A stretch of DNA of 64,000 nucleotides from Phycisphaerae bacterium (GTDB lineage: Bacteria > Planctomycetota > Phycisphaerae > UBA1845). Position numbers and translations under genes: made by a program. The notes below the pieces were generated by a model, which did no database searches, was not told where the DNA came from, and saw only the letters and a program-made list of their open reading frames with translations. Location: contig JAJDDX010000046.1 of assembly GCA_029260055.1 (NCBI GenBank), forward strand, positions 24,675 to 88,674, written 5' to 3'. Of the stretch, positions 1-64,000 are shown in pieces; position 1 is the first letter of the stretch; each line of letters begins with the position of its first letter.

Positions 1-363
1 CAGTACCTGAAAGTCGTCTACGTCAAGGACGGCGAGGCCGCTCACGTGCGGTTGATCGAACCCGGTATCGCGGACAGCCGGCGCGTCCAGGTGTGCAGCG
101 GCTTGGAGATGGACGAGACGGTCATCATCGGCCCGTACCGAAGCCTCGATCAACTCAAGGACGGCAAGAAAGTCGCCCTGGCGGAGGAAGAGAAGAAGGA
201 AGGCGCTCCTGGCGACGAGGCAAAGCCCGAGGAGGGCGCCACGGATGAGCAACTCGCCGAGGACGAGACGGGCGAGGCGGACGGCGACGGATCGTCCAAG
301 GCCGGTGACTCGAACGATGAACCGAACAATGAGCAGACCGTAGCCGCGAGCACTACACCGTGA
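1..363 (+). CDS. C-terminal part of HlyD/RND-type periplasmic adaptor subunit (truncated by window start)
   Basis: Open frame continues to base 1 ([58 protein letters not shown]); C-terminal adaptor-like segment, followed directly by ABC ATPase and permeases. Confidence 0.7.
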
Positions 364-1103
364 CAGCAGACGCACAAACCGTCATTGAACTTGCCGGGGT
401 CGAGAAGATCTACCGCGTCGGCACCGAGATCGTGCGCGCGCTGCGCGGCGTATCGCTGACGATCGATCAAAACGAATTCGTCGCCATCATGGGACCGAGC
501 GGGTCCGGCAAGAGCACGCTGATGAATATCGTCGGGTGCCTCGACGTGCCGACGAACGGTAAATACTACCTCCGAGGCACGGATGTCTCGAAGCTCTCGC
601 AATCCAAGCTCGCGCGCATTCGCGGCCGGCAGATCGGCTTCGTGTTTCAGACGTTCGAGCTGCTCGCGCGCACGACGGCACTCAAGAACGTTGAGTTGCC
701 CTTGATGTATTCTCAGACGAGGCGCAAGCGGCAGCACGCCATGGACGCGCTCAAGCGCGTCGGCCTCGAAGATCGCGCGACGCACAGACCCAATCAACTG
801 TCCGGCGGGCAGAAACAGCGCGTGGCGATCGCTCGTGCGCTCGCGCAGGAACCGGATATCATCCTCGCGGACGAACCGACGGGTAACCTCGACTCGCAGA
901 CCGGCGAGGAGATCATGGAGATCTTCGATACGCTGCACGCCGAGGGACAGACGATTATCGTCGTCACGCACGAAGAGGAGATCGCGGCTCGGTGCAAGCG
1001 GGTCATTCGCTTGCGCGACGGCTTGATCGCTTCCGACGAGCGCACGGAGGCCGTGACGTTCGTACCCATCCAGGAGCCGGCGCGAAGCGTCGGTGTGTCA
1101 TGA
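360..1103 (+). CDS. ABC transporter ATP-binding protein (MacB/LolD-like)
   Basis: Walker [10 protein letters not shown], signature [15 protein letters not shown], Walker [12 protein letters not shown]; overlaps the next gene by ATGA. Confidence 0.95.
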
Positions 1104-2398
1104 TCCGGTGGATTCCCAGCTTCGCTCGTTGGAGCCTTCGCGTTCCTATGCGTCTGGTGCGTTGGTGCTTCGGCTCGATTGGGCGCCAGGCGCAGAACGT
1201 CAGCACCGCGCTGGTGCAGATCTGGGCCAACAAGGGGCGGTCGATCCTCACGACGCTGGGTATCATCATCGCGGTTACGTCCATTATTACGGTCATCTCG
1301 TTCGTGCAGGGCTTCGGTAATTACATCACGGGTATGGTCAGCGGCTACGGCACCAAGTTCATGGTTGTGCGGCCTGACTACCCGCGCGGGTTTCGCGGCG
1401 CCGGTCTCGGGCGCGTGACGCTCGACATGCCGGACATCGATGCGGTGCGCACGGAATGCTCCAAGATCCACCGGATGACTCCGTTTATCTACACGCATAA
1501 CGGCGAAGTTACCTTCGGACGCGAGAAGGCGGACGACATCCCCGTCCGTGGTGTGACCGAACATTACCAGACGATTCGAAACTTCTTCGTGGATGCGGGG
1601 CGCTTCTTCGGGCCCATCGATGTGGCCAACGGCGCGAATGTCGTCGTGCTCGGCCGAACCGTGCTCGAGCGGCTCCAGTGTGATGACTCGATCGTCGGAG
1701 AACATGTCTACCTCGATAACGAACGCTTCTTGGTGGTAGGACTGCTGGAGAAGAAAGGAAGCCTCTTCGGCGAGGATCAGGACGAGACGGTCATGATCCC
1801 CTATACCACGGCACTGAACCTCTACCCCGAGCGGCGCGATGCGGTCTTCTTCCTGGCTGAAGCAGCCAACGAAGATGAGATCGACGCCGCCGCCGCCCAG
1901 ATCACGCGCGTACTTCGCCGTCGGCACGGACTTCAGCCGGGCCAGCCGAACGATTTTCACATCGATCGGCAGGACCAGGCGGTCCGTGACTTCAAGCAAG
2001 TGCGCGACGTGGCGGGTGGCATTCTCGCAGGGATCGTCAGCATTTCGCTGCTGGTCGGCGGGATCGGCATCATGAACGTCATGCTCGTGTCAGTCACCGA
2101 GCGGACGCGAGAGATCGGTCTGCGCAAGAGCGTGGGCGGGCGCCGCCGCGACATCATGCTCCAGTTCCTGACCGAGGCCGTCGTGCTCTGCACGCTTGGA
2201 GGGATCGTCGGACTCGTGCTGGGCTATGGCATCACCTATGTGGCGTCGTTGCACCCGCAGATGGTGGAGATCACCGTGCCGCTATGGTCGGTGGGGCTGG
2301 CGTTGGGGTTCTCCGCGGGAGCGGGGATCGTCTTCGGCATCATTCCGGCGTTCAAGGCGGCCATTTTGCACCCGATCGATGCACTGAGACATGAGTAG
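1100..2398 (+). CDS. MacB/FtsX-type ABC transporter permease (copy 1)
   Basis: ORF 992..2398 with likely ATG at 1100 (ATGA overlap); [28 protein letters not shown]-terminus, [27 protein letters not shown] FtsX motif. Confidence 0.9.
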
Positions 2399-2425
2399 GC
2401 CCGATCGACAACCCGACCCCACGAC

Positions 2426-2452
2426 CCGAGCCGCGGGCTTCAGCCCGCGCGG
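2426..2452. repeat. REP-like palindrome CCGAGCCGCGGGCTTCAGCCCGCGCGG
   Basis: Identical 27-mer at 25836..25862; inverted related pair at 21018..21073. Confidence 0.8.
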
Positions 2453-2500
2453 CCGAGCGGCGGTCGCGCACCTGCAGATCGACGGCGTGGAGGCTCGGAT

Positions 2501-3826
2501 GTGAACCCGCATGCCGATGACATCAAGATTCGTCGCGGTCGCGCTTTCCGGGCCGCGCGTTGGGTGATCACCGCGCCGTTTCGATTCGGTGAATGGCTCG
2601 CGGGGTCCACCGCCGCGCACGTGCGAAATGTCGTCACCGCCTTCGTGCAAATCTGGGCGAACAAGGCCCGATCCCTGCTGACGACCCTCGGGATCATCAT
2701 CGCGGTTACCTCGACGATTACAGTCATTTCGCTGGTGCAGGGGTTCGGCAACTACGTGACCGACATGCTCCGCGGGATGGGCACGAACATGATCTTCGTG
2801 ATTCCCTATCAGCCGGGCGGCTTCCGCGGCCGCATGCTCGGGCGAGTCGAGATGGACATCGAAGATGTGCGCGCGGTCATCGGCCGATGCGACAAGGTCC
2901 GCCGTATCTCACCGATGATCTTCGCCCAGGTGACGATAGAGTACGGCCACGAGAAGGTCGAGAACCTCCAGATGCGCGGCGCCACCGAGCAATTCCAGAC
3001 GATCCGCAACTTCTTCGTGGACGAGGGCCGCTTCTTCGGGCCGATCGACGTTGATAACTCCGAGCACGTCTGCGTGCTGGGACGCGACGTGCTTCGCGAC
3101 CTCCAGGCGGACGAGCGCATCGTCGGCGACTACGTCTATATCAACAGCATGCGGTTCCGTGTACTGGGCCTGCTGGAGTACAAGGGCAACATGATGGGCG
3201 AGAACCAGGACGCCCTGGTGCTCATGCCCTACACGACAGCCGTCAAGATGACCCCGTTCTTCCGCCGCTTCATGCCCTTTATGGTCGAGGCCACCGGCGA
3301 GGAGGACGCGGAGGAGTGCTCGCTTCAGATCGCCCGCGTGCTGCGCGAGCGGCGACGACTCGAACCGGGTCAGCCGAACACCTTCCGCATCCTGCGGCAG
3401 GACGAGTTCCTGCGCGACTTCGAGCAGGTCAAGATGGTGGCGACCAGCATCCTGTCGGGGCTCGTGGGCATCTCTCTGATCGTTGGCGGCATCGGCATCA
3501 TGAACATCATGCTGGTGTCGGTGACGGAGCGTACGCGCGAGATCGGCCTGCGCAAGAGCGTCGGCGGTAGGCGCAGAGACATCATGGCTCAGTTTCTGAC
3601 CGAAGCGGTCGTGCTCTCGTCGCTGGGCGGCGGCATCGGCATCGTCCTGGGCTTTTCCATCTGCTATGTGGCCTCGCTGCACCCGGACATGGTCGAGGTA
3701 ATCGTCCCGCCGTGGGTGGTCGTTCTGGCGATGGCCTTCTCCGCCAGCGTGGGCGTGGCCTTCGGCATCATCCCCGCCTTCAAAGCCGCCATCGTCCATC
3801 CGATCGACGCACTACGGTACGAGTGA
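2501..3826 (+). CDS. MacB/FtsX-type ABC transporter permease (copy 2)
   Basis: Collinear with copy 1, same FtsX motif [34 protein letters not shown]. Confidence 0.9.
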   Translation: MNPHADDIKIRRGRAFRAARWVITAPFRFGEWLAGSTAAHVRNVVTAFVQIWANKARSLLTTLGIIIAVTSTITVISLVQGFGNYVTDMLRGMGTNMIFVIPYQPGGFRGRMLGRVEMDIEDVRAVIGRCDKVRRISPMIFAQVTIEYGHEKVENLQMRGATEQFQTIRNFFVDEGRFFGPIDVDNSEHVCVLGRDVLRDLQADERIVGDYVYINSMRFRVLGLLEYKGNMMGENQDALVLMPYTTAVKMTPFFRRFMPFMVEATGEEDAEECSLQIARVLRERRRLEPGQPNTFRILRQDEFLRDFEQVKMVATSILSGLVGISLIVGGIGIMNIMLVSVTERTREIGLRKSVGGRRRDIMAQFLTEAVVLSSLGGGIGIVLGFSICYVASLHPDMVEVIVPPWVVVLAMAFSASVGVAFGIIPAFKAAIVHPIDALRYE

Positions 3827-3828
3827 CC

Positions 3829-3890
3829 GTCGAAACGCCCAAATGTCGAAACGTCGAAGCGTCCAAATGTCGAAACGGCGACGCTTTGAC
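3829..3890. repeat. Short degenerate tandem repeat based on (C)AAATGTCGAAACG
   Basis: CGAAACGCCCAAATGTCGAAACGTCGAAGCGTCCAAATGTCGAAACG read directly. Confidence 0.6.
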
Positions 3891-4081
3891 CGTCCTTCCA
3901 TCTCTCTCACACGGGTCCATCACGCGATCGGCCGGTAGAGACGGTGGCACATCTGATCAGTACCGCGAGCGTGAGCGAGCGGCCCGCGATCGTTCCTGGC
4001 TAAGCCGTTCTGATACGATGTAGGGTGTATACTGTACGCAGAGTTCGATTGTCGCGGTCAAGGTGTTCGTGAGGGTCCCGC

Positions 4082-4744
4082 ATGAGTAATAAGGCCTGCG
4101 CATACTGTGGCGCTGCTGCCGACACGAGCGACCATGTCGTTCCGAAGTGCCTGTATAAAGGTGTGCCCAACATGGCGCAGGTACCGCGTATCACTGTCCC
4201 GTCCTGCCGGGAATGCAATGACGAGTTCTCGGAGGACGAGCCGCAATTCCGTGACATCTTGTCGATCGCGGGAGACCCGAACCCGGCTGTGAACTCACTC
4301 TGGGAAGGCCCGATTCCGCGCAGCTTCAAGGAGAAGGATGGGCGAGCACGCCTTGCTGCCTTGTTCGAACAGATGGTACCAGTGGTTGTGAATGGAGAAG
4401 AACGCCACATGGTCTACCCGGCGAAGGACGAACGGGTCATGCGCATCATCCGAAAGGTCGTTCGAGGGCTGGCATACCACCACGGCGTAGCGTCGGCCGT
4501 GCCGGACCGCTACGTGTGGGCCGATGTGCTCAAATACGAGATCCCGCCTACGGTGCAAGATCATCTGACGGCTGGCAACGCTGGCGAGGGTGTGCTCAAG
4601 TACCAATTCGGCGCCATCGGTACGGACGGAATCAGCTCGGCTTGGCATCTGACGTTCTTCGAGCGGACGCCGTTTATTGGCTTGATCCTCGAGTCCCCGG
4701 ATGCGAGTCGTATAGACGAGGCTTCGGCGGGCGACGTGCCCTGA
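4082..4744 (+). CDS. HNH-like endonuclease domain protein
   Basis: CAYCG..SDHVVPKCL..CRECNDEF zinc/HNH arrangement. Confidence 0.55.
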   Translation: MSNKACAYCGAAADTSDHVVPKCLYKGVPNMAQVPRITVPSCRECNDEFSEDEPQFRDILSIAGDPNPAVNSLWEGPIPRSFKEKDGRARLAALFEQMVPVVVNGEERHMVYPAKDERVMRIIRKVVRGLAYHHGVASAVPDRYVWADVLKYEIPPTVQDHLTAGNAGEGVLKYQFGAIGTDGISSAWHLTFFERTPFIGLILESPDASRIDEASAGDVP

Positions 4745-4845
4745 CGCACACGGCGTAGCGTAACGTCGGTAGTTCGGCATGACTGCACGCGAGACGCCGG
4801 GACGGCTGTCCCCAAGACGACGAACTCGCACAGTCTCCTCCCCGT

Positions 4846-4873
4846 TTGACATCGCCCATTCGTGTGCTACAAT
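4846..4873 (+). promoter_or_regulatory. sigma70-like promoter TTGACA-N16-TACAAT upstream of arsR-like gene
   Basis: TTGACA 4846-4851, TACAAT 4868-4873, ATG at 4880. Confidence 0.6.
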
Positions 4874-4879
4874 TGCATA

Positions 4880-5323
4880 ATGACGCAAATAAACAAGAAA
4901 AAGACGGATGATCAGTCCGCGGCCTGTTGTCCAACCTCAGGACGCAGCCTCGGGAAGGACCTTGGAGGGGTCATGGAACCCGGGTTCTTCAAGGCCCTGT
5001 GCGACCCCGGGCGGGTCGCCATGCTGGTTCGGCTGGCTCAGTGCTGCAAGCCGTGCACCGTGACCGAGGTAGCTGACGGCTGTCCGGTGGACGTGTCGGT
5101 CGTCTCGCGGCATCTGGCGATGCTCCGGGACGCCGGCGTGCTCGAAGCCAAGCGGCAAGGAAAAGAGGTCTACTACACCGTGCGATACTCGGCCATCATC
5201 GAGACGCTACGGGCTATTGCGGATTGCATCGAGGCGTGCTGCCCGCCGGGTGGCGAGCCCACGACGACGGGCGATCAGCCCACGACGCCGAGCGGCAAGC
5301 CCACGAAAGGAACCAAACGATGA
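4880..5323 (+). CDS. ArsR/SmtB-family transcriptional regulator
   Basis: MTQINKKK..; wHTH segment CTVTEVADGCPVDVSVVSRHLAMLRDAGVLEAKRQGKEVYYTVR; cysteine pairs near both ends; followed by arsM. Confidence 0.85.
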   Translation: MTQINKKKTDDQSAACCPTSGRSLGKDLGGVMEPGFFKALCDPGRVAMLVRLAQCCKPCTVTEVADGCPVDVSVVSRHLAMLRDAGVLEAKRQGKEVYYTVRYSAIIETLRAIADCIEACCPPGGEPTTTGDQPTTPSGKPTKGTKR

Positions 5324-6174
5324 ACGAACATGACGAACTTCGCGGCCACGTGTCCAAGGCCTACGCCGAGGCCGTGACGAAGCAGGCCGGTAGCTGCTGT
5401 TGTGGTGGCGAGCCTGCGCAAAGCGGTGCGCTGGCCAAGCTGGCGGGCTACAGCAAAGAGGAACTCGACGCCCTGCCCGCAGACGCGGTGACCAACTCGT
5501 TCGGCTGCGGCAACCCGGTCATCTTCAGCGGCGTGAGCGAAGGTGACGTGGTCGTGGACCTCGGGTCGGGCGCGGGGATCGACCTGCTTCTGGCGGCCAA
5601 GCGCGTCGGTCCGACCGGCAGGGTCATCGGCGTCGACATGACGGACGAGATGATCGAGCGGGCGAGCCAAAACATCGCAGCCGCCGGTCTTACCAACGTC
5701 GAGGTCCGCAAGGGGATCATCGAGGACTTGCCGGTCGAAACGGGCACGGTCGACTGGGTCATCTCCAACTGTGTCATCAACTTGTCGCCGGAGAAGCCGA
5801 AGGTCTTCGCGGAGATCGCTCGCGTGCTCAAGCCCGGCGGCCGGATGCTCGTCTCTGACGTGGTCGTGCGGGATTTGCCCTTGGAGATTCGCGAGAACCA
5901 GGCTTTGTACAACTCGTGCGTGGCCGGTGCGATCAGCGAAGGTGACTACGTCGCCGGGCTCGAAAAGGCCGGGCTCGGGGATGTCGAGGTGCGCGACCGC
6001 ATCACCTACGAGGCGTCGCAGCTCACCGCGTTCATGCAGGGCGACCTGGCCGAGATCAACCGCACGCTGGCCGATTCGGGCAAGCCGCTGGTGGAGGCCG
6101 ACGCGTGCGGGCTCGCGGAGTCTCTGGCCGGCAAGGTCTGGAGTGCGATCTTCTTCGCGCGACGCACGGAATAA
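5320..6174 (+). CDS. arsM: arsenite S-adenosylmethyltransferase
   Basis: SAM-binding GDVVVDLGSGAGIDLLLAAKRVGPTGRVIGVDMTDEMI, VISNCVINLSPEK, ArsM-type cysteines; ATGA overlap with arsR-like gene. Confidence 0.85.
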   Translation: MNEHDELRGHVSKAYAEAVTKQAGSCCCGGEPAQSGALAKLAGYSKEELDALPADAVTNSFGCGNPVIFSGVSEGDVVVDLGSGAGIDLLLAAKRVGPTGRVIGVDMTDEMIERASQNIAAAGLTNVEVRKGIIEDLPVETGTVDWVISNCVINLSPEKPKVFAEIARVLKPGGRMLVSDVVVRDLPLEIRENQALYNSCVAGAISEGDYVAGLEKAGLGDVEVRDRITYEASQLTAFMQGDLAEINRTLADSGKPLVEADACGLAESLAGKVWSAIFFARRTE

Positions 6175-6480
6175 GTGCCGGCCGCCGTGGCGCTGTATTG
6201 GTTAATCTTACAGTGTTCCGATCACGCCTGCGCGGCAAACCCCTAGGCGGTGCGTCTATGGGCTATTGCACTGGTTCCCTTGCGCCTAATGTCCTGTCAC
6301 GCCTGCGGCACGACGGATGCGCCTGGTATTGACCGTCCGCATTGGGTAGGATGGGCCTAGATGCGGTGGTGGTTGCGACGCCGGGCCCGTCGCACTTACC
6401 TTTCGACCGCCGCCAAGCCGCTTTTTAGTGGTTCACTAGCCACGCCGCGCGAACGCGCGAACGCGCGGAAGGAGGGAAGT

Positions 6481-8553
6481 ATGTTCATCCGGGCTACCAT
6501 ACTGCTCGCGACCTTGTGGTTTGCCGTCGGCTCCATTCCCATGGCGGCCGGGCAGACCGTCCACCATGTGGATGATGACGCGCTCGCCGGCGGGAATGGC
6601 GCGACTTGGGCTACCGCTTTTCGCCATCTTCGCGACGCGCTGGCCGAGGCATCCGCCGGGGATGAGATTCGCGTGGCCGGCGGCATCTACAGGCCCGATC
6701 AGGACGAGGCCGGTAGCGCGACGCCCGGCGACCGCACCGAGTCGTTCCAGATTGTCACGGGTGCGACACTTGCCGGCGGATACCGCGGCTGCCCGGGCGG
6801 CAACTGCGCCGGCGGTGATCCGAATGAACGGAATCTAGCTCTGTACGAGACCGTGCTCAGTGGTGATCTGGCGGGCGATGATGTGGCCGACTTGGCCGGT
6901 TTCTTGGCCTGCTACTCCGGAAGCGGCAACGTCCGCGTGCCGGAATGTGCCCCATTCGATACCGATAGTGACCTGGACGTAGACGCGATCGACGGGCGTA
7001 TTGACGACAACAGCTATCATGTGGTCGTGGCGAGCGGGACCACCGCGGCCACCACCCTGGACGGCTTTGTGATCAAGGCTGGGAACGCGGACGGTCCAGC
7101 GGCATCCGGCCAAGACAAAGGCGGCGGGATTTACAACGATGGCGGCGCGCTGACCGTGACCCGCTGCACCATCGTCGTCAACGCGGCTGAGCTTCGCGGC
7201 GCGGGCGCGTATAACCTCGGCGCCGGCGCGGTCATGACGGAGTGTGATTTCAACAACAACAGGGTGCTGGGCAACTCGAAGGAGTCCGGCGGCGGCGGCC
7301 TCTTCAACTCCGGCGGCAACCCGACGGTGTCCGATTGCGGCTTTACCGGCAACATTGCACCGTTTGCCGGCGGCGGACTGATGGTCGATGTCGGCGGTGG
7401 CCAGCAAGTCGTACGTTGCACGTTCACCGCGAATGTGTCCTTTGGCGGCGCCGGACTCTCCTGCGTCAGCGGGCATACCGTCGTGGAGGATTGCACCTTC
7501 ACGGAGAACCACGCGTTGCACGCGGGCGGGGGAATCGACTTGATCGGCGATAGCCTCACGGTACAGCGTTGCCGGTTCGAGCGGAACCTGGCTGACACCT
7601 ACGGCGGCGCGATGTTTACCGACAACAACGTCGGTTCGACGTTTGTCGATTGTACGTTCATCGACAACACGGCCATTGCCGAGGGCGGAGCGCTGTCCCT
7701 GCTGACGGGAACGCCGACCAGGATCATCAACTCCCGTTTCTTCGGGAATGTGGCGGACCGGATTGACGGGATCGGCTCAGCAGGCGGGGCCATCGCGCTG
7801 GCCGCAGTCGACATCGCAGTGACGAACTGTCTGTTCAGCGGTAACCTGTCGGAAAGGGGCGGGGCCGTCGAGTTTGTGTCCTCCACCAACAGCACGCTTA
7901 CCTTTGACGGATGTACCTTCACGGCTAACACCGCACTGGATTCCGGGGGCGGCCTCTTCTCGTTTGGCAGTAGCGGCGTCACCACGCTACGGAATTGCAT
8001 TCTCTGGAAGAACACTGACCCAAACGGCAGCGGCGTGTCAGCTCAAATATCTGCAATGGCCCCGAACGTCTTCTTCAGCGTCATCCAAGACGATGACCCC
8101 AACGATGCTTCGATACCCTTCGGCGGCGCGGCTCAGGGTAACATCGACGATGCGCCGATCTTCGTGGATGCCGACGGGCCTGACGATGTTCCCGGTACCG
8201 AGGACGACGACCTGCGACTCGCGGCGGGCTCGCCCTGCATTGACGCGGGCGACAGCTCAGCCGTCCCGCCTGATCTGGACGACATCGACGGCGACGGCGA
8301 TACGGCCGAGCGAACGCCGCACGATCTTGGGCACGATGCTAGGTTCGTTGACGACCTGAGCGTCGTTGACTCGGGAGTGGCCGATCCGCCGGACTACCCG
8401 CAGGTAGTCGACATGGGTGCGCTCGAGGCGCCAGGCGTCGGCGGTCCTATTCCCGCGGTTTCCGAATGGGGCATGGGTGTGATGCTGCTACTGCTGCTGA
8501 CCGCGGCGACGCTCGCATTGGGGCGGCGCGGTTTCGGCGTTCACAGCGTGTAG
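6481..8553 (+). CDS. Secreted right-handed beta-helix protein with IPTL-CTERM-like sorting tail
   Basis: Signal peptide MFIRATILLATLWFAVGSIPMAAGQ; repeated GGG-I/L-x..C.F..N coil repeats; C-terminal IPAVSEWGMGVMLLLLLTAATLALGRRG. Confidence 0.75.
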   Translation: MFIRATILLATLWFAVGSIPMAAGQTVHHVDDDALAGGNGATWATAFRHLRDALAEASAGDEIRVAGGIYRPDQDEAGSATPGDRTESFQIVTGATLAGGYRGCPGGNCAGGDPNERNLALYETVLSGDLAGDDVADLAGFLACYSGSGNVRVPECAPFDTDSDLDVDAIDGRIDDNSYHVVVASGTTAATTLDGFVIKAGNADGPAASGQDKGGGIYNDGGALTVTRCTIVVNAAELRGAGAYNLGAGAVMTECDFNNNRVLGNSKESGGGGLFNSGGNPTVSDCGFTGNIAPFAGGGLMVDVGGGQQVVRCTFTANVSFGGAGLSCVSGHTVVEDCTFTENHALHAGGGIDLIGDSLTVQRCRFERNLADTYGGAMFTDNNVGSTFVDCTFIDNTAIAEGGALSLLTGTPTRIINSRFFGNVADRIDGIGSAGGAIALAAVDIAVTNCLFSGNLSERGGAVEFVSSTNSTLTFDGCTFTANTALDSGGGLFSFGSSGVTTLRNCILWKNTDPNGSGVSAQISAMAPNVFFSVIQDDDPNDASIPFGGAAQGNIDDAPIFVDADGPDDVPGTEDDDLRLAAGSPCIDAGDSSAVPPDLDDIDGDGDTAERTPHDLGHDARFVDDLSVVDSGVADPPDYPQVVDMGALEAPGVGGPIPAVSEWGMGVMLLLLLTAATLALGRRGFGVHSV

Positions 8554-8578
8554 TCGGCAGGATGGGGCTCAGTGAGTA

Positions 8579-8606
8579 GGCCGGGCTACAAATAAGTGTA
8601 GCCCGC
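8579..8606. terminator. Stem-loop GGCCGGGCTACA-aataag-TGTAGCCCGCC, possible terminator or REP-like hairpin
   Basis: GGGCTACA/TGTAGCCC perfect stem just after the beta-helix CDS; no clear T tract. Confidence 0.4.
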
Positions 8607-8986
8607 CGTGCTCACCGGTCAGGCCGACGCTCATCTCCCCACAAGCGTCGTCCCAACTCGTGAACCCGGCGGGCCACCACATCGAAGCTGTGTTCCGCAT
8701 CCGTGTAAGAATAGGAACCCGACTTCATTCATCCCCCTCATGCAATCGCATGTGGTCGGCTCCCCGTGCCATTCCGCCGGTCAGTTTTGCATGTGGCGTG
8801 CCGTAGCGTCCGCGTCGCCGTCCCGCGGCGGCAGCCTTCCTATAAACGTTGATGAGTCAAGGACTTACGGGTTCGATCGGGGTGCGGCTGTGCGACGGCG
8901 GTGTGTCCGATTGTTGGGCTGTGACTACCGGTACGCTGCCGAACTGGGCTTATCTGCACAGGTGGGAGAATAGGTAAGACGTGGTG

Positions 8987-10138
8987 CTACCCGCCTTCGT
9001 TGGCGCTGTCTTCGTCCTGGTCTTCTGAAACCACCAGCAGCGGAATCGCTTCGCCGAGTCGCGTGAGGGTGCCGAGTTCGGCAAATCGTTCGTTTTGCAG
9101 ATGGCTGACCTTCTGCTCACACCATGAACGCTCGGCCTTGGAATCCTCGCCGGTCAACTTGGCCCGCCACGATTCGAGGATCTCGATCTCGACCAACGTG
9201 ACCGCTCGGACGGCGTCGCCACGGGCTTGCTTGCCGGCGAACCACTCGTGGCACAATTCCTCCATCTGCGTAAGAAGTGCCAGGCCCGCGACGTGGCCGC
9301 CTCGGTTCGCCGTGAGCTGGCACCTCAATACGCGCGCGAAGAAAGTGTAGCGCATGGTCTCAGGCCGAAGTGTGGCAAGTGGACGATCGAGGATCGACAA
9401 GGCCGGGCCGGGATCCTCCTCATCCGCGCGCAGCGCGGCCTGCCACAGTGCCGCAGCGGCTGCGACTCGCGGGTCGCGGTCCTCGAGCAGGATTGACAGA
9501 CGCGACGCGGCGCGGCGCGCGGTGCGCTTGCCATCATCCTGTTCGGCACTCAGAAACGCCCGCAGGCCGGCTGCGAAGGCGCCCAGTCTATTGTAACGAT
9601 GATTCAGTTCCGCCCAGCCCTCGTTCTTCATATCGACGCCGTCATCGTCGAGGATCTTCGCAACCCGGGCGAGCGCGGCGTCAGCGCGCTCGCATGCTTG
9701 CATGATCACGGGCGCTTGCTCTGTGACCGTTTCGTCGAGTCCCAGGAGCTTGGCCGAACACGCGGGCTCGAGTTCATACGCCAGGACGAGGTTGGCTGCT
9801 TTCAACAATGCGTCCGCCCGCGCGCCGGTATCGCCCTCGTCCTCGGCTCGCGCGAGAGCATCAGCCACACTCGCCTCGGTCGCCTTGATGAATGCGGCTT
9901 CATCTTCAAAGCCGTCAGGAGTCGCCAGTCGAGCCGGCACGGGTTCCGCTTTCGGACTGGCGGCGGACGTCTCGTCTTCCGGGCCGGGTTGCCCCGCGAG
10001 GGCGGCCAGCGCGGGCATGATGATCGCAGCCAACGAGACACATGTGATTGAAGTGTGAGCTACCATGATGGCTGCGAGTGTACCGACGAGCCGGCCTGAC
10101 GGAAACCGCGCGAGGGCATGGATCTTGTCTCCGGGCAA
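8987..10138 (-). CDS. Hypothetical secreted/anchored protein
   Basis: 383-aa ORF with hydrophobic N-terminus, acidic/alanine-rich helical body, divergent from the vWA operon. Confidence 0.55.
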   Translation of the reverse strand: MPGDKIHALARFPSGRLVGTLAAIMVAHTSITCVSLAAIIMPALAALAGQPGPEDETSAASPKAEPVPARLATPDGFEDEAAFIKATEASVADALARAEDEGDTGARADALLKAANLVLAYELEPACSAKLLGLDETVTEQAPVIMQACERADAALARVAKILDDDGVDMKNEGWAELNHRYNRLGAFAAGLRAFLSAEQDDGKRTARRAASRLSILLEDRDPRVAAAAALWQAALRADEEDPGPALSILDRPLATLRPETMRYTFFARVLRCQLTANRGGHVAGLALLTQMEELCHEWFAGKQARGDAVRAVTLVEIEILESWRAKLTGEDSKAERSWCEQKVSHLQNERFAELGTLTRLGEAIPLLVVSEDQDEDSANEGG

Positions 10139-10297
10139 GCTGGACTGTGACTACGTTGACGAAGCGGTTTGCCGTGCCTAGACTTCTGTGCATACGCGCC
10201 CGAAGCGGGCCGGGCACGGCGCGGCTCCGCCGCGACCGTCCTGCCTTACTGGTCTGACTTCTCCGGGTGTTGCTATCGGCATCACGGGACCGACCCA

Positions 10298-11245
10298 TTG
10301 ACTCAATCGAACCTTGCACAGTCCGAAGCCGCTGAGAAACCCGTTGAGGGCCATGAGCACTCCGCCTCGACGACGCTCACGGGCCGAGCGGTCTTGTTCG
10401 TGTGGCTCATGTCGGTTCTGTTGCACGTGGGCGGGCTTGCTTCGATGTTCGTGGTCGTCTTCCCCTACGCCTCGCGCGGCCAGGAAGAGCTGCCGTTGGC
10501 TCATGTGGATTTCGTCGGCTCGATCGACCGGGAGCCGTTCATCAGGCCGGAACCAGAGTTGAGCTTGACCGCTACTGGTGAGGATCCTCTCGACACGCGC
10601 GTGGCCCCGAAGCCGGAAGACGGCCTGTCCGACGTCGCGATGACGAAGAAGCCCGAATTGTCGATCATCGGAATCGGTGCCGGCGGCGGCGACTTCTCCA
10701 AATACGGTCTGACGGCCGGGAAGGGCAAGGGTCCCGAGTTCTTCGGCATCGGGGGTTCGGCTCGCGGTGCTCGCCGAATCGTCTACGTGGTCGATCAGAG
10801 TGGATCGATGCTCGACACCTTCGTGCATGTTCGTGAGGAACTCATGCGGTCGATCGGGGCGCTGCGACGCAGTCAGAAGTTCCATGTCATCTTCTTCAAT
10901 GCGGGCGAGCCGCTGGAGAACCCGCCCAGGCGACTGGTCAGCGCCATCAGCGCACAAAAAACGGCTTTCTTCCGCTTTCTCGAGAATGTCTTCCCCGAAG
11001 GCAGTACGCGGCCCGGCCGAGCGCTGCGCCGCGCACTGGCCACCGAGCCGGATCTAGTCTACTTCCTGACTGACGGCGCGTTTGATGAGAGCGTCGTGGA
11101 GAAACTGGATCAATGGAATCGTGATCGTCGCGTGCGCATCTTCACGATCGCGTTCTTTGACCGCGGCGGCGCCGAGCTTCTCGAACGGATCGCAAGGGAG
11201 CACGGCGGCGAATTCAAGTTTGTGTCCGACGATGATCTTCCATAG
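10298..11245 (+). CDS. vWA-domain protein with single N-terminal TM and TonB-like linker
   Basis: RAVLFVWLMSVLLHVGGLASMFVVVFPY TM; MIDAS-like VDQSGSM; TTG start at 10298 is a guess. Confidence 0.75.
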   Translation: MTQSNLAQSEAAEKPVEGHEHSASTTLTGRAVLFVWLMSVLLHVGGLASMFVVVFPYASRGQEELPLAHVDFVGSIDREPFIRPEPELSLTATGEDPLDTRVAPKPEDGLSDVAMTKKPELSIIGIGAGGGDFSKYGLTAGKGKGPEFFGIGGSARGARRIVYVVDQSGSMLDTFVHVREELMRSIGALRRSQKFHVIFFNAGEPLENPPRRLVSAISAQKTAFFRFLENVFPEGSTRPGRALRRALATEPDLVYFLTDGAFDESVVEKLDQWNRDRRVRIFTIAFFDRGGAELLERIAREHGGEFKFVSDDDLP

Positions 11246-12356
11246 AGCTTCAGTTCCATCTTCGGCGCGCGTGCGCCCTTCCCGCCGTGCGGTCTTAGGA
11301 ACGTGCATCGTTCTTCTTGCCGGCGCCGCCGATGCGCCGGCTGACCAAGTCGTGGTCACGGGCACAAGCTACTCGGGCGCGTCGATCCTCGGTTTGGAGG
11401 CGGGACGGCTTCGGTTTCTGACCGCCTCGGGCAAGGTACAGACACCGTGGATCAGCGAAGTAGATTGGATGATCATCGATCGCGGGGTCGCGTTGGCGGA
11501 CTTGAACGAGGCCGAGCAATACGTCAGCCATGACGATCCGGGCAGAGCGATCGAGAGATACCGTCGCGCGCTCCGCACATCCGACCCCTCATGGGCGGAA
11601 CTCATTGAAGTCCGGTTGCTTTCGGCGTGCGACCATGCCGGGCGTCTGGGAGAGTCCGCGCAGGCCTTCATTCGAGTCGTCCGTGGCGCGCAGTCAGGAC
11701 CTGCGGTTGCGGCGCGCTTGATCCCGGATGTGCCGATTCGAAAGAAGAATGCCGCCGCCGGGCGTGCCGTCCAGATCCTCGATACCGCCATCGAGAAGGC
11801 CGAGACCGAAGAGACGAAGGCGATGTACCGCCTGCTGAGATTCGATGTGCTCCGGTTGACCGATGATCAGCGGGCGGCGGCGGACGCACCGAACGTCGTC
11901 GCACTGACCGTGCCTTCCGATGCCCGGAGCCGGCGTGTTTTCGACATCAAGCTCGCCGCGCTGACGATCGTCGCCGCCGGCTCGGTGGATGCCGTGTGGT
12001 GGGACGGGCTTGATCGAGCGATCCGCGTGGCACCGCAGGAGAATCTGGCGGGTTTGCTGATGCTGAAAGGCCGGACGCTGGCCAAACATGCCTCCACGCG
12101 TGAGGATATGATTCGTGCCAGTTGGCCGCTCATGCGCGTGGCCATCCATTTGCGCGACGATCCTGCCGTGGCCGAGGCGCTGTATGAAGCCGCGCTCATC
12201 GTCGAGCGGCTCGGTCGACTGCAAAAGGCCGTGGTGCTCTTGGCCGAGTGCCTGGCCCACAAGAGTTGCGACGAGCCCGTGCGGGGACTCGCTTCCGAGG
12301 CCATGGTGCGCGTGCGCGAAGCTCTGGCGCGCGTGGGGCCGAGCAGTGGTTCATAG
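11232..12356 (+). CDS. Hypothetical secreted TPR-like protein
   Basis: ATG 11232 overlaps the vWA gene end; RRAVLGTCIVLLAGAADAPADQ signal peptide; AIERYRRALRTSDPSW repeat. Confidence 0.6.
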   Translation: MIFHRASVPSSARVRPSRRAVLGTCIVLLAGAADAPADQVVVTGTSYSGASILGLEAGRLRFLTASGKVQTPWISEVDWMIIDRGVALADLNEAEQYVSHDDPGRAIERYRRALRTSDPSWAELIEVRLLSACDHAGRLGESAQAFIRVVRGAQSGPAVAARLIPDVPIRKKNAAAGRAVQILDTAIEKAETEETKAMYRLLRFDVLRLTDDQRAAADAPNVVALTVPSDARSRRVFDIKLAALTIVAAGSVDAVWWDGLDRAIRVAPQENLAGLLMLKGRTLAKHASTREDMIRASWPLMRVAIHLRDDPAVAEALYEAALIVERLGRLQKAVVLLAECLAHKSCDEPVRGLASEAMVRVREALARVGPSSGS

Positions 12357-12364
12357 GGAGCGTG

Positions 12365-12383
12365 CTAACGAGAATCTCGTTAG
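12365..12383. promoter_or_regulatory. 9-bp inverted repeat CTAACGAGA-A-TCTCGTTAG upstream of exbB
   Basis: Exact palindrome in the 12357-12417 intergenic gap. Confidence 0.4.
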
Positions 12384-12417
12384 TGCGACATAGAGTGACA
12401 TTAAGCGGGAGAACGAA

Positions 12418-13230
12418 GTGTTCTTACGAATCGGTATGATGGCGGTTGCGGCCGCGGCGGTCGTGTGTCTTCTTCTCGCACTTCCCGCGGTGGCGCAGAC
12501 CGGGTCGGGCGCCGTCGACGCGAGTGCGTCCGACATCAACTACTTCGACTTCTTCGTCACCAAGGGCGGCTGGATCACCTTCGGATTGATCCTGCTCTCC
12601 ATCGTCACGATCGCACTCACGATCGAACATGCCATGTCGATCCGCCGTGCCACGATCGTGCCGCCGGATGCGCTCGAACGCACGCGCGCCTATATCGACA
12701 AGAAGCAATACCTGGAAGCGATCAAGTTCACCGCCGACGAGCCCAGCATGTTGGGGCACGTGCTCCATGCCGGCCTGACGGAAGCGTCGAACGGCTTCAC
12801 GGCGATGGAGCGGGCGTTGGAGGAATCGCTCGAGGAGCGGTCAGCCAGGCTCTTTCGCAAGACGGAATACATGCACATCATCGGCAACGTCGCGCCGATG
12901 ATCGGGCTGCTCGGCACTGTCACCGGCATGATCCTGCTGTTCGCCGAGATACATGCCGCGGACGCGTTCCCGGGCGCGCGGGACGTGGCCGATCGAATCG
13001 CCATCGCGCTGATCACGACGTTCTGGGGTCTGGCCGTCGCCATTCCCGCATTGAGCATATTCGCGATCTTCCGGAACCGGATCGACGTGTTGACGGCGGA
13101 GTGCGCTCTGGCGGCAGAGAGCGTCCTCGACGTCTTCAAACCGGGCTCGTCGGCAGCGCCGACCGCAACGGCCAAACCACCGGCCGGCGGCGCGGCTGAG
13201 ACGACGCCACCTGGAACCCGCGCGAGCTAG
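12418..13230 (+). CDS. MotA/TolQ/ExbB proton channel family protein
   Basis: HIIGNVAPMIGLLGTVTGMILLF..IAIALITTFWGLAVAIPAL. Confidence 0.9.
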   Translation: MFLRIGMMAVAAAAVVCLLLALPAVAQTGSGAVDASASDINYFDFFVTKGGWITFGLILLSIVTIALTIEHAMSIRRATIVPPDALERTRAYIDKKQYLEAIKFTADEPSMLGHVLHAGLTEASNGFTAMERALEESLEERSARLFRKTEYMHIIGNVAPMIGLLGTVTGMILLFAEIHAADAFPGARDVADRIAIALITTFWGLAVAIPALSIFAIFRNRIDVLTAECALAAESVLDVFKPGSSAAPTATAKPPAGGAAETTPPGTRAS

Positions 13231-13235
13231 GTAAT

Positions 13236-13691
13236 ATGCGTATAGGACGCGATCGCTATTCCGGCCCCGCCACCTTGGCGTTCAATGCGACGCCGATGGT
13301 CGACATCATATTCATGCTGACCATCTTCTTCATGTTGGTCAGCCGCTTCTCCTCGGCGGAGCAGATCGCCATGCAGTTGCCCAAGCCGGACGAGAGCAAG
13401 GCGCGGGTCGAGAAGATCCGGGAGCGGGTGATCGTCAACTGTCGGCTCGAGAATCCGAACGATCCTACCAACAGCGCGGTCTTGTACAGTATCGGGCCGA
13501 ACCGCCCGGAGCCGCTCGATGTACTCGCCGATCGCTTCGTGGCGATGAAACGCGAAACGCCGGGCATGAAGGTCGTCGTGCGTGCCGATCGTCGTCTGCC
13601 CTACGGCCCGGTTCGTGAAGTAATGCGGGTGATCGCGGGAAGCGGGGTCGAGGTGCTCAACGTGGTAGCGCATGTGGCGGAGGTCGAGTGA
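13236..13691 (+). CDS. ExbD/TolR family protein (1)
   Basis: FNATPMVDIIFMLTIFFMLVSRF; GMKVVVRADRRLPYGPVREVM. Confidence 0.9.
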   Translation: MRIGRDRYSGPATLAFNATPMVDIIFMLTIFFMLVSRFSSAEQIAMQLPKPDESKARVEKIRERVIVNCRLENPNDPTNSAVLYSIGPNRPEPLDVLADRFVAMKRETPGMKVVVRADRRLPYGPVREVMRVIAGSGVEVLNVVAHVAEVE

Positions 13692-13692
13692 C

Positions 13693-14199
13693 GTGATTCT
13701 GACTCCGGCGGCACGCAGACAGAGGCGACGCACCGGCATCGCGCATAGATTCCGGACGCGCGGGCGCCGCACCGGTCGACGCGGCATCTCGATCGCCGTC
13801 AACCTGGCGCCGATGATCGACGTTACTTTCTTGCTCCTGATCTTCTTCTTGGTGACGACGACTTTCGAGCGAGCGGAAGGTCTGCTCTCCTCCGAAATGC
13901 CCGGGACCATGATGGCCCCGACCGTGGCGCTGCCGCTGAGCCCGATCGTCGTGAGACTGACGCCGGGCGACAATGGCATTGGGTCCGTGACTATACGGAT
14001 CGACCGGATCGACACCCCGCCCGCCGACTTCGAGGAGCTTGTCGCGTACTTGGGCGAGCTGCACGGGAAGCCCGGTTTCGACGAGGACACGCCCGTTGTC
14101 ATCGTCGCGCATTCCGATGTGCAGTGGGATCACGTGGTCGGTGCGTGGAACGCCGTACTGCGCGCGGGCTGTACGCGAGTCGCGTTTGGAGAGCCCTGA
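13693..14199 (+). CDS. ExbD/TolR family protein (2)
   Basis: GTG 13693; VNLAPMIDVTFLLLIFFLVTTTFERAEG. Confidence 0.85.
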   Translation: MILTPAARRQRRRTGIAHRFRTRGRRTGRRGISIAVNLAPMIDVTFLLLIFFLVTTTFERAEGLLSSEMPGTMMAPTVALPLSPIVVRLTPGDNGIGSVTIRIDRIDTPPADFEELVAYLGELHGKPGFDEDTPVVIVAHSDVQWDHVVGAWNAVLRAGCTRVAFGEP

Positions 14200-14201
14200 G
14201 C

Positions 14202-16946
14202 TTGGCGCCATGGTCACTCAAATTCTTCAGTGCGCTAGTGCTGGCGCTGTGCGGCACCAGTTACCTTCGCGCACAATCGGACGCGGAGCGAAAGCCCAAG
14301 TCCGCCGAAGCGGAACGCTTCAACAACACGGCATTCCGCCAAGGCCTGAAGAAGCGAGGGCTGACTGAGTTGCTCGAGCTTCATCTGCGGGATCACCCGC
14401 CGACGGGCAGGACCGAGACACTGAAGCTGCAGCGCGACCTGAAACTGGCCGAGAGCGCCGATCCGAGCAAGTCACCGATCCAGCGTCGCGCGGCCGTCGC
14501 CGAGGCGAATCGCATTCTCGAGGAGATCATCGCAGCAAACGCCGGCTCGATCGAGCGCTTCGAGTGGCGATTCGCCCTGTCGCATTCGCTCATTTACGAC
14601 GAGGCTGAGCCGTTGTTCACGGCGATTCTGTACCGTGGCGGCAACGCCGAGACGCGGCGCCGACTTCGCGAGCTCACGACGCGCGCGCTAAGTGTGCTGG
14701 CAACCCTGAACGAAGACATCGAGTCGGAATACGATCGCATCGACAACCTCGAAATCAGGGAGTTTGAGCGGCTGGAACGCAACGGGCACGTGGAAGCACT
14801 GGATCGCTTGGGCCCTAGAGCCACCTACCTTACGCTCTGGACCCTGCTGTACGATTCCCTTTCGCGCGCTGAAGACGATTCCGTGCGGGCGAGTCGACTC
14901 AATCGTATCCTCGCCATGCTCGATTCGGATGCGTCGGTTATCGAAACGCCGCACGCGGACAGCAAGGTGCAGGTCCAAGCCTTGCTGCTTACCGGTATGG
15001 CCTACCGCCTCTTGAACGACCACCCTATGGCACGCGAGTTTCTGGAGCGAGCACTGGCTGTGGCGTCACGGCTTGACGATCCGACTGAGCGGCTGCGCAT
15101 CGAATGGGCGGTTCGTCTGGCTTCGATCGAACGCATTCGCAACCACCGTGACGACGGCAGATACGAGCAAGCGCTCAAGCGGATTCGGAACTTGCGCCGT
15201 ACGGTGGTCACGGACGAAGGTGACGACTTCGGGTTGCTGCTTGTGGCGGCGTTGCTGGAACGCTCGGTATATACGGCCCGCGCCGACGCAGCCGACGATG
15301 CGACGACGGCACGGCGCATGCGCGACATGGCATGGCAGCCGCTGCTGGCGCTGATCCAGCGCCACGTCAACCGACGCGACGAAGTCTACGCGACGGTGTG
15401 TGAGACGATCGGACTCGATGCGAATCCTGCGCAGCTCGATCCGTTCGAACGTTGCGCACTGGTGGCGGGCTTGCTCTTCGAGGCCGACCGACAGGACCAT
15501 GATGCCGCCGACCGACTCGCCCGGGCAATCGAGGTCGGCGAGCAGTTCGTGGCCGACGCGCCGGCGTCGGCGAAGGCGCTCGTGCCCGAGGCACTGTACA
15601 ACGTGGCTGTGGCTCTCTATCGCAGTGACCGTGTCGCCGAAGCGGCTCAGCAGTTCCTTCGGGTTGCTCGAGACCACTCGGACTACGTCAACGCGGCACA
15701 GGCGGGCGTCTTCGCGGTACAGCTCGCGTCGTTGTTCTATGAGGACCCGAACCTGCGCGGCCGCCCGGACGTACTCTCGCTCTATCGTGACGCACTGGAG
15801 GTTCTCCTTCAGGAGTATGCCGACACGGAGGCCGCTTCGTATTGGCGCTTTTACTACGCTCAACTGCTGGAAGAACTGGAATCGTTCGACGCCGCCGCGA
15901 CGCAGTTTGCGCTCCTAGATCAGACCCATGAGCACTATCTTCGCAGCGTTCTGTCGCGGCTTCGGTGCATGGCGCGCGTGCTCGAGGCGCGCGCTAAGAA
16001 CGAGGAGACTGACGGCACGGACTTGCGCCACCACAGTCACGAGTTCCTGGCGGTGCAGCGCGAGTTCGAGTCGCGACTCCGGCGCGAGCTCGCCCGTACG
16101 AACGATCCGGATCAAACGCTCATGTGGCGGAGCCTTCTCGCCCGGGCGACGCTCCTGCTGGCGGAGGTGCATGTCCTTCCCGGTATCGCGCGGCCCGCGC
16201 AGGCGCTGGACGTGCTCCTGGAGTTTGAGGCCACGCATCCGGCACTTACCCACCTCGCCGGAAGGGTGTGGCGTGTTCGCTTGATCGCCTACGAGAAACT
16301 CGGCCGCCTTCAAGAGGCGGCGCGGGCGATCCCGGCCTACATCGCATCGGATCCGAAACACGCGGGCCCGGCACTACAATCGCTCTACCTCGATCTGATA
16401 GACGATATCGAGCGAGCACGCACCACAGGCAAGTCAGACGCCGCCATGGAAGAGGCGCAACTCGCACTGTTGCTGGCACAACAGGTGTACGCTTGGTCCC
16501 AGCAGCAGCCTTCTGCAGAACCGCAAGAAGATCGCCGCCTTTTGATTCAGCTTGCACAGGCTCATCTTCATGCACACAAGTATCAGCGCGCACGCGAATT
16601 GTTCGAGGATTGCGGCGCGGCTGAATTGTCCGGCACTGCCGGTCACACCCTCGACATCGCGGTGGATTCCGGCTATGCCGAGGCGCTCTATCAGGCTGGA
16701 GATTACGCGGCCGCCTTGCCGTTGTTCAATCGCTTGGCCCTGCAACTCCCTGAGACGGATCGGCTGCGTTGGCGAGCCTTGTTGCGCGATCTTCAGTGCC
16801 GCACTGCCTTGAAACAAAGCCCTGATGATGTGATCAAAGTGATCGAGCAGCAGAAGTACCTATACCCCAATCTTGGCGGTTCAGTGCTGGAGCCGCAATT
16901 CGACAAGCTTCTTCGCGAGAATCAGCGCCGAAAGGCGGGTGAATAG
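14202..16946 (+). CDS. Large secreted tetratricopeptide-repeat protein
   Basis: TTG start LAPWSLKFFSALVLALCGTSYLRAQ signal peptide; helical repeats throughout. Confidence 0.7.
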   Translation: MAPWSLKFFSALVLALCGTSYLRAQSDAERKPKSAEAERFNNTAFRQGLKKRGLTELLELHLRDHPPTGRTETLKLQRDLKLAESADPSKSPIQRRAAVAEANRILEEIIAANAGSIERFEWRFALSHSLIYDEAEPLFTAILYRGGNAETRRRLRELTTRALSVLATLNEDIESEYDRIDNLEIREFERLERNGHVEALDRLGPRATYLTLWTLLYDSLSRAEDDSVRASRLNRILAMLDSDASVIETPHADSKVQVQALLLTGMAYRLLNDHPMAREFLERALAVASRLDDPTERLRIEWAVRLASIERIRNHRDDGRYEQALKRIRNLRRTVVTDEGDDFGLLLVAALLERSVYTARADAADDATTARRMRDMAWQPLLALIQRHVNRRDEVYATVCETIGLDANPAQLDPFERCALVAGLLFEADRQDHDAADRLARAIEVGEQFVADAPASAKALVPEALYNVAVALYRSDRVAEAAQQFLRVARDHSDYVNAAQAGVFAVQLASLFYEDPNLRGRPDVLSLYRDALEVLLQEYADTEAASYWRFYYAQLLEELESFDAAATQFALLDQTHEHYLRSVLSRLRCMARVLEARAKNEETDGTDLRHHSHEFLAVQREFESRLRRELARTNDPDQTLMWRSLLARATLLLAEVHVLPGIARPAQALDVLLEFEATHPALTHLAGRVWRVRLIAYEKLGRLQEAARAIPAYIASDPKHAGPALQSLYLDLIDDIERARTTGKSDAAMEEAQLALLLAQQVYAWSQQQPSAEPQEDRRLLIQLAQAHLHAHKYQRARELFEDCGAAELSGTAGHTLDIAVDSGYAEALYQAGDYAAALPLFNRLALQLPETDRLRWRALLRDLQCRTALKQSPDDVIKVIEQQKYLYPNLGGSVLEPQFDKLLRENQRRKAGE

Positions 16947-17099
16947 GCTCCTCTGTACGCCGCGCGGACGTGGGCGACCTGTGGTCCCACTCCGCCGCCG
17001 GCATCGATGCGCCGGGTTTGCGCTTGCAGCGGGCACGCGTTTTCCCGATAATGGGATATGTCCGTTTGGGCCTGTACTGCGCTGTCTAAGGAGAACACC

Positions 17100-18398
17100 A
17101 TGACGCATTTCCTGTCGCCTTACAGGCTTCTTATTCCTGTCTTGGCTCTGTCCGCGGTCGCTGCCGTCGGCCTGGCAGCGGACAAGCCCGAGAAGAAGGC
17201 TAAGATTGATCCCAAGGCGGACGAGGTGCTGCACCGTTTGAGCGATCACATGCGCGGTCTCGACAGTTTTCGCTGCAAAGCGACGATGGATTGGCATGTC
17301 AAAGTGAAAGAGGGGCGCGGCCACAGGGGCCTGAAGTACAGCGTCGTACTCGACCGCCCGGATCGCATCGCACTCAGTCAAAAGGGTGGAAAGCACGGGA
17401 AGGTGGGCGCTACCGTCGTCGACGACGGGACGAACCTCTTTGCCTACCTGCCGGAACGTCAGGCCTATTCACTCGAGGCTTCCGCCGAGACGTTCGAACC
17501 GGTTACGTTCGCGATCGGATTGGCTGCGCATGTAACCGCCATGCCCGCGATCAACGCGATCAACGCACTCGTTCAGGACGATCCGTACACTGCGCTCATG
17601 GAAGGCGTGACCAAGAGTGAGTACGTGGGCGAACAACGGCTTGATACATTCAACTGCGATCATGTGAAACTGATCGAGGACGACCTCGTACGGCAACTCT
17701 GGATCAGGCAGGGCGACGAACCGATCGTCGTTCGTTTCGAGAGCGATCTTCCTGAGAACGATACACGGATCGGCGACAACCGCTACGCCGTCAAAGCCGG
17801 CGAGAGGCTCTACGTCCGCGCCGCGTTCAAGAAGTGGAAGCTGAACATGAAGGCTCGCGACCGAGACTTCAAGTACAAGGTTCCCAAGAAGAAGGGCGTG
17901 CAGAAGATAGACGCAGTGGAGGCGCTCGCGCAGGTATATCCTCCCCATCCACTGCTCGGCAAGAAGGCTCCGAAGATCAAGACGGACCTGCTCGCCGGCG
18001 GTAAGTTCAATCTCTCCGATCACAAGGGCTCGGACATCGTGGTGCTCGACTTCTGGGCGACCTGGTGCGGGCCGTGCGTGATGGCACTTCCCGTGTTGAT
18101 CGAAGTCACGGACGAGTACAAAGACCGCGGCGTGCGCTTCGTCGCCGTCAACCAGCGCGAGCAGAAAGAGCTGATCAAGGGCTTCCTCGAGGCGCGCAAG
18201 TTCGACTTCACCGTGGCTATGGACAAGAAGGGCGCCATCGGGCAGAAGTACTACGTGTCCGGCATTCCCCAGACGGTCATCATCGGTCCCGACGGCACCA
18301 TCCAGGCGATACACAACGGCTTCTCGTCGGACATGAAAGAACTACTCAAGAAAGAGATCGAGACGCTGCTTTCCGGCAAGAAGCTGGTCAAGTCGTGA
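17100..18398 (+). CDS. DUF2092-like outer-membrane-lipoprotein-type domain fused to TlpA/thioredoxin-like domain
   Basis: C-terminal VVLDFWATWCGPCVMALPVLIEV and GIPQTVIIGPDG; N-terminal DEVLHRLSDHMRGLDSFRCKATMDW. Confidence 0.85.
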   Translation: MTHFLSPYRLLIPVLALSAVAAVGLAADKPEKKAKIDPKADEVLHRLSDHMRGLDSFRCKATMDWHVKVKEGRGHRGLKYSVVLDRPDRIALSQKGGKHGKVGATVVDDGTNLFAYLPERQAYSLEASAETFEPVTFAIGLAAHVTAMPAINAINALVQDDPYTALMEGVTKSEYVGEQRLDTFNCDHVKLIEDDLVRQLWIRQGDEPIVVRFESDLPENDTRIGDNRYAVKAGERLYVRAAFKKWKLNMKARDRDFKYKVPKKKGVQKIDAVEALAQVYPPHPLLGKKAPKIKTDLLAGGKFNLSDHKGSDIVVLDFWATWCGPCVMALPVLIEVTDEYKDRGVRFVAVNQREQKELIKGFLEARKFDFTVAMDKKGAIGQKYYVSGIPQTVIIGPDGTIQAIHNGFSSDMKELLKKEIETLLSGKKLVKS

Positions 18399-18468
18399 CG
18401 CGGCCGACGCGTTGACCGGGTGACGCCGGAGCCGTAGACTCCTGCACGTAACTTGGAGCATCGAAACG

Positions 18469-19047
18469 ATGTTACGTGCCGGCAAACTCGATACCGATCG
18501 CGCCTTCGTCCTCGTCATCGACTTGCAGGAAAAACTCCTGCCGCTCATCGATCGTAACGAACGGATCGTTCGCGCTACGCGGAAGCTGCTGGAAGGGGCG
18601 GCTGTCTTCGGCCTGCCGGTGCTCGCCACCGAGCAGTATCCCAAAGGGCTCGGATCAACGCACGCCTCGGTGCGCGAGCTTCTCCAGGCTGACGACCGAC
18701 CCATCATCGAGAAGCCGACCTTCAGTGCCTGCGGAGCGGACCCGGTCCGCGAGGCGATGAATTCGATCGACCGGACGCAGGTCCTCATCGCGGGCGTCGA
18801 ATCCCACATCTGCGTGCTGCAAACCGCACTCGACATGGTCTCGATGGACTACGATGTCTTCGTCTGCGCCGATGCGGTCGGTTCGAGAAGCGATGTTGAC
18901 TACCGCGTGGCCATGGATCGGCTGCGACAGGCCGGTGCTATCGTCACGACCGTGGAAAGCGCCCTGTTCGAGCTGTGTGATCGGTGCGACACAGCCGCCT
19001 TCAAGAAGATGATAGACATCATCAAGGCCGCACCGCCCACGCAGTGA
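18469..19047 (+). CDS. Isochorismatase-family hydrolase
   Basis: VLVIDLQEKLLPLI, LATEQYPKGLG, VLIAGVESHICVLQTALD. Confidence 0.9.
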   Translation: MLRAGKLDTDRAFVLVIDLQEKLLPLIDRNERIVRATRKLLEGAAVFGLPVLATEQYPKGLGSTHASVRELLQADDRPIIEKPTFSACGADPVREAMNSIDRTQVLIAGVESHICVLQTALDMVSMDYDVFVCADAVGSRSDVDYRVAMDRLRQAGAIVTTVESALFELCDRCDTAAFKKMIDIIKAAPPTQ

Positions 19048-19082
19048 GTGAGCGGCCGCCCCGGACCGCGTTCACGCTTCGG

Positions 19083-19328
19083 ATGACAGCCGTGTACGAA
19101 GACTACGACGAAGAGGAATGGGTTGAGGAGGAGGACGAGTCCGAAGACGAGGACGACGTGCTCGTCTGCCCATCCTGCTCGCAGTCCGTGCACGAAGAGA
19201 CGCAACAGTGTCCCCACTGCGGTGATTGGATCGTGCCGGTCTATCCCGGCGCCGGCCTGCGGCGACTCGGGGCCATCGTAGTCGTGCTGGCGCTGCTGAC
19301 GGCGTTCGTGCTCGTGTACGTCTTCTGA
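19083..19328 (+). CDS. Small acidic zinc-ribbon protein with C-terminal TM
   Basis: VCPSCSQSVHEETQQCPHCGDW then hydrophobic LGAIVVVLALLTAFVLVYVF. Confidence 0.7.
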   Translation: MTAVYEDYDEEEWVEEEDESEDEDDVLVCPSCSQSVHEETQQCPHCGDWIVPVYPGAGLRRLGAIVVVLALLTAFVLVYVF

Positions 19329-19364
19329 CGCGGCGCCAGCGGGCACCCGCGGACGTTCGAGATC

Positions 19365-19396
19365 GGGTGCCACGGACAAGCAGCAGCTTGTCCGTG
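19365..19396 (+). repeat. REP-like palindrome, left flank of RAYT: GGGTGC CACGGACAAGC-AGCA-GCTTGTCCGTG
   Basis: Perfect 32-bp match, inverted, to 20105..20136. Confidence 0.9.
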
Positions 19397-19419
19397 TCGT
19401 CCCGGCTGAGTTATGATCT

Positions 19420-19451
19420 GGGTGGCGTTCCCGGCCCAACACCGGGGCACG
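19420..19451 (+). repeat. Possible second GGGTGGC-headed hairpin upstream of RAYT
   Basis: GGGTGGCGTTCCCGGCCCAACACCGGGGCACG; imperfect stem. Confidence 0.4.
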
Positions 19452-19495
19452 TTCATTGACTCTCATCGGCGCGGTCCGTCGCATGGGATCACTCA

Positions 19496-20098
19496 ATGTC
19501 CGGCATTCGAACTCGACACCGAAAGCTGCGTCGTCCATGGAACGAGGCAGGCCATGCCCACGAACTGACCTTCTCCTGTAACGGTCGGCTGCCCTTGCTG
19601 GCCAACGACCGGGTGCGCCAATGGCTGCTCGACGCCATGGACACAGCGAGGAGGCGCTGGGACTTCGAATTGTGGGCCTACGTCATCATGCCCGAGCATG
19701 TCCATATGCTCGTATACCCACGGCGCCCGCATTACGAAGTCGCGGCCTTCCTGAAGTCCGTCAAGCAGTCCGTTGCCAGGAAAGCGATTTCGTGGCTGCG
19801 GCAGAGCAGTTCGGGCCTCCTTGGAAAACTGCGGATCGTTCGAGCCGGCCGCGTTGAGCATAGGTTCTGGCTGGAAGGCGGTGGTTACGATCGGAACATC
19901 TTCGATGAGGCGACGGCCTGGACGTGTGTTGAGTACATTCACCGGAATCCGGTACGCCGCGGTCTCGTCGACGCCCCGTCCGACTGGCTCTGGTCGAGTG
20001 CGAGGTGGTATGAGCAGCTCGATGGTGTGAAGCTCGAAATGGACGACTGCCCGCCGCCGGTACGAAACCCGATCACCGGCTGCCGACCTTCGCGCTAG
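19496..20098 (+). mobile_element. REP-associated tyrosine transposase (RAYT, Y1/TnpA_REP family)
   Basis: HUH motif PEHVHMLV, YIHRNPVRRGLV motif, bracketed by inverted palindromic repeats. Confidence 0.9.
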
Positions 20099-20104
20099 CC
20101 CCGG

Positions 20105-20136
20105 CACGGACAAGCTGCTGCTTGTCCGTGGCACCC
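20105..20136 (-). repeat. REP-like palindrome, right flank of RAYT
   Basis: Exact reverse complement of 19365..19396. Confidence 0.9.
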
Positions 20137-20139
20137 AGA

Positions 20140-21003
20140 TCAGACCTGAGTCGATTCCCCCCCCCCCACCACGACGATGCCCGCTGCGTCGGCGGATTGG
20201 ATCATCTTCTCCCGCTCGACGATGACCGACTTGCCGGCCTCGACGATCAGCATCTTCGCCCCGTGCTTGCTCAGCTTCGTGATCGTCTCGGGGCCGACGG
20301 TGGGTACGTCGAAACGCATGTCCTGATCCGGCTTGGCCACCTTAATCAGCGTCCAGCCGCCCTGCGGGCATAGCTCACCCGCGCGGGCGATCATCCGGTC
20401 CGTGCCCTCGATCGCCTCGACCGCGATGACCTCGGTCTCTTTCACGGCGATGGCCTGGCCGATGTCGAGCCGGCCCATCTCCTTGGCGATCCTCCAACCG
20501 AACTCGATGTCCTTGGTCTGGGCGTCGCTGGGTTGACGCCGAGTCAGCACGCCCGCCGGTGCCATGTGCTCTTTGGTGTAGGCCACGCAGTCGTCCATGA
20601 TGATGCCGTGCTTGGCGAACTCGTCAGCGACAGCCGCCAGAACCGTATCGTTACGCTTGTCCGGGATGCCGAAGAACCAGATTCTGATCGCGGTCAGGTC
20701 GGGGAGCAAGCGGAGCAGGCGAAATCGCCCGAACATGTCCGCCTTGCGGACCGAACCGGCCAGGATTACCCGCGTCGCGCCCTGCCGCCGGAGCACGCGA
20801 ATCCATCGCCCCATCCGCACCATCCCGCTCCAGCGAAACACGTCCGCCTTGTCGAACAGGGACGAATCCGCAAAGCCGCGAAGCCCGACGACCGTCACAT
20901 GGCAGCCGGCGGCCTTCGCACCGTCCAGGACCATCTGCGGAAAGAGGCCGTGCCCGGCGATGATGCCGAGTCGCGTGGGTTTGCTTGAAGTCGTGTTCGG
21001 CAT
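20140..21003 (-). CDS. lpxI: UDP-2,3-diacylglucosamine diphosphatase LpxI
   Basis: LGIIAGHGLFPQMVLDGAKAAG, GATRVILAGSVRK, TKDIEFGWRIAKEMGRLDIGQAIAVKE, EGTDRMI; adjacent to lpxD. Confidence 0.9.
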   Translation of the reverse strand: MPNTTSSKPTRLGIIAGHGLFPQMVLDGAKAAGCHVTVVGLRGFADSSLFDKADVFRWSGMVRMGRWIRVLRRQGATRVILAGSVRKADMFGRFRLLRLLPDLTAIRIWFFGIPDKRNDTVLAAVADEFAKHGIIMDDCVAYTKEHMAPAGVLTRRQPSDAQTKDIEFGWRIAKEMGRLDIGQAIAVKETEVIAVEAIEGTDRMIARAGELCPQGGWTLIKVAKPDQDMRFDVPTVGPETITKLSKHGAKMLIVEAGKSVIVEREKMIQSADAAGIVVVGGGESTQV

Positions 21004-21017
21004 CGCGAAGAAGGTCC

Positions 21018-21073
21018 CGAGCCGCACGCTTTAGCCTGCGCGGACAGCCGCGCGGGCTAAAGCCCACGGCTCA
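21018..21073. repeat. Inverted pair of CCGAGCCG..GCTTTAGCC..GCGCGG REP-like units (potential large cruciform)
   Basis: CCGAGCCGCACGCTTTAGCCTGCGCGG-ACAG-CCGCGCGGGCTAAAGCCCACGGCTC. Confidence 0.75.
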
Positions 21074-21102
21074 GATGGTCCCGAAACGTGTGAGGCGCGG
21101 TG

Positions 21103-22176
21103 CTACGGTGCGCCTTGCGGTGACGGGGTGTCCACCAGGCCGCGCAGTTCTTCGAGTTCGCGTTCGAGTTCCTTGACCCGCTTGGCCAATTCCGGAAGTC
21201 GCTTCTGAACGACCACCATGCGCTTGAACTCGGCGATCGGGATCGCCGGGTAGCCCAGCACGACACTGTCGGCGGGCACATCGTTCTTCACGCCGGACTT
21301 GGCCGCCACCGTGGCGTTGTCGCCGATGGTCAGATGCCCGGCCACGCCGACATGCCCCGCGAGTGTCACGTGGTTGCCCACCTTGACCGAGCCGGCGATG
21401 CCCACGACGCCGACGAAGATGCAATCACGCCCGACCTTCGTACCGTGGCCGATCACCACCACGTTGCCGAACTTGGATCCCGCTCCGATCTCCGTCGTGC
21501 CCAGCGTGGCGCGGTCGATCGTGCAGTTCGCGCCGATCTCGACATCGTCGTGCAGGATCGCACGTCCCACCTGCGGAATCTTGATCCACTTCTCGCCCAG
21601 CGGCGCGTAACCCAGCCCGTCCTCACCGACGACCGAGCCGGCATGAATCGTCACGCGGCTGCCGATCTCGGAGTGATCGTACACCACGACATTGGGATAG
21701 AAGATGCAGTCGTTCCCGATTCGGACGCCGTCGGCGATGTAGCAGCCGGGGTAGATCGTGCATCGGTCGCCGACGGTCGCGTTAGCTCCGATTGTCACCC
21801 CGGCGGCGATGTTGGCGCGGTTGCCGATCGAAGCGGTCGGGTCGATGGCGGCGCGCTCGGAGACGCCCCACTGGGGATGCTCGCGGTAGCCGTGGATAGC
21901 GATGATCGCCACGGTCAACGCGCTATATGGCTCCTCACATCGAATCGCGGCGAGGCCATCGGGTACCGGCAACCCGGGCCTGAGGATGACAGCCGAAGCG
22001 CCGGTCGTCGCGACAGCGGACAGGTACCTCTCGTTTGAGAGAAAGCTGATTTCGCCGTGCTTAGCGGCCTCGAGCGTGTTGACGGCGTCAATCAGACGAT
22101 CCTCGCCCTCGACCGTCGCGGGGAAGCCGTGGTCGACGAGAATCTGGCAGAGCTGGGATAATCTAAGCTGTTTCAC
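21103..22176 (-). CDS. lpxD: UDP-3-O-(acyl)glucosamine N-acyltransferase
   Basis: Hexapeptide-repeat left-handed beta helix; VGEDGLGYAPLGEKWIKIPQVGRAILHDDVEIGANCTIDRATLGTTEIG. Confidence 0.95.
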   Translation of the reverse strand: MKQLRLSQLCQILVDHGFPATVEGEDRLIDAVNTLEAAKHGEISFLSNERYLSAVATTGASAVILRPGLPVPDGLAAIRCEEPYSALTVAIIAIHGYREHPQWGVSERAAIDPTASIGNRANIAAGVTIGANATVGDRCTIYPGCYIADGVRIGNDCIFYPNVVVYDHSEIGSRVTIHAGSVVGEDGLGYAPLGEKWIKIPQVGRAILHDDVEIGANCTIDRATLGTTEIGAGSKFGNVVVIGHGTKVGRDCIFVGVVGIAGSVKVGNHVTLAGHVGVAGHLTIGDNATVAAKSGVKNDVPADSVVLGYPAIPIAEFKRMVVVQKRLPELAKRVKELERELEELRGLVDTPSPQGAP

Positions 22177-22424
22177 TTCGGTATCCGGCCAAGACCGTGA
22201 AAGTCGCGTTTCCGTCGCGGCGGCATTCTACGGGCGTGATTTCAACGGTGTCAAACCCGACAATTCACGACGAAACGAGCTTTCGTGGCTGCACTGAACG
22301 TGCGATATCGGCGAAAACGCGGCCTCTTCGCTGGCGTGATACGATGGTCGAAGTACACTACCCCGTTCGGTGCGGGTAAAGGCCGGCACGAACCTGTCGG
22401 CCGCACGATGATCGATCCGGGCTC

Positions 22425-23339
22425 ATGGCACTCACGACACTCCAACGAAGTATTCTGGCGTCCGTCGGTTGCTTGCTCTGCGCGCACGCCGCCGCTCTCG
22501 ACATTCCGGTCCCGTCCGGCGAGGGGTACGCGCCGGCCTGGGACAAGGTGGCTTTCGACCACGGATTGTGGAGCGCCGTCCTTGCGGATCACGTGGATGG
22601 GGCGGGTTTGGTCGACTATGCAGCCGTCCGCTCCGACAAGCGATTCGAGGAATATCTCTATCGGCTGGCGAATACCGACCCGGGGGCGTTGGCGTCGAGT
22701 GACGCTCGTCTGGCGTTCTGGATCAACGCCTACAACGCCTTTGCGGTGCAAGGCGTACTCGCCACGTTGCCGGTCGAGCGGGCAAAATGGCCTGGCTACA
22801 GCGTGCTCGCTGTCGAAGTTCCCGGAATCACAGCGGCCGGTAAGGGGTTCTTCGAGGGACTGAAGTTCACGGTCGGCGGGCGGAGGTACAGCCTGGACGA
22901 AATCGAGAAGGCGGTCTTACTAGGGCGAGCGGAGCGCAGGGCCCGAAATCAGGACCATTACCGGACCGTGAGTCCGACCGGCGTGGATCCGCGAATCCAC
23001 TTTGCCTTGGTGTGCGCAGCCAAGGGCTGCGTGAAACTCCGCCAGGGTGCCTACGAGGGTGCGAGAATCGACACCCAGTTGGGCGAAGCGGTCCGTGGTT
23101 TTGCGCGAGATTCGCAACGAGCCACGTTTAAAAAGAGGGGGCGGACGATGCGGGTATCGCAGTTGCTGGACTGGTACCGTGCGGACCTGACGAACGCTCG
23201 GTACGATCCGCATGCGAAATCCGTGGCGGCTTTCTTGTCCGCGTATGTCGACGATCCCGAGCTGGCGCGGTCGCTCGAGAGGGATACGTGGAAAACGAGC
23301 TACATCGAGTATGACTGGAAACTGAATCTGAAACCGTAG
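22425..23339 (+). CDS. DUF547 domain-containing secreted protein
   Basis: LAFWINAYNAFAVQGVL; DPRIHFALVCAAKGC. Confidence 0.85.
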   Translation: MALTTLQRSILASVGCLLCAHAAALDIPVPSGEGYAPAWDKVAFDHGLWSAVLADHVDGAGLVDYAAVRSDKRFEEYLYRLANTDPGALASSDARLAFWINAYNAFAVQGVLATLPVERAKWPGYSVLAVEVPGITAAGKGFFEGLKFTVGGRRYSLDEIEKAVLLGRAERRARNQDHYRTVSPTGVDPRIHFALVCAAKGCVKLRQGAYEGARIDTQLGEAVRGFARDSQRATFKKRGRTMRVSQLLDWYRADLTNARYDPHAKSVAAFLSAYVDDPELARSLERDTWKTSYIEYDWKLNLKP

Positions 23340-23428
23340 CGATGTGTGCCACCGGCGGTAAGCCGCTCGTGATTCAAGCGCCCGCGAGACCATGTCTCGG
23401 TTCGCTCGGCTTGTAGTAGGTAGTTGAT

Positions 23429-24973
23429 TTGCAGTCCGTGTTGTTATTGACAGTGTTCGGTGTGTTTGCCGTGGCGACGCTTGCACTGGCGACGTATGGC
23501 ATACACCTGTACGTGTTGCTCTACCTGTTCCGCCGGCGTGCGAGCGGTCGGCGTCGCGAACAGCGCGGCGTCATCGAGGCCTATCAGCGTGATCGCGCGC
23601 CCGACGACTGGCCCGTCGTTACGTCGCAAATCCCCATCTACAACGAGGCCGACGTGGCGGTGCGCGTGATCGAAGCAGTCGCGGCGATCGAGTATGCAGC
23701 GGGCAAGCACGAGATTCAGGTGCTGGACGACAGCACGGACCACACGTGCGAGCTGATCGACCGAGTCGCCGAGAGGCTGAATGGGCAAGGCGCGGATATC
23801 AAGGTCGTGCGGCGACCCTCGCGCGAGGGATACAAGGCCGGTGCGCTGTCGTACGGATTGAGCCAGGCACGCGGCATCTACGTAGCCGTCTTCGATGCGG
23901 ACTTCGTGCCGCCGGCGGACTTTCTGCGGCGGGCTGTGCCGCTGCTCGAGGCCGCACCGGACATGGCGTGCATGCAGGGCCGCTGGGCCCACCTGAACCG
24001 CAACGAGTCGTGGCTTACCTCCGCGCAGGCGCTGGGGATCGACGGCCATTTCGCGATCGAGCAGGGTGCGAGGGCGTGGAATGGCCTGATGATGAACTTC
24101 AACGGCACAGCCGGGGTGTGGCGCAAGGCCGCCATCGACGACCCGGCTGTCGGCGGCTGGAGTGGCGATACGCTCACCGAAGACCTCGACCTCTCCTACC
24201 GCGCTCAGCTCAGCGGATGGCGGCTGGGCTATTGTCTGGATATGCCCTGCCCGGCGGAACTGCCGAACACCATCAAGGCGCTCAAGAGCCAGCAGCGGCG
24301 CTGGGCCACCGGTTCGATACAGGTGGCGGTCAAGTTGCTGCCGCGCATCTGGAAGGCCAAGCTCTCGCTCGGGGAGAAGCTCGAGGCGACCTTGCATCTG
24401 ACGCATTACTCCGTCTCGGTGTGGATGTTGCTCTTGGCGCTGATCGCCCGGCCGATGTTGATGGTCTTCGCCGGAGGCATGCTGTTCCACGACTGGGCGT
24501 GGATCGCCTGGACGGTCATCCTCTTCGCCGCATTTGCACCGTCGTTGGTGTACGCCTACGCCAGATACAGCCTCGACGGCCGCTGGCTCGCTCTGCGGAC
24601 CATTCCGTCGATGTTCGTGCTGGGTTGCGGTTTGTGTGTGAACAACGCGATGGCGGTCGTGCGCGGTTTGTACCTTCGCGGTGGAGAGTTCGTGCGCACG
24701 CCGAAGTCGGGAAGCGTCATCGGACAGACGAAGGGCTCGAGCTACGCCATCGCGCAAGACAAGCTGTGGCTGATCGAGATAGTGCTGGGCATCTATTCGG
24801 CCCTGTCGTTCATGGTCTATTACACCCAGTACCACAAGGCGTTCAGTTTCTTCCTCTTCATGTACGCCATCGGGTTTACCGTGGTCGGCTGGATGTCGCG
24901 TCCCCGGCGGCAACCGCAGCCGACGGACTCACCCGCTCCGGCTCCGGCGCTCGTCGGGGCGGAGGCGACCTAG
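23429..24973 (+). CDS. Family 2 glycosyltransferase (cellulose/glucomannan synthase-like, membrane)
   Basis: VTSQIPIYNEADVAVRVIEAVAAI, VLDDSTD, VFDADFVPP, TLTEDLDLSYRAQ, QQRRWATGSIQ (QxxRW). Confidence 0.9.
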   Translation: MQSVLLLTVFGVFAVATLALATYGIHLYVLLYLFRRRASGRRREQRGVIEAYQRDRAPDDWPVVTSQIPIYNEADVAVRVIEAVAAIEYAAGKHEIQVLDDSTDHTCELIDRVAERLNGQGADIKVVRRPSREGYKAGALSYGLSQARGIYVAVFDADFVPPADFLRRAVPLLEAAPDMACMQGRWAHLNRNESWLTSAQALGIDGHFAIEQGARAWNGLMMNFNGTAGVWRKAAIDDPAVGGWSGDTLTEDLDLSYRAQLSGWRLGYCLDMPCPAELPNTIKALKSQQRRWATGSIQVAVKLLPRIWKAKLSLGEKLEATLHLTHYSVSVWMLLLALIARPMLMVFAGGMLFHDWAWIAWTVILFAAFAPSLVYAYARYSLDGRWLALRTIPSMFVLGCGLCVNNAMAVVRGLYLRGGEFVRTPKSGSVIGQTKGSSYAIAQDKLWLIEIVLGIYSALSFMVYYTQYHKAFSFFLFMYAIGFTVVGWMSRPRRQPQPTDSPAPAPALVGAEAT

Positions 24974-24994
24974 CCCGCCGCCACGCACACGCTG

Positions 24995-26638
24995 ATGTGC
25001 CCACAAGACCAACCCACATCGCCGCGTGACGACAACCCGCCCGCCTCGGACGCACTCCCTTCGAACGCGAATACGGCGGCCGCTGCTTCGACATCGGGTG
25101 GTTCTGCTTCCGTCCCCCCTTACCAAGGGGGGAAAGAGGGGGGTGGGGCGGAGTCCTCGGCGCAACGGCCACCAACGCGGCGTGCACTTGACTGGATGCT
25201 GCCCGCAGCCGGCTGGGTGATGCTCGGTTGGTTTGTGTTCACAGCCGCACGTCTTCACCACGTATCGACTGACGTGCGTTCGTTCCAGGTAGCGTACCTG
25301 ATCGCGTTCGCGGGTTATGGCCTTCTTGTGTGGGCAGTGCTCCGGGCAACGGCAAAGAAGTTCCGGATTCCGCTCACTGGCCGGCGCCATGCCTCTCCCC
25401 TTGCCAAGGGGGGAAAGAGGGGGGTCGAGCGATCCGCGCTTGCGCCCAACGACGTGGCCCGCGCCAGCCGATCGTGGGTGTGGTGGCTGATCGCCTGCGC
25501 GGTCATCCGAATCCCCCTGCTCGGTACGCAACCGTCCGACGACCTGCACCGCTACGTGTGGGAGGGCAAGGTTCAACTCGAGCACGTGAACCCGTTCGAT
25601 ACGCCGCCCGATGACCCGTCCTTGGCCCATATGCGTGATGCCAACTGGGCGCAGATCAACCATCCCGACTATCCGGCGATCTACCCGCCGCTCGCGCAGA
25701 TGGAGTTCGCAGCCATAGCGGCTGTGCACCCGTCGGTGTTCGCGTTCAAACTCGTCCACGTCGTGTGGGACGTACTGACCATCGCCGTGCTGGGCGCATG
25801 CGTGGCGAGGCTCGGGAAGACTGCGGTAAGGCACCCCGAGCCGCGGGCTTCAGCCCGCGCGGACACGCGGACGGCGAACGCTCTCGATCTACGACCACAC
25901 GCGGCGGTTCTTTACGGCCTTTGTCCGCTCGTGCTTACCTCGTTCGGGATCGACGGACACGTAGACAGCCTGATGTTGCTACTGATGGCGCTTATGGTCT
26001 GGGCGATGCTGGCTGGGCGTTGGGCGTGGGCGGGCGTCGCACTCGGTGGAGCCATCGCCACGAAGCTCATGCCGCTGATCCTCTTGCCGTGGCTCATCCT
26101 GCGAAAACCGCGTGCAGCCATCGCGGCGATGGCCGTCGTGGCTCTATGCTACCTGCCCTACATCGACGCGGGCACGATGCTCTTTTCCAGCCTGAGGCGT
26201 TTCGGCACCGGTAGCGAGTTCTTCAGCCTCACCGGTGTGCTCGGTGTCGCCGGCACGCTGCGCGACCTGCACCCTCTTGCCATGCCCGGGCTGCTCGGTG
26301 TCATCATCGTGGCGCTCGCGATACGCTCGGACGATTTCACGAAGTACGCCTCCCGCGCGTGGACGGCCACGTTGATGCTCTTGCCCGTCGTGCATTTCTG
26401 GTATCTGACCTGGGTGATCCTGTTTCTACCGTTGCGCATACGCTTCGCCTGGCTCGCAGCCGGCGCTGCCTTCGTCTGCTATTTCGAGGCGGAACAGCAA
26501 CGAACATTGACAGGCCACTGGAACATGCCAACCTGGGCTCCGGTGGCAGTGTGGACGGTGTTCGTCGTAGGCGCCGTCGGCGATGCAGTCATCCGATGGA
26601 CGCGCGGGCGGCACGGCACACGACTCGATACCGCGTAA
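24995..26638 (+). CDS. Polytopic glycosyltransferase (GT87/DUF2029-like) with three in-frame repeat insertions
   Basis: HRYVWEGKVQLEHVNPFDTPPDD, YPPLAQMEF, many TM helices; repeats at 25113, 25391 and 25836 translated in frame. Confidence 0.75.
   Translation: MCPQDQPTSPRDDNPPASDALPSNANTAAAASTSGGSASVPPYQGGKEGGGAESSAQRPPTRRALDWMLPAAGWVMLGWFVFTAARLHHVSTDVRSFQVAYLIAFAGYGLLVWAVLRATAKKFRIPLTGRRHASPLAKGGKRGVERSALAPNDVARASRSWVWWLIACAVIRIPLLGTQPSDDLHRYVWEGKVQLEHVNPFDTPPDDPSLAHMRDANWAQINHPDYPAIYPPLAQMEFAAIAAVHPSVFAFKLVHVVWDVLTIAVLGACVARLGKTAVRHPEPRASARADTRTANALDLRPHAAVLYGLCPLVLTSFGIDGHVDSLMLLLMALMVWAMLAGRWAWAGVALGGAIATKLMPLILLPWLILRKPRAAIAAMAVVALCYLPYIDAGTMLFSSLRRFGTGSEFFSLTGVLGVAGTLRDLHPLAMPGLLGVIIVALAIRSDDFTKYASRAWTATLMLLPVVHFWYLTWVILFLPLRIRFAWLAAGAAFVCYFEAEQQRTLTGHWNMPTWAPVAVWTVFVVGAVGDAVIRWTRGRHGTRLDTA
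25113..25146. repeat. CCCCCTTACCAAGGGGGGAAAGAGGGGGG-type dispersed palindromic repeat (copy 1)
   Basis: Read directly; reverse frame gives PPLSPLGKGG. Confidence 0.85.
25391..25427. repeat. CCCCTTGCCAAGGGGGGAAAGAGGGGGG-type dispersed palindromic repeat (copy 2)
   Basis: Same core as 25113..25146. Confidence 0.85.
25836..25862. repeat. REP-like palindrome CCGAGCCGCGGGCTTCAGCCCGCGCGG (inside CDS)
   Basis: 27/27 identical to 2426..2452. Confidence 0.85.
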
Positions 26639-26679
26639 CACGCTCAGCTCAATACGGCGTACCACGTTTCGCAGTATTC

Positions 26680-27190
26680 TTCCTGAGCCCTGAAAGGGCG
26701 CAAGATAGTAGCCCGGGGTGAAACCCTCGTTGTTCTACACAACTCCGCGCGTCTGCTCCGTCATCGCAAGATGAGCGGAGGTGCTCTCTCTGCAGGCTGA
26801 AGGCCTGCACGATAGTAGCCGGCGGTAGGTCCGCCGAAGGCGGGCCACCGCCGGATCGCGTCTCCACCGAATACCACGACCCTGTAAGGGTCGGCCAGAG
26901 CCGGGCGTTCTTTCCGCCCCCTTCAGGGTCGAGTGGAGTGATATGAAGCACGATAACCGTGAGCGGCGTTCGCCTACGGCGAACTTGCACACGGCTACTG
27001 TCTATCAGCCTTTCAGGCTGGGGCCGGCTTGCACCTGCAAAGCCCGACGGGCACTACCGATCGACGCTCCTGGATATGTGTAGAAGAACGAGAGTGAAAC
27101 CCCGGGTGGACGAGCACCCCCACCTCTCAGAAGTCCTGCAAGGGCGGAACAACACACACCATCTGCGTGTATGCCGTCTTGGCTGGATTC
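26680..27190. repeat. Cluster of degenerate CCTGAAAGGGC../GTGAAACCC.. dispersed repeats
   Basis: CCCTGAAAGGGCGCAAGATAGTAGCCCGGGGTGAAACCCTCG; GGCTGAAGGCCTGCACGATAGTAGCC; CCCTGTAAGGGTCGG; CCTTTCAGGCTGGGGCCGG; GAGTGAAACCCCGGGTGG. Confidence 0.65.
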
Positions 27191-27217
27191 CGCGCCTTTC
27201 CTGCCTATGATTAGGTC

Positions 27218-27673
27218 ATGCACTTCAGGATTGCCCTCATCGTGGTGGGCGTCATCGCCCTCACAGTTGCAGTGGCCTCTGTACTGCGCGTGCCCGAACT
27301 GTCGAGGCGGATCGCCTGCCAGCAAAACATGAAGCACATCGCGATGGCCGTCAAGGTCTATGGCATGCCGGACGGACAAGACGCAGCCGCCCTGCTCCGG
27401 TTCGGCGAGTCAGCCGGCATGGCACCTGAAGAGATGATCTGCCCGTCGTCCGGGCTCGACAAGTGCAACTATGTGATCGTGCCGCACTCCCTCGTGACAA
27501 AACAGGGCGTCGACAATCGTCTCGTCGTGATGTACGAGCCGAAGTCCAACCATGGCGACGGCGGCAACATCTTCTTCGCCGACGGCCACGCGACGTTCGC
27601 CCGCGGCGCGCTGTATGACCGCTACGTGCGCAACCCGACGCGCTGGTGGGACGATGAAGGCAAGCAGCCATGA
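27218..27673 (+). CDS. DUF1559/pseudopilin-like small TM protein with H-X-DG region
   Basis: CQQNMKHIAMAVKVYGM and NHGDGGNIFFADGHATF. Confidence 0.6.
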   Translation: MHFRIALIVVGVIALTVAVASVLRVPELSRRIACQQNMKHIAMAVKVYGMPDGQDAAALLRFGESAGMAPEEMICPSSGLDKCNYVIVPHSLVTKQGVDNRLVVMYEPKSNHGDGGNIFFADGHATFARGALYDRYVRNPTRWWDDEGKQP

Positions 27674-27989
27674 TCCGCAGGGTTGTCATCATGCTGATTG
27701 CCGCCATGGCAGCCTGGTTCGTCGTTCCCCAACTCGCGTTTTGGCGCTCGATTTCGTCGGTTGTCCGCCCGGTGATCCGTCGGGCGGTATCTTCAGCTTG
27801 CTCTCTTACCTCTTTCTCTCTGTGTTGGCGCCGGTGGCAGCGGTCGCGGGCGGAGCTATTGCCTTTCGACTCCAGGGCGGGACGATGGCCTTCCGTGGAC
27901 GGTTTCCGCCCGGACGCTGTCAGACATGCGGCTACGACCTCACCGGTAACGCATCCGGCGTCTGCCCGGAGTGCGGCGCGGAGATCTAG
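27670..27989 (+). pseudogene. Frameshifted copy of TM + CGYDLTGN zinc-ribbon family
   Basis: N-terminus MIRRVVIMLIAAMAAWFVVPQLAF in frame 1; C-terminus CQTCGYDLTGNASGVCPECGAEI* in frame 3. Confidence 0.7.
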
Positions 27990-27994
27990 AAGGC

Positions 27995-28057
27995 GTGATT
28001 CGCAGAGCGATCTTCGTGGTGCTGACACTGGCGGCTGCAGGAGCAAGACAACTGTGA
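27995..28057 (+). pseudogene. Truncated N-terminal remnant of the same family (VIRRAIFVVLTLAAAGARQL*)
   Basis: Matches the leader of the 28677 and 29135 copies; preceded by the same GAGTGCGGC.CGGAGATC.AG..GC.TGATTCGC junction. Confidence 0.6.
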
Positions 28058-28180
28058 CGAACCGACCCCGACGGCGGAGTTGAGCTCTTTTCGTTGAATC
28101 GGACGGGGCGCCCGGGTACGATCGCGCGTCGAATCTGGTGCCCGGGACATGTCGGCTGTAACTCGAAGGGAGTAACGAAG

Positions 28181-28624
28181 ATGGCTCCGAGAAGGCCGGA
28201 TGACGATCATTGGTCCCCGGGTGCGGCGCTTGTCCGAGCGGTGCTTTCCGGGGTGGCAGCCGGCCTCGCAATGGGGCTTGCTTACTTTCTGCTGACCTGG
28301 CTACTGCAAGACTGGATCAGGTCGACGGACTTCCGCCGAACTTACTACGGAAGATACTACACGCCGCTCGTGCTTCTGCCGTTCTTCGTGACCTCGGGTA
28401 TCTTCGCGGTAATCAGCCTCCGACTCGCCGAGCGGACCTTCGGCGGTCACGGCATCTTGCTGATGATCCCGATCGTCGCGACGACGGCCGCCGCCATGGC
28501 CGTTGCGGTGGGGCTCTGCCGGCTGATGATCACGCCGTGGCCGGAACGTCTCTGGTGGGTCCTGCTCGCCCTCGGTGTCGGCATGCTGGGCGGCGCTGTG
28601 ATCAAGATGCTGCGATCCGGTTGA
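28181..28624 (+). CDS. Hypothetical 4-TM membrane protein
   Basis: ATG 28181; four hydrophobic segments; no family recognised. Confidence 0.6.
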   Translation: MAPRRPDDDHWSPGAALVRAVLSGVAAGLAMGLAYFLLTWLLQDWIRSTDFRRTYYGRYYTPLVLLPFFVTSGIFAVISLRLAERTFGGHGILLMIPIVATTAAAMAVAVGLCRLMITPWPERLWWVLLALGVGMLGGAVIKMLRSG

Positions 28625-28650
28625 CCGCGGAGGGCTCCGGCGTTGGCTCC

Positions 28651-28680
28651 GAACGCGCTACGGAGATCAAGCGGGCATGA
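28651..28680 (+). pseudogene. C-terminal remnant (..ATEIKRA, ATGA) of CGYDLTGN family
   Basis: GCTACGGAGATCAAGCGGGCATGATGCGCAAG matches the junction at 29115..29145. Confidence 0.55.
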
Positions 28681-29138
28681 TGCGCAAGGCCGTTATCGTG
28701 GTACTGACGCTGGCGACACTGGCTACAGCCGTTGCGTGGATAGTGACGGTCAAGTGGAGGTACTGCCACTGCAACCGGCAGTCGCTGATTACGGTCTGTG
28801 GTGGAGGTATCTCGGTGAGCAGATTCAGCCTGCCCGTACAGGCAGTACTGCCGATGATGCCCGTCGAGGGATGGAGTCGCCGCCCTGACTACCCATTGGT
28901 ACCGCCGTCAAATATCGGTTGGCCACGGTACCAAGCCACCCTCGGCACGTACGTCTACGTGCCGTATTGGCTGCTGATTGCGCTGTTCGCCCCCTACCCG
29001 GCGGCCGCCTTTGTCTGTGGTCCGTTGCGGCGGTTCCGCCGGTGCGATCGCGGCCTTTGCAGCACGTGCGGATACAATCTGACCGGCAACGAATCGGGAC
29101 AGTGCCCGGAGTGCGGCACGGAGATCAAGCGCGCATGA
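28677..29138 (+). CDS. TM + C-terminal zinc ribbon protein (CGYNLTGNESGQCPECG)
   Basis: MMRKAVIVVLTLATLATAVAWIVTV leader, C-terminal CSTCGYNLTGNESGQCPECGTEIKRA. Confidence 0.75.
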   Translation: MMRKAVIVVLTLATLATAVAWIVTVKWRYCHCNRQSLITVCGGGISVSRFSLPVQAVLPMMPVEGWSRRPDYPLVPPSNIGWPRYQATLGTYVYVPYWLLIALFAPYPAAAFVCGPLRRFRRCDRGLCSTCGYNLTGNESGQCPECGTEIKRA

Positions 29139-29917
29139 TTCGCAGGGTAGCCATCTTGGCGCTGGTGGCGGCGGCGGCCGGAGCGACGGTGCTGTGGATC
29201 GCCAGCCTCCAGGCGCCGCTCCACTGGGTGTGCTTCACATCGCAGCGCCGGCACATGTGCGTCGAGATCGACAAGGGCAACTGCTTCTTTCATTACGTCT
29301 ACTCGGATCAGCAACGCTTCATCAACAGCGTCGACAACCATGAAGCCGCGTACCCACGACACTTTCTTCCGACCATGGTCAGCTACGGTGAGGGCGAACA
29401 TGGATATTATCCGGGAGAAACGCCCCCGCCGACGCGGACCTATGCCTGGTCTCACCGGTTCGGCTTCCCTCTTATCGTGATGATCGCCCTTCTGGTCTCT
29501 TGGCCGGCCGTCGCGTTCGTCCGCAGGCACTCCCACCGCAGAGTGCTGGGATTCGATCCGAGGATCACGAGCACCACGACGCGCATGCTGGTGGCCACGC
29601 TGATCGGCACGGTCATGATACCGATCGGCTATCTTCCCGGCAGCCACTTCGGCTTGTACTGGCTGCGCGGAGTACAGGGTGTGCCTATGTGGGTCGTGAT
29701 GCCGATCGTCGTTGTTGTCAGCTTTTCGCCCGTTCTCTGGTGCGCTGTGTGGTCGTTTTGGCGGCTGACACCCGGTGACCACGGCGGAATGTTCTGGCGA
29801 CGAAGGCAACGCCTGCTTCGTCAGCGCGGCCTTTGCCTGACGTGTGGTTATGATCTGACCGGCAACGACTCGGGCGCGTGCCCGGAGTGTGGCAGGCCAA
29901 CGGAGTCCACCGTATGA
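29135..29917 (+). CDS. TM + C-terminal zinc ribbon protein (CGYDLTGNDSGACPECG)
   Basis: ATGA overlap with previous copy; C-terminal CLTCGYDLTGNDSGACPECGRPTESTV. Confidence 0.75.
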   Translation: MIRRVAILALVAAAAGATVLWIASLQAPLHWVCFTSQRRHMCVEIDKGNCFFHYVYSDQQRFINSVDNHEAAYPRHFLPTMVSYGEGEHGYYPGETPPPTRTYAWSHRFGFPLIVMIALLVSWPAVAFVRRHSHRRVLGFDPRITSTTTRMLVATLIGTVMIPIGYLPGSHFGLYWLRGVQGVPMWVVMPIVVVVSFSPVLWCAVWSFWRLTPGDHGGMFWRRRQRLLRQRGLCLTCGYDLTGNDSGACPECGRPTESTV

Positions 29918-30110
29918 AGCGGAGCCACAGGCTTCAAATGGGCCTGCCCGGTGGGACATGCGTGCCATCACATCAGCCATTTGCCGCCGGCGCCGCCTTC
30001 CGCCTATGGCCCGAAGAAAACTCGGAAAGCCGTATCAGGTCTTGGCTTTCGGCGTGTAACCCCTGTGACAACGGTTAACAGGTTCAAACACGAAACGAAA
30101 GGATAAGACG

Positions 30111-30317
30111 ATGAAGACTTCAGGATACAAGAATGTCGTTCGGATGGCGGTCGTCGGGCTGATCGCGGTGGCGGGCCTGATGAGCACGACGGGTTGCACG
30201 CCGACGATGTCGAGCCTGGCAGGTTTGGCGGGTATGGGCGGTGGCACGTCCTACGGGGCACCCGTGCTGCAGCTTCCGCCGCTGCCCCGGTTGCCGATAC
30301 CGTTCTTTCCGTTCTAA
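30111..30317 (+). CDS. Small lipoprotein, glycine/proline-rich
   Basis: Lipobox LMSTTGC; 68 aa, followed by a terminator. Confidence 0.55.
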   Translation: MKTSGYKNVVRMAVVGLIAVAGLMSTTGCTPTMSSLAGLAGMGGGTSYGAPVLQLPPLPRLPIPFFPF

Positions 30318-30349
30318 AGAGACGTGGCACACCACGTGACCACCCACGA

Positions 30350-30387
30350 CCGCCGGTCGGCTCAGAGTCGAACCGGCGGTTTTGTTT
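30350..30387 (+). terminator. Rho-independent terminator
   Basis: CCGCCGGT..ACCGGCGG stem followed by TTTTGTTTT. Confidence 0.8.
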
Positions 30388-30471
30388 TGCGCGATGGCGA
30401 CAGCCCGGCACCGGGACATTCCGGAGTCGTTCCGGGTTCTTGGATGCACACAAACCCGATCGCGACATCAG

Positions 30472-31839
30472 TCAGGGCCTGTTCTCCTTGATGAAGGAGC
30501 GGGTGCGCGCCCCGGTGTGGGCGTTTGCGTCGTACTCGTAATCGGGCTCGAGTATCAGGCCGGTCCATTCGGGCGTTTCCGGCGAGATCAGCTTGTCGCT
30601 AAGCATCCTGGCTCGTTGCTGTTTCCGCAGGTCCGACATTAGTCTCACGAAGTTGTCCCTGGCGAAGTTCCGGCGCACGACGTTGTCTCGATCAAGTGAA
30701 ATCTCATCCATGAGCGCCTTGAACTTGCCGAGTTCGGTTCCCATGTTCTTCCCGCTGCCCACGACGTCCGACCCGAGCATGAAGCTCTCCGGGTACTTCT
30801 TGATGAGCGCGGCCCAGGACTCGAGGTCATCGAGGACATAGTCCTCGTAGACAACCCACGACAGGTCGACGTACACCTGGCCCTCGAAGCGAGCCAGTAC
30901 CGCATCGACCCAATGGGTCAGATTCTCCACGACAACGCGCCGGCTGATCCCGGAATGACGCCAGATGAACTTGGTCTCGTACTTCGCATTGGGCTTGCGG
31001 CAGTACTCGACGAGTTCTACAAGCTCATCCAGATAGACCGGTTCCTTGACTTCCGTCGGACTTCGAGAGATCGGGGCGATGTTGTGGTGGATACTGACCG
31101 GAAGAAACGCCTCGCCCGCGAAGCGGCTGAGGCGCTTCAGCGCCGGATGATCTCCTCGGGGACGCTCACCCGTGGTGAGGTTGGTCAAGTCGTCATGACG
31201 CGACATCACCTCGCCGACTCCCTTCCACACGCCGGGGAACTCCTTGATCCGCTTGATCACGAGGTCCACGGCGCCCAAATCCGTGCCATCGAAGCCGCAA
31301 ACGAACGGGTAGAGTCTTTCGAGCTTGCGCAACGCCTGCTCGTCGTTGGCGAACTTCCTCTGGTAGTCAATGACCGCCGCCCCGATGAGAAAATCGGTGT
31401 CCCGCGCGCGAACCATCCGAGAGCCGCTGTCAAGGTAGTACTTGGGCCGTGCAAAGGGCTCATTGGCCGACCATTTCTTCAGGAACGGCATCCCGGAGAC
31501 CATCGCGTGGTCCACGCCGGCGGCCTCCATGTCCGTAAGGAACAAGGTCAGCCGCCGCCACTGCTCGCCGTAAGGAAGCGCAAGATAGCGCAGGGGTAAG
31601 ACATCCGTGATCTGGCCTCGATCGCCCACGCCCGGGAACCGACCATCGCTGTTATCGAACGCGCCATTTTGGAGGAAGTCGATGATGTGAACATGCGAGT
31701 CCGAGAGTCGGTCGAGGTGCGAGGCCTGGCCGCGGTCTGGCTGCACGTTCTCGCTCGCGAGGATTGGCTGGCGCTGGGCGCAACCGAGCAGACACAGAAG
31801 CAGCGAGAGGACGATTGGCGTTCCCTTGGTCCGGGACAT
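30472..31839 (-). CDS. Lipoprotein amidohydrolase (TIM-barrel metal hydrolase)
   Basis: Lipobox LLCLLGC; SDSHVHIIDFLQNG; YETKFIWRHSGISR; ESFMLGSDVVG. Confidence 0.75.
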   Translation of the reverse strand: MSRTKGTPIVLSLLLCLLGCAQRQPILASENVQPDRGQASHLDRLSDSHVHIIDFLQNGAFDNSDGRFPGVGDRGQITDVLPLRYLALPYGEQWRRLTLFLTDMEAAGVDHAMVSGMPFLKKWSANEPFARPKYYLDSGSRMVRARDTDFLIGAAVIDYQRKFANDEQALRKLERLYPFVCGFDGTDLGAVDLVIKRIKEFPGVWKGVGEVMSRHDDLTNLTTGERPRGDHPALKRLSRFAGEAFLPVSIHHNIAPISRSPTEVKEPVYLDELVELVEYCRKPNAKYETKFIWRHSGISRRVVVENLTHWVDAVLARFEGQVYVDLSWVVYEDYVLDDLESWAALIKKYPESFMLGSDVVGSGKNMGTELGKFKALMDEISLDRDNVVRRNFARDNFVRLMSDLRKQQRARMLSDKLISPETPEWTGLILEPDYEYDANAHTGARTRSFIKENRP

Positions 31840-31894
31840 TTTCTTGTCTCCTTGGAGAATCAGTCGAGGCCGTGTTCCGGGAACCGAGCCGATA

Positions 31895-33010
31895 CTACGG
31901 CTGATCGGAAGCCTGGGCGCCGACGGGAAAGTCCTCGGTGAACGTGCCGACCGGCGTGATCTGGCCGACCGTGATGTAGCCATCTTCCTCGATCTTACCG
32001 GTGATGCGCTCGATGTTGCCGAGCACCTTATCGAGCCGTTGAATCGCCAGGACCGCCGCCTCATAGAGCCGCTCGTCTTTGGCGATCAGCCCGGCTGTCC
32101 CCTTGCCCTGCTCGATGGCGTGCATGACGGTGGCGAGGCTCCGCGAGGCCTCGTCCACGCTCTTGAGGAACGTGTTGAGGTACGCGAAGGACTCCTCGAG
32201 CTTCTCCTCGGTGCGGTCGATCGCGTTGTTGGTGTTGTCGGCGAGCTTCTGCGACTCCGACCGCCACATCGTGATCATCTCCTTCAGATCGAGCGTGGTG
32301 TCCTTCAGGTCGCGCACCACGCCTTTGACATCATCCTGGACGTTCACGTCGCCGAGGATGGCGTTGAGGTTGGCGACGAAGTTGTCGATTCGCTCGACGA
32401 CCGTCGTGACGTTGGCCTGCTGGTCGCCGCCGTGCTTCTTCAGGTCGGCGACACGGCGTTGTTCGAGCATGGTCTCGAGGTTGGCTGCCACCGGCTCGGC
32501 GGCGGCGGCGAAACTGCCGATATTCTCGACCGTGCGCTGCACGGAGTCGATCATGTCCTTCGTGACCACCTCGCCGAGCATGCTGGCCATTTGGCCATGG
32601 AGCCGCGCGGTGCCGTCCTTGGGCACCGGCGTCGGGTCGCCGCCTTTTTCCACGATGATGTTGACGTGGCCACTGCCGAGCCCGAGCGTAGCGCCGTAGA
32701 TCTTGGCCAACGAGCCGCGTGGAATGGAGTAATCACGATCGATGCGCGCGATGACGACCACGCCTTGTTCGGGCCGTGCGCGGTCGACGAAGTCCAGTCC
32801 GGTCACCCGCCCGATCTCGACGCCGTTGAGGTTCACCGGGGTCCCGTCGCCGATACCCCGAAGGTCCGTGACGCCGCGAATCTCGACGGTCCATTCACTG
32901 GTGCGAAGCCATTCCGGCGTCTCACCGAACCAGACCATCAGGATACCGAGTGCGGCCAACGACGAAATGACGAACGTGCCGACCAGGAAATTCCGAGTTC
33001 CCTCTTTCAT
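31895..33010 (-). CDS. MlaD/MCE domain protein
   Basis: FLVGTFVISSLAALGILMVWFG..VTDLRGIGDGTPVNLNGVEIGRVTGLDF. Confidence 0.85.
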   Translation of the reverse strand: MKEGTRNFLVGTFVISSLAALGILMVWFGETPEWLRTSEWTVEIRGVTDLRGIGDGTPVNLNGVEIGRVTGLDFVDRARPEQGVVVIARIDRDYSIPRGSLAKIYGATLGLGSGHVNIIVEKGGDPTPVPKDGTARLHGQMASMLGEVVTKDMIDSVQRTVENIGSFAAAAEPVAANLETMLEQRRVADLKKHGGDQQANVTTVVERIDNFVANLNAILGDVNVQDDVKGVVRDLKDTTLDLKEMITMWRSESQKLADNTNNAIDRTEEKLEESFAYLNTFLKSVDEASRSLATVMHAIEQGKGTAGLIAKDERLYEAAVLAIQRLDKVLGNIERITGKIEEDGYITVGQITPVGTFTEDFPVGAQASDQP

Positions 33011-33825
33011 GAATCACCCTGTTTGTAGAGTTCGCGGAGGACCTCCTCCTCACATCGCCCCTCGACGAAGCATTTGACCCGCGGGTCCTGGCACGCCTGT
33101 ATCTCCTCCGGGGTCCCGTCGAAGATGAAGTCGCCGTCGTAGAGCATCACGATGCGGTCTGCGACCTTGCGGGCACTGGCCATGTCGTGCGTGACGACCA
33201 CGCCCGTCACGTGCAGCTCCCGTTTGAGCTTGAGGATTAGCTCGTTGATCTCGTCGGCGCGCGGCGGATCGAGCCCCGTCGTCGGCTCATCGTACAGAAT
33301 CAACTCGGGGTCGACGGCGATGGCTCGTGCCAGCGCCACGCGTTTCTTCTGGCCACCGGACAGTTCGGCCGGCCACTTCGACTGGGTCCCGTCGAGTCCG
33401 ACCATGTCGAGCTTGGTGCTGACGATCTCGTCGATCTCCGCACGACTCTTCTTGGTGTGCTCGCGGATGGGAAACGCGATGTTCTGCCCCACGGTCATCG
33501 AGTCGAACAGCGCACTGAGCTGAAACAGAAACCCGAAGCGGCACCGGAGTTTGACGAGTTCACGTTCAGGCAACGTGTCGATCCGGCGGTCGCGGTAGTG
33601 AACCTCGCCGCTGTCCGGCCGGAGTAATCGCACGATGTGCTTGAGAATGACGCTCTTTCCGGCGCCGGACTCACCGAGAACGACGGTCGTCTCGCCGGCT
33701 CGCAGGTCGAGGTTGACGCCCTTGAGCACGTCGAGCTCGTCGAACGACTTATGTACGTCGATCAAGCGGATGATCGGCACGCCGTTGCTGGGGGCCGGGT
33801 TGTCGGCTGTGTTGGATCCACCCAT
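33007..33825 (-). CDS. MlaF-like ABC ATPase
   Basis: LGESGAGKSVILKHIVRLLRPDSG, LSGGQKKRVALARAIAVDPELILYDEPTTGLDP. Confidence 0.9.
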   Translation of the reverse strand: MGGSNTADNPAPSNGVPIIRLIDVHKSFDELDVLKGVNLDLRAGETTVVLGESGAGKSVILKHIVRLLRPDSGEVHYRDRRIDTLPERELVKLRCRFGFLFQLSALFDSMTVGQNIAFPIREHTKKSRAEIDEIVSTKLDMVGLDGTQSKWPAELSGGQKKRVALARAIAVDPELILYDEPTTGLDPPRADEINELILKLKRELHVTGVVVTHDMASARKVADRIVMLYDGDFIFDGTPEEIQACQDPRVKCFVEGRCEEEVLRELYKQGDS

Positions 33826-33827
33826 CG

Positions 33828-34682
33828 TCACACCAACGATTTGAAGCCGTAGATTCCGCGATAGAGGCCCGAGAGGAACGTGCCGAGAAAGAAGTCCGTC
33901 ACCAGGATCATGATGAAGCTGGCGACGAAAGACTCCGTGCAGGCCCGCCCCACGCCCTCGGCACCGGTGCGGCAGTGGAACCCCTTGTAGCAGGCGATCA
34001 TCCCGATCCCGCCGCCGAAGACGATGCTCTTGACGAAGCCCACACCGACATCCCAAGTCTGGACGGCATCCGCTACGTGATACCAGTACGGGTTCGAGGG
34101 GATGCCCTTGAGTACCACCGCGATGAACCATCCGGCCATCGAGCCGCACACGTCGCAGAAGAAAGTCAGTAACGGCGTCAGCAGGATGCAGGCGAGGAAA
34201 CGAGGTACGACGAGCTGGCGAATCGGGTCCGACCCCATGACTCTTAGCGCGGAAATCTGCTCAGTCACGCGCATCGTGCCGAGTTCGGCGGTCAGCGCTC
34301 CGCCGACCCGGCCGGCGAGCATCACGCCGGCCAGCACGGGGCCGAGCTCCTGTACGAGCGACAGCGATACCAGCACACCCATGTGCTGCTCGAAGCCCGC
34401 CGCCCGGAGTTGGTCGTAGCTCTGGATCGCCAACACCAGGCCTACGAAGGTCCCGGTGATCATGATCACCGGGAGCGTCCGGTTTCCCACCTCGTAGAAG
34501 ATGGGCATGGTGCGAACCCAGGTTCGCCATTGAAACAGCCCGGGAACGAGCCAACGGATCATTTGCCATGTGAACAGGGCAAACCGACCGAAGGCGGTCA
34601 TGGAGTGGATCGTCTTGCCGCCGATTGCCTTGAAGAGCACCGGATCAATCCGTTGATAAAAGAGCGGGCGGCGGCGTCGCAT
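33828..34682 (-). CDS. MlaE-like ABC permease
   Basis: GNRTLPVIMITGTFVGLVLAIQSYDQL; LVQELGPVLAGVMLAGRVGGALTAELGTMRVTEQISAL. Confidence 0.9.
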   Translation of the reverse strand: MRRRRPLFYQRIDPVLFKAIGGKTIHSMTAFGRFALFTWQMIRWLVPGLFQWRTWVRTMPIFYEVGNRTLPVIMITGTFVGLVLAIQSYDQLRAAGFEQHMGVLVSLSLVQELGPVLAGVMLAGRVGGALTAELGTMRVTEQISALRVMGSDPIRQLVVPRFLACILLTPLLTFFCDVCGSMAGWFIAVVLKGIPSNPYWYHVADAVQTWDVGVGFVKSIVFGGGIGMIACYKGFHCRTGAEGVGRACTESFVASFIMILVTDFFLGTFLSGLYRGIYGFKSLV

Positions 34683-34851
34683 ACATGCGCCAGCCGCGTA
34701 CCGCTATGTATCTGGCCACCCGGCGCCTGTCAAACGCCGGTTTTCTGCTTCGTCAGCGCCACGCCGCCGCAGACTGACGGTCGCCGGTACCAGGCGCGAC
34801 GCGAACGGGCGACTTTGCCTCGCAACGCAATGAGATATTGTCCCGACGGCG

Positions 34852-35649
34852 GTGGACGCTATCATTTTCTACATGTCCACCCCTCCCCCGGCTGCATCCA
34901 TTATCGTGCCGACCTTCCGAGAGGCTCCAAACATCATGCCGCTGGTGGAGCGACTGTTCGCCGCCGTCTCAGATGCCGGAATCGAGGCTGAGCTGATCAT
35001 CGTGGATGACAACTCGCGGGACGGCACGGTTGAGGCCGTGGACGCCCTGTCGGCACATTATCCGGTTCGAGTCGTCGTCCGGGAGGATGAGCGCGGCCTA
35101 TCAGGGGCGGTTCTTGCCGGTTTCGCTGAGGCGAAGTACGACCGGTTTGTGGTGCTGGACGCGGACCTGCAGCACCCGCCCGAGAAGGTACCCGAACTCC
35201 TAGCTCGTCTCGAGCGCGAGGGCTGCGATTTCGTCATCGGTTCGCGCTACGGCGCGGGCGGAGCGATCCGTCAGGACTGGCCGTTGATCCGACGGCTCGG
35301 GAGCAAAGTAGCGACGATGCTGGCCGCCCCGCTCGTGCCGCTGTCCGATCCGATGTCCGGGTTCTTCGGGCTTCGGCGTGAAACCTGGGCCAGCGCCGCC
35401 CGCATCGATCCGATCGGTTACAAGATCGCGCTGGAGCTCTATGTGAAGGGCGGGTGTCGCGCACCTGGAGAAATTCCGATCGAGTTCTCGGCGCGAACGG
35501 CCGGCAAGAGCAAGCTCGGGGCGGGCGTGTTCTTCAAATACCTCCAGCACCTTGCGCGCTTGTACCGGTTCCGGTTTCCCTGGCTGCCGTGGTGCGTAGC
35601 TGTGGCGCTCGTGGCCGCGGTTGTCGTTGTCGTGCTACTTGCACGGTGA
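34852..35649 (+). CDS. Polyprenol-monophosphomannose synthase-like glycosyltransferase family 2
   Basis: ASIIVPTFREAPNIMPLVERL, LIIVDDNSRDGT, VLDADLQHPPE, DPMSGFFGLRR. Confidence 0.85.
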   Translation: MDAIIFYMSTPPPAASIIVPTFREAPNIMPLVERLFAAVSDAGIEAELIIVDDNSRDGTVEAVDALSAHYPVRVVVREDERGLSGAVLAGFAEAKYDRFVVLDADLQHPPEKVPELLARLEREGCDFVIGSRYGAGGAIRQDWPLIRRLGSKVATMLAAPLVPLSDPMSGFFGLRRETWASAARIDPIGYKIALELYVKGGCRAPGEIPIEFSARTAGKSKLGAGVFFKYLQHLARLYRFRFPWLPWCVAVALVAAVVVVVLLAR

Positions 35650-35699
35650 AGGTGTACCGTCGCGTCGTCCGCTTGAATCAGCATGGAGTATCACGAGCT

Positions 35700-36092
35700 A
35701 TGAGTGACAAACTGAAGCCACCGACCGACGAGCCGGCCATCCGCCTCGTCACCATGCCGCGCGACACCAACGCCGACGGTACGATCTTCGGCGGGCTGAT
35801 TCTCTCTTTGATCGACCAGGCGGCCTACGTGGAGGCGATGCGACAAAGTCATGGCCGATACGTGACCGTATCGTTTCAGCAGGTCGAGTTTCACCAACCG
35901 GTCTACGTGGGCGATCTCCTGACACTCTACGCAGAGACGATTCGCGTTGGCCGGACTTCGATCACTATTCGCGTCAAAGTTTGTGCCCGTAGGCGGCGGC
36001 AGCCGGACACGAACGTCAAAGTGACGGAGGGCGAAGTGGTATTCGTCAAAGTCGGCGAAAACGGCAATCCTGCGCCCATCTTTGGCGATTGA
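35700..36092 (+). CDS. Acyl-CoA thioesterase (hotdog fold)
   Basis: RLVTMPRDTNADGTIFGGLILSLIDQAAYVEA; VEFHQPVYVGDLLTLYAE. Confidence 0.85.
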   Translation: MSDKLKPPTDEPAIRLVTMPRDTNADGTIFGGLILSLIDQAAYVEAMRQSHGRYVTVSFQQVEFHQPVYVGDLLTLYAETIRVGRTSITIRVKVCARRRRQPDTNVKVTEGEVVFVKVGENGNPAPIFGD

Positions 36093-36439
36093 GCCGCTGC
36101 AGGGCCTATGCGTAACGTCTTCGGGAGCGTTCCCGAGCGTCTCCGGAGTGCCAAGACGGTGACGAGGAATATCGTTGCGTTATGGTGGAGTCGAGGATAC
36201 CCTGGTTTCTACCGAGACGTGAGTGGAACTTACTTTCGTCTGACGGCGGCAAGTACGTAAGCGCGAGGGGCTGGTAGCGCAATTCACCATGAGGGTGACG
36301 CGCGCTGAGCCGGTGGGATGGAGACGGGGAAGGATCCCCTCGCGACGCTGAAGCACATCGTCGGGTCAAGCGTCGCTGATCAACATTCCTGCCGACGCCG
36401 TGACTCCGCGCGTGGCCGGTCGAAGTCGGATTTGCCACA

Positions 36440-39400
36440 ATGCGCTCGACGGCACGAATCATAACGCTCGGCGCGTGTCTCACGCTTGGTCTCCAGGCTC
36501 GCGGCGACGATATCGCGCTTTCCACATTTCAGCCGACAGCGGGACCGGCCGGCGTCTGGCGATCGCGCGCGGGCGATGATCTTGCGTGGGCCGATCCGGA
36601 GTTTGATGACTCAACCTGGCAAACCGTGCCGATTCCCGCCACCTGGACCGAGCAGGGATACGACGAACACGACGGGTACATTTGGTATCGATGCGAGTTG
36701 CCCGTGCATCGCATGGACGGGGCGACTTCGGATTCGACGAAGTTGGGCCTGCTCGTGGGGCCGACGCGGCACGGCAGCTATGAGTTGTACGCCGACGGGA
36801 AGTCGATCGGGCGCTACGGCTCCGAGTCTCTGCGCCGACCGGTGCCCGCCGCGCGCGCGTATGAAATCCCACCCGGCGCCGTGAATTCGCAGGGGCGGTT
36901 GGCGCTCGCCCTTCGGGTGTGGCGCGTGGGTTGGGCTTCGGCTCGCGCCGAACGCTTGGGGTACGAAGCCGGACCGGCCGGCACGACGATCGAACTCGGC
37001 GACTACGACCTGCTGCGCGATCGCGCGGCGCTGATGCGGCAGCGAGCTCTCAAGGCCGACGTGCCACGGTTGATGTTCGCAGCCATGTTCGCGCTTGTCG
37101 CCCTCGCGTATCTCCAGCGCTTCCTTCATCTGCGCACGCGCGTGGAACACTTCTGGTTCGGTATCACCGCGCTGCTCTTAGCCGCCAACACCATCCTCGT
37201 GACCGCATGGCCTTTCGAACTCACCGATCGCATCGGACTCGTTCACCGACTCAATAACGTCGTGATCCACTTGGCAGTAGCGGCGTCGATACAGTTCCTT
37301 TGGCCTTTCCTGTCGAAGGAGATCGGCCGGCTCCTGCGCGGTTATCAGTGGGCTCACATAGCTATGGCATGCGCAGTCGCCGCCGTGCTGAGTCCCGAAC
37401 TAGTGGCCGCGACGAAGGGTGTCCGTTGGGCCTTCTTGCTTCCGTTGCTTGTCGCGGCGCCCGTACTGATCATCCAGCGCGTCCGCCGTGGCGATCGCGA
37501 GGCACGGACGATCGGTATGGGTGTCCTGATTCTGGTCGCCACGGAGTTCCACGAGTGGGGTACGCAGGTCCTCCATCTTGCGCCGATCACGTCGATTCCT
37601 CTGCCGTCCTTCGGCTTCGCGGCACTTGTCCTGACTATGGCAATCTCGGTATCGAACCGCCATCGGCGTGACTACCGCGAACTCGCGGAGCTGCGGCGGG
37701 ACTTACAGCGCAAAGTCGAGCATCGAACGGTCGCGCTCTCGGCGGCGAACGATCAACTGATTGCGGAAGTGACCGATCGCACGAGGGCCGAGGCTGCAAT
37801 GCGAGACAGCGATGTCCGCTTTCGGCAGATAGCCGAGAACATCGAGGACGTATTCTGGCTGACCGATTGGGTGCGACACAAGGTCCTTTACGTCAGCCCG
37901 GCCTACGAGCAAGTGTGGGGTTGTCCCCGTGGAGAACTGTACGGCGACATGCGGAGTTGGGCGCAGTACCTGCACCCGGAAGACAAGGAGCGTGTCCTGG
38001 ACATCGCCAATTCCGGTGAGGCGCGAAGTCGGAGTGACTTGGAGTACCGGATCGTCCGCCGTGACGGTGAGATTCGCTGGATCCACGAGAGGGCGTTTAC
38101 CGTGTGCGACGAAGCCGGCGAAATCCGTCGTATCGCCGGAATATCGCGGGACATCACGCAGCAAAAGCGAGCGGAAGAGGCGCGGCGGGCGGCCGAAGAG
38201 AGGCGTTATCAGAGCGAGGTCCTCTTGAAAGGCGCGCAGCGTGTGGCTCGCATGGGGTTTTGGGATTGGAACATTCGAGAGGACGAACTCTATTGGTCCG
38301 ATGAGATCTACCGCATCTTCGGGTTGGACGCCGGTGAGGTCACCGCCACGAACCGTGTCTTCGTGAACTCGGTCCATCCGGACGATCGGGCCCGCGTCCA
38401 GGCGAACGTCGACGCTACCTTGAACGATGATGCCGATTACGCCATTGACTATCGCGTCGTGCTTCCCGGCGGCGACATTCGTTATGTCTATGAACAGGGT
38501 GAAGTGACGCGCGACAGCGACAGCCGTCCGATCCGGATGCTCGGCACCGTCATCGATATCACGGAGCGAAGGCAGGCCGAGGAGACCGCACGCGACCTGT
38601 CGCGTATTCTGGACACCTACTTCGATTCGACGCTCACCTGTCTGGCGCTGCTGGACCGCGACTTCAACTTCATCAGGGTCAACGAAGCCTACGCGCGAGC
38701 GAGTCAGCGGGAGGTGGCGGAGTTCGTGGGGCGCAATCACTTCGAGTTATACCCTTCGGATGCCGAGGCGATCTTCAAGCAGGTCGTCGAGACCAAAGAG
38801 GCCTTTCAAGTTGAAGCCAGACCCTTCGTCTATCCGGATCAGCCCGAACGAGGCGTCACCTATTGGGATTGGACCTTGGTGCCGATTCTCGATGACGGCG
38901 GAGAGGTTGAACTGCTGATCTTCTCACTCGTCGATGTGACCGAGAAGAAGAACCTCGAGGATGGACTGCGTCACGCGCACAAGCTGGAAGCCGTCGGAAC
39001 GCTGGCGTCCGGCGTCGCTCACGATTTCAACAACGTGCTTACCGCCATCGTCGGCTACAACGAAGTAGCCAAGCAGATCATGCATGATGACCCGATGGCC
39101 GCCGAGGCGCTCGAGGGGATTACCATGGCTGCCGACCAGGCCACGGCGGTGACCCGATCTCTGCTCGCCTTCAGCCGCAAGTCGGCGAGCGTCAAAGTGC
39201 CCCTCGATTTCCGGAAAGTTGTTGGTGAGTCGGTCACCATGCTGCGCCGGATGATGCCGGCCGCCGTGGAGATCGTGCAGGACGTCGACTCCGGTCGGCG
39301 GCTCTTTGTCGAAGGTGAGGAGACGCAGATTCAGCAGGTCGTGATCAACCTCGCCATCAACGCACGCGATGCCATGGCCGACGGCGGGCGGCTGACCATC

Positions 39401-40108
39401 TCGCTGGAACACCGTCCCGGCGCACCGTCAGGCGCGTTTGGCACCGTGACGTCGGGCGATCACGGTGCCGCGGTACTGATCGTAGAGGACACCGGCATCG
39501 GCATGTCCAAGGCCGTGGCCGACCGCGTCTTCGAGCCCTTCTTCACCACGAAGTCGAGGGAACGCGGTACCGGGCTGGGCATGGCCGTGGTGCACGGAAT
39601 CATCTCGGATCATTTCGGGCGCGTTGAGGTGGAATCGAAGGAGGGGCACGGAACGCGCGTCACCATCGCGCTACCGTGCTGTGACTCGCCCGCGTCGCAG
39701 GAAGTGCGCGTACCTGCTGAGCATGTGGCCTATACCGGGCGCGGTGAGACGATTCTGGTGGCCGAGGACAACAGACATGTCCGGGGTGTCGTATCGCAGG
39801 CGCTCGCCAAGAGCGGTTTCAGGGTTGCAGCCGCCGCCGACGGCGAAGAGGCTATGGAGTTGTTCCGCGAACGGCTGGCTGAACTCGCCCTCGTGGTGGT
39901 CGACATCGATTTGCCGAAGAAGACCGGTACCGCGTGCCTGGACGAGATGCGAGAGTGCAGACCCGGTCTGCCGGCTGTGATCATCACCGGAAGTGCCGAC
40001 TTTGTGCTCTTAGAAGGCATGACCGATCGCACGATGCTGCTACGGAAGCCCTTCCCGATGTCGAAGTTGGCGGCCGTCGTGCAAGACTTGCTTGCCGTGT
40101 CGCGCTAG
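36440..40108 (+). CDS. Hybrid sensor histidine kinase: extracellular jelly-roll-like domain + 7TM + 3 PAS + HisKA/HATPase + REC
   Basis: PEFDDSTWQTVPIPATWTEQGY; multiple TM; VAHDFNNVLTAIVGYNEVA; DTGIGMSKAVADRVFEPFFTTK; ETILVAEDNRHVRGVV..VVVDIDLPKKTG. Confidence 0.85.
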   Translation: MRSTARIITLGACLTLGLQARGDDIALSTFQPTAGPAGVWRSRAGDDLAWADPEFDDSTWQTVPIPATWTEQGYDEHDGYIWYRCELPVHRMDGATSDSTKLGLLVGPTRHGSYELYADGKSIGRYGSESLRRPVPAARAYEIPPGAVNSQGRLALALRVWRVGWASARAERLGYEAGPAGTTIELGDYDLLRDRAALMRQRALKADVPRLMFAAMFALVALAYLQRFLHLRTRVEHFWFGITALLLAANTILVTAWPFELTDRIGLVHRLNNVVIHLAVAASIQFLWPFLSKEIGRLLRGYQWAHIAMACAVAAVLSPELVAATKGVRWAFLLPLLVAAPVLIIQRVRRGDREARTIGMGVLILVATEFHEWGTQVLHLAPITSIPLPSFGFAALVLTMAISVSNRHRRDYRELAELRRDLQRKVEHRTVALSAANDQLIAEVTDRTRAEAAMRDSDVRFRQIAENIEDVFWLTDWVRHKVLYVSPAYEQVWGCPRGELYGDMRSWAQYLHPEDKERVLDIANSGEARSRSDLEYRIVRRDGEIRWIHERAFTVCDEAGEIRRIAGISRDITQQKRAEEARRAAEERRYQSEVLLKGAQRVARMGFWDWNIREDELYWSDEIYRIFGLDAGEVTATNRVFVNSVHPDDRARVQANVDATLNDDADYAIDYRVVLPGGDIRYVYEQGEVTRDSDSRPIRMLGTVIDITERRQAEETARDLSRILDTYFDSTLTCLALLDRDFNFIRVNEAYARASQREVAEFVGRNHFELYPSDAEAIFKQVVETKEAFQVEARPFVYPDQPERGVTYWDWTLVPILDDGGEVELLIFSLVDVTEKKNLEDGLRHAHKLEAVGTLASGVAHDFNNVLTAIVGYNEVAKQIMHDDPMAAEALEGITMAADQATAVTRSLLAFSRKSASVKVPLDFRKVVGESVTMLRRMMPAAVEIVQDVDSGRRLFVEGEETQIQQVVINLAINARDAMADGGRLTISLEHRPGAPSGAFGTVTSGDHGAAVLIVEDTGIGMSKAVADRVFEPFFTTKSRERGTGLGMAVVHGIISDHFGRVEVESKEGHGTRVTIALPCCDSPASQEVRVPAEHVAYTGRGETILVAEDNRHVRGVVSQALAKSGFRVAAAADGEEAMELFRERLAELALVVVDIDLPKKTGTACLDEMRECRPGLPAVIITGSADFVLLEGMTDRTMLLRKPFPMSKLAAVVQDLLAVSR

Positions 40109-40186
40109 GCCCGCCGTCTTGGCGGCGCGCAGCGGGGCTCACCCGAATAACTTCAAACGCGGATCGGCGTCAAGGCGATCCCATCC

Positions 40187-40627
40187 CTACTCTCGAAGCG
40201 GAAGATCGTCTACATCCCGCATCTGGCCGGCGAGGCAGAGAATGCCCTCGATAAAGCCCCAAAGACCGGCGATGCCACCGGTCATAAAGGTCAAGACGAT
40301 CTGCAAGATGCCGATGCCGATGTAGCCGAGATAGAACCGATGGGCGCCGAGGGGGCCCAGCAGGATCCCGAGCACGCCGGCGACGACTCGATGGCGGGAC
40401 GAGACGCCGTACGTTGGTCCGTATGCATAAACCGGTGGCGGCGGTGGCGCCGCAGGCTGCGGCGGAGGCGCGCCGACCACGCGCCACGGTGCCAGGGGCG
40501 TCTGGCAATGAGGGCATGCGACGGTGCTACTAACGTGCTCCGGCGCGACCCGCATGGCCTGGCCGCACTGCGTGCAATAGATAGTGACGACCGCCTGTTC
40601 GACGGACGGTTCTGGTGATTCACTCAC
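40187..40627 (-). CDS. TM2-domain protein with N-terminal zinc ribbon
   Basis: YCTQCGQAMRVAPEHVSSTVACPHCQTPL; GILLGPLGAHRFYLGYIGIGILQIVLTFMTGGIAGLWGFIEGIL. Confidence 0.85.
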   Translation of the reverse strand: MSESPEPSVEQAVVTIYCTQCGQAMRVAPEHVSSTVACPHCQTPLAPWRVVGAPPPQPAAPPPPPVYAYGPTYGVSSRHRVVAGVLGILLGPLGAHRFYLGYIGIGILQIVLTFMTGGIAGLWGFIEGILCLAGQMRDVDDLPLRE

Positions 40628-40801
40628 GACACGTCTCCGAGAAACGACGTACGATCTTACCGGAGCGGTGATCCGTTGACTACCGCCGTCGGTGGCGTAG
40701 CCTGCTACGTACCCGTGTGCTCCGCGTCAGTCGTTGCCTGTGAGTATATTGCGTTCGCCGGCCGGTTTATTTGGAGCAGCAGGCGGGTTGGTGCGAGGAA
40801 T

Positions 40802-41629
40802 ATGCCGTTTTTTGACCAACATCTACATTCCCACCACTCTTTTGACTCGAAGACCGAGCCGGCGGCGAACGTCCGGGCCGCCGCTCAGCGCGGCCTCGCG
40901 GGCCTGACCTTCACCGAGCATTACGACACCCACCCGGACGACTGGCCCTCCTGCGTGTACGAACACGACACATACTGCAGCGCCATACGGTCGCTACGGG
41001 CCGAGTTCGGCACCGATCTTTTTATCGGTCAAGGCATCGAGGTGTGCTATCAGCCGGACCGCATGGACGGCATTGTCGACTTCCTCGCAAGCCGCTCTTT
41101 CGATCTGGTCATCCTCAGCGTTCACTACTTCCAAGGCAGGGCGCTATACAAACGAGAGCAATGGGAAGGCGTCGACGTGGCCGAGGGCACCGGACGGTAC
41201 CTCGAGACGGTGCTGGAAGCCGTGCGGTGTTGCGAACGGTTGCACCGCGCCCACGGGCGCGTCTTCGATGTGCTCGGCCACCTCGATCTCGTCAAACGCT
41301 ACACACACCGATTCCGTGGTTCGTTCGACCTATCGCCCCACGCTCAGCTCATCGATGAGATCCTCCAGGTTTGTCTGGAGGCCGATTTGGTGCCCGAGAT
41401 CAACACATCCACGATGCGACAGGGCCTGGACGAAGCCATGCCCGGGTCGGATACCGTCGCCCGGTACGCGGCATTCGGCGGTACCGCGATGAGTCTCGGC
41501 TCCGATGCTCATCGCGCGAAAGACGTCGGCGAGGGCTTGGATGAAGCCGCCCAGGTGTTACGGGACGCGGGTATCACGCGGGCGGCTGTTTTCCGTGACC
41601 GACAACGTCAGGACGTGGCGTTCGATTGA
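40802..41629 (+). CDS. PHP-domain hydrolase (HisJ-type histidinol-phosphatase family)
   Basis: FFDQHLHSHHSFDSK; GLTFTEHYD; FDVLGHLDLVKRY; SLGSDAHRAKDVG. Confidence 0.85.
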   Translation: MPFFDQHLHSHHSFDSKTEPAANVRAAAQRGLAGLTFTEHYDTHPDDWPSCVYEHDTYCSAIRSLRAEFGTDLFIGQGIEVCYQPDRMDGIVDFLASRSFDLVILSVHYFQGRALYKREQWEGVDVAEGTGRYLETVLEAVRCCERLHRAHGRVFDVLGHLDLVKRYTHRFRGSFDLSPHAQLIDEILQVCLEADLVPEINTSTMRQGLDEAMPGSDTVARYAAFGGTAMSLGSDAHRAKDVGEGLDEAAQVLRDAGITRAAVFRDRQRQDVAFD

Positions 41630-41654
41630 CCCGCACAGCGCGAAGGCGGACTCG

Positions 41655-43094
41655 TTACTTCTCGCCGAAGCGTTGTGGCATGTCGGCAAGTATGTAGGCG
41701 ACTGTCGCCATGACCGCGACGTTTTGCGAAAGCTCCTTCCGGTCTACCTTGTCGAGCGTGTCGGCGCGCGTGTGGTGATAGTTGAAGTACGTGGAATTCT
41801 CGACGCCATGTCCCATCAAGATCACGCCGGACGATCGCATGGGGCTAACATCCGCAGCGCTGCCGCCGACCTTCACATCGAGCGAGCCGATCGAACTCAG
41901 CATGCCGAGTATCTCGCGCATCTGCTCCGCGGCGACGGACTGCTTGTTTTCGTCCGTACACTCCAGCCGGTACCCGGTGGGCCGAAAGCCTCCCTCATCC
42001 GATTCGATGGCCGCGATGTGCTTCACAAGCTCGGCTTCATGGGCTTTGGCGTATTCCTTGCCGCCTGATAGACCGAACTCCTCGTTTGCCCAGAGCACGA
42101 CGCGAATCGTCCGCCTGGGCACCAGGCCCAGCTTCTTCAGAAGGTTGACCGCTTCCATGGCCATCACGCAGCCTGTGGCGTCGTCATGCGCGCCTTGCCC
42201 CACATCCCAGGAGTCGATGTGCCCGCCGATGACCACGACCTCATCGGGCTTTTCGGTGCCGCGCAGTTCCGCGACGACATTGGCGGACGGAGCGGTCCCG
42301 CGATTCTCCGCCTCCATTTTGAGGTTCACGATCGGGAAGATACCGCGGGCGTTGAGCCGAGCGAGCATCTCGGCGTCCTCGATCGTGACACATGCCGTCG
42401 GGATCTTCACTTCACTATCGCCGTATCCCATGGCCCCAGTATGCGGCGAACGCAGGCTGACCGCCGTGGCCGATCGAACCAGACACGCGACCGCGCCCTT
42501 CTCGGCCGCCCACCTAGCGCCGCTGTAACGATACCTGACGGCGCTGCCGTAACCGCTGCCTCGCTGCGGGTCGTATGGCGGCATCGGATGATTGAATAGA
42601 ACGATCTTGCCCTTGACGCTATCGCCCAGACGGTCGAGGTGCTCCTTATCCCCCGCGGTCACGACCGGCGCCGTGATCCCATCGGCGCCGGTTCCCACCG
42701 ACCCGCCCAGCCCGAGGATCGGCAGGTCGCCACTCCGCGGCTCGAGCAACGTGAGTGATTCCTGTCCGCGGACCCAATGGGGCACGGTTACGGGTTCGAG
42801 CCGTACGTTCTCCATACCGTCTTTCGCGAGCGTAGCCGCGGCCCACCGAAGAGCTTTGTCCAAGCCGGGCGAGCCCGCCAGGCGATGGCCGATCCCATCG
42901 CAGAGTTCCTCCATCTTCAGATAGGCGTCGTTCTTTGCCATCGCTGCATCGACGATGCGCTTCGCAGCGCCCTCATAGGCGGCCGTGATTGAACCGCCGG
43001 CGGGTGTCGCAACTTGTGGTTCACCCTCCGGGTACGCTCCGACGATCATGCCGGCGCCGAGCCAGAGAAGCCCGATGGTCGTGTGTGCAATCAT
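41655..43094 (-). CDS. M28-family peptidase (carboxypeptidase Q-like), PA domain
   Basis: VVVIGGHIDSWDVGQGAHDDATGCVMAMEAV; VVLWANEEFGLSGGKEYAKAH. Confidence 0.9.
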   Translation of the reverse strand: MIAHTTIGLLWLGAGMIVGAYPEGEPQVATPAGGSITAAYEGAAKRIVDAAMAKNDAYLKMEELCDGIGHRLAGSPGLDKALRWAAATLAKDGMENVRLEPVTVPHWVRGQESLTLLEPRSGDLPILGLGGSVGTGADGITAPVVTAGDKEHLDRLGDSVKGKIVLFNHPMPPYDPQRGSGYGSAVRYRYSGARWAAEKGAVACLVRSATAVSLRSPHTGAMGYGDSEVKIPTACVTIEDAEMLARLNARGIFPIVNLKMEAENRGTAPSANVVAELRGTEKPDEVVVIGGHIDSWDVGQGAHDDATGCVMAMEAVNLLKKLGLVPRRTIRVVLWANEEFGLSGGKEYAKAHEAELVKHIAAIESDEGGFRPTGYRLECTDENKQSVAAEQMREILGMLSSIGSLDVKVGGSAADVSPMRSSGVILMGHGVENSTYFNYHHTRADTLDKVDRKELSQNVAVMATVAYILADMPQRFGEK

Positions 43095-43325
43095 GCGCTC
43101 TCCCCACGGTTAAGATGGACTCGCAATGCTGAGGCAAGGATTGGCGGTTAGGCCCTCGCTTGATGCGGAGATTCTACCGCCGTGGGAGCACGATGCCACT
43201 AGCCGGTAAGAGGTGGACAGGTGGGTACAGGCACGGCGCGGCCGCGTGGCGCAGCAAGAAAGCGCGAATACGGGCGCGCCGAGGGCGCGGACCTAAGGGG
43301 CGGCGGGACGTGCATCCAACCGGTG

Positions 43326-44156
43326 CTACTGCGGGTCGATTTCGGCGGGCCCGAGCTCCTTCAGCGTGTCGCGAAGGCGGGCTGCTTCCTCGAAACGTTC
43401 CTCGTCGATTGCCGATCGCAGCGCCTTGCGCGCCACCAGCAGTGAATCCTCGGGCATTTCCCGCTCGATGTCTCTTGCGAGTTCGCGCAGGATTCGCAAC
43501 TCGCCGCTCTGCTCCGCCAGCTCCGCGCCGTTGTGCTCATCCGCGCCCTCAAAGAAAGAGCGAAGGTGCATCATCCCGCGGTTGACGTGCGCCAGCGCAC
43601 TTGCGGGCTCTTCGTCGATGAGTGCCTGATGGGCTCGGGCTCTGGCATCCATCATCAGCACGTACGGGCGATAAGACTCGAGCGCGCGGCGATCGACAGG
43701 CTCCAGCGCGTGGTCGCGGCAGAGGTCGAAGACCCCGATGTTGTGCGAGGTATCACCGGAGACGTCCCCGAACTCTTCGAGCACGAAGAACGACACGAAT
43801 CGCCGGTAGTAGATCGACGCCTCGAAACGCAGCTCCTGGCATTGCTCGGGCGTCAAAACGAACCCGAGCGTCGTACCGTTGCGCTTCTCGTATTCGACCA
43901 GGCGCTGTCGGTGGTGTTCAAGCAGGGAATCGGAACCGAACGGATGCTCGCCGTCCGGGCGCCCGGCAGCCTCCATCTGCAAGATGCCGAGTTCGATGCG
44001 CATCTGCAGCTTGACCGCCCCGTCCACGCCGATGATCTTGCGGACGGAAATCTGCTCGGGATCGTATTCCCACTCTCGGAGCGTTGCTTGGATATCGATA
44101 TAGGACACTGCTTCGTCCCCCCCACGAACGTCGAAACCACGGTGTTGCGAATCCAT
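43326..44156 (-). CDS. UvrB/UvrC-motif protein
   Basis: C-terminal LRSAIDEERFEEAARLRDTLKELG; start at ATG 44156. Confidence 0.7.
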   Translation of the reverse strand: MDSQHRGFDVRGGDEAVSYIDIQATLREWEYDPEQISVRKIIGVDGAVKLQMRIELGILQMEAAGRPDGEHPFGSDSLLEHHRQRLVEYEKRNGTTLGFVLTPEQCQELRFEASIYYRRFVSFFVLEEFGDVSGDTSHNIGVFDLCRDHALEPVDRRALESYRPYVLMMDARARAHQALIDEEPASALAHVNRGMMHLRSFFEGADEHNGAELAEQSGELRILRELARDIEREMPEDSLLVARKALRSAIDEERFEEAARLRDTLKELGPAEIDPQ

Positions 44157-44421
44157 ACCGAATCTACAATTCAGCAAGCGGTCGCGAGGTCCGATGCGCA
44201 GGGTCAATCCAATTCGTCGCCCCCGCCCATAAAACCCCCCGCCAAGAGGCGAGGACCGCGCCGGTGCGCACGGTCCGGGTTTCCGCATGCGAGGAAGTAG
44301 GCGGTTGGGCCGGCGGTGATTGTCGTGGCGGCAAGCTACGGGGCGTCGCCGGGTGCTACGGTGGCCTTCGCGCGCGCCTCGCACGACGTTACGTGAGCGA
44401 ACTGGTAGACGAGACGGAGAG

Positions 44422-45099
44422 CTATGCGGCGTCGCCGACGGTCATCAAGACGGGGAACAAGACGCTGTGCTTGCTGCGCCGTATGTTCACGAGGCCGGCT
44501 TTCTCGAAGAGGGTGTGAACCTCGTGCCACGGCACGTGATACACCGATTTCTCGATGCGCGTGATCACGACATCGTAGATGAACCACCCGATCGCGTTGT
44601 CCCGAAAGCCGTCGACAAGAACGACGCTGCCTCCGGGCCTCAGGACGCGCCGCATCTCATTTACGACGGCATCCTGGTGGGGATAGTGGTGAAACGAGTT
44701 CATGCAGATGACCAGATCGAAGCTGCCCGCGGCAAACGGGAGATGCTCGCTGTCACCGGCTAGGTAGACCGGGGATCCCGAGCCGGCTTCCGATCGGCTC
44801 TTCTTGTGCGCCTCGGCGCACATGGCCGGCGAGTAGTCCAACCCGCACACGGAGATGGGCCAACCCGTACCCGCAAGCAGGCCGGCCAGCGCTCCGGTGC
44901 CACAGCCGATATCCAGCAGGTCGAACGGCTCAGTACGGCCCGCGCGCCACTTGGCGATCTCTTCCATCATTGCGAGGTACGAGGGGCGAAACAGAAAGTG
45001 GTGCAGCAGCGATTTGTCGTAGCTGTCAGCCCAGCCGTCGAATTGCCGGCGGGCTTGGCTCTTGAACTTCGCTTGTCGTTGTAGTCCGCTAGCAGGCAC
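44422..45099 (-). CDS. Class I SAM-dependent methyltransferase
   Basis: FDLLDIGCGTGALAGLLAGTG; FDLVICMNSFHHYP. Confidence 0.85.
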   Translation of the reverse strand: MPASGLQRQAKFKSQARRQFDGWADSYDKSLLHHFLFRPSYLAMMEEIAKWRAGRTEPFDLLDIGCGTGALAGLLAGTGWPISVCGLDYSPAMCAEAHKKSRSEAGSGSPVYLAGDSEHLPFAAGSFDLVICMNSFHHYPHQDAVVNEMRRVLRPGGSVVLVDGFRDNAIGWFIYDVVITRIEKSVYHVPWHEVHTLFEKAGLVNIRRSKHSVLFPVLMTVGDAA

Positions 45100-45228
45100 G
45101 AATCGTCCCCCGATTGTGCCGTGACCCTACGCGGCACGTACGGAGCCTAGACGGTTATCCCGCGCGCGACAAGCTTCGCCGGGTTCGCGCGCAGCGCATG
45201 CGCAGCCGGCGATCGAGATCTGTTACGG

Positions 45229-45501
45229 CTAGACAATGATATCGAGGAGGCGTTCAACGGTCCCTGAAAGCCGTTCACGTGTCTCGTAGGTTCCGGCCTC
45301 GATCTCGGCTCGAATGGCGCGCGTCTTGGCGATCCGGAGACTGGACTCCTTGACCGCGCGGGCCAATGCTTCGCCCTGCACCGAAAACTCGACCACGTCG
45401 CGATCGGCGCCGACACGTGAAACCGGTCGCGGGGAAGCCGTCGTGGCCGGATTGACCGGCGTGACGGGAAGGAGCGACCCGATGTTGATGATTGCACTCA
45501 T
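45229..45501 (-). CDS. FlgM-like anti-sigma-28 factor
   Basis: RIAKTRAIRAEIEAGTYETRERLSGTVERLLDIIV C-terminal FlgM-like pattern. Confidence 0.6.
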   Translation of the reverse strand: MSAIINIGSLLPVTPVNPATTASPRPVSRVGADRDVVEFSVQGEALARAVKESSLRIAKTRAIRAEIEAGTYETRERLSGTVERLLDIIV

Positions 45502-45684
45502 ATACCCGCGTCCCTCAGCGGTGGTAACCGACGTCGCAACCGAACGAACGAGACCGACTTCTTATCGGTCCGATCGACGAGTCCGGTTCCTCACCCCCGA
45601 CGCCGGCGCGCACGGACGGAAGGACCCGGCTTCCTCGCTCACTCATTCGTCCGTGAATCGCCAGTGAGGAATCAGGCGTGCCAA

Positions 45685-45724
45685 CGCTGCCGGCCCCCGA
45701 ATCCTTCGGTCGCGTACCCGGCAG
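45685..45724. other. Strong composite hairpin GCTGCCGG..CCGAA..TTCGG..CCGGCAGC
   Basis: Read directly, in the leader region of flgM-like gene. Confidence 0.5.
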
Positions 45725-45771
45725 CACGCTCTGAATATAGTATCGACAGGCGAGTTTTCAGACCTTGAAGG

Positions 45772-45976
45772 AAAAACGCCGGCTCCCCTCCGATAACCGC
45801 CGGCAGGCACAACATCTTGCAAAACGGCGAGGTACACTTCACGAAATGTAGGGGGGTGCGTCCGTTACCGGACTGCCCCATCAGCCGCAGTTTGCCGTGT
45901 CTTCACAGTTCGCCCCAGGCCTCGCGAAACTGGGCATCCCGCACAGGTGCGCGAACCCCGTGTCCCAGTACTGCGA
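45772..45976 (-). ncRNA. Candidate small RNA (about 205 nt) between htrA and flgM-like gene
   Basis: TATAAT at 45988-45983 (minus), several hairpins including GGGGcaGTCCGgtaaCGGACgcaCCCC at 45853-45879, and GCCGGC-N15-GCCGGC stem followed by T5 at the end. Confidence 0.35.
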
Positions 45977-45992
45977 CAGCTGATTATAGAAG

Positions 45993-46031
45993 AAAAAACT
46001 TCGCCAATCGCGCCGGATCGGCGCCCGGAAG
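45993..46031 (-). terminator. Probable terminator of htrA
   Basis: GCGCCG-atc-CGGCGC stem with outer CTTC/GAAG and T6 tract on minus strand. Confidence 0.5.
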
Positions 46032-46037
46032 CCCCCC

Positions 46038-47210
46038 CTAGTTGATGTAGCGAAGCTCGACAGGCACCGTGTGGGCACGCTCGTCCCGAACGTACGTCAC
46101 CTGTACCACATCCCCGACGGCGTAGCGATCCAACGCGTCCTTCAGCCCGACCAAGCTCCCGACGGGCTCATCGTTGATCTTCACGATCAGGTCGCCGAGC
46201 TGGACCAAATCCTGGCGTTGGTTGAAGAGCGTCCCGCGCAGACCGGCCTGGGCCGCACCGCTGCCTTCCGATACCGAACGTATCAGCACGCCGCTGACGT
46301 GGAGTCGCCGCGTGACGTAGTCGTCCCACGAAATCACCCCGAGACCGGGCCGCCGCCATACGCCGTACCGGATCAAGTCCGGCACGACCTCGTTGACGGT
46401 GTCCACCGGTACCGCAAAACCGATCCCCGCGCTCGCGCCGGACGGGCTCGCGATCTGCGTGTTGACCCCGATCAGCCTGCCCGCACTGTCGAGGAGCGGG
46501 CCGCCCGAATTGCCCGGATTGATCGCGGCGTCGGTCTGAATCACGTCGCGGATGGTCCGCCCGTTAACCGACTCGATCTCGCGGCCCGTCGCGCTGACCA
46601 CGCCTACCGTCAGCGTCTGGTCGAGGCCGAAGGGATTGCCGATCGCAAGGACTTTCTGTCCGACGAGGAGGTTCTTGGAACTGCCCAGCGTGATCGGGCT
46701 GAGGCGCTCGGGCGGCGCGTCGACTTTCAGCACCGCGAGGTCCTTGTCGGCCTCCGCTCCGACGCTACGCGCGGGCCACTCCGACCCGTCCGCCAGGCGC
46801 ACCGTCCAACTCGTCCCCGGTTGCATCACGTGGAAGTTCGTGACCACGTGGCCCTGGTCGTCGTAGATGAAGCCGCTGCCCGTGCCTGTCGGGATCTCGA
46901 ACACGTTCAGGCTGAATAGGTCCCGCCGGCGTTCAGTGCTGGTGATGTGGACCACCGACGGCGAGGCGTCGCGGAACACGTCGATCGTCGTGAGTTCATC
47001 GGCACTGAGGCCGCTCGCCGGTGTGACCGCCCTCGCCTCGAACTCCGGATCGTGCAGCGGAGACGGCCCCCCGGGCCGCACCAGCACCCAGACCAGCGCA
47101 AAGACCGCCACCCAAACGCCAACCATGGCAAACCACGAGGGCCCGCGGCGCCGCGGCGCCGGTGGGCCGCCGCCCACCCCTCCAAGAGGGTATGGATCAC
47201 CGTTCGTCAT
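46038..47210 (-). CDS. HtrA/DegP-type S1C serine protease with PDZ domain
   Basis: GHVVTNFHVM, DKDLAVLKVD, DAAINPGNSGGPLLDSAGRLIGVN, PDZ-like C-terminus. Confidence 0.95.
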   Translation of the reverse strand: MTNGDPYPLGGVGGGPPAPRRRGPSWFAMVGVWVAVFALVWVLVRPGGPSPLHDPEFEARAVTPASGLSADELTTIDVFRDASPSVVHITSTERRRDLFSLNVFEIPTGTGSGFIYDDQGHVVTNFHVMQPGTSWTVRLADGSEWPARSVGAEADKDLAVLKVDAPPERLSPITLGSSKNLLVGQKVLAIGNPFGLDQTLTVGVVSATGREIESVNGRTIRDVIQTDAAINPGNSGGPLLDSAGRLIGVNTQIASPSGASAGIGFAVPVDTVNEVVPDLIRYGVWRRPGLGVISWDDYVTRRLHVSGVLIRSVSEGSGAAQAGLRGTLFNQRQDLVQLGDLIVKINDEPVGSLVGLKDALDRYAVGDVVQVTYVRDERAHTVPVELRYIN

Positions 47211-47334
47211 GCCGATTCTCCGTTACGCTCGTTACGGTATTCTACCACGTCGGACGTGGCTGGACGCGCCCGCCTCGACTCGATACCAACTTTTTACAGT
47301 CGGAAAGGGGCGACCCGCTCGCGCGTTCGGAATG

Positions 47335-48300
47335 TCAGGCGTGGATTAGTCGGTGAGCGCGGCGGAAGGCCAAAGTGGCGGCTGCCAGTAGGGCGAGGGC
47401 CAGCGCCGTAAGGCCCCACTCGGAGACGGCTGGAACCGCCCCGGGCAGCGGGGCGAAAGCGATACTGCGTGGAATCAGAAGCCCGCCGTCCGTGATGGTC
47501 TGTACGTACGCTTCAGCCGCGTCGAACTCGACGAGCTGATCCTGGAAGAACGACGACGAGAACATGTGACCGCGATCGTCGAACGCGACGCCCTGCGGGC
47601 CCGTGAGGTCGGGATGGGTGACCTGGCCGAGGAAGTTACCGTCGGTGTCGAACTTGACGATGTTGTTGGACCCGCCGCCCGCCACGTACAGCACGTTGTT
47701 CGTGTCGCGCGCGACGCCCATCGGGCTCGACAGTCCGCCGCCCGTAAACGCGAAGAGGAAGTTTTCTCCGGCGTCGAACTTGAGCACGTTGGCGGTCAGC
47801 GCGCTACTCACGAAGAAGCTGCCGTCCGGCGTGAAGGCTGCACAATTCGGCCCGTTCATCCCGCCGCCTGAGAAGGTCCGCTGAAAGTTGCCGTCAAGAT
47901 CGAAGACGACCACTTGGCTATTGTTGAAACTACACACGTAAAGCAAGCCGGCATCGCTGATTGCCATGCCCGTCGGGCCGGCGAGCTGCGCGTGGCTGAA
48001 CTTCGTGACGAACTGTTCCGCTCGGTCGAAGACGAAGATCTCGCTACTGAGTTGACTTGCGACGTAGATGCGGTCGTTCGGCGCGAACACGACGCCGCGC
48101 GCGCCGTCCAGCCCCGTCGCGCTGAAGCTCCGAAGATACGCCCCGGCCGGGTCGTATACCGCCACGCTGTCGCCGTTGAAGTTGCTGACGTAGAAGTCGC
48201 CGGAACGCTCGACCGGCAGCAGTGCGTGAGCTTGTGCCGCACCGAGGCACGACACGAGAGCACATAGCCACAGGACATGCGTAGACGAAAGGCGTCGCAT
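47335..48300 (-). CDS. NHL-like beta-propeller protein with IPTL-CTERM-like sorting tail
   Basis: FYVSNFNGDSVAVYDPAGAYLRSFSATGL repeats; C-terminal VPAVSEWGLTALALALLAAATLAFRR. Confidence 0.8.
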   Translation of the reverse strand: MRRLSSTHVLWLCALVSCLGAAQAHALLPVERSGDFYVSNFNGDSVAVYDPAGAYLRSFSATGLDGARGVVFAPNDRIYVASQLSSEIFVFDRAEQFVTKFSHAQLAGPTGMAISDAGLLYVCSFNNSQVVVFDLDGNFQRTFSGGGMNGPNCAAFTPDGSFFVSSALTANVLKFDAGENFLFAFTGGGLSSPMGVARDTNNVLYVAGGGSNNIVKFDTDGNFLGQVTHPDLTGPQGVAFDDRGHMFSSSFFQDQLVEFDAAEAYVQTITDGGLLIPRSIAFAPLPGAVPAVSEWGLTALALALLAAATLAFRRAHRLIHA

Positions 48301-48538
48301 AACGATCTCCCCGCGAGTTCAGCAGCCACAGGTTGTGTCAAAAGCCCGATCGGTGTGCGTGACCCCGTCACCGACCCGGGCGGCCCGAACCCATATCATA
48401 GCAGATCGAACGCACGGGTTGAGCCCCAAAACACGGAATCCCATGGCCGCAAGCCGCTTCTAGAGGCCGTGAATGCGGTTCGAATCAGACGGCGGTTCTG
48501 TAATCGCGGGTCGACGCGCCGGCGTGTACGATCTGAGC

Positions 48539-48700
48539 ATGATGCTCGCCCAATCGATGATGCCGGCCGTGGTCTACTGGAAAGCCGGTGTCGGCATCGC
48601 CATCATCCTGGCGGTGTTCGGCCTCTTCGGCTGGCTGCTCGCCCGATCCAAGCGCACGCACAACCGGCGCTTCGGCGGCAAATCCCATTGGGACCTCTAG
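48539..48700 (+). CDS. Small single-TM protein
   Basis: MMLAQSMMPAVVYWKAGVGIAIILAVFGLFGWLLARSKRTHNRRFGG. Confidence 0.45.
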   Translation: MMLAQSMMPAVVYWKAGVGIAIILAVFGLFGWLLARSKRTHNRRFGGKSHWDL

Positions 48701-48770
48701 CGCAGCCGAAGCCCACGCCTGCCACGGCGCCGGCGCAAGCCGTAATGCCGACCCGGCTGCCGGATCGTCC

Positions 48771-48889
48771 GGGTGCCCCACCTCCTCCGGAGGTGGGGGA
48801 GGCGATGATCACCGTCCGTTGGCCAATCGCGGGGCTCCGGCACGCTTGGCATCGTCTCCCCCACGTCCCAAGGACATGGGCCACCCGCC
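48771..48889. repeat. REPIN-like inverted doublet of GGGTGSCCCA-headed hairpins (copy 1)
   Basis: GGGTGCCCCACCTCCTCCGGAGGTGGGGGAGGCGATGAT ... ATCGTCTCCCCCACGTCCCAAGGACATGGGCCACCC. Confidence 0.8.
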
Positions 48890-49318
48890 GAACCGTTTCG
48901 GATGCCATCACGACCACGGATATGCCTTGAAAACCGCGTGTTGCGGCCCTCAGGCACGCGATTTGCCAGCGTTCTCCTGTCCGTGGCGGGGACGGTCTGC
49001 GCGTGCGGTGGCTGCTCCTTCGCCTCAGAAGTGCCGAGATGGGCCGCGGCTTCGACTCGGCGCTTCATTTCGTGTATATCTGCGGGTCCCGGTGCATGGC
49101 CGCCCTGTCGGCGGTCTAGAGTTTGGCGCGAGCCGCCGGGGACCCGTTTTCGTTCTTCTCGCGCAATACGTGACTAGAACCTCGGCAGAGCCGCCGAGGG
49201 CGACGAGCCACGCTTGGGCCGTCGTCTTGGGCCCGATGGTCCGCCCATCGAAGGCTACGCCGGGTTTGGCTGACATCACTGGCATTAGCGTACGCAAGCG
49301 ACAGAAAGGTGGAGACCC

Positions 49319-50689
49319 ATGATTCGATTTGGACCTGGGAACCTTCGGATTCCGAAGTTTGAAAGGCCGGTCTACGTTGTAGCCGGCGGCATGACGGACT
49401 TCAGAAAGAAGTACCCGGAAAAGAACACCTGCGAACTCGTCACCGAGGCGACCAGGATGGCCTTCGAGGAAAACGACCTCAAGGTCTCGGCTGAGGAACT
49501 TCGGCGAGAGGTCAACTGGTGCGTCTACTCGCAGTTCGCCGACCACTTCGGCGATCAGCTCCTGGCGGCCTCCAAGGTGCATGACTACCTCGGCTTCGAC
49601 CCGCTGGGCAATATCGAGGTCAAGACCGGTGGTGCGACGGGCGGTTCGTCCGTGCTGGCTGCGGCCCAGGCGGTGGCGTCGGGCTACGCGAGCTGCGTAC
49701 CGGTCGTTGGCTGGGAGCGCATGGACGAGGTGCCCACCAAGGTCGGTAACTCCTACATCGCCAGTGCAGCCTGCAAGGATTTCGAGAGCGAACTCGGCTG
49801 GATGTACGCGGCCTACTACGCCCTGATGGCCCAGCGCTATCAGTACGAGAACGAAGTGCCCCGCGAGACGCTCGCCAAGATCGCGATCAAGAACCACGGC
49901 TACGCCCGCTTCTCGCCCTACTCGCAGAACCCCGGCGAATACACCGTCGAGGACGTACTCAACAACGACATCGTCTCCGACCCGCTGTCGGTCCTCGAGT
50001 GCTGCGTGATGAGCGTCGGAGCGGCCACGCTCGTGCTCGCCGACGAGGAGACCGCCTACCGCCTCTCGGACAACCCGATGAAGCTCTCCGCCATTTGTGG
50101 CGGTACGCACACGCTGCGGACCGCCGACCGGCGTAACATGCCGATCCTCCTGCTGCCCAACGAAACGGAGGAGACCTACAAGGAATACTTCAACGGTCGT
50201 CGCCACGAATGGCCGGGCTTCAGCTCGTTCCTCGCCTCGCGCATGGCGGCCTACCTCGCCTACAACATGGCGGGCATCCACGATCCGGTCGAGGACTTCG
50301 ACATCCTCGAGACCCACGATGCCTTCACCATCAGCGATATTCAGACGTACGAAGACATCGGCCTTCGTCCTTACGGTCGCGGCCGCGAGTTCATCGAGTC
50401 CGGCGAGGCCTACCACGGCGCCAAGCTCCCGACCAACATGTCGGGCGGCCTGATCGGCTCGATGCACGCCGTCGGCGCGACGGGCATCTTCCAGATCATC
50501 GAACTGCTGTGGCAGCTTCAGGGCAAGTGGGACAAGTACCACGCCGACCCCGAGATATGGACGAAGTACGGAAAGAAGAAGCCGGACGATTTCAAGAGCC
50601 TCCAGGTCGACGGCTGCAAGAAGGGCTGTGCGATCTCGCACGCCGGCACGGGTAGCCACGTGACCTGCGCGGTCCTCGAGAAGCCGTAG
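49319..50689 (+). CDS. Thiolase-family protein (acetyl-CoA acetyltransferase-like)
   Basis: TGGATGGSSVLAAAQAVASGYAS, AIKNHGYARFSPYSQNP, DFDILETHDAFTISDI, GSMHAVGATGIFQIIELLWQL. Confidence 0.85.
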   Translation: MIRFGPGNLRIPKFERPVYVVAGGMTDFRKKYPEKNTCELVTEATRMAFEENDLKVSAEELRREVNWCVYSQFADHFGDQLLAASKVHDYLGFDPLGNIEVKTGGATGGSSVLAAAQAVASGYASCVPVVGWERMDEVPTKVGNSYIASAACKDFESELGWMYAAYYALMAQRYQYENEVPRETLAKIAIKNHGYARFSPYSQNPGEYTVEDVLNNDIVSDPLSVLECCVMSVGAATLVLADEETAYRLSDNPMKLSAICGGTHTLRTADRRNMPILLLPNETEETYKEYFNGRRHEWPGFSSFLASRMAAYLAYNMAGIHDPVEDFDILETHDAFTISDIQTYEDIGLRPYGRGREFIESGEAYHGAKLPTNMSGGLIGSMHAVGATGIFQIIELLWQLQGKWDKYHADPEIWTKYGKKKPDDFKSLQVDGCKKGCAISHAGTGSHVTCAVLEKP

Positions 50690-50817
50690 AGTTTGGATTT
50701 TGGAATTCGGAATGTCAGGCAGCGAGTACATCGCCAAGAGCGAACAGCCGGCCTTAGCCGAGGCTCGCTCGTCGCTGCCGGGGCTTTCTCATACGCTATT
50801 GAAAAAGAGGTAGAACA

Positions 50818-51291
50818 ATGGCTAATCCATGGCCTACGGCACAAGCCGAGGTAATCAGCGAGTCACCGCTCGCCATCAAGAATCCCAAGACCTGGTCGCA
50901 CTACCACACGTACGGCGGCTGGGGCAAGTTCTTCCAGGGCTTGCAGCAGAAGAAGCTCCTCGCGACGCGCTGCACGAACGCCGCCTGCGGGGAGAAGAGC
51001 CTATGGCTTCCGCCGCGATGCGAGTGTGTCGACTGCTGGCACCCGACCGAGTGGATCGAGGCGCCGCAGAGCGGTGAGATCGTCACCTGGAGCCTCGTGA
51101 AGTACCCTGGCGAGCTCTTTCGTCTGCCGGCTGACACGACGCTGATCAGCGTCGAGCTGGAAGGCGTCTGCACCAAGCTGATGAGCTGGCTCAAGGACGG
51201 CAAGGCGGAGATCGGCATGAAGGTCAAGGCGGTGTTCAACACGGACGCCCCGACGAACACGATCCTCGACCTAGCCTGGGTGCCGGCGTAA
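50818..51291 (+). CDS. Zn-ribbon/OB-fold (DUF35) protein, thiolase partner
   Basis: CTNAACGEKSLWLPPRCECVDC then OB-like GEIVTWSLVKYPGELF; follows thiolase. Confidence 0.8.
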   Translation: MANPWPTAQAEVISESPLAIKNPKTWSHYHTYGGWGKFFQGLQQKKLLATRCTNAACGEKSLWLPPRCECVDCWHPTEWIEAPQSGEIVTWSLVKYPGELFRLPADTTLISVELEGVCTKLMSWLKDGKAEIGMKVKAVFNTDAPTNTILDLAWVPA

Positions 51292-51404
51292 GCATGCACT
51301 GACGGGAAAGCGTAGCGTCGCCCTTCATGGGCGGCGCCGGCGCAAGCGAACGACAGTCAAGGGCGGGCTCCGACGCGCGGAGTCCGCCCCTGTTCGTTCG
51401 GTCC

Positions 51405-51436
51405 GGGTGGCATGGGCAAGCAGCAGCTTGCGCGTG
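51405..51436 (+). repeat. GGGTGGCATGGGCAAGCAGCAGCTTGCGCGTG REP-like unit
   Basis: Same architecture as RAYT-flanking repeats. Confidence 0.85.
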
Positions 51437-51461
51437 TGGCTCGGCGATGCCGCATCCACTC

Positions 51462-51590
51462 AGGGCGGGTGGCCCACCTCCTCCGGAGGTGGGGAAGGCG
51501 ATGATCACCACCGCTGGCGTCGCCAAATGGTGGAGCTGTTGAACGGTCGTTATCGTCTCCCCCATGTCCAAAGGACATGGGCCACCCGCC
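51462..51590. repeat. REPIN-like inverted doublet (copy 2)
   Basis: GGCGGGTGGCCCACCTCCTCCGGAGGTGGGGAAGGCGATGAT ... ATCGTCTCCCCCATGTCCAAAGGACATGGGCCACCCGCC. Confidence 0.85.
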
Positions 51591-51660
51591 AATCGTGACC
51601 ACAGCCGCCAACCGACCGCCAATCAGCGAACGCCCGACGGGCTGGAATTGTCGGACGCTC

Positions 51661-51681
51661 TCAAGCAGCAGCTTGTCCGTG
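51661..51681 (+). repeat. Partial REP-like unit TCAAGCAGCAGCTTGTCCGTG
   Basis: Matches the 3' half of 19365..19396. Confidence 0.75.
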
Positions 51682-51710
51682 CGACTCCGCAGGGAAGGTC
51701 GCCCGCAAAA

Positions 51711-51741
51711 GGTGGCATGGGCAAGCAGCAGCTTACCCGTG
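51711..51741 (+). repeat. GGTGGCATGGGCAAGCAGCAGCTTACCCGTG REP-like unit
   Basis: Same family; abuts the 3' end of mqnE. Confidence 0.85.
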
Positions 51742-51763
51742 TGGCACGGCAATGCCCGTTCCG

Positions 51764-53008
51764 TCAGGGCACGACCGGCAGGCTCACGTCGTCCGCAGGG
51801 TCGGTAGGCGCCCCATGCGTCGGATCGAATGCAACCGACCATGGCTCGCGCTCGACGCGCCACGTCTTCTCATCACGAACAACGCGGCGATAGAGTGTAT
51901 CCCGCTCGATCGGCTCGCACCCCGCCTCGACGATCATGCGCTTCAGCTTGTCGACCGTAAGCTCCTGATGCGTGCCACCGTCACCCTCCCGCTTGGTGAT
52001 GTCGTAGTAGACGACCGTGCCGTCGATATCATCGACGCCCCAATCGAGCGACACCTGGGCCAGCTTCGGCGTCTGCATGATCCAAAAAGCCTTGATGTGC
52101 GGGATGTTGTGACACATCAGCCGCGATAGCGCCAGCGTCCGCAGGTCGTCCAGCCCGGTCGGCCCGGGCAGATCGGACAGCGCACTGCCGTCCGGAATAA
52201 ACGACAGCGGTATGACGCAGTTGAAGTGCGCCCTACGCGACCGCAGGCTTTCCTCCTGATGCTCGCGGAGCTTGATCAGGTGTCCGATGCGCTCAGCCGG
52301 GGTCTCGACATGCCCGTAGAGCATCGTCGCGTTCGTGAAGATGCCCAGTTCGTGGGCTACACGGTGTACCTCGAACCACTCCGCCTCGCCGACTTTGTTC
52401 TTGAAGGTCTCGTCGTGGACCCGGTCGTCGAAGATCTCCGCTCCGCCGCCGGGCATCGAGCCTAGCCCCGCCTCGCGCAGCCGCGTAAGCACCTCGGCAA
52501 TCGACAGTCGCGGCGAAGCGATCCGCGTCAAGTGAATGATCTCGATGGCCGTAAACGCCTTGATGTGCATGTGCGGACAGGCGTCGCGAATCGCACTGCA
52601 CATATCGGTGTAATAGGAAAACGGCAGCTTCGGGTGCAGCCCACCGACGATGTGTACTTCCGTGGCGCCTTGGCTGTAGGCGCTCTTCGCGCGAGCGACG
52701 ATCTCGTCGATCGACAGTTCATATCCATCAGCCGGCGCGCCGCTCTTGGCGTACGGCCGATAGAACGAGCAGAACTTGCACCTAAGCACGCAGAAGTTCG
52801 TGTAGTTGACGTGCAGGTTGATGTTGTAGTACGCGCGTCGACCGTGCAGACGCTCACGCACGATTGCCGCCAGTTCGCCGAGCGTATGGATGTCGCGCGA
52901 CTGACAGAGGCGCAGGCCATCCTCCAGGGACAACGGCTCACCCGCCTCGACGCGCGGTCGCAAGTCGGCAATGGTGTCGGTCGGCGTAGAACTCGGTGTA
53001 GAATTCAT
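51764..53008 (-). CDS. mqnE: Aminofutalosine synthase (radical SAM, menaquinone futalosine pathway)
   Basis: NYTNFCVLRCKFCSFYRP CxxxCxxC; EVHIVGGLHPKLPFSYYTDM; GLGSMPGGGAEIFDDRV; ATMLYGHVETPAERIGHL. Confidence 0.9.
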   Translation of the reverse strand: MNSTPSSTPTDTIADLRPRVEAGEPLSLEDGLRLCQSRDIHTLGELAAIVRERLHGRRAYYNINLHVNYTNFCVLRCKFCSFYRPYAKSGAPADGYELSIDEIVARAKSAYSQGATEVHIVGGLHPKLPFSYYTDMCSAIRDACPHMHIKAFTAIEIIHLTRIASPRLSIAEVLTRLREAGLGSMPGGGAEIFDDRVHDETFKNKVGEAEWFEVHRVAHELGIFTNATMLYGHVETPAERIGHLIKLREHQEESLRSRRAHFNCVIPLSFIPDGSALSDLPGPTGLDDLRTLALSRLMCHNIPHIKAFWIMQTPKLAQVSLDWGVDDIDGTVVYYDITKREGDGGTHQELTVDKLKRMIVEAGCEPIERDTLYRRVVRDEKTWRVEREPWSVAFDPTHGAPTDPADDVSLPVVP

Positions 53009-53020
53009 GGTACAAGCATC

Positions 53021-53055
53021 CGCGGCAGGTCTCGTTCCTCGACGCTGCCCTACAG
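53021..53055. repeat. REP-like repeat CGCGGCAGGTCTCGTTCCTCGACGCTGCCCTACAG
   Basis: Related copies at 53226..53260 (inverted) and 54162..54197. Confidence 0.75.
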
Positions 53056-53225
53056 ACTCCGTACGTCAGGGCGGGATTATAGCGGCGATCCACCGATCGG
53101 CACCGCGCGAGCTTTCAAAAGTTGTGGCAGGATCACGAGCCCTGCGCCTCGTCGCCTATTGGCTGCCCATCCGAACCGCGCCCGTAAGGAAGCGGCTCTA
53201 ACCAAACATGGCGCGGCTAAATCCC

Positions 53226-53260
53226 GGTAGGGCACGGTCGAGGAACGAAACCTGCCGTGA
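53226..53260. repeat. Inverted copy: GGTAGGGCACGGTCGAGGAACGAAACCTGCCGTGA
   Basis: Reverse complement related to 53021..53055. Confidence 0.75.
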
Positions 53261-53389
53261 CGACCCGGCCCGTGGATACCGGTAGAGCGGCTGTCTTTGA
53301 GCTGCCTGTGTGTTGCGAAGACGGAACGAAGGTAGAATCCGGCCTGATGCGTGGAATGCTCTGGCGCTGATAAGAACGAGGCTCGGACT

Positions 53390-54103
53390 GTGACTGCTGA
53401 TCTGCCGGATATTCCGGTTTGCCTTGGCTGTGGCTACAGCCTGCGCGGAGTTCCTGAGCTACGATGCCCCGAATGCGGCCGAACGTTCGACCCCGGCGAT
53501 CCCGTCACATACCGGACAAATGACTCGCCGCTCTGGTTGTGGCGCGCCAGAGCGCCATCCGCTTGGGTCGTCGCGATCGTCATGGTCATGGCCGGGTTGG
53601 CTCTCGGGTATGTCAGCAATCCATCCATGGCGGGTGAGTGCGCGATGGTCTACGGTCTGCTACCGGCGTTTTGCCTGTGCGTTGACTACGTTGGGCGCGC
53701 GGTATGCTGCCGGCGCCTTCGGGGCCGGCTACCACCGTACGAAACAAATGCGTCGAGACGACGCCGGTGGCGATGGGGTGTTCTGCCGTTGGCCGCGATG
53801 CTTGTCGTTACGGGAATGGTGACGAACTGGCCGATGCAGATCCGGTTCCACTTCAGCCTGCCCGCGTTCGAACAGGTTGCTCAGGGCATTCGGAGCGGAG
53901 CGACCGTCAACACCGGTCCGCAGTGGATCGGACTCTACTATGTCGAGCGGATCGTGCCGGGGCGCGATGAGGCCATCGGTTTTGCCACGGGAACGGATGT
54001 CTACGACACGGTGTTCTACTATGAACTGCCGCCCAGCTATCTCATCGGTCCGGATCGACCCCTAACACGGGACTGGTGCGCTGCCGACAGGCGGCCAAGA
54101 TGA
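53390..54103 (+). CDS. Membrane protein with N-terminal zinc ribbon (CLGCGYSLRGVPELRCPECG)
   Basis: Zinc ribbon followed by TM segments; GTG start at 53390 probable (ORF from 53351). Confidence 0.6.
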   Translation: MTADLPDIPVCLGCGYSLRGVPELRCPECGRTFDPGDPVTYRTNDSPLWLWRARAPSAWVVAIVMVMAGLALGYVSNPSMAGECAMVYGLLPAFCLCVDYVGRAVCCRRLRGRLPPYETNASRRRRWRWGVLPLAAMLVVTGMVTNWPMQIRFHFSLPAFEQVAQGIRSGATVNTGPQWIGLYYVERIVPGRDEAIGFATGTDVYDTVFYYELPPSYLIGPDRPLTRDWCAADRRPR

Positions 54104-54161
54104 AGCGCCTGTCCAGTGCGGGCAAAAGAACACGAAGCGATTTCGACACGCGCATCCACAT

Positions 54162-54197
54162 GCGCGGCAGGTCTCGTTCCTCGACGTTGACCTACAT
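54162..54197. repeat. REP-like repeat GCGCGGCAGGTCTCGTTCCTCGACGTTGACCTACAT
   Basis: Same family as 53021..53055; abuts pepF-like stop. Confidence 0.75.
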
Positions 54198-54200
54198 GGC

Positions 54201-55907
54201 TTAGTCCGGCAGCTTCTCCAACTCCCGCTGAATCAGTTCCATCACCGGTGCGATCGTGTCGTAGGAGAAGTCGAACCTCGCCCCGGCGGCCTCGAACAAC
54301 TCCGGCAGGGGCCGGCTCCCGCCCAGTGATAGCGCGGAACGATAGGACCGAATCGCCCCGCCGCGGTCGGCCTTGGCGTTCCGCCAGATCTGAAGCGCGC
54401 CGAGCTTCGCGATGCCGTATTCGATGTAGTAGAACGGCACCTCAAACAGGTGCAGTTGCCGGTGCCACGCACAGGCAAGGGTCTCCTCGTAGCCGGTGAA
54501 GTCGGCGATCCCACCGAACCGATCGTGCAACGCCAGCCACTGCTCGCGGCGCTGCTGCCGCGTGTGATCCGGATGCGTATAGAGAAAATGCTGAAACGCG
54601 TCGATCGTCGCGATCCACGGGAACAGGGCGATGATGGTCTCCAACTGGCTCCGTTTGGCTCGGCCGAGGTCTTCGCCCTGGTAGAATTCGCCGAGATGTT
54701 CGAGCGAGAGCAGCTCCATGCCGAACGATGCCACCTCCGCGAACTCGATGGGGCTGCTGCGGTAAGTGATCAAAGGGTCGTGCCGAGCGGCGAAACAATG
54801 GAAGGCGTGCCCGCCCTCGTGAATCAAGGTGCGCACATCCCGCTGGGTACCGACGGCGTTCATGAAGATGAAGGGATGGCGGGCCTCATCGTACGTCGCC
54901 TGATAGCCACCCGGCGCCTTGCCTTTGCGGCTGTCGAGGTCGAGGTGGCCATCCGCTCGCATTTCGTCGAATTGGGCACCGAGCTCGGGATCGACGCTAT
55001 GGAAGACGGTGGCTGCCCCATCGCACAAACGCTCGACGGTATCGAATGGCTTGAGCGGCGGGCGACCCTTCACGTCGACCGCCATGTCCCACGGTCGAAG
55101 AGGATCGACCTCGAGCAAGCCGGCCCGGCGGCGCTGTAGGTCGCGGACGAGCGGCACGACCGCCCGCTCGATGGCATCGTGAAACGCCAGGCAATCCTCG
55201 GGCGTATAGTCGAACCGTTCCTTGGCCTTGAAACAATACTCGCGGAAGTCGGCGCAGTCGGCGTTCAGCGCCATCCGATGGCGCAGTTTGACCATGTCGT
55301 CGAAGATGCCTTCGAGCGTCTCGGCATCCTGAAGGCGGCGCTTCGTCTCCGTTTCCCACGCGCTTTGTCGGAGTGATCGATCCGTTCGTTCGGCGTAGAG
55401 CGCCATCTGCTGAAGCGTTTGCTCCTTGCCCTCGAACTCGACCATCTGGGCGCCGCTGATCTCCTGGTACTTCTGCTCGAACTTAGCCTCTTCGGTCTGA
55501 AGAGGCACGTTTTTGTCACGGTAGATGTCGACCTGAGCGCGGACGCTCCGATCGAGCACGTGGTATCGCTCCCGATCCAACTCGCGGCCGGCCGGGCTTT
55601 GGGTGTACTTGATATTCAACTCGTGGCAGCGCGGCTTGCACTTCGGCTCGATGTTGTCGAGAAAGTCGAAGAACGCGGCCTTGCACGCCTCATCATCGGT
55701 GTGGCAGGTCATCTTGATGCGTCGATCCGTGCCGACCTCATCGATGAACGCGATCAACTCGCTGTAATCCTCGAGCCAGCGTGTCAGCGTCTCGGCGGTG
55801 CTGATGTCGGCATCGCGCAGCCGATCGAAATAAGGCTCGACCGTCTCCCACGAATCGAGCACGGCATCGGCGGCGACAAATCGGCGCGGAAACTTTTCAC
55901 TCGGCAT
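54201..55907 (-). CDS. M3-family oligoendopeptidase (PepF-like)
   Basis: TLIHEGGHAFHCFAARHD (HEGGH, M3 HExGH-type); IEFAEVASFGMELLSLEHL. Confidence 0.9.
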   Translation of the reverse strand: MPSEKFPRRFVAADAVLDSWETVEPYFDRLRDADISTAETLTRWLEDYSELIAFIDEVGTDRRIKMTCHTDDEACKAAFFDFLDNIEPKCKPRCHELNIKYTQSPAGRELDRERYHVLDRSVRAQVDIYRDKNVPLQTEEAKFEQKYQEISGAQMVEFEGKEQTLQQMALYAERTDRSLRQSAWETETKRRLQDAETLEGIFDDMVKLRHRMALNADCADFREYCFKAKERFDYTPEDCLAFHDAIERAVVPLVRDLQRRRAGLLEVDPLRPWDMAVDVKGRPPLKPFDTVERLCDGAATVFHSVDPELGAQFDEMRADGHLDLDSRKGKAPGGYQATYDEARHPFIFMNAVGTQRDVRTLIHEGGHAFHCFAARHDPLITYRSSPIEFAEVASFGMELLSLEHLGEFYQGEDLGRAKRSQLETIIALFPWIATIDAFQHFLYTHPDHTRQQRREQWLALHDRFGGIADFTGYEETLACAWHRQLHLFEVPFYYIEYGIAKLGALQIWRNAKADRGGAIRSYRSALSLGGSRPLPELFEAAGARFDFSYDTIAPVMELIQRELEKLPD

Positions 55908-55945
55908 GGCTATCCGGGGTCCTTTGTGATTGTCACCGGCAGGTC

Positions 55946-55975
55946 GGGTGGCATGGGCAAACTTGTTTGCCCGTG
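55946..55975 (+). repeat. GGGTGGCATGGGCAAACTTGTTTGCCCGTG REP-like unit
   Basis: Same head, perfect stem CATGGGCAAAC/GTTTGCCCGTG (one wobble). Confidence 0.85.
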
Positions 55976-56038
55976 CGATCGGTCGAGCACGGGGAAGCTC
56001 CGCTCGTGCCTCGATCCGCGTGTCCGCGCCGCCCTCCC

Positions 56039-58018
56039 TCAGGCGTAGCTGTGAAGACCGGTGATGACGAAATTCACGGCTATCCAGTTAAACAACATGA
56101 CCTGGAAGCCGACCACCGCAAGGATAGCCGTGTGGAACGCCTTGTCACGCACCTTGAGCCGCACGTGCAGCAGAATCAGGAAGATGATGAACGTGTTGAG
56201 GGCGAAGACCTCCTTCGGGTCCCAGCCCCACGGGCGGCCCCACGAGTGATCCGCCCAGATCGCACCCATGACCGTCCCCGCCCAGAGCATGATGAACGCC
56301 ACCTCGACCAGGACCATCGTCGCTCCGTCGAAGACCTGACCCGTCGTGGGACGCTCCGGCTGTAGGAACCGCGAACTCGTCGGCGCACTCGACATCAAGG
56401 CGGATGCCCCGCCCGACGCGGAGCGTTCGGGACGCACACCCGCCCGCGTCCGAGCGGCCGCCGCGAAGCCCTCCAAGGAGACGAAAATCAGCGAAGCCCA
56501 CAGAGCGGATACGTTCGCGTAGAGGGCATAGCCCTGCAGCCCATACTTCTCTCTTGCGATGAAGTGCATGAGTATGGCGTAGGCCGTGTAGTTGAGCGCG
56601 ACGATGGCGATCGGGAGAATGAGCAGCCGCCATTTCGGAATCGAACCGTTGTCCCAAGACAGGCACCATCGCTGGCGAAGTAGCAGCAGCGCCGGCACGC
56701 AGGCCAGCCCGATCACCGCGTAGCTCCAGATGATCACGTTGGTGTGGATGTAGAGCCATATATCGTTCAGCGCCGCCATCTTGTTGCTGATGGACGAGTC
56801 CAGATAGACCGGGAGGTAATAGGCCGCCATCAGGGCGATCATCGACATGACGGCTGAGCCTAAGGCGAAGACGTTGCGGAACGGCGTCTTGCGGGCAAAC
56901 CACTCGATCAGGAGCGCTCCGACGCCGCCGAACCAGGCGGCTGTCGTGACCGCCTCGAACATGTTCGCATTGGGCCAACGTCCCGAGATGTACCAGCGAA
57001 TCCCCACGCTGGCGCTCTGAAGCAGGAAGGCAAAGACGAACAAACCGATGCCGAGCCGGCGGGCACCTTTCCATTTGTAGATGACCGCCATCAGCAACGG
57101 TAGAGCGCTGGCGAGATAGACGAGCCACACCCATGTCATGCCCTTGTAGCGGAAGTACCAGCTCTCCATCGACAGGCGGCTCTGCGACGGGTAGAGCTCG
57201 GCGGCGGAGGAGCGTACGAGCTGTGCGACCGTCGTGGCGTGCGTATTGACGGTGGCTGCGTCCTGACTTCGCCACGCGTTGCGAAGACCGGACCAGGCCT
57301 TCGCGAGGTTGCCCTGCAGTTCGGTGCTGACACCCGGTATGGAACCGCCGCTCATTCCGGCGTGCGCCGCGTCTTGCGGCGCGCCGCCCATGCTCTCGAT
57401 GTGCATGACGGATACCCATTGCGTCTCGGGCGTCGCATCATCCGGCGCCACCAGCTTCAGGTTCTCGCCGAGAAACTGAGGCTGCGAAACGAACAGTGCG
57501 CTGTTGATCATGTCGACGGGTTTGCTGGTTCTAATCAGGTCGCGCCCGAGCACGTTCAAGAGCGCCTTGACCTCCGGCTCGTTGAGCAAGGACGGAGCGA
57601 TCAGGCGGCTCTTCCTGATGGCGGCTAGGCGGCCTGCGTCCAGCCGAGGGTCTTCCTCCAGCACGTTGAGTATCCGGCCCAGCACGAGCTTGTTCTTGAC
57701 AAAGATGATGTCCGTGTCGGTGTAGGCTTCAGGCCTGAATAGCAAGTCCAGATAGGAATAGCCGTGGGATTGTCCGTTGACGACGCGCGGGCCGGCGATG
57801 TAACCCATGTACGTCTTGGCATGGCTCTCGAACGAGCGCAGACGTCCGTCCGCCTGCACAGCCGTCGCGTACAGCGGAGTCAAATCCACCTCGCTCATGA
57901 ACGCCGACGACGGGCTTTCCGTGCTCGGCGGGCGCATCACCATGCCGTACCCCACGCCGCCCGCAATTGCGAGCAACACCATCACGTCGATGAGACGAAT
58001 CCGAATCTTGCCGTTCAT
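56039..58018 (-). CDS. ccsA: Cytochrome c biogenesis protein CcsA/CcmF-like (System II)
   Basis: WADHSWGRPWGWDPKEVFALNTFIIFLILLHVRL. Confidence 0.9.
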   Translation of the reverse strand: MNGKIRIRLIDVMVLLAIAGGVGYGMVMRPPSTESPSSAFMSEVDLTPLYATAVQADGRLRSFESHAKTYMGYIAGPRVVNGQSHGYSYLDLLFRPEAYTDTDIIFVKNKLVLGRILNVLEEDPRLDAGRLAAIRKSRLIAPSLLNEPEVKALLNVLGRDLIRTSKPVDMINSALFVSQPQFLGENLKLVAPDDATPETQWVSVMHIESMGGAPQDAAHAGMSGGSIPGVSTELQGNLAKAWSGLRNAWRSQDAATVNTHATTVAQLVRSSAAELYPSQSRLSMESWYFRYKGMTWVWLVYLASALPLLMAVIYKWKGARRLGIGLFVFAFLLQSASVGIRWYISGRWPNANMFEAVTTAAWFGGVGALLIEWFARKTPFRNVFALGSAVMSMIALMAAYYLPVYLDSSISNKMAALNDIWLYIHTNVIIWSYAVIGLACVPALLLLRQRWCLSWDNGSIPKWRLLILPIAIVALNYTAYAILMHFIAREKYGLQGYALYANVSALWASLIFVSLEGFAAAARTRAGVRPERSASGGASALMSSAPTSSRFLQPERPTTGQVFDGATMVLVEVAFIMLWAGTVMGAIWADHSWGRPWGWDPKEVFALNTFIIFLILLHVRLKVRDKAFHTAILAVVGFQVMLFNWIAVNFVITGLHSYA

Positions 58019-58106
58019 GTGGTCAATTCCCAGGCGGTCTTGGTCACCGCTGTTGCGGACGGCGTTTCGGTTCCAAACGAACAGTCCATCGTTGTATCGC
58101 GATCAC

Positions 58107-60482
58107 TCATACACTCACCGGCTCTGTGGCGGTGCCCGCCATCGCATCATCCGATTCCGCTTCGCCGCCGGCACCTATCTTCGCGCATTGCCGTTCCTGG
58201 CGCCGCCGCTTGATGACCGGTTTGACGTAGAAGGCGAAGATCATGCCGGCGACCGAGAGGCAGCAGCCGAAGAGCTGCACGTAGACACCGTTTCGGTTGC
58301 CGATTCCCAGGCCCGTGAAGTTCATCCCGGTACCCGCCGCCCCCGACCGCGGCGGGTCCCAGGTCGATTGAAAATACCAATAGCCCCCGAAGCCGGTCGG
58401 CGCATTCACCGAGATCTCGTTCGGTTCGGTCCACTTTCCGTCGTCGAGGAATCGAAGCCGGCTGACGTAGTTGCGGATGCCCGACACGCTGCCCATGTAG
58501 CCGCCGTGGTGCGTGTCCAGCTCGAAGTCTTCCAGGGCGATCGGGTTGGGCAGTTCGCGACGCTCTCGCGAGAATAGCACTTCCGCCACGGTCCCGTCGG
58601 GAAGCGGGAAGTGCTCCCGTTGATAGGTGAACCGCCCGGGGTAGGCGAAGCGCGCGTCCGGCATGGCGTACTGGTTGAACTGAAGCCACTTCGCCACCGG
58701 CCCGCTCGGCGAGTCCGCCTCGAGGCGGATCATGGAGAACGCCACGCGGGCATCGGGCCGGCGCTGCGCATCGGGCACGATCGACGGTTTATGCTCGACC
58801 AGCGCGCGGGTCAAAAGGGAATCGACGCGGAGACTGAGCCCCGGCATGACCTGCACCGTCTGTCCGACCACCATGTCGAACGTGGCGGGCTCGGCGCCTT
58901 CGCTCTTGAAAAGGAGCCGCAGGCCGGCGGGATGCGCCACAAACACCAGCGGCGATGACCCCGGCGTGTACGTCATCGTCACCCGCGGGTCGGCTGCCCC
59001 GGCGGTTCGATCGCTCGGCGCGTGCGGATCACCGCTATCGCCCTTCATGTCACGTGTCATTTCCGGTTTGTCGGCGACCATGCGCGTGAACGAACCGTCG
59101 GGCGTCTTGATCTCGACCATCGCCACCGACACCACGCCGCTGGACGACGGTATGACCAGGTTGTCCTGCACCAGCAGAATGCGATAGGAGAAGTCGGTGC
59201 CTTCGATCGGCGTGAAGTCCCCCGTTCGTCCCACCACCGTCTTACCGTCCACAGGAACGTCGAACGAAGCCTTCGTCGCCGGCACCTCCACGTGCAGCAT
59301 CGCCGTCGGGCTGATCGGCATGGCTTCGATGGCTGCCAGGCTGTCCGCCCAGCGGAACTCGACCTCGCCGCCTTCGAGTCGGTTGTGCTCGCGATCGAGC
59401 GCGATCAACTCGTACTGACGTGACGTCCCGTTACCCGACTGAGCGCTGAATTGGATCACCGGATTCAGTTGTGAACCGCCATCTCGCCAGCGCCGCTCCA
59501 TGTGCGCATAACGCAGGTAGCTCGTGACACGCAACGGCGTATCGCCGAACGCGTCCGGTGTGGGCCCCGGAGGCACCGTCAAATCGATGGAGCGAAGCGG
59601 CAGCGGCTCGTCTCGGTTATAGGACACCAGGTCGCGCGAGCCGATCCGGTCGTTGTAACGAGGCAATCCCGCGATGGGCCTCTCGACCCACTCGGTCTCA
59701 CCAACGCGCCGGATGAACAATGCCCACGACTTCATCACGTGAAACGTCGTCGTCGGGGCGTACCCCAGCGAGAGTTTCAGGTCCTCGTTGACGAGCTTGC
59801 GGCCAAGCGACTTGATCGCTCGGCCCTTGCCGGGAAGGATGTCCTCGATGAACTGTGGGTAGCCGTCCAGTAACTGCCGGATGAAGGGCTCACCGACCGG
59901 CGGCGTCACGGCTACGTTGACCGAGTAGGCGGTTTCGCCCTCGTGCCCGGCTGACAGGATCGGCCAGTCCGTGTTCGTGCTCTGAATCGCGAAACGCCAC
60001 TCGTCCGGCCCGACCACAACGCTCGTCTCGCTGCCGGGCAGCACGACAAGCGAGCCGGGCTCAGCCATACCGGGCATTTCGATGGTGACCTGTCGCCGAA
60101 AGACCGGCGCGTCCCCCTCCACCTTCGTGCCGAAGTAGAGGTAGCTGCCCAGTGTGAGGGTGACGATCCCGGTGTGGATCGTCCACACGCCGGCGTTCAC
60201 CCACCGCAGCGGTATGCGCCGAAGGGTCACGACCACGATGTTGACGCAGAACAAGGCGACCAGCACGTCGAACGGCCACCAGTGGAACCATTCGAATTCG
60301 GTCATCTCCAACGCCGGGAGCTGGCGCACCATCGGCACCGCACTGCCGATCGAGCAGAACAAGAACAACAGCGATGCCAGGATGATCCCGAGCCAGACGC
60401 TGTTGAACAGCTCGATCAGCCGGTGCAAGGGGCCGTGCGAAGCCGTAGGGGGCACTGCGCGCGCGCCGTTACCGTCTTGCAT
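58107..60482 (-). CDS. resB: ResB-like cytochrome c biogenesis protein
   Basis: LFNSVWLGIILASLLFLFCSIGSAVP; C-terminal VYVQLFGCCLSVAGMIFAFYVKPVIKRRRQ; adjacent to ccsA. Confidence 0.85.
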   Translation of the reverse strand: MQDGNGARAVPPTASHGPLHRLIELFNSVWLGIILASLLFLFCSIGSAVPMVRQLPALEMTEFEWFHWWPFDVLVALFCVNIVVVTLRRIPLRWVNAGVWTIHTGIVTLTLGSYLYFGTKVEGDAPVFRRQVTIEMPGMAEPGSLVVLPGSETSVVVGPDEWRFAIQSTNTDWPILSAGHEGETAYSVNVAVTPPVGEPFIRQLLDGYPQFIEDILPGKGRAIKSLGRKLVNEDLKLSLGYAPTTTFHVMKSWALFIRRVGETEWVERPIAGLPRYNDRIGSRDLVSYNRDEPLPLRSIDLTVPPGPTPDAFGDTPLRVTSYLRYAHMERRWRDGGSQLNPVIQFSAQSGNGTSRQYELIALDREHNRLEGGEVEFRWADSLAAIEAMPISPTAMLHVEVPATKASFDVPVDGKTVVGRTGDFTPIEGTDFSYRILLVQDNLVIPSSSGVVSVAMVEIKTPDGSFTRMVADKPEMTRDMKGDSGDPHAPSDRTAGAADPRVTMTYTPGSSPLVFVAHPAGLRLLFKSEGAEPATFDMVVGQTVQVMPGLSLRVDSLLTRALVEHKPSIVPDAQRRPDARVAFSMIRLEADSPSGPVAKWLQFNQYAMPDARFAYPGRFTYQREHFPLPDGTVAEVLFSRERRELPNPIALEDFELDTHHGGYMGSVSGIRNYVSRLRFLDDGKWTEPNEISVNAPTGFGGYWYFQSTWDPPRSGAAGTGMNFTGLGIGNRNGVYVQLFGCCLSVAGMIFAFYVKPVIKRRRQERQCAKIGAGGEAESDDAMAGTATEPVSV

Positions 60483-60714
60483 GGATACATTCTCTTTTTA
60501 CTGATGGCCCGATTCACACGAGGCCGACATCGCCATAAGAGCGAGTCGGCCTCGGTACGTCGGGTATTATAGTGCCGAGCGGGCCGACTTCGACCCCACG
60601 GCACGTTATTCTCTGGCTTGAATTCGTGCGCGAGCCGAACCAGATGCCGCTTTCCCCACCTTCGAAAAGGCATGCGACGCGCGGTTCACGTGGCTTTTGC
60701 GACGGAATCCAGGC

Positions 60715-61575
60715 CTACTTCGTGGACGCCAGCCCGGTGTCCACGCCGGGGCTCGCGATCGAAGCGGAGACGATCGCCCCTGTGGGCACCAGATAGATAT
60801 CCACGCGGCGGTTCTGGCTCTTGCCTTCCGCGGTCGCATTGTCGGCGACGGGCCTGTATTCGCCACAGCCCATGACGCCGATCCGCTGGGGCGCGTAGCC
60901 GTTCTTCTGCAGTTCGTTCGATACCGCAATGGAACGATGGGCCGACAGGTGCCAGTTCGTCGGGTGCTTCGCCTTCGTGGCTGATTTACTGATCGGCGTC
61001 GTGTCCGTGTGCCCGGCGATGATGACTTCGAAGTCCACCGCAGCCGACGAGTTGATCACTTCGGCGAAGTGCTTCAGTGTGCCCATGGACGACTCGCGCA
61101 CGATATCGCTGCCCAGGGCGAACAGAAGGTCCGACTTCCATTTTACCGTGCCGTGCATGGCGTCGTAGATGACGGCATCGGGATGGGCGTCGGCGAAGCG
61201 TTTCAGGGCGCTGTCGAGCTGCTCCGGCAATTTCGGGGTCGCCATGACGATATCGCCGAACTGCCCGTCGAGCTTCTCGAGCGCTGCCTGGGCGGTCTTG
61301 CGCATGTCGTCCAGCAGCCCGTTCTCGGCCCGCAAATTGGCGATCAGCTCGTCCTTCGCGATCAACTCGCGATTGAACGAATCAGTCCGCGCTCGAAGCG
61401 CATCCGATGCGCTGCGGCAATCGAACAACTCCTGGCTCAAGCCCGTCTTCTCCGCTTGGAGATTCCGGTTGAGTGCCTGCAAGCGGCGATGTTCATCGAG
61501 CGATGCACAGCCGCTCAGCGCCACGGAAACGAAACAACCCGTACCCATCAACACGATCCATCGGTCGCGCCTCAT
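60715..61575 (-). CDS. OmpA-family lipoprotein
   Basis: Lipobox ALSGC; IAGHTDTTPISKSATKAKHPTNWHLSAHRSIAVSNELQKNG; NRRVDIYLVP. Confidence 0.9.
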   Translation of the reverse strand: MRRDRWIVLMGTGCFVSVALSGCASLDEHRRLQALNRNLQAEKTGLSQELFDCRSASDALRARTDSFNRELIAKDELIANLRAENGLLDDMRKTAQAALEKLDGQFGDIVMATPKLPEQLDSALKRFADAHPDAVIYDAMHGTVKWKSDLLFALGSDIVRESSMGTLKHFAEVINSSAAVDFEVIIAGHTDTTPISKSATKAKHPTNWHLSAHRSIAVSNELQKNGYAPQRIGVMGCGEYRPVADNATAEGKSQNRRVDIYLVPTGAIVSASIASPGVDTGLASTK

Positions 61576-61777
61576 CACATGCCTCCTATGCCTGCTGCCA
61601 AACATCGCCGTCCTGGACTTCTACGAGAACCGCCCGCGCCGCCCCCGGACCAATCTACTGAAATGCGCAACCCCATTCACTGGGGATACCTGTCGTACGA
61701 CGGATGCAATCGCGACCAAGCCGCAAATGCCTTGCCCGCGGGTGTCGCTACGGTGTGACGAATGCGCGTCGCGGACC

Positions 61778-62716
61778 CTATTCCGACCGCTTGGCGAGGA
61801 AAAAGGCCGCGCCTCCCGCCGCAGCGCAGATCCCGACCGATGCGCCGGCGAACACCAGCAAGTTGTTATACAGCGTCTGGACGATGCCGGGTGCGATACC
61901 GCGTACCATTGCCGCGGCCGCCAGCCCCGCAATCCACATCACGATGACGGCCACGAACATGGCGGCCGTCAGGCCCGCCGATACCGCGTCAGGTGCGTAT
62001 TCAACAATCCGGACGACTTCGGTTCGGGCGGCCGCCACCGGCACGTCACCACTGGGAGGGGCCTCGGGCTGGAACACGTCTTCCTCGGCCGCTTCGACCT
62101 CTTCCCCTTCCGGGATCGCCTCTTCGAGTCCGGCGCGCGTGGCTTCGCCCATCTCGACATCGCCGCCGGCGGCTTCGTCCGGACTGTAGATCTCGTCCAG
62201 CAACTCCGCTCCGAGCGACGTATCGTCGCTCTCGCGCGAGAGGTTCATGATTCCGGAACCGCTTCCGGCTCCATCGATTCCCAGCCCGGCCACGTCGGTG
62301 ACCGCGGTCTGTGCCAGCGGATCCACCACCTCGTCCAACTCATCGTCGTCGAAGACGTTGACGCCCACCGACGGAACGACGCTGCCCTCTTTCGCTTTCG
62401 TGCCGGATGCAGCGGTACCGGTTGCGGTGTCGTCAGACGGGTCGACCTCCTCGAGGCTCAGCACATCGCTGCCGCCGCCTTGGGAGAGTTGGATGCCGGA
62501 GTCGTCAGCCGGTTCCAGGATGATCTCGCCGCCGGTCGAACCGCTGGACGGCCCGCCGGAGCCCGCGAGTTCCTCCACGTCGTCGACTTTGTAGTTGACC
62601 TTACCTGCGTCGCGGAACTCTCGTAGCGTCCCCTCACGCACCATGGTCTTGAGGTCATCCTCGGTCTTACCCAGGCGCTTGGCCGCCTCTTCCGCTGAAT
62701 AGAACATCTTCGCCAT
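61778..62716 (-). CDS. Helix-turn-helix (excisionase-like) N-terminus, acidic linker, C-terminal TM protein
   Basis: MAKMFYSAEEAAKRLGKTEDDLKTMVREGTLREFRDAGKVNYKVDDVEEL; two C-terminal hydrophobic segments. Confidence 0.75.
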   Translation of the reverse strand: MAKMFYSAEEAAKRLGKTEDDLKTMVREGTLREFRDAGKVNYKVDDVEELAGSGGPSSGSTGGEIILEPADDSGIQLSQGGGSDVLSLEEVDPSDDTATGTAASGTKAKEGSVVPSVGVNVFDDDELDEVVDPLAQTAVTDVAGLGIDGAGSGSGIMNLSRESDDTSLGAELLDEIYSPDEAAGGDVEMGEATRAGLEEAIPEGEEVEAAEEDVFQPEAPPSGDVPVAAARTEVVRIVEYAPDAVSAGLTAAMFVAVIVMWIAGLAAAAMVRGIAPGIVQTLYNNLLVFAGASVGICAAAGGAAFFLAKRSE

Positions 62717-62765
62717 GAACGTAAGCCTTCTGATCACCACCGGCCGGGACGGTCGCCGTCACCCG

Positions 62766-63248
62766 CTACGGCATTTCACTTTCTGATTCATGCAGGCGGT
62801 ACTGCCGCTGCTGCTCTATCATCTGCTCGACCGCCTCGGGAGGCAGGTCGCATACGTTGTGATTTTCCAGATACCGATCATACCGCCAGGTCCGAGCGCC
62901 CGCCAGACGCAGGCAGCTCTTGCCGGGTAGGTACTCGTAGGTCCAAATCGTCATCGCGTCCACGTCGATCATGTAGACGCCGTAGGTGTTGGACGAGAGC
63001 TGCCCGGAGAAGGCGAAAATCCCCCGTGCGCCGCCGCTGTTGACCGCTTGGCCGAACGCCGGGCTGGCCATATCCACCCCGCCGGGCCTGGTCACCAATG
63101 TCGTGGCGATGACCACCAGCGCCGCGGCGATCACCCACAGGACCGGGTGCGGGGCTTGCCGCATCCGCGATGACCCGACACCCCCTGCTCGCGGGGTATC
63201 CGGCTCAAAGCCATCCCGAGGCGAGGTGGGAGGGGTCATAGGGTTCAC
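62766..63248 (-). CDS. Hypothetical single-TM protein
   Basis: PVLWVIAAALVVIATTLVT TM; no family recognised. Confidence 0.6.
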   Translation of the reverse strand: MNPMTPPTSPRDGFEPDTPRAGGVGSSRMRQAPHPVLWVIAAALVVIATTLVTRPGGVDMASPAFGQAVNSGGARGIFAFSGQLSSNTYGVYMIDVDAMTIWTYEYLPGKSCLRLAGARTWRYDRYLENHNVCDLPPEAVEQMIEQQRQYRLHESESEMP

Positions 63249-63429
63249 GGCCAGGGCTCCATTAGCGGACCGTCCGGCGCACGACCACGCCCGTCGCGAC
63301 AGCCGGCGATTCCGTTACCTATTATACCGCTGCTTCGGTGCCGGACCAGGGCTCGGTGCCGCAAGAGGCCTCATCTCGACTCCGGCGGCGGGCTGAGGCC
63401 GGGCGCCCGGACTCCGGCGGTGGCCGATC

Positions 63430-64000
63430 TCAGGAACCGTTGGATACAGCCAGTCGCTCGCGAAGCCAGTCGACCGTAACGCCTTTCTCCGCAAGAAGTT
63501 CCGTGACGCCGCTTTCCGAGTCACGCAGGAGGGCGAGCAGCAGGTGCTGGGGCTCGACCTCGCTGGCGCCGAGGCGATTCGCGGAATCAACCGCGAGGAT
63601 CATGGTGTGCCAGAACATCGGTGACCGGAACGCCTTGGCAAGCTCCTGCTGATGCACCCACTCGAAATCCCCGTGTCGTGAGTGGGCCAGGTCGTGGTTT
63701 TGCTCGGGTGCGGCCCGGAGCAGCCCGAGGGCCTTGTCCCGTAGCGTATCGAGGTTGATTCCGTGCTCGCGGAGCACCTTCGACGGAATTCCGTCGGAAT
63801 AGGCGAGCAGGGCGAGCACCATGTGCTCGGTGCCGACGTACCGGTGCTCGAACTTGCGGGCCTCCTGGATGGCGAGGTTGATGACCTCCTTGAGCTCCTT
63901 GGTCTGAGCCCGTCGGCCGAGGGTCTCTTCGCCGGTGCCCTCGTCCATCCGAGATCGAACCTCGTTGCGTATGGTCTCGAGGTCGACATCGAGCAGGCGC
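63430..64000 (-). CDS. Clp_N-domain protein (ClpC-like N-terminal repeats), 5' end beyond the window
   Basis: LKEVINLAIQEARKFEHRYVGTEHMVLALLAYSDGIPSKVLREHGI; second Clp_N repeat; frame open to window end. Confidence 0.75.
   Translation of the reverse strand, partial: RLLDVDLETIRNEVRSRMDEGTGEETLGRRAQTKELKEVINLAIQEARKFEHRYVGTEHMVLALLAYSDGIPSKVLREHGINLDTLRDKALGLLRAAPEQNHDLAHSRHGDFEWVHQQELAKAFRSPMFWHTMILAVDSANRLGASEVEPQHLLLALLRDSESGVTELLAEKGVTVDWLRERLAVSNGS

Follow-up and report, generated by a model that had tools for sequence, protein, structure and literature searches.

GGGTGS-headed hairpin repeats and RAYT transposases in a Phycisphaerae genome

RAYT genes and hairpin units in the window

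The stretch of DNA analysed here (the window; 64,000 nucleotides, G000:C391:24675-88674) is part of a 7.63-Mb MAG of 500 contigs. It encodes a REP-associated tyrosine transposase of 200 aa, RAYT-A (19496-20098, plus strand), that carries an EHVH HUH motif and a YIHRNP tyrosine motif. The protein matches Y1_Tnp in Pfam (PF01797, E 1.5e-7) and REP_Tyr_transpos in NCBIfam (NF047646, E 3.2e-26, 91.9 bits with a cut-off of 80), and its best PDB match is 4er8, the E. coli TnpA-REP. Six RAYT-like genes were found in the genome, the best four of which are the paralogues A, B, C, and D. RAYT-B, C, and D are 58%, 43%, and 32% identical to RAYT-A, respectively, and H68, H70, and Y147 are invariant across the four, features that mark RAYT-A as a single-tyrosine (Y1) HUH transposase. 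The named relatives of these RAYTs are mostly Phycisphaerae. Two more distant RAYT-like genes (L033 and L034, on contigs C191 and C230) have no GGGTGS hairpins that could be seen nearby, and L033 has a TAG within the gene.

RAYTs A, B, C, and D are each flanked by their own inverted headed hairpins with the heads facing outward, and inverted copies also flank most RAYTs of relatives, as is characteristic of REPs. The flanking stem is CACGGACAAGC at RAYT-A and CACTGGTGG at RAYT-C, while RAYT-B has CATGGGCAAGC on the left (B1) and CATGGGCAAAC on the right (B2) and RAYT-D has CCCATGTCC and CCCATCTCATTAGCG. In the window, the left A-type repeat (19365-19396, plus strand) is a GGGTGC head joined to a perfect 11-bp hairpin (dG -13.7, z -5.6) and the right one (20105-20136, minus strand) is inverted with an outward-facing head; the sequence of the pair is GGGTGC followed by CACGGACAAGC-AGCA-GCTTGTCCGTG. 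This is the arrangement that the initial annotation had described for the repeats beside the RAYT gene.

The same annotation listed four further units, at 51405, 51661, 51711, and 55946, as sharing this head and having changed but compensated stems. The first is a B1-type REP (51405-51436, plus strand) with an exact GGGTGG head and one uncompensated G.G mismatch in its stem (GCTTGCGCGTG). The third, which spans 51710-51741 (plus strand), is also of the B1 type and has the head AGGTGG and an uncompensated C.A mismatch (GCTTACCCGTG), such that two of the three B units in the window carry an uncompensated mismatch. The fourth is a B2-type REP (55946-55975, plus strand) with an exact GGGTGG head in which all positions are paired, including a T.G wobble; its predicted fold has a dG of -8.5 kcal/mol on the head strand versus -6.7 on the opposite strand. 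The unit at 51661 is a decayed A-type remnant that reads on the minus strand at 51656-51681 (51656-51687 for the whole unit) with GAGTCG at the head site and four stem mismatches, all in the distal arm, and it folds no better than shuffled sequence (z -0.56). The shared head is therefore exact at two of the four units, altered at one, and unrecognisable at the remnant, and full pairing holds for the unit at 55946 only. The list for 51405-51741 had also omitted a heads-out doublet, made up of a D2-type REP (51467-51493, plus strand) as its left half and a D1-type REP (51561-51587, minus strand) as its right half. A second doublet of this kind (D2 at 48771-48797, plus strand; D1 at 48860-48886, minus strand, with one mismatch) lies upstream. 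As the dispersed units that had been listed, apart from the remnant, are of the B type, their cognate transposase would be RAYT-B, which is located on contig C400 outside the window contig, and not the RAYT-A of the window.

Another dispersed repeat is present in the window at 53024-53044 (plus strand), 53236-53256 (minus strand), and 54166-54186 (plus strand). It consists of GGCAGGTCTCGTTCCTCGACG and then approximately TGCCCTAC, is without a GGGTGS head, and has 34 copies in the genome at up to two mismatches.

Copy number and placement

The hairpins are short palindromes (20-50 nt) that occur in many, mainly extragenic copies, as REPs do. The B-type 17-mer GGGTGGCATGGGCAAGC has 229 matches in the genome with two or fewer mismatches and the reversed pattern has 3; the corresponding copy numbers are ~128 for C and ~65 for A, with 0-3 for controls. 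These counts are lower bounds, as contigs C326, C328, and C440 of this genome start inside a REP and the repeats break the assembly. B-type copies occur in both orientations. In 1.27 Mb of sampled genome stretches, 306 sites were located; the stretches were picked partly for B matches, so the family proportions are biased towards B. Of the headed copies 86% are extragenic compared to 23% of random positions, a fraction that is approximate because the gene calls came from a simple codon model that missed RAYT-A itself.

The GGGTGS head

The head was expected to be conserved genome-wide, and this holds both within the genome and across the RAYTs of many genera. GGGTGS heads ~90% of the copies across at least eight hairpin types and joins the hairpin directly, the first pair of which is C-G. 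The intact six-base head is found in 30/35 A, 90/105 B1, 42/46 B2, 56/66 C, 12/12 D1, and 19/21 E copies. Within each family the sixth base hardly varies (286 headed copies), being G in B and D1 and C in A, C, and E; with 12 changes across the RAYT tree, it is not a deep marker. A strong hairpin starts at 20% of the 1714 GGGTGS sites in the 1.27 Mb versus 3.6-5.7% for altered heads, the exception being GGTGGS (11%), which is largely the GGGTGS head read one base later. A hairpin scan that was agnostic to the head, carried out beside 75 RAYTs of this genome, its family, and its order, returned GGGTGG 29 times and GGGTGC 19 times with fewer than one of each expected.

At 80 RAYT loci of named genomes (mostly Planctomycetota, with some Desulfobacterales, Armatimonadota, Zixibacteria, and Hydrogenedentota), the tetranucleotide preceding the paired hairpins is GTGC in 34 cases, GTGG in 11, and GTAG in none. 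Measured against the REP tag GT[A/G]G, B and D1 fit as GTGG, while A, C, and E have GTGC and differ at the fourth base. A guide rule would predict GC as the cleavage dinucleotide for GTGC and CC for GTGG, and its outcome is mixed: C fits, with GC on both sides, and B, without CC, does not. No paper on this planctomycete head was found in the collection searched.

Doublets and element layout

The B-type hairpins form heads-out doublets in which two inverted REPs lie at a fixed spacing, the arrangement that defines REPINs and BIMEs. Among the same-family B doublets that face heads out, 21/22 pair a B1 with a B2 (43% expected, p 3e-7), and the corresponding D and E doublets are D1/D2 in 9/9 and E/E2 in 7/7 cases. 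The spacing between centres is mostly 38-43 bp for B1/B2 and ~88 bp for D1/D2 and E/E2. The B1/B2 pair that flanks RAYT-B also occurs at L170, a RAYT from a different planctomycete. In the heterodimeric REPIN of RAYT-B, one end is B1 and the other B2, and the RAYT-A of the window is a paralogue with a third stem; the compensated difference between the units at 51405 and 55946 is thus one between the end types of a single element. The 22 B/B doublets stand among ~140 headed B copies, and the copies outside doublets include many singlets and others that lie beside other families. A third B form, B3 (GGGTGG CATGGG TCCCGGCGCGCCGGGA TTTG CCCGTG), has the B head and lower stem with a different upper stem, and an inverted B1 comes after it in 12/16 cases.

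Stems compared between RAYT lineages

That stems differ in a compensatory way is borne out when different RAYT lineages are compared. Selecting the repeats of 46 RAYTs by the head and the following 6 nt only, a check that is independent of pairing, 36/46 of the left repeats fold compared to 2.6% of shuffles. In 30 independent RAYT pairs, the changes across seven stem pairs were 26 compensated, 14 one-sided but paired, and 0 broken. Stem similarity also tracks RAYT protein identity (Mantel/Spearman 0.63, 0/1000 permutations).

For 47 distinct repeats, restricted to C...G stems such that the first pair is always C-G, covariation was calculated from stem-pair counts with the loops removed and compared to shuffled and slid pairings. 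Double changes occur at six of the seven stem pairs, and the covariation is 0.969 versus 0.258 +/- 0.025 when shuffled (0/500) and at most 0.21 for slid pairings, although the 100% pairing in this set is partly by construction since some of its hairpins were chosen as hairpins. On the RAYT tree, the two main clades have CCN stems and CAN stems, respectively, with one exception, and only 3 changes occur at stem positions 1-2 (CC versus CA), which mark this split. RAYT-linked stems have T.G rather than G.T on the head strand by 12 to 1 (p 0.003, uncorrected for relatedness), an excess that is suggestive only.

Stems within one family

The stems of the dispersed copies of a single family behave differently, and the drift with compensation that had been proposed for them is not supported. 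The consensus stem is exact in 76/96 B1, 32/45 B2, 41/63 C, and 20/30 A copies, and the deviations comprise 61 plain mismatches, 33 A.C pairs, 28 wobbles, 10 compensated changes, and 3 double non-pairs. One-sided changes that are unpaired or wobble therefore number 122 versus 10 compensated, half of the latter belonging to one C subfamily. In the A+B set, both-sided change is seen in only 3/11 pairs, which trace to the A/B founder difference, the B1/B2 founder difference, and one single copy, so a covariation test across the copies would return a signal resting on very few events. The compensated differences between A and B and between B1 and B2 are a few founder states, which belong to separate RAYT paralogues and to two REPIN ends, respectively.

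The proposal that a head plus structure is recognised is accordingly right for the RAYT clade, where lineages compensate, and wrong for a single RAYT, the families of which are nearly identical with the head and lower stem fixed. Each RAYT appears to be matched with a particular lower stem and head, and only the upper stem and loop look free. A scheme in which one RAYT reads the head and any hairpin, with the dispersed stems drifting freely under compensation, could draw on the 26 different loops in B1 and on the shared head and lower stem of B1, B2, and B3, the upper stems and loops of which are unrelated even though all three occur in B elements. It is unlikely given the fixed lower stem within families, the founder origin of two of the three both-sided changes, and the family-specific sixth base of the head.

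Selection on the hairpins where they lie, for a role as RNA structures that serve neighbouring genes as terminators or 3'-end stabilisers, is quite unlikely. Copies are enriched in convergent gaps and depleted in divergent (promoter) gaps, which hold 14/210 copies versus 24% of intergenic length, but the same placement is expected if insertion is tolerated away from promoters and genes. The copies lie in both orientations, an Rfam search of the hairpins gave no match, and changes that G.T pairing would tolerate on the head strand are not favoured (28 versus 33 A.C), which gives no sign of strand-specific selection on structure. Template switching at imperfect palindromes, an established replication error by which one arm is copied to the other and pairing is restored without selection or recognition, would produce double changes such as C:8 GC>AT, but it is very unlikely as the main cause because frequent correction would have repaired the decaying copies (94 unpaired versus 10 compensated), the T.G mismatch persists in B copies with few exceptions (9 reversals to Watson-Crick in 141), and the constant head and the link between stem and RAYT lineage would be left unexplained.

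Proposed mechanism

The units are very probably non-autonomous REP elements that owe their spread to the RAYT transposases of a single clade. The RAYT would bind a single DNA strand at the head and the folded lower stem, cut near the hairpin, and copy or move the doublet to extragenic sites. Work on the TnpA-REP proteins of E. coli, Stenotrophomonas, and Marinomonas (PMC8266576) suggests by analogy that the tag and lower stem may be bound single-stranded here, with the upper stem and loop being structural. The T.G at the base of the stem is predicted to favour the fold of the head strand and could aid strand choice. Each new RAYT paralogue would co-evolve with the stem beside it, such that stem families replace one another while the head and the fold stay, and the copies left behind would decay neutrally. 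The REP copies are probably mobile.

A more specific reading, to which we give slightly less than even weight, is that this RAYT clade, widespread in Planctomycetota and found in a few other phyla, may use a two-part code with regular heterodimers. The invariant GGGTGS-C head would be common to all members while each RAYT would have a lower stem and a fourth tag base of its own, which would allow several orthogonal pairs of transposase and repeat to coexist in one cell.

The repeat kind is ordinary for bacteria, but the head tag is unusual and the both-sided change of the stems is unusually clear. The specificity between RAYTs and REPs has been tested experimentally for few duos only. Four RAYTs with matched stems in one genome and dozens of relatives provide a natural series of stem pairs that change jointly under an unchanging head and fold, making the bases that each RAYT reads directly testable. 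They also serve as a warning that covariation across dispersed copies can stem from a few founder families and not from drift in each copy.

Comparison with known systems

The REP/RAYT systems of fluorescent pseudomonads and stenotrophomonads (PMC3686654) are alike in having a GT[A/G]G-type tag beside a variable palindrome and REPs on both sides of the cognate RAYT. Their genomes likewise contain several classes, orthologous RAYTs go with differing stems, and the copy number is tied to the RAYT. The present system differs in that its RAYT-paired hairpins are preceded by GTGG or GTGC and never GTAG, in that this tag lies inside the six bases GGGTGS and is followed by a C-G pair that does not vary, in its RAYT clade, and in its regular heterodimers. 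The E. coli system, the TnpA-REP of which is the best structural match to RAYT-A, also has two unlike inverse REPs per unit (the y, z1, and z2 REPs in BIMEs), and its requirement for the tag and lower stem with a structural upper stem and loop can be likened to the present case; however, its REPs have the tag GTAG and a two-base mismatch bulge, whereas the sole regular irregularity here is the T.G wobble on the head strand (PMC8266576). The REPINs of P. fluorescens SBW25 (PMC3116915) are similarly inverted doublets linked to a RAYT with decaying singlets, but each doublet is of one group (GI, GII, or GIII), while in the present doublets the two halves usually differ in type and the centre spacing is fixed at about 43 or 88 bp.

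The part of PMC3733652 considered here describes superfamilies of GTAG- and CGTC-tagged palindromes with many copies, noted in Planctomycetes too, and a GTGG-tagged form in O. terrae; the tag variation it names is at positions 2 and 3, and it names no form with C as the fourth base (GTGC). Differing stems at orthologous RAYTs (PMC3686654), REPINs (PMC3116915), and unlike REPs in BIMEs (PMC8266576) have been published already, and the GTGC tag and regular heterodimers make the present system a variant of a known repeat kind.

Distribution in relatives

Full B1 copies are found in 5/60 genomes, this genome included. The stem CATGGTCCACG flanks RAYTs in G010 (L148), G011 (L146), G016 (L106), and G024 (L119), where it has 25, 7, 32, and 9 copies, respectively, and there are none in most other genomes; G019 and G022 have 64 and 28 copies without a detected cognate RAYT. 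The E/E2 hairpins (L031 1330-1370 and dispersed copies; GGGTGC CCCATCCTTCGGG.. and CCCATCCTTGC.., heads out at ~88 bp) are abundant in the present genome, yet their cognate RAYT was not found in it, and RAYTs L151 and L153 of the relative G011 carry ends that are very similar. For both the E/E2 repeats and those of G019 and G022, the RAYT may have been lost, be missing from the assembly, or act in trans. In another genome (G038:C1:2613900-2620200; L125 and L126), several nearly identical RAYT genes lie ~1.58 kb apart, each with its own GTGTGC CACTGCTC hairpin pair, in what is a local RAYT amplification. The RAYTs L159-L164 of relatives form a more distant group, the flanking palindromes of which are of the GGTGCGAGAATCC type and unlike the GGGTGS kind.
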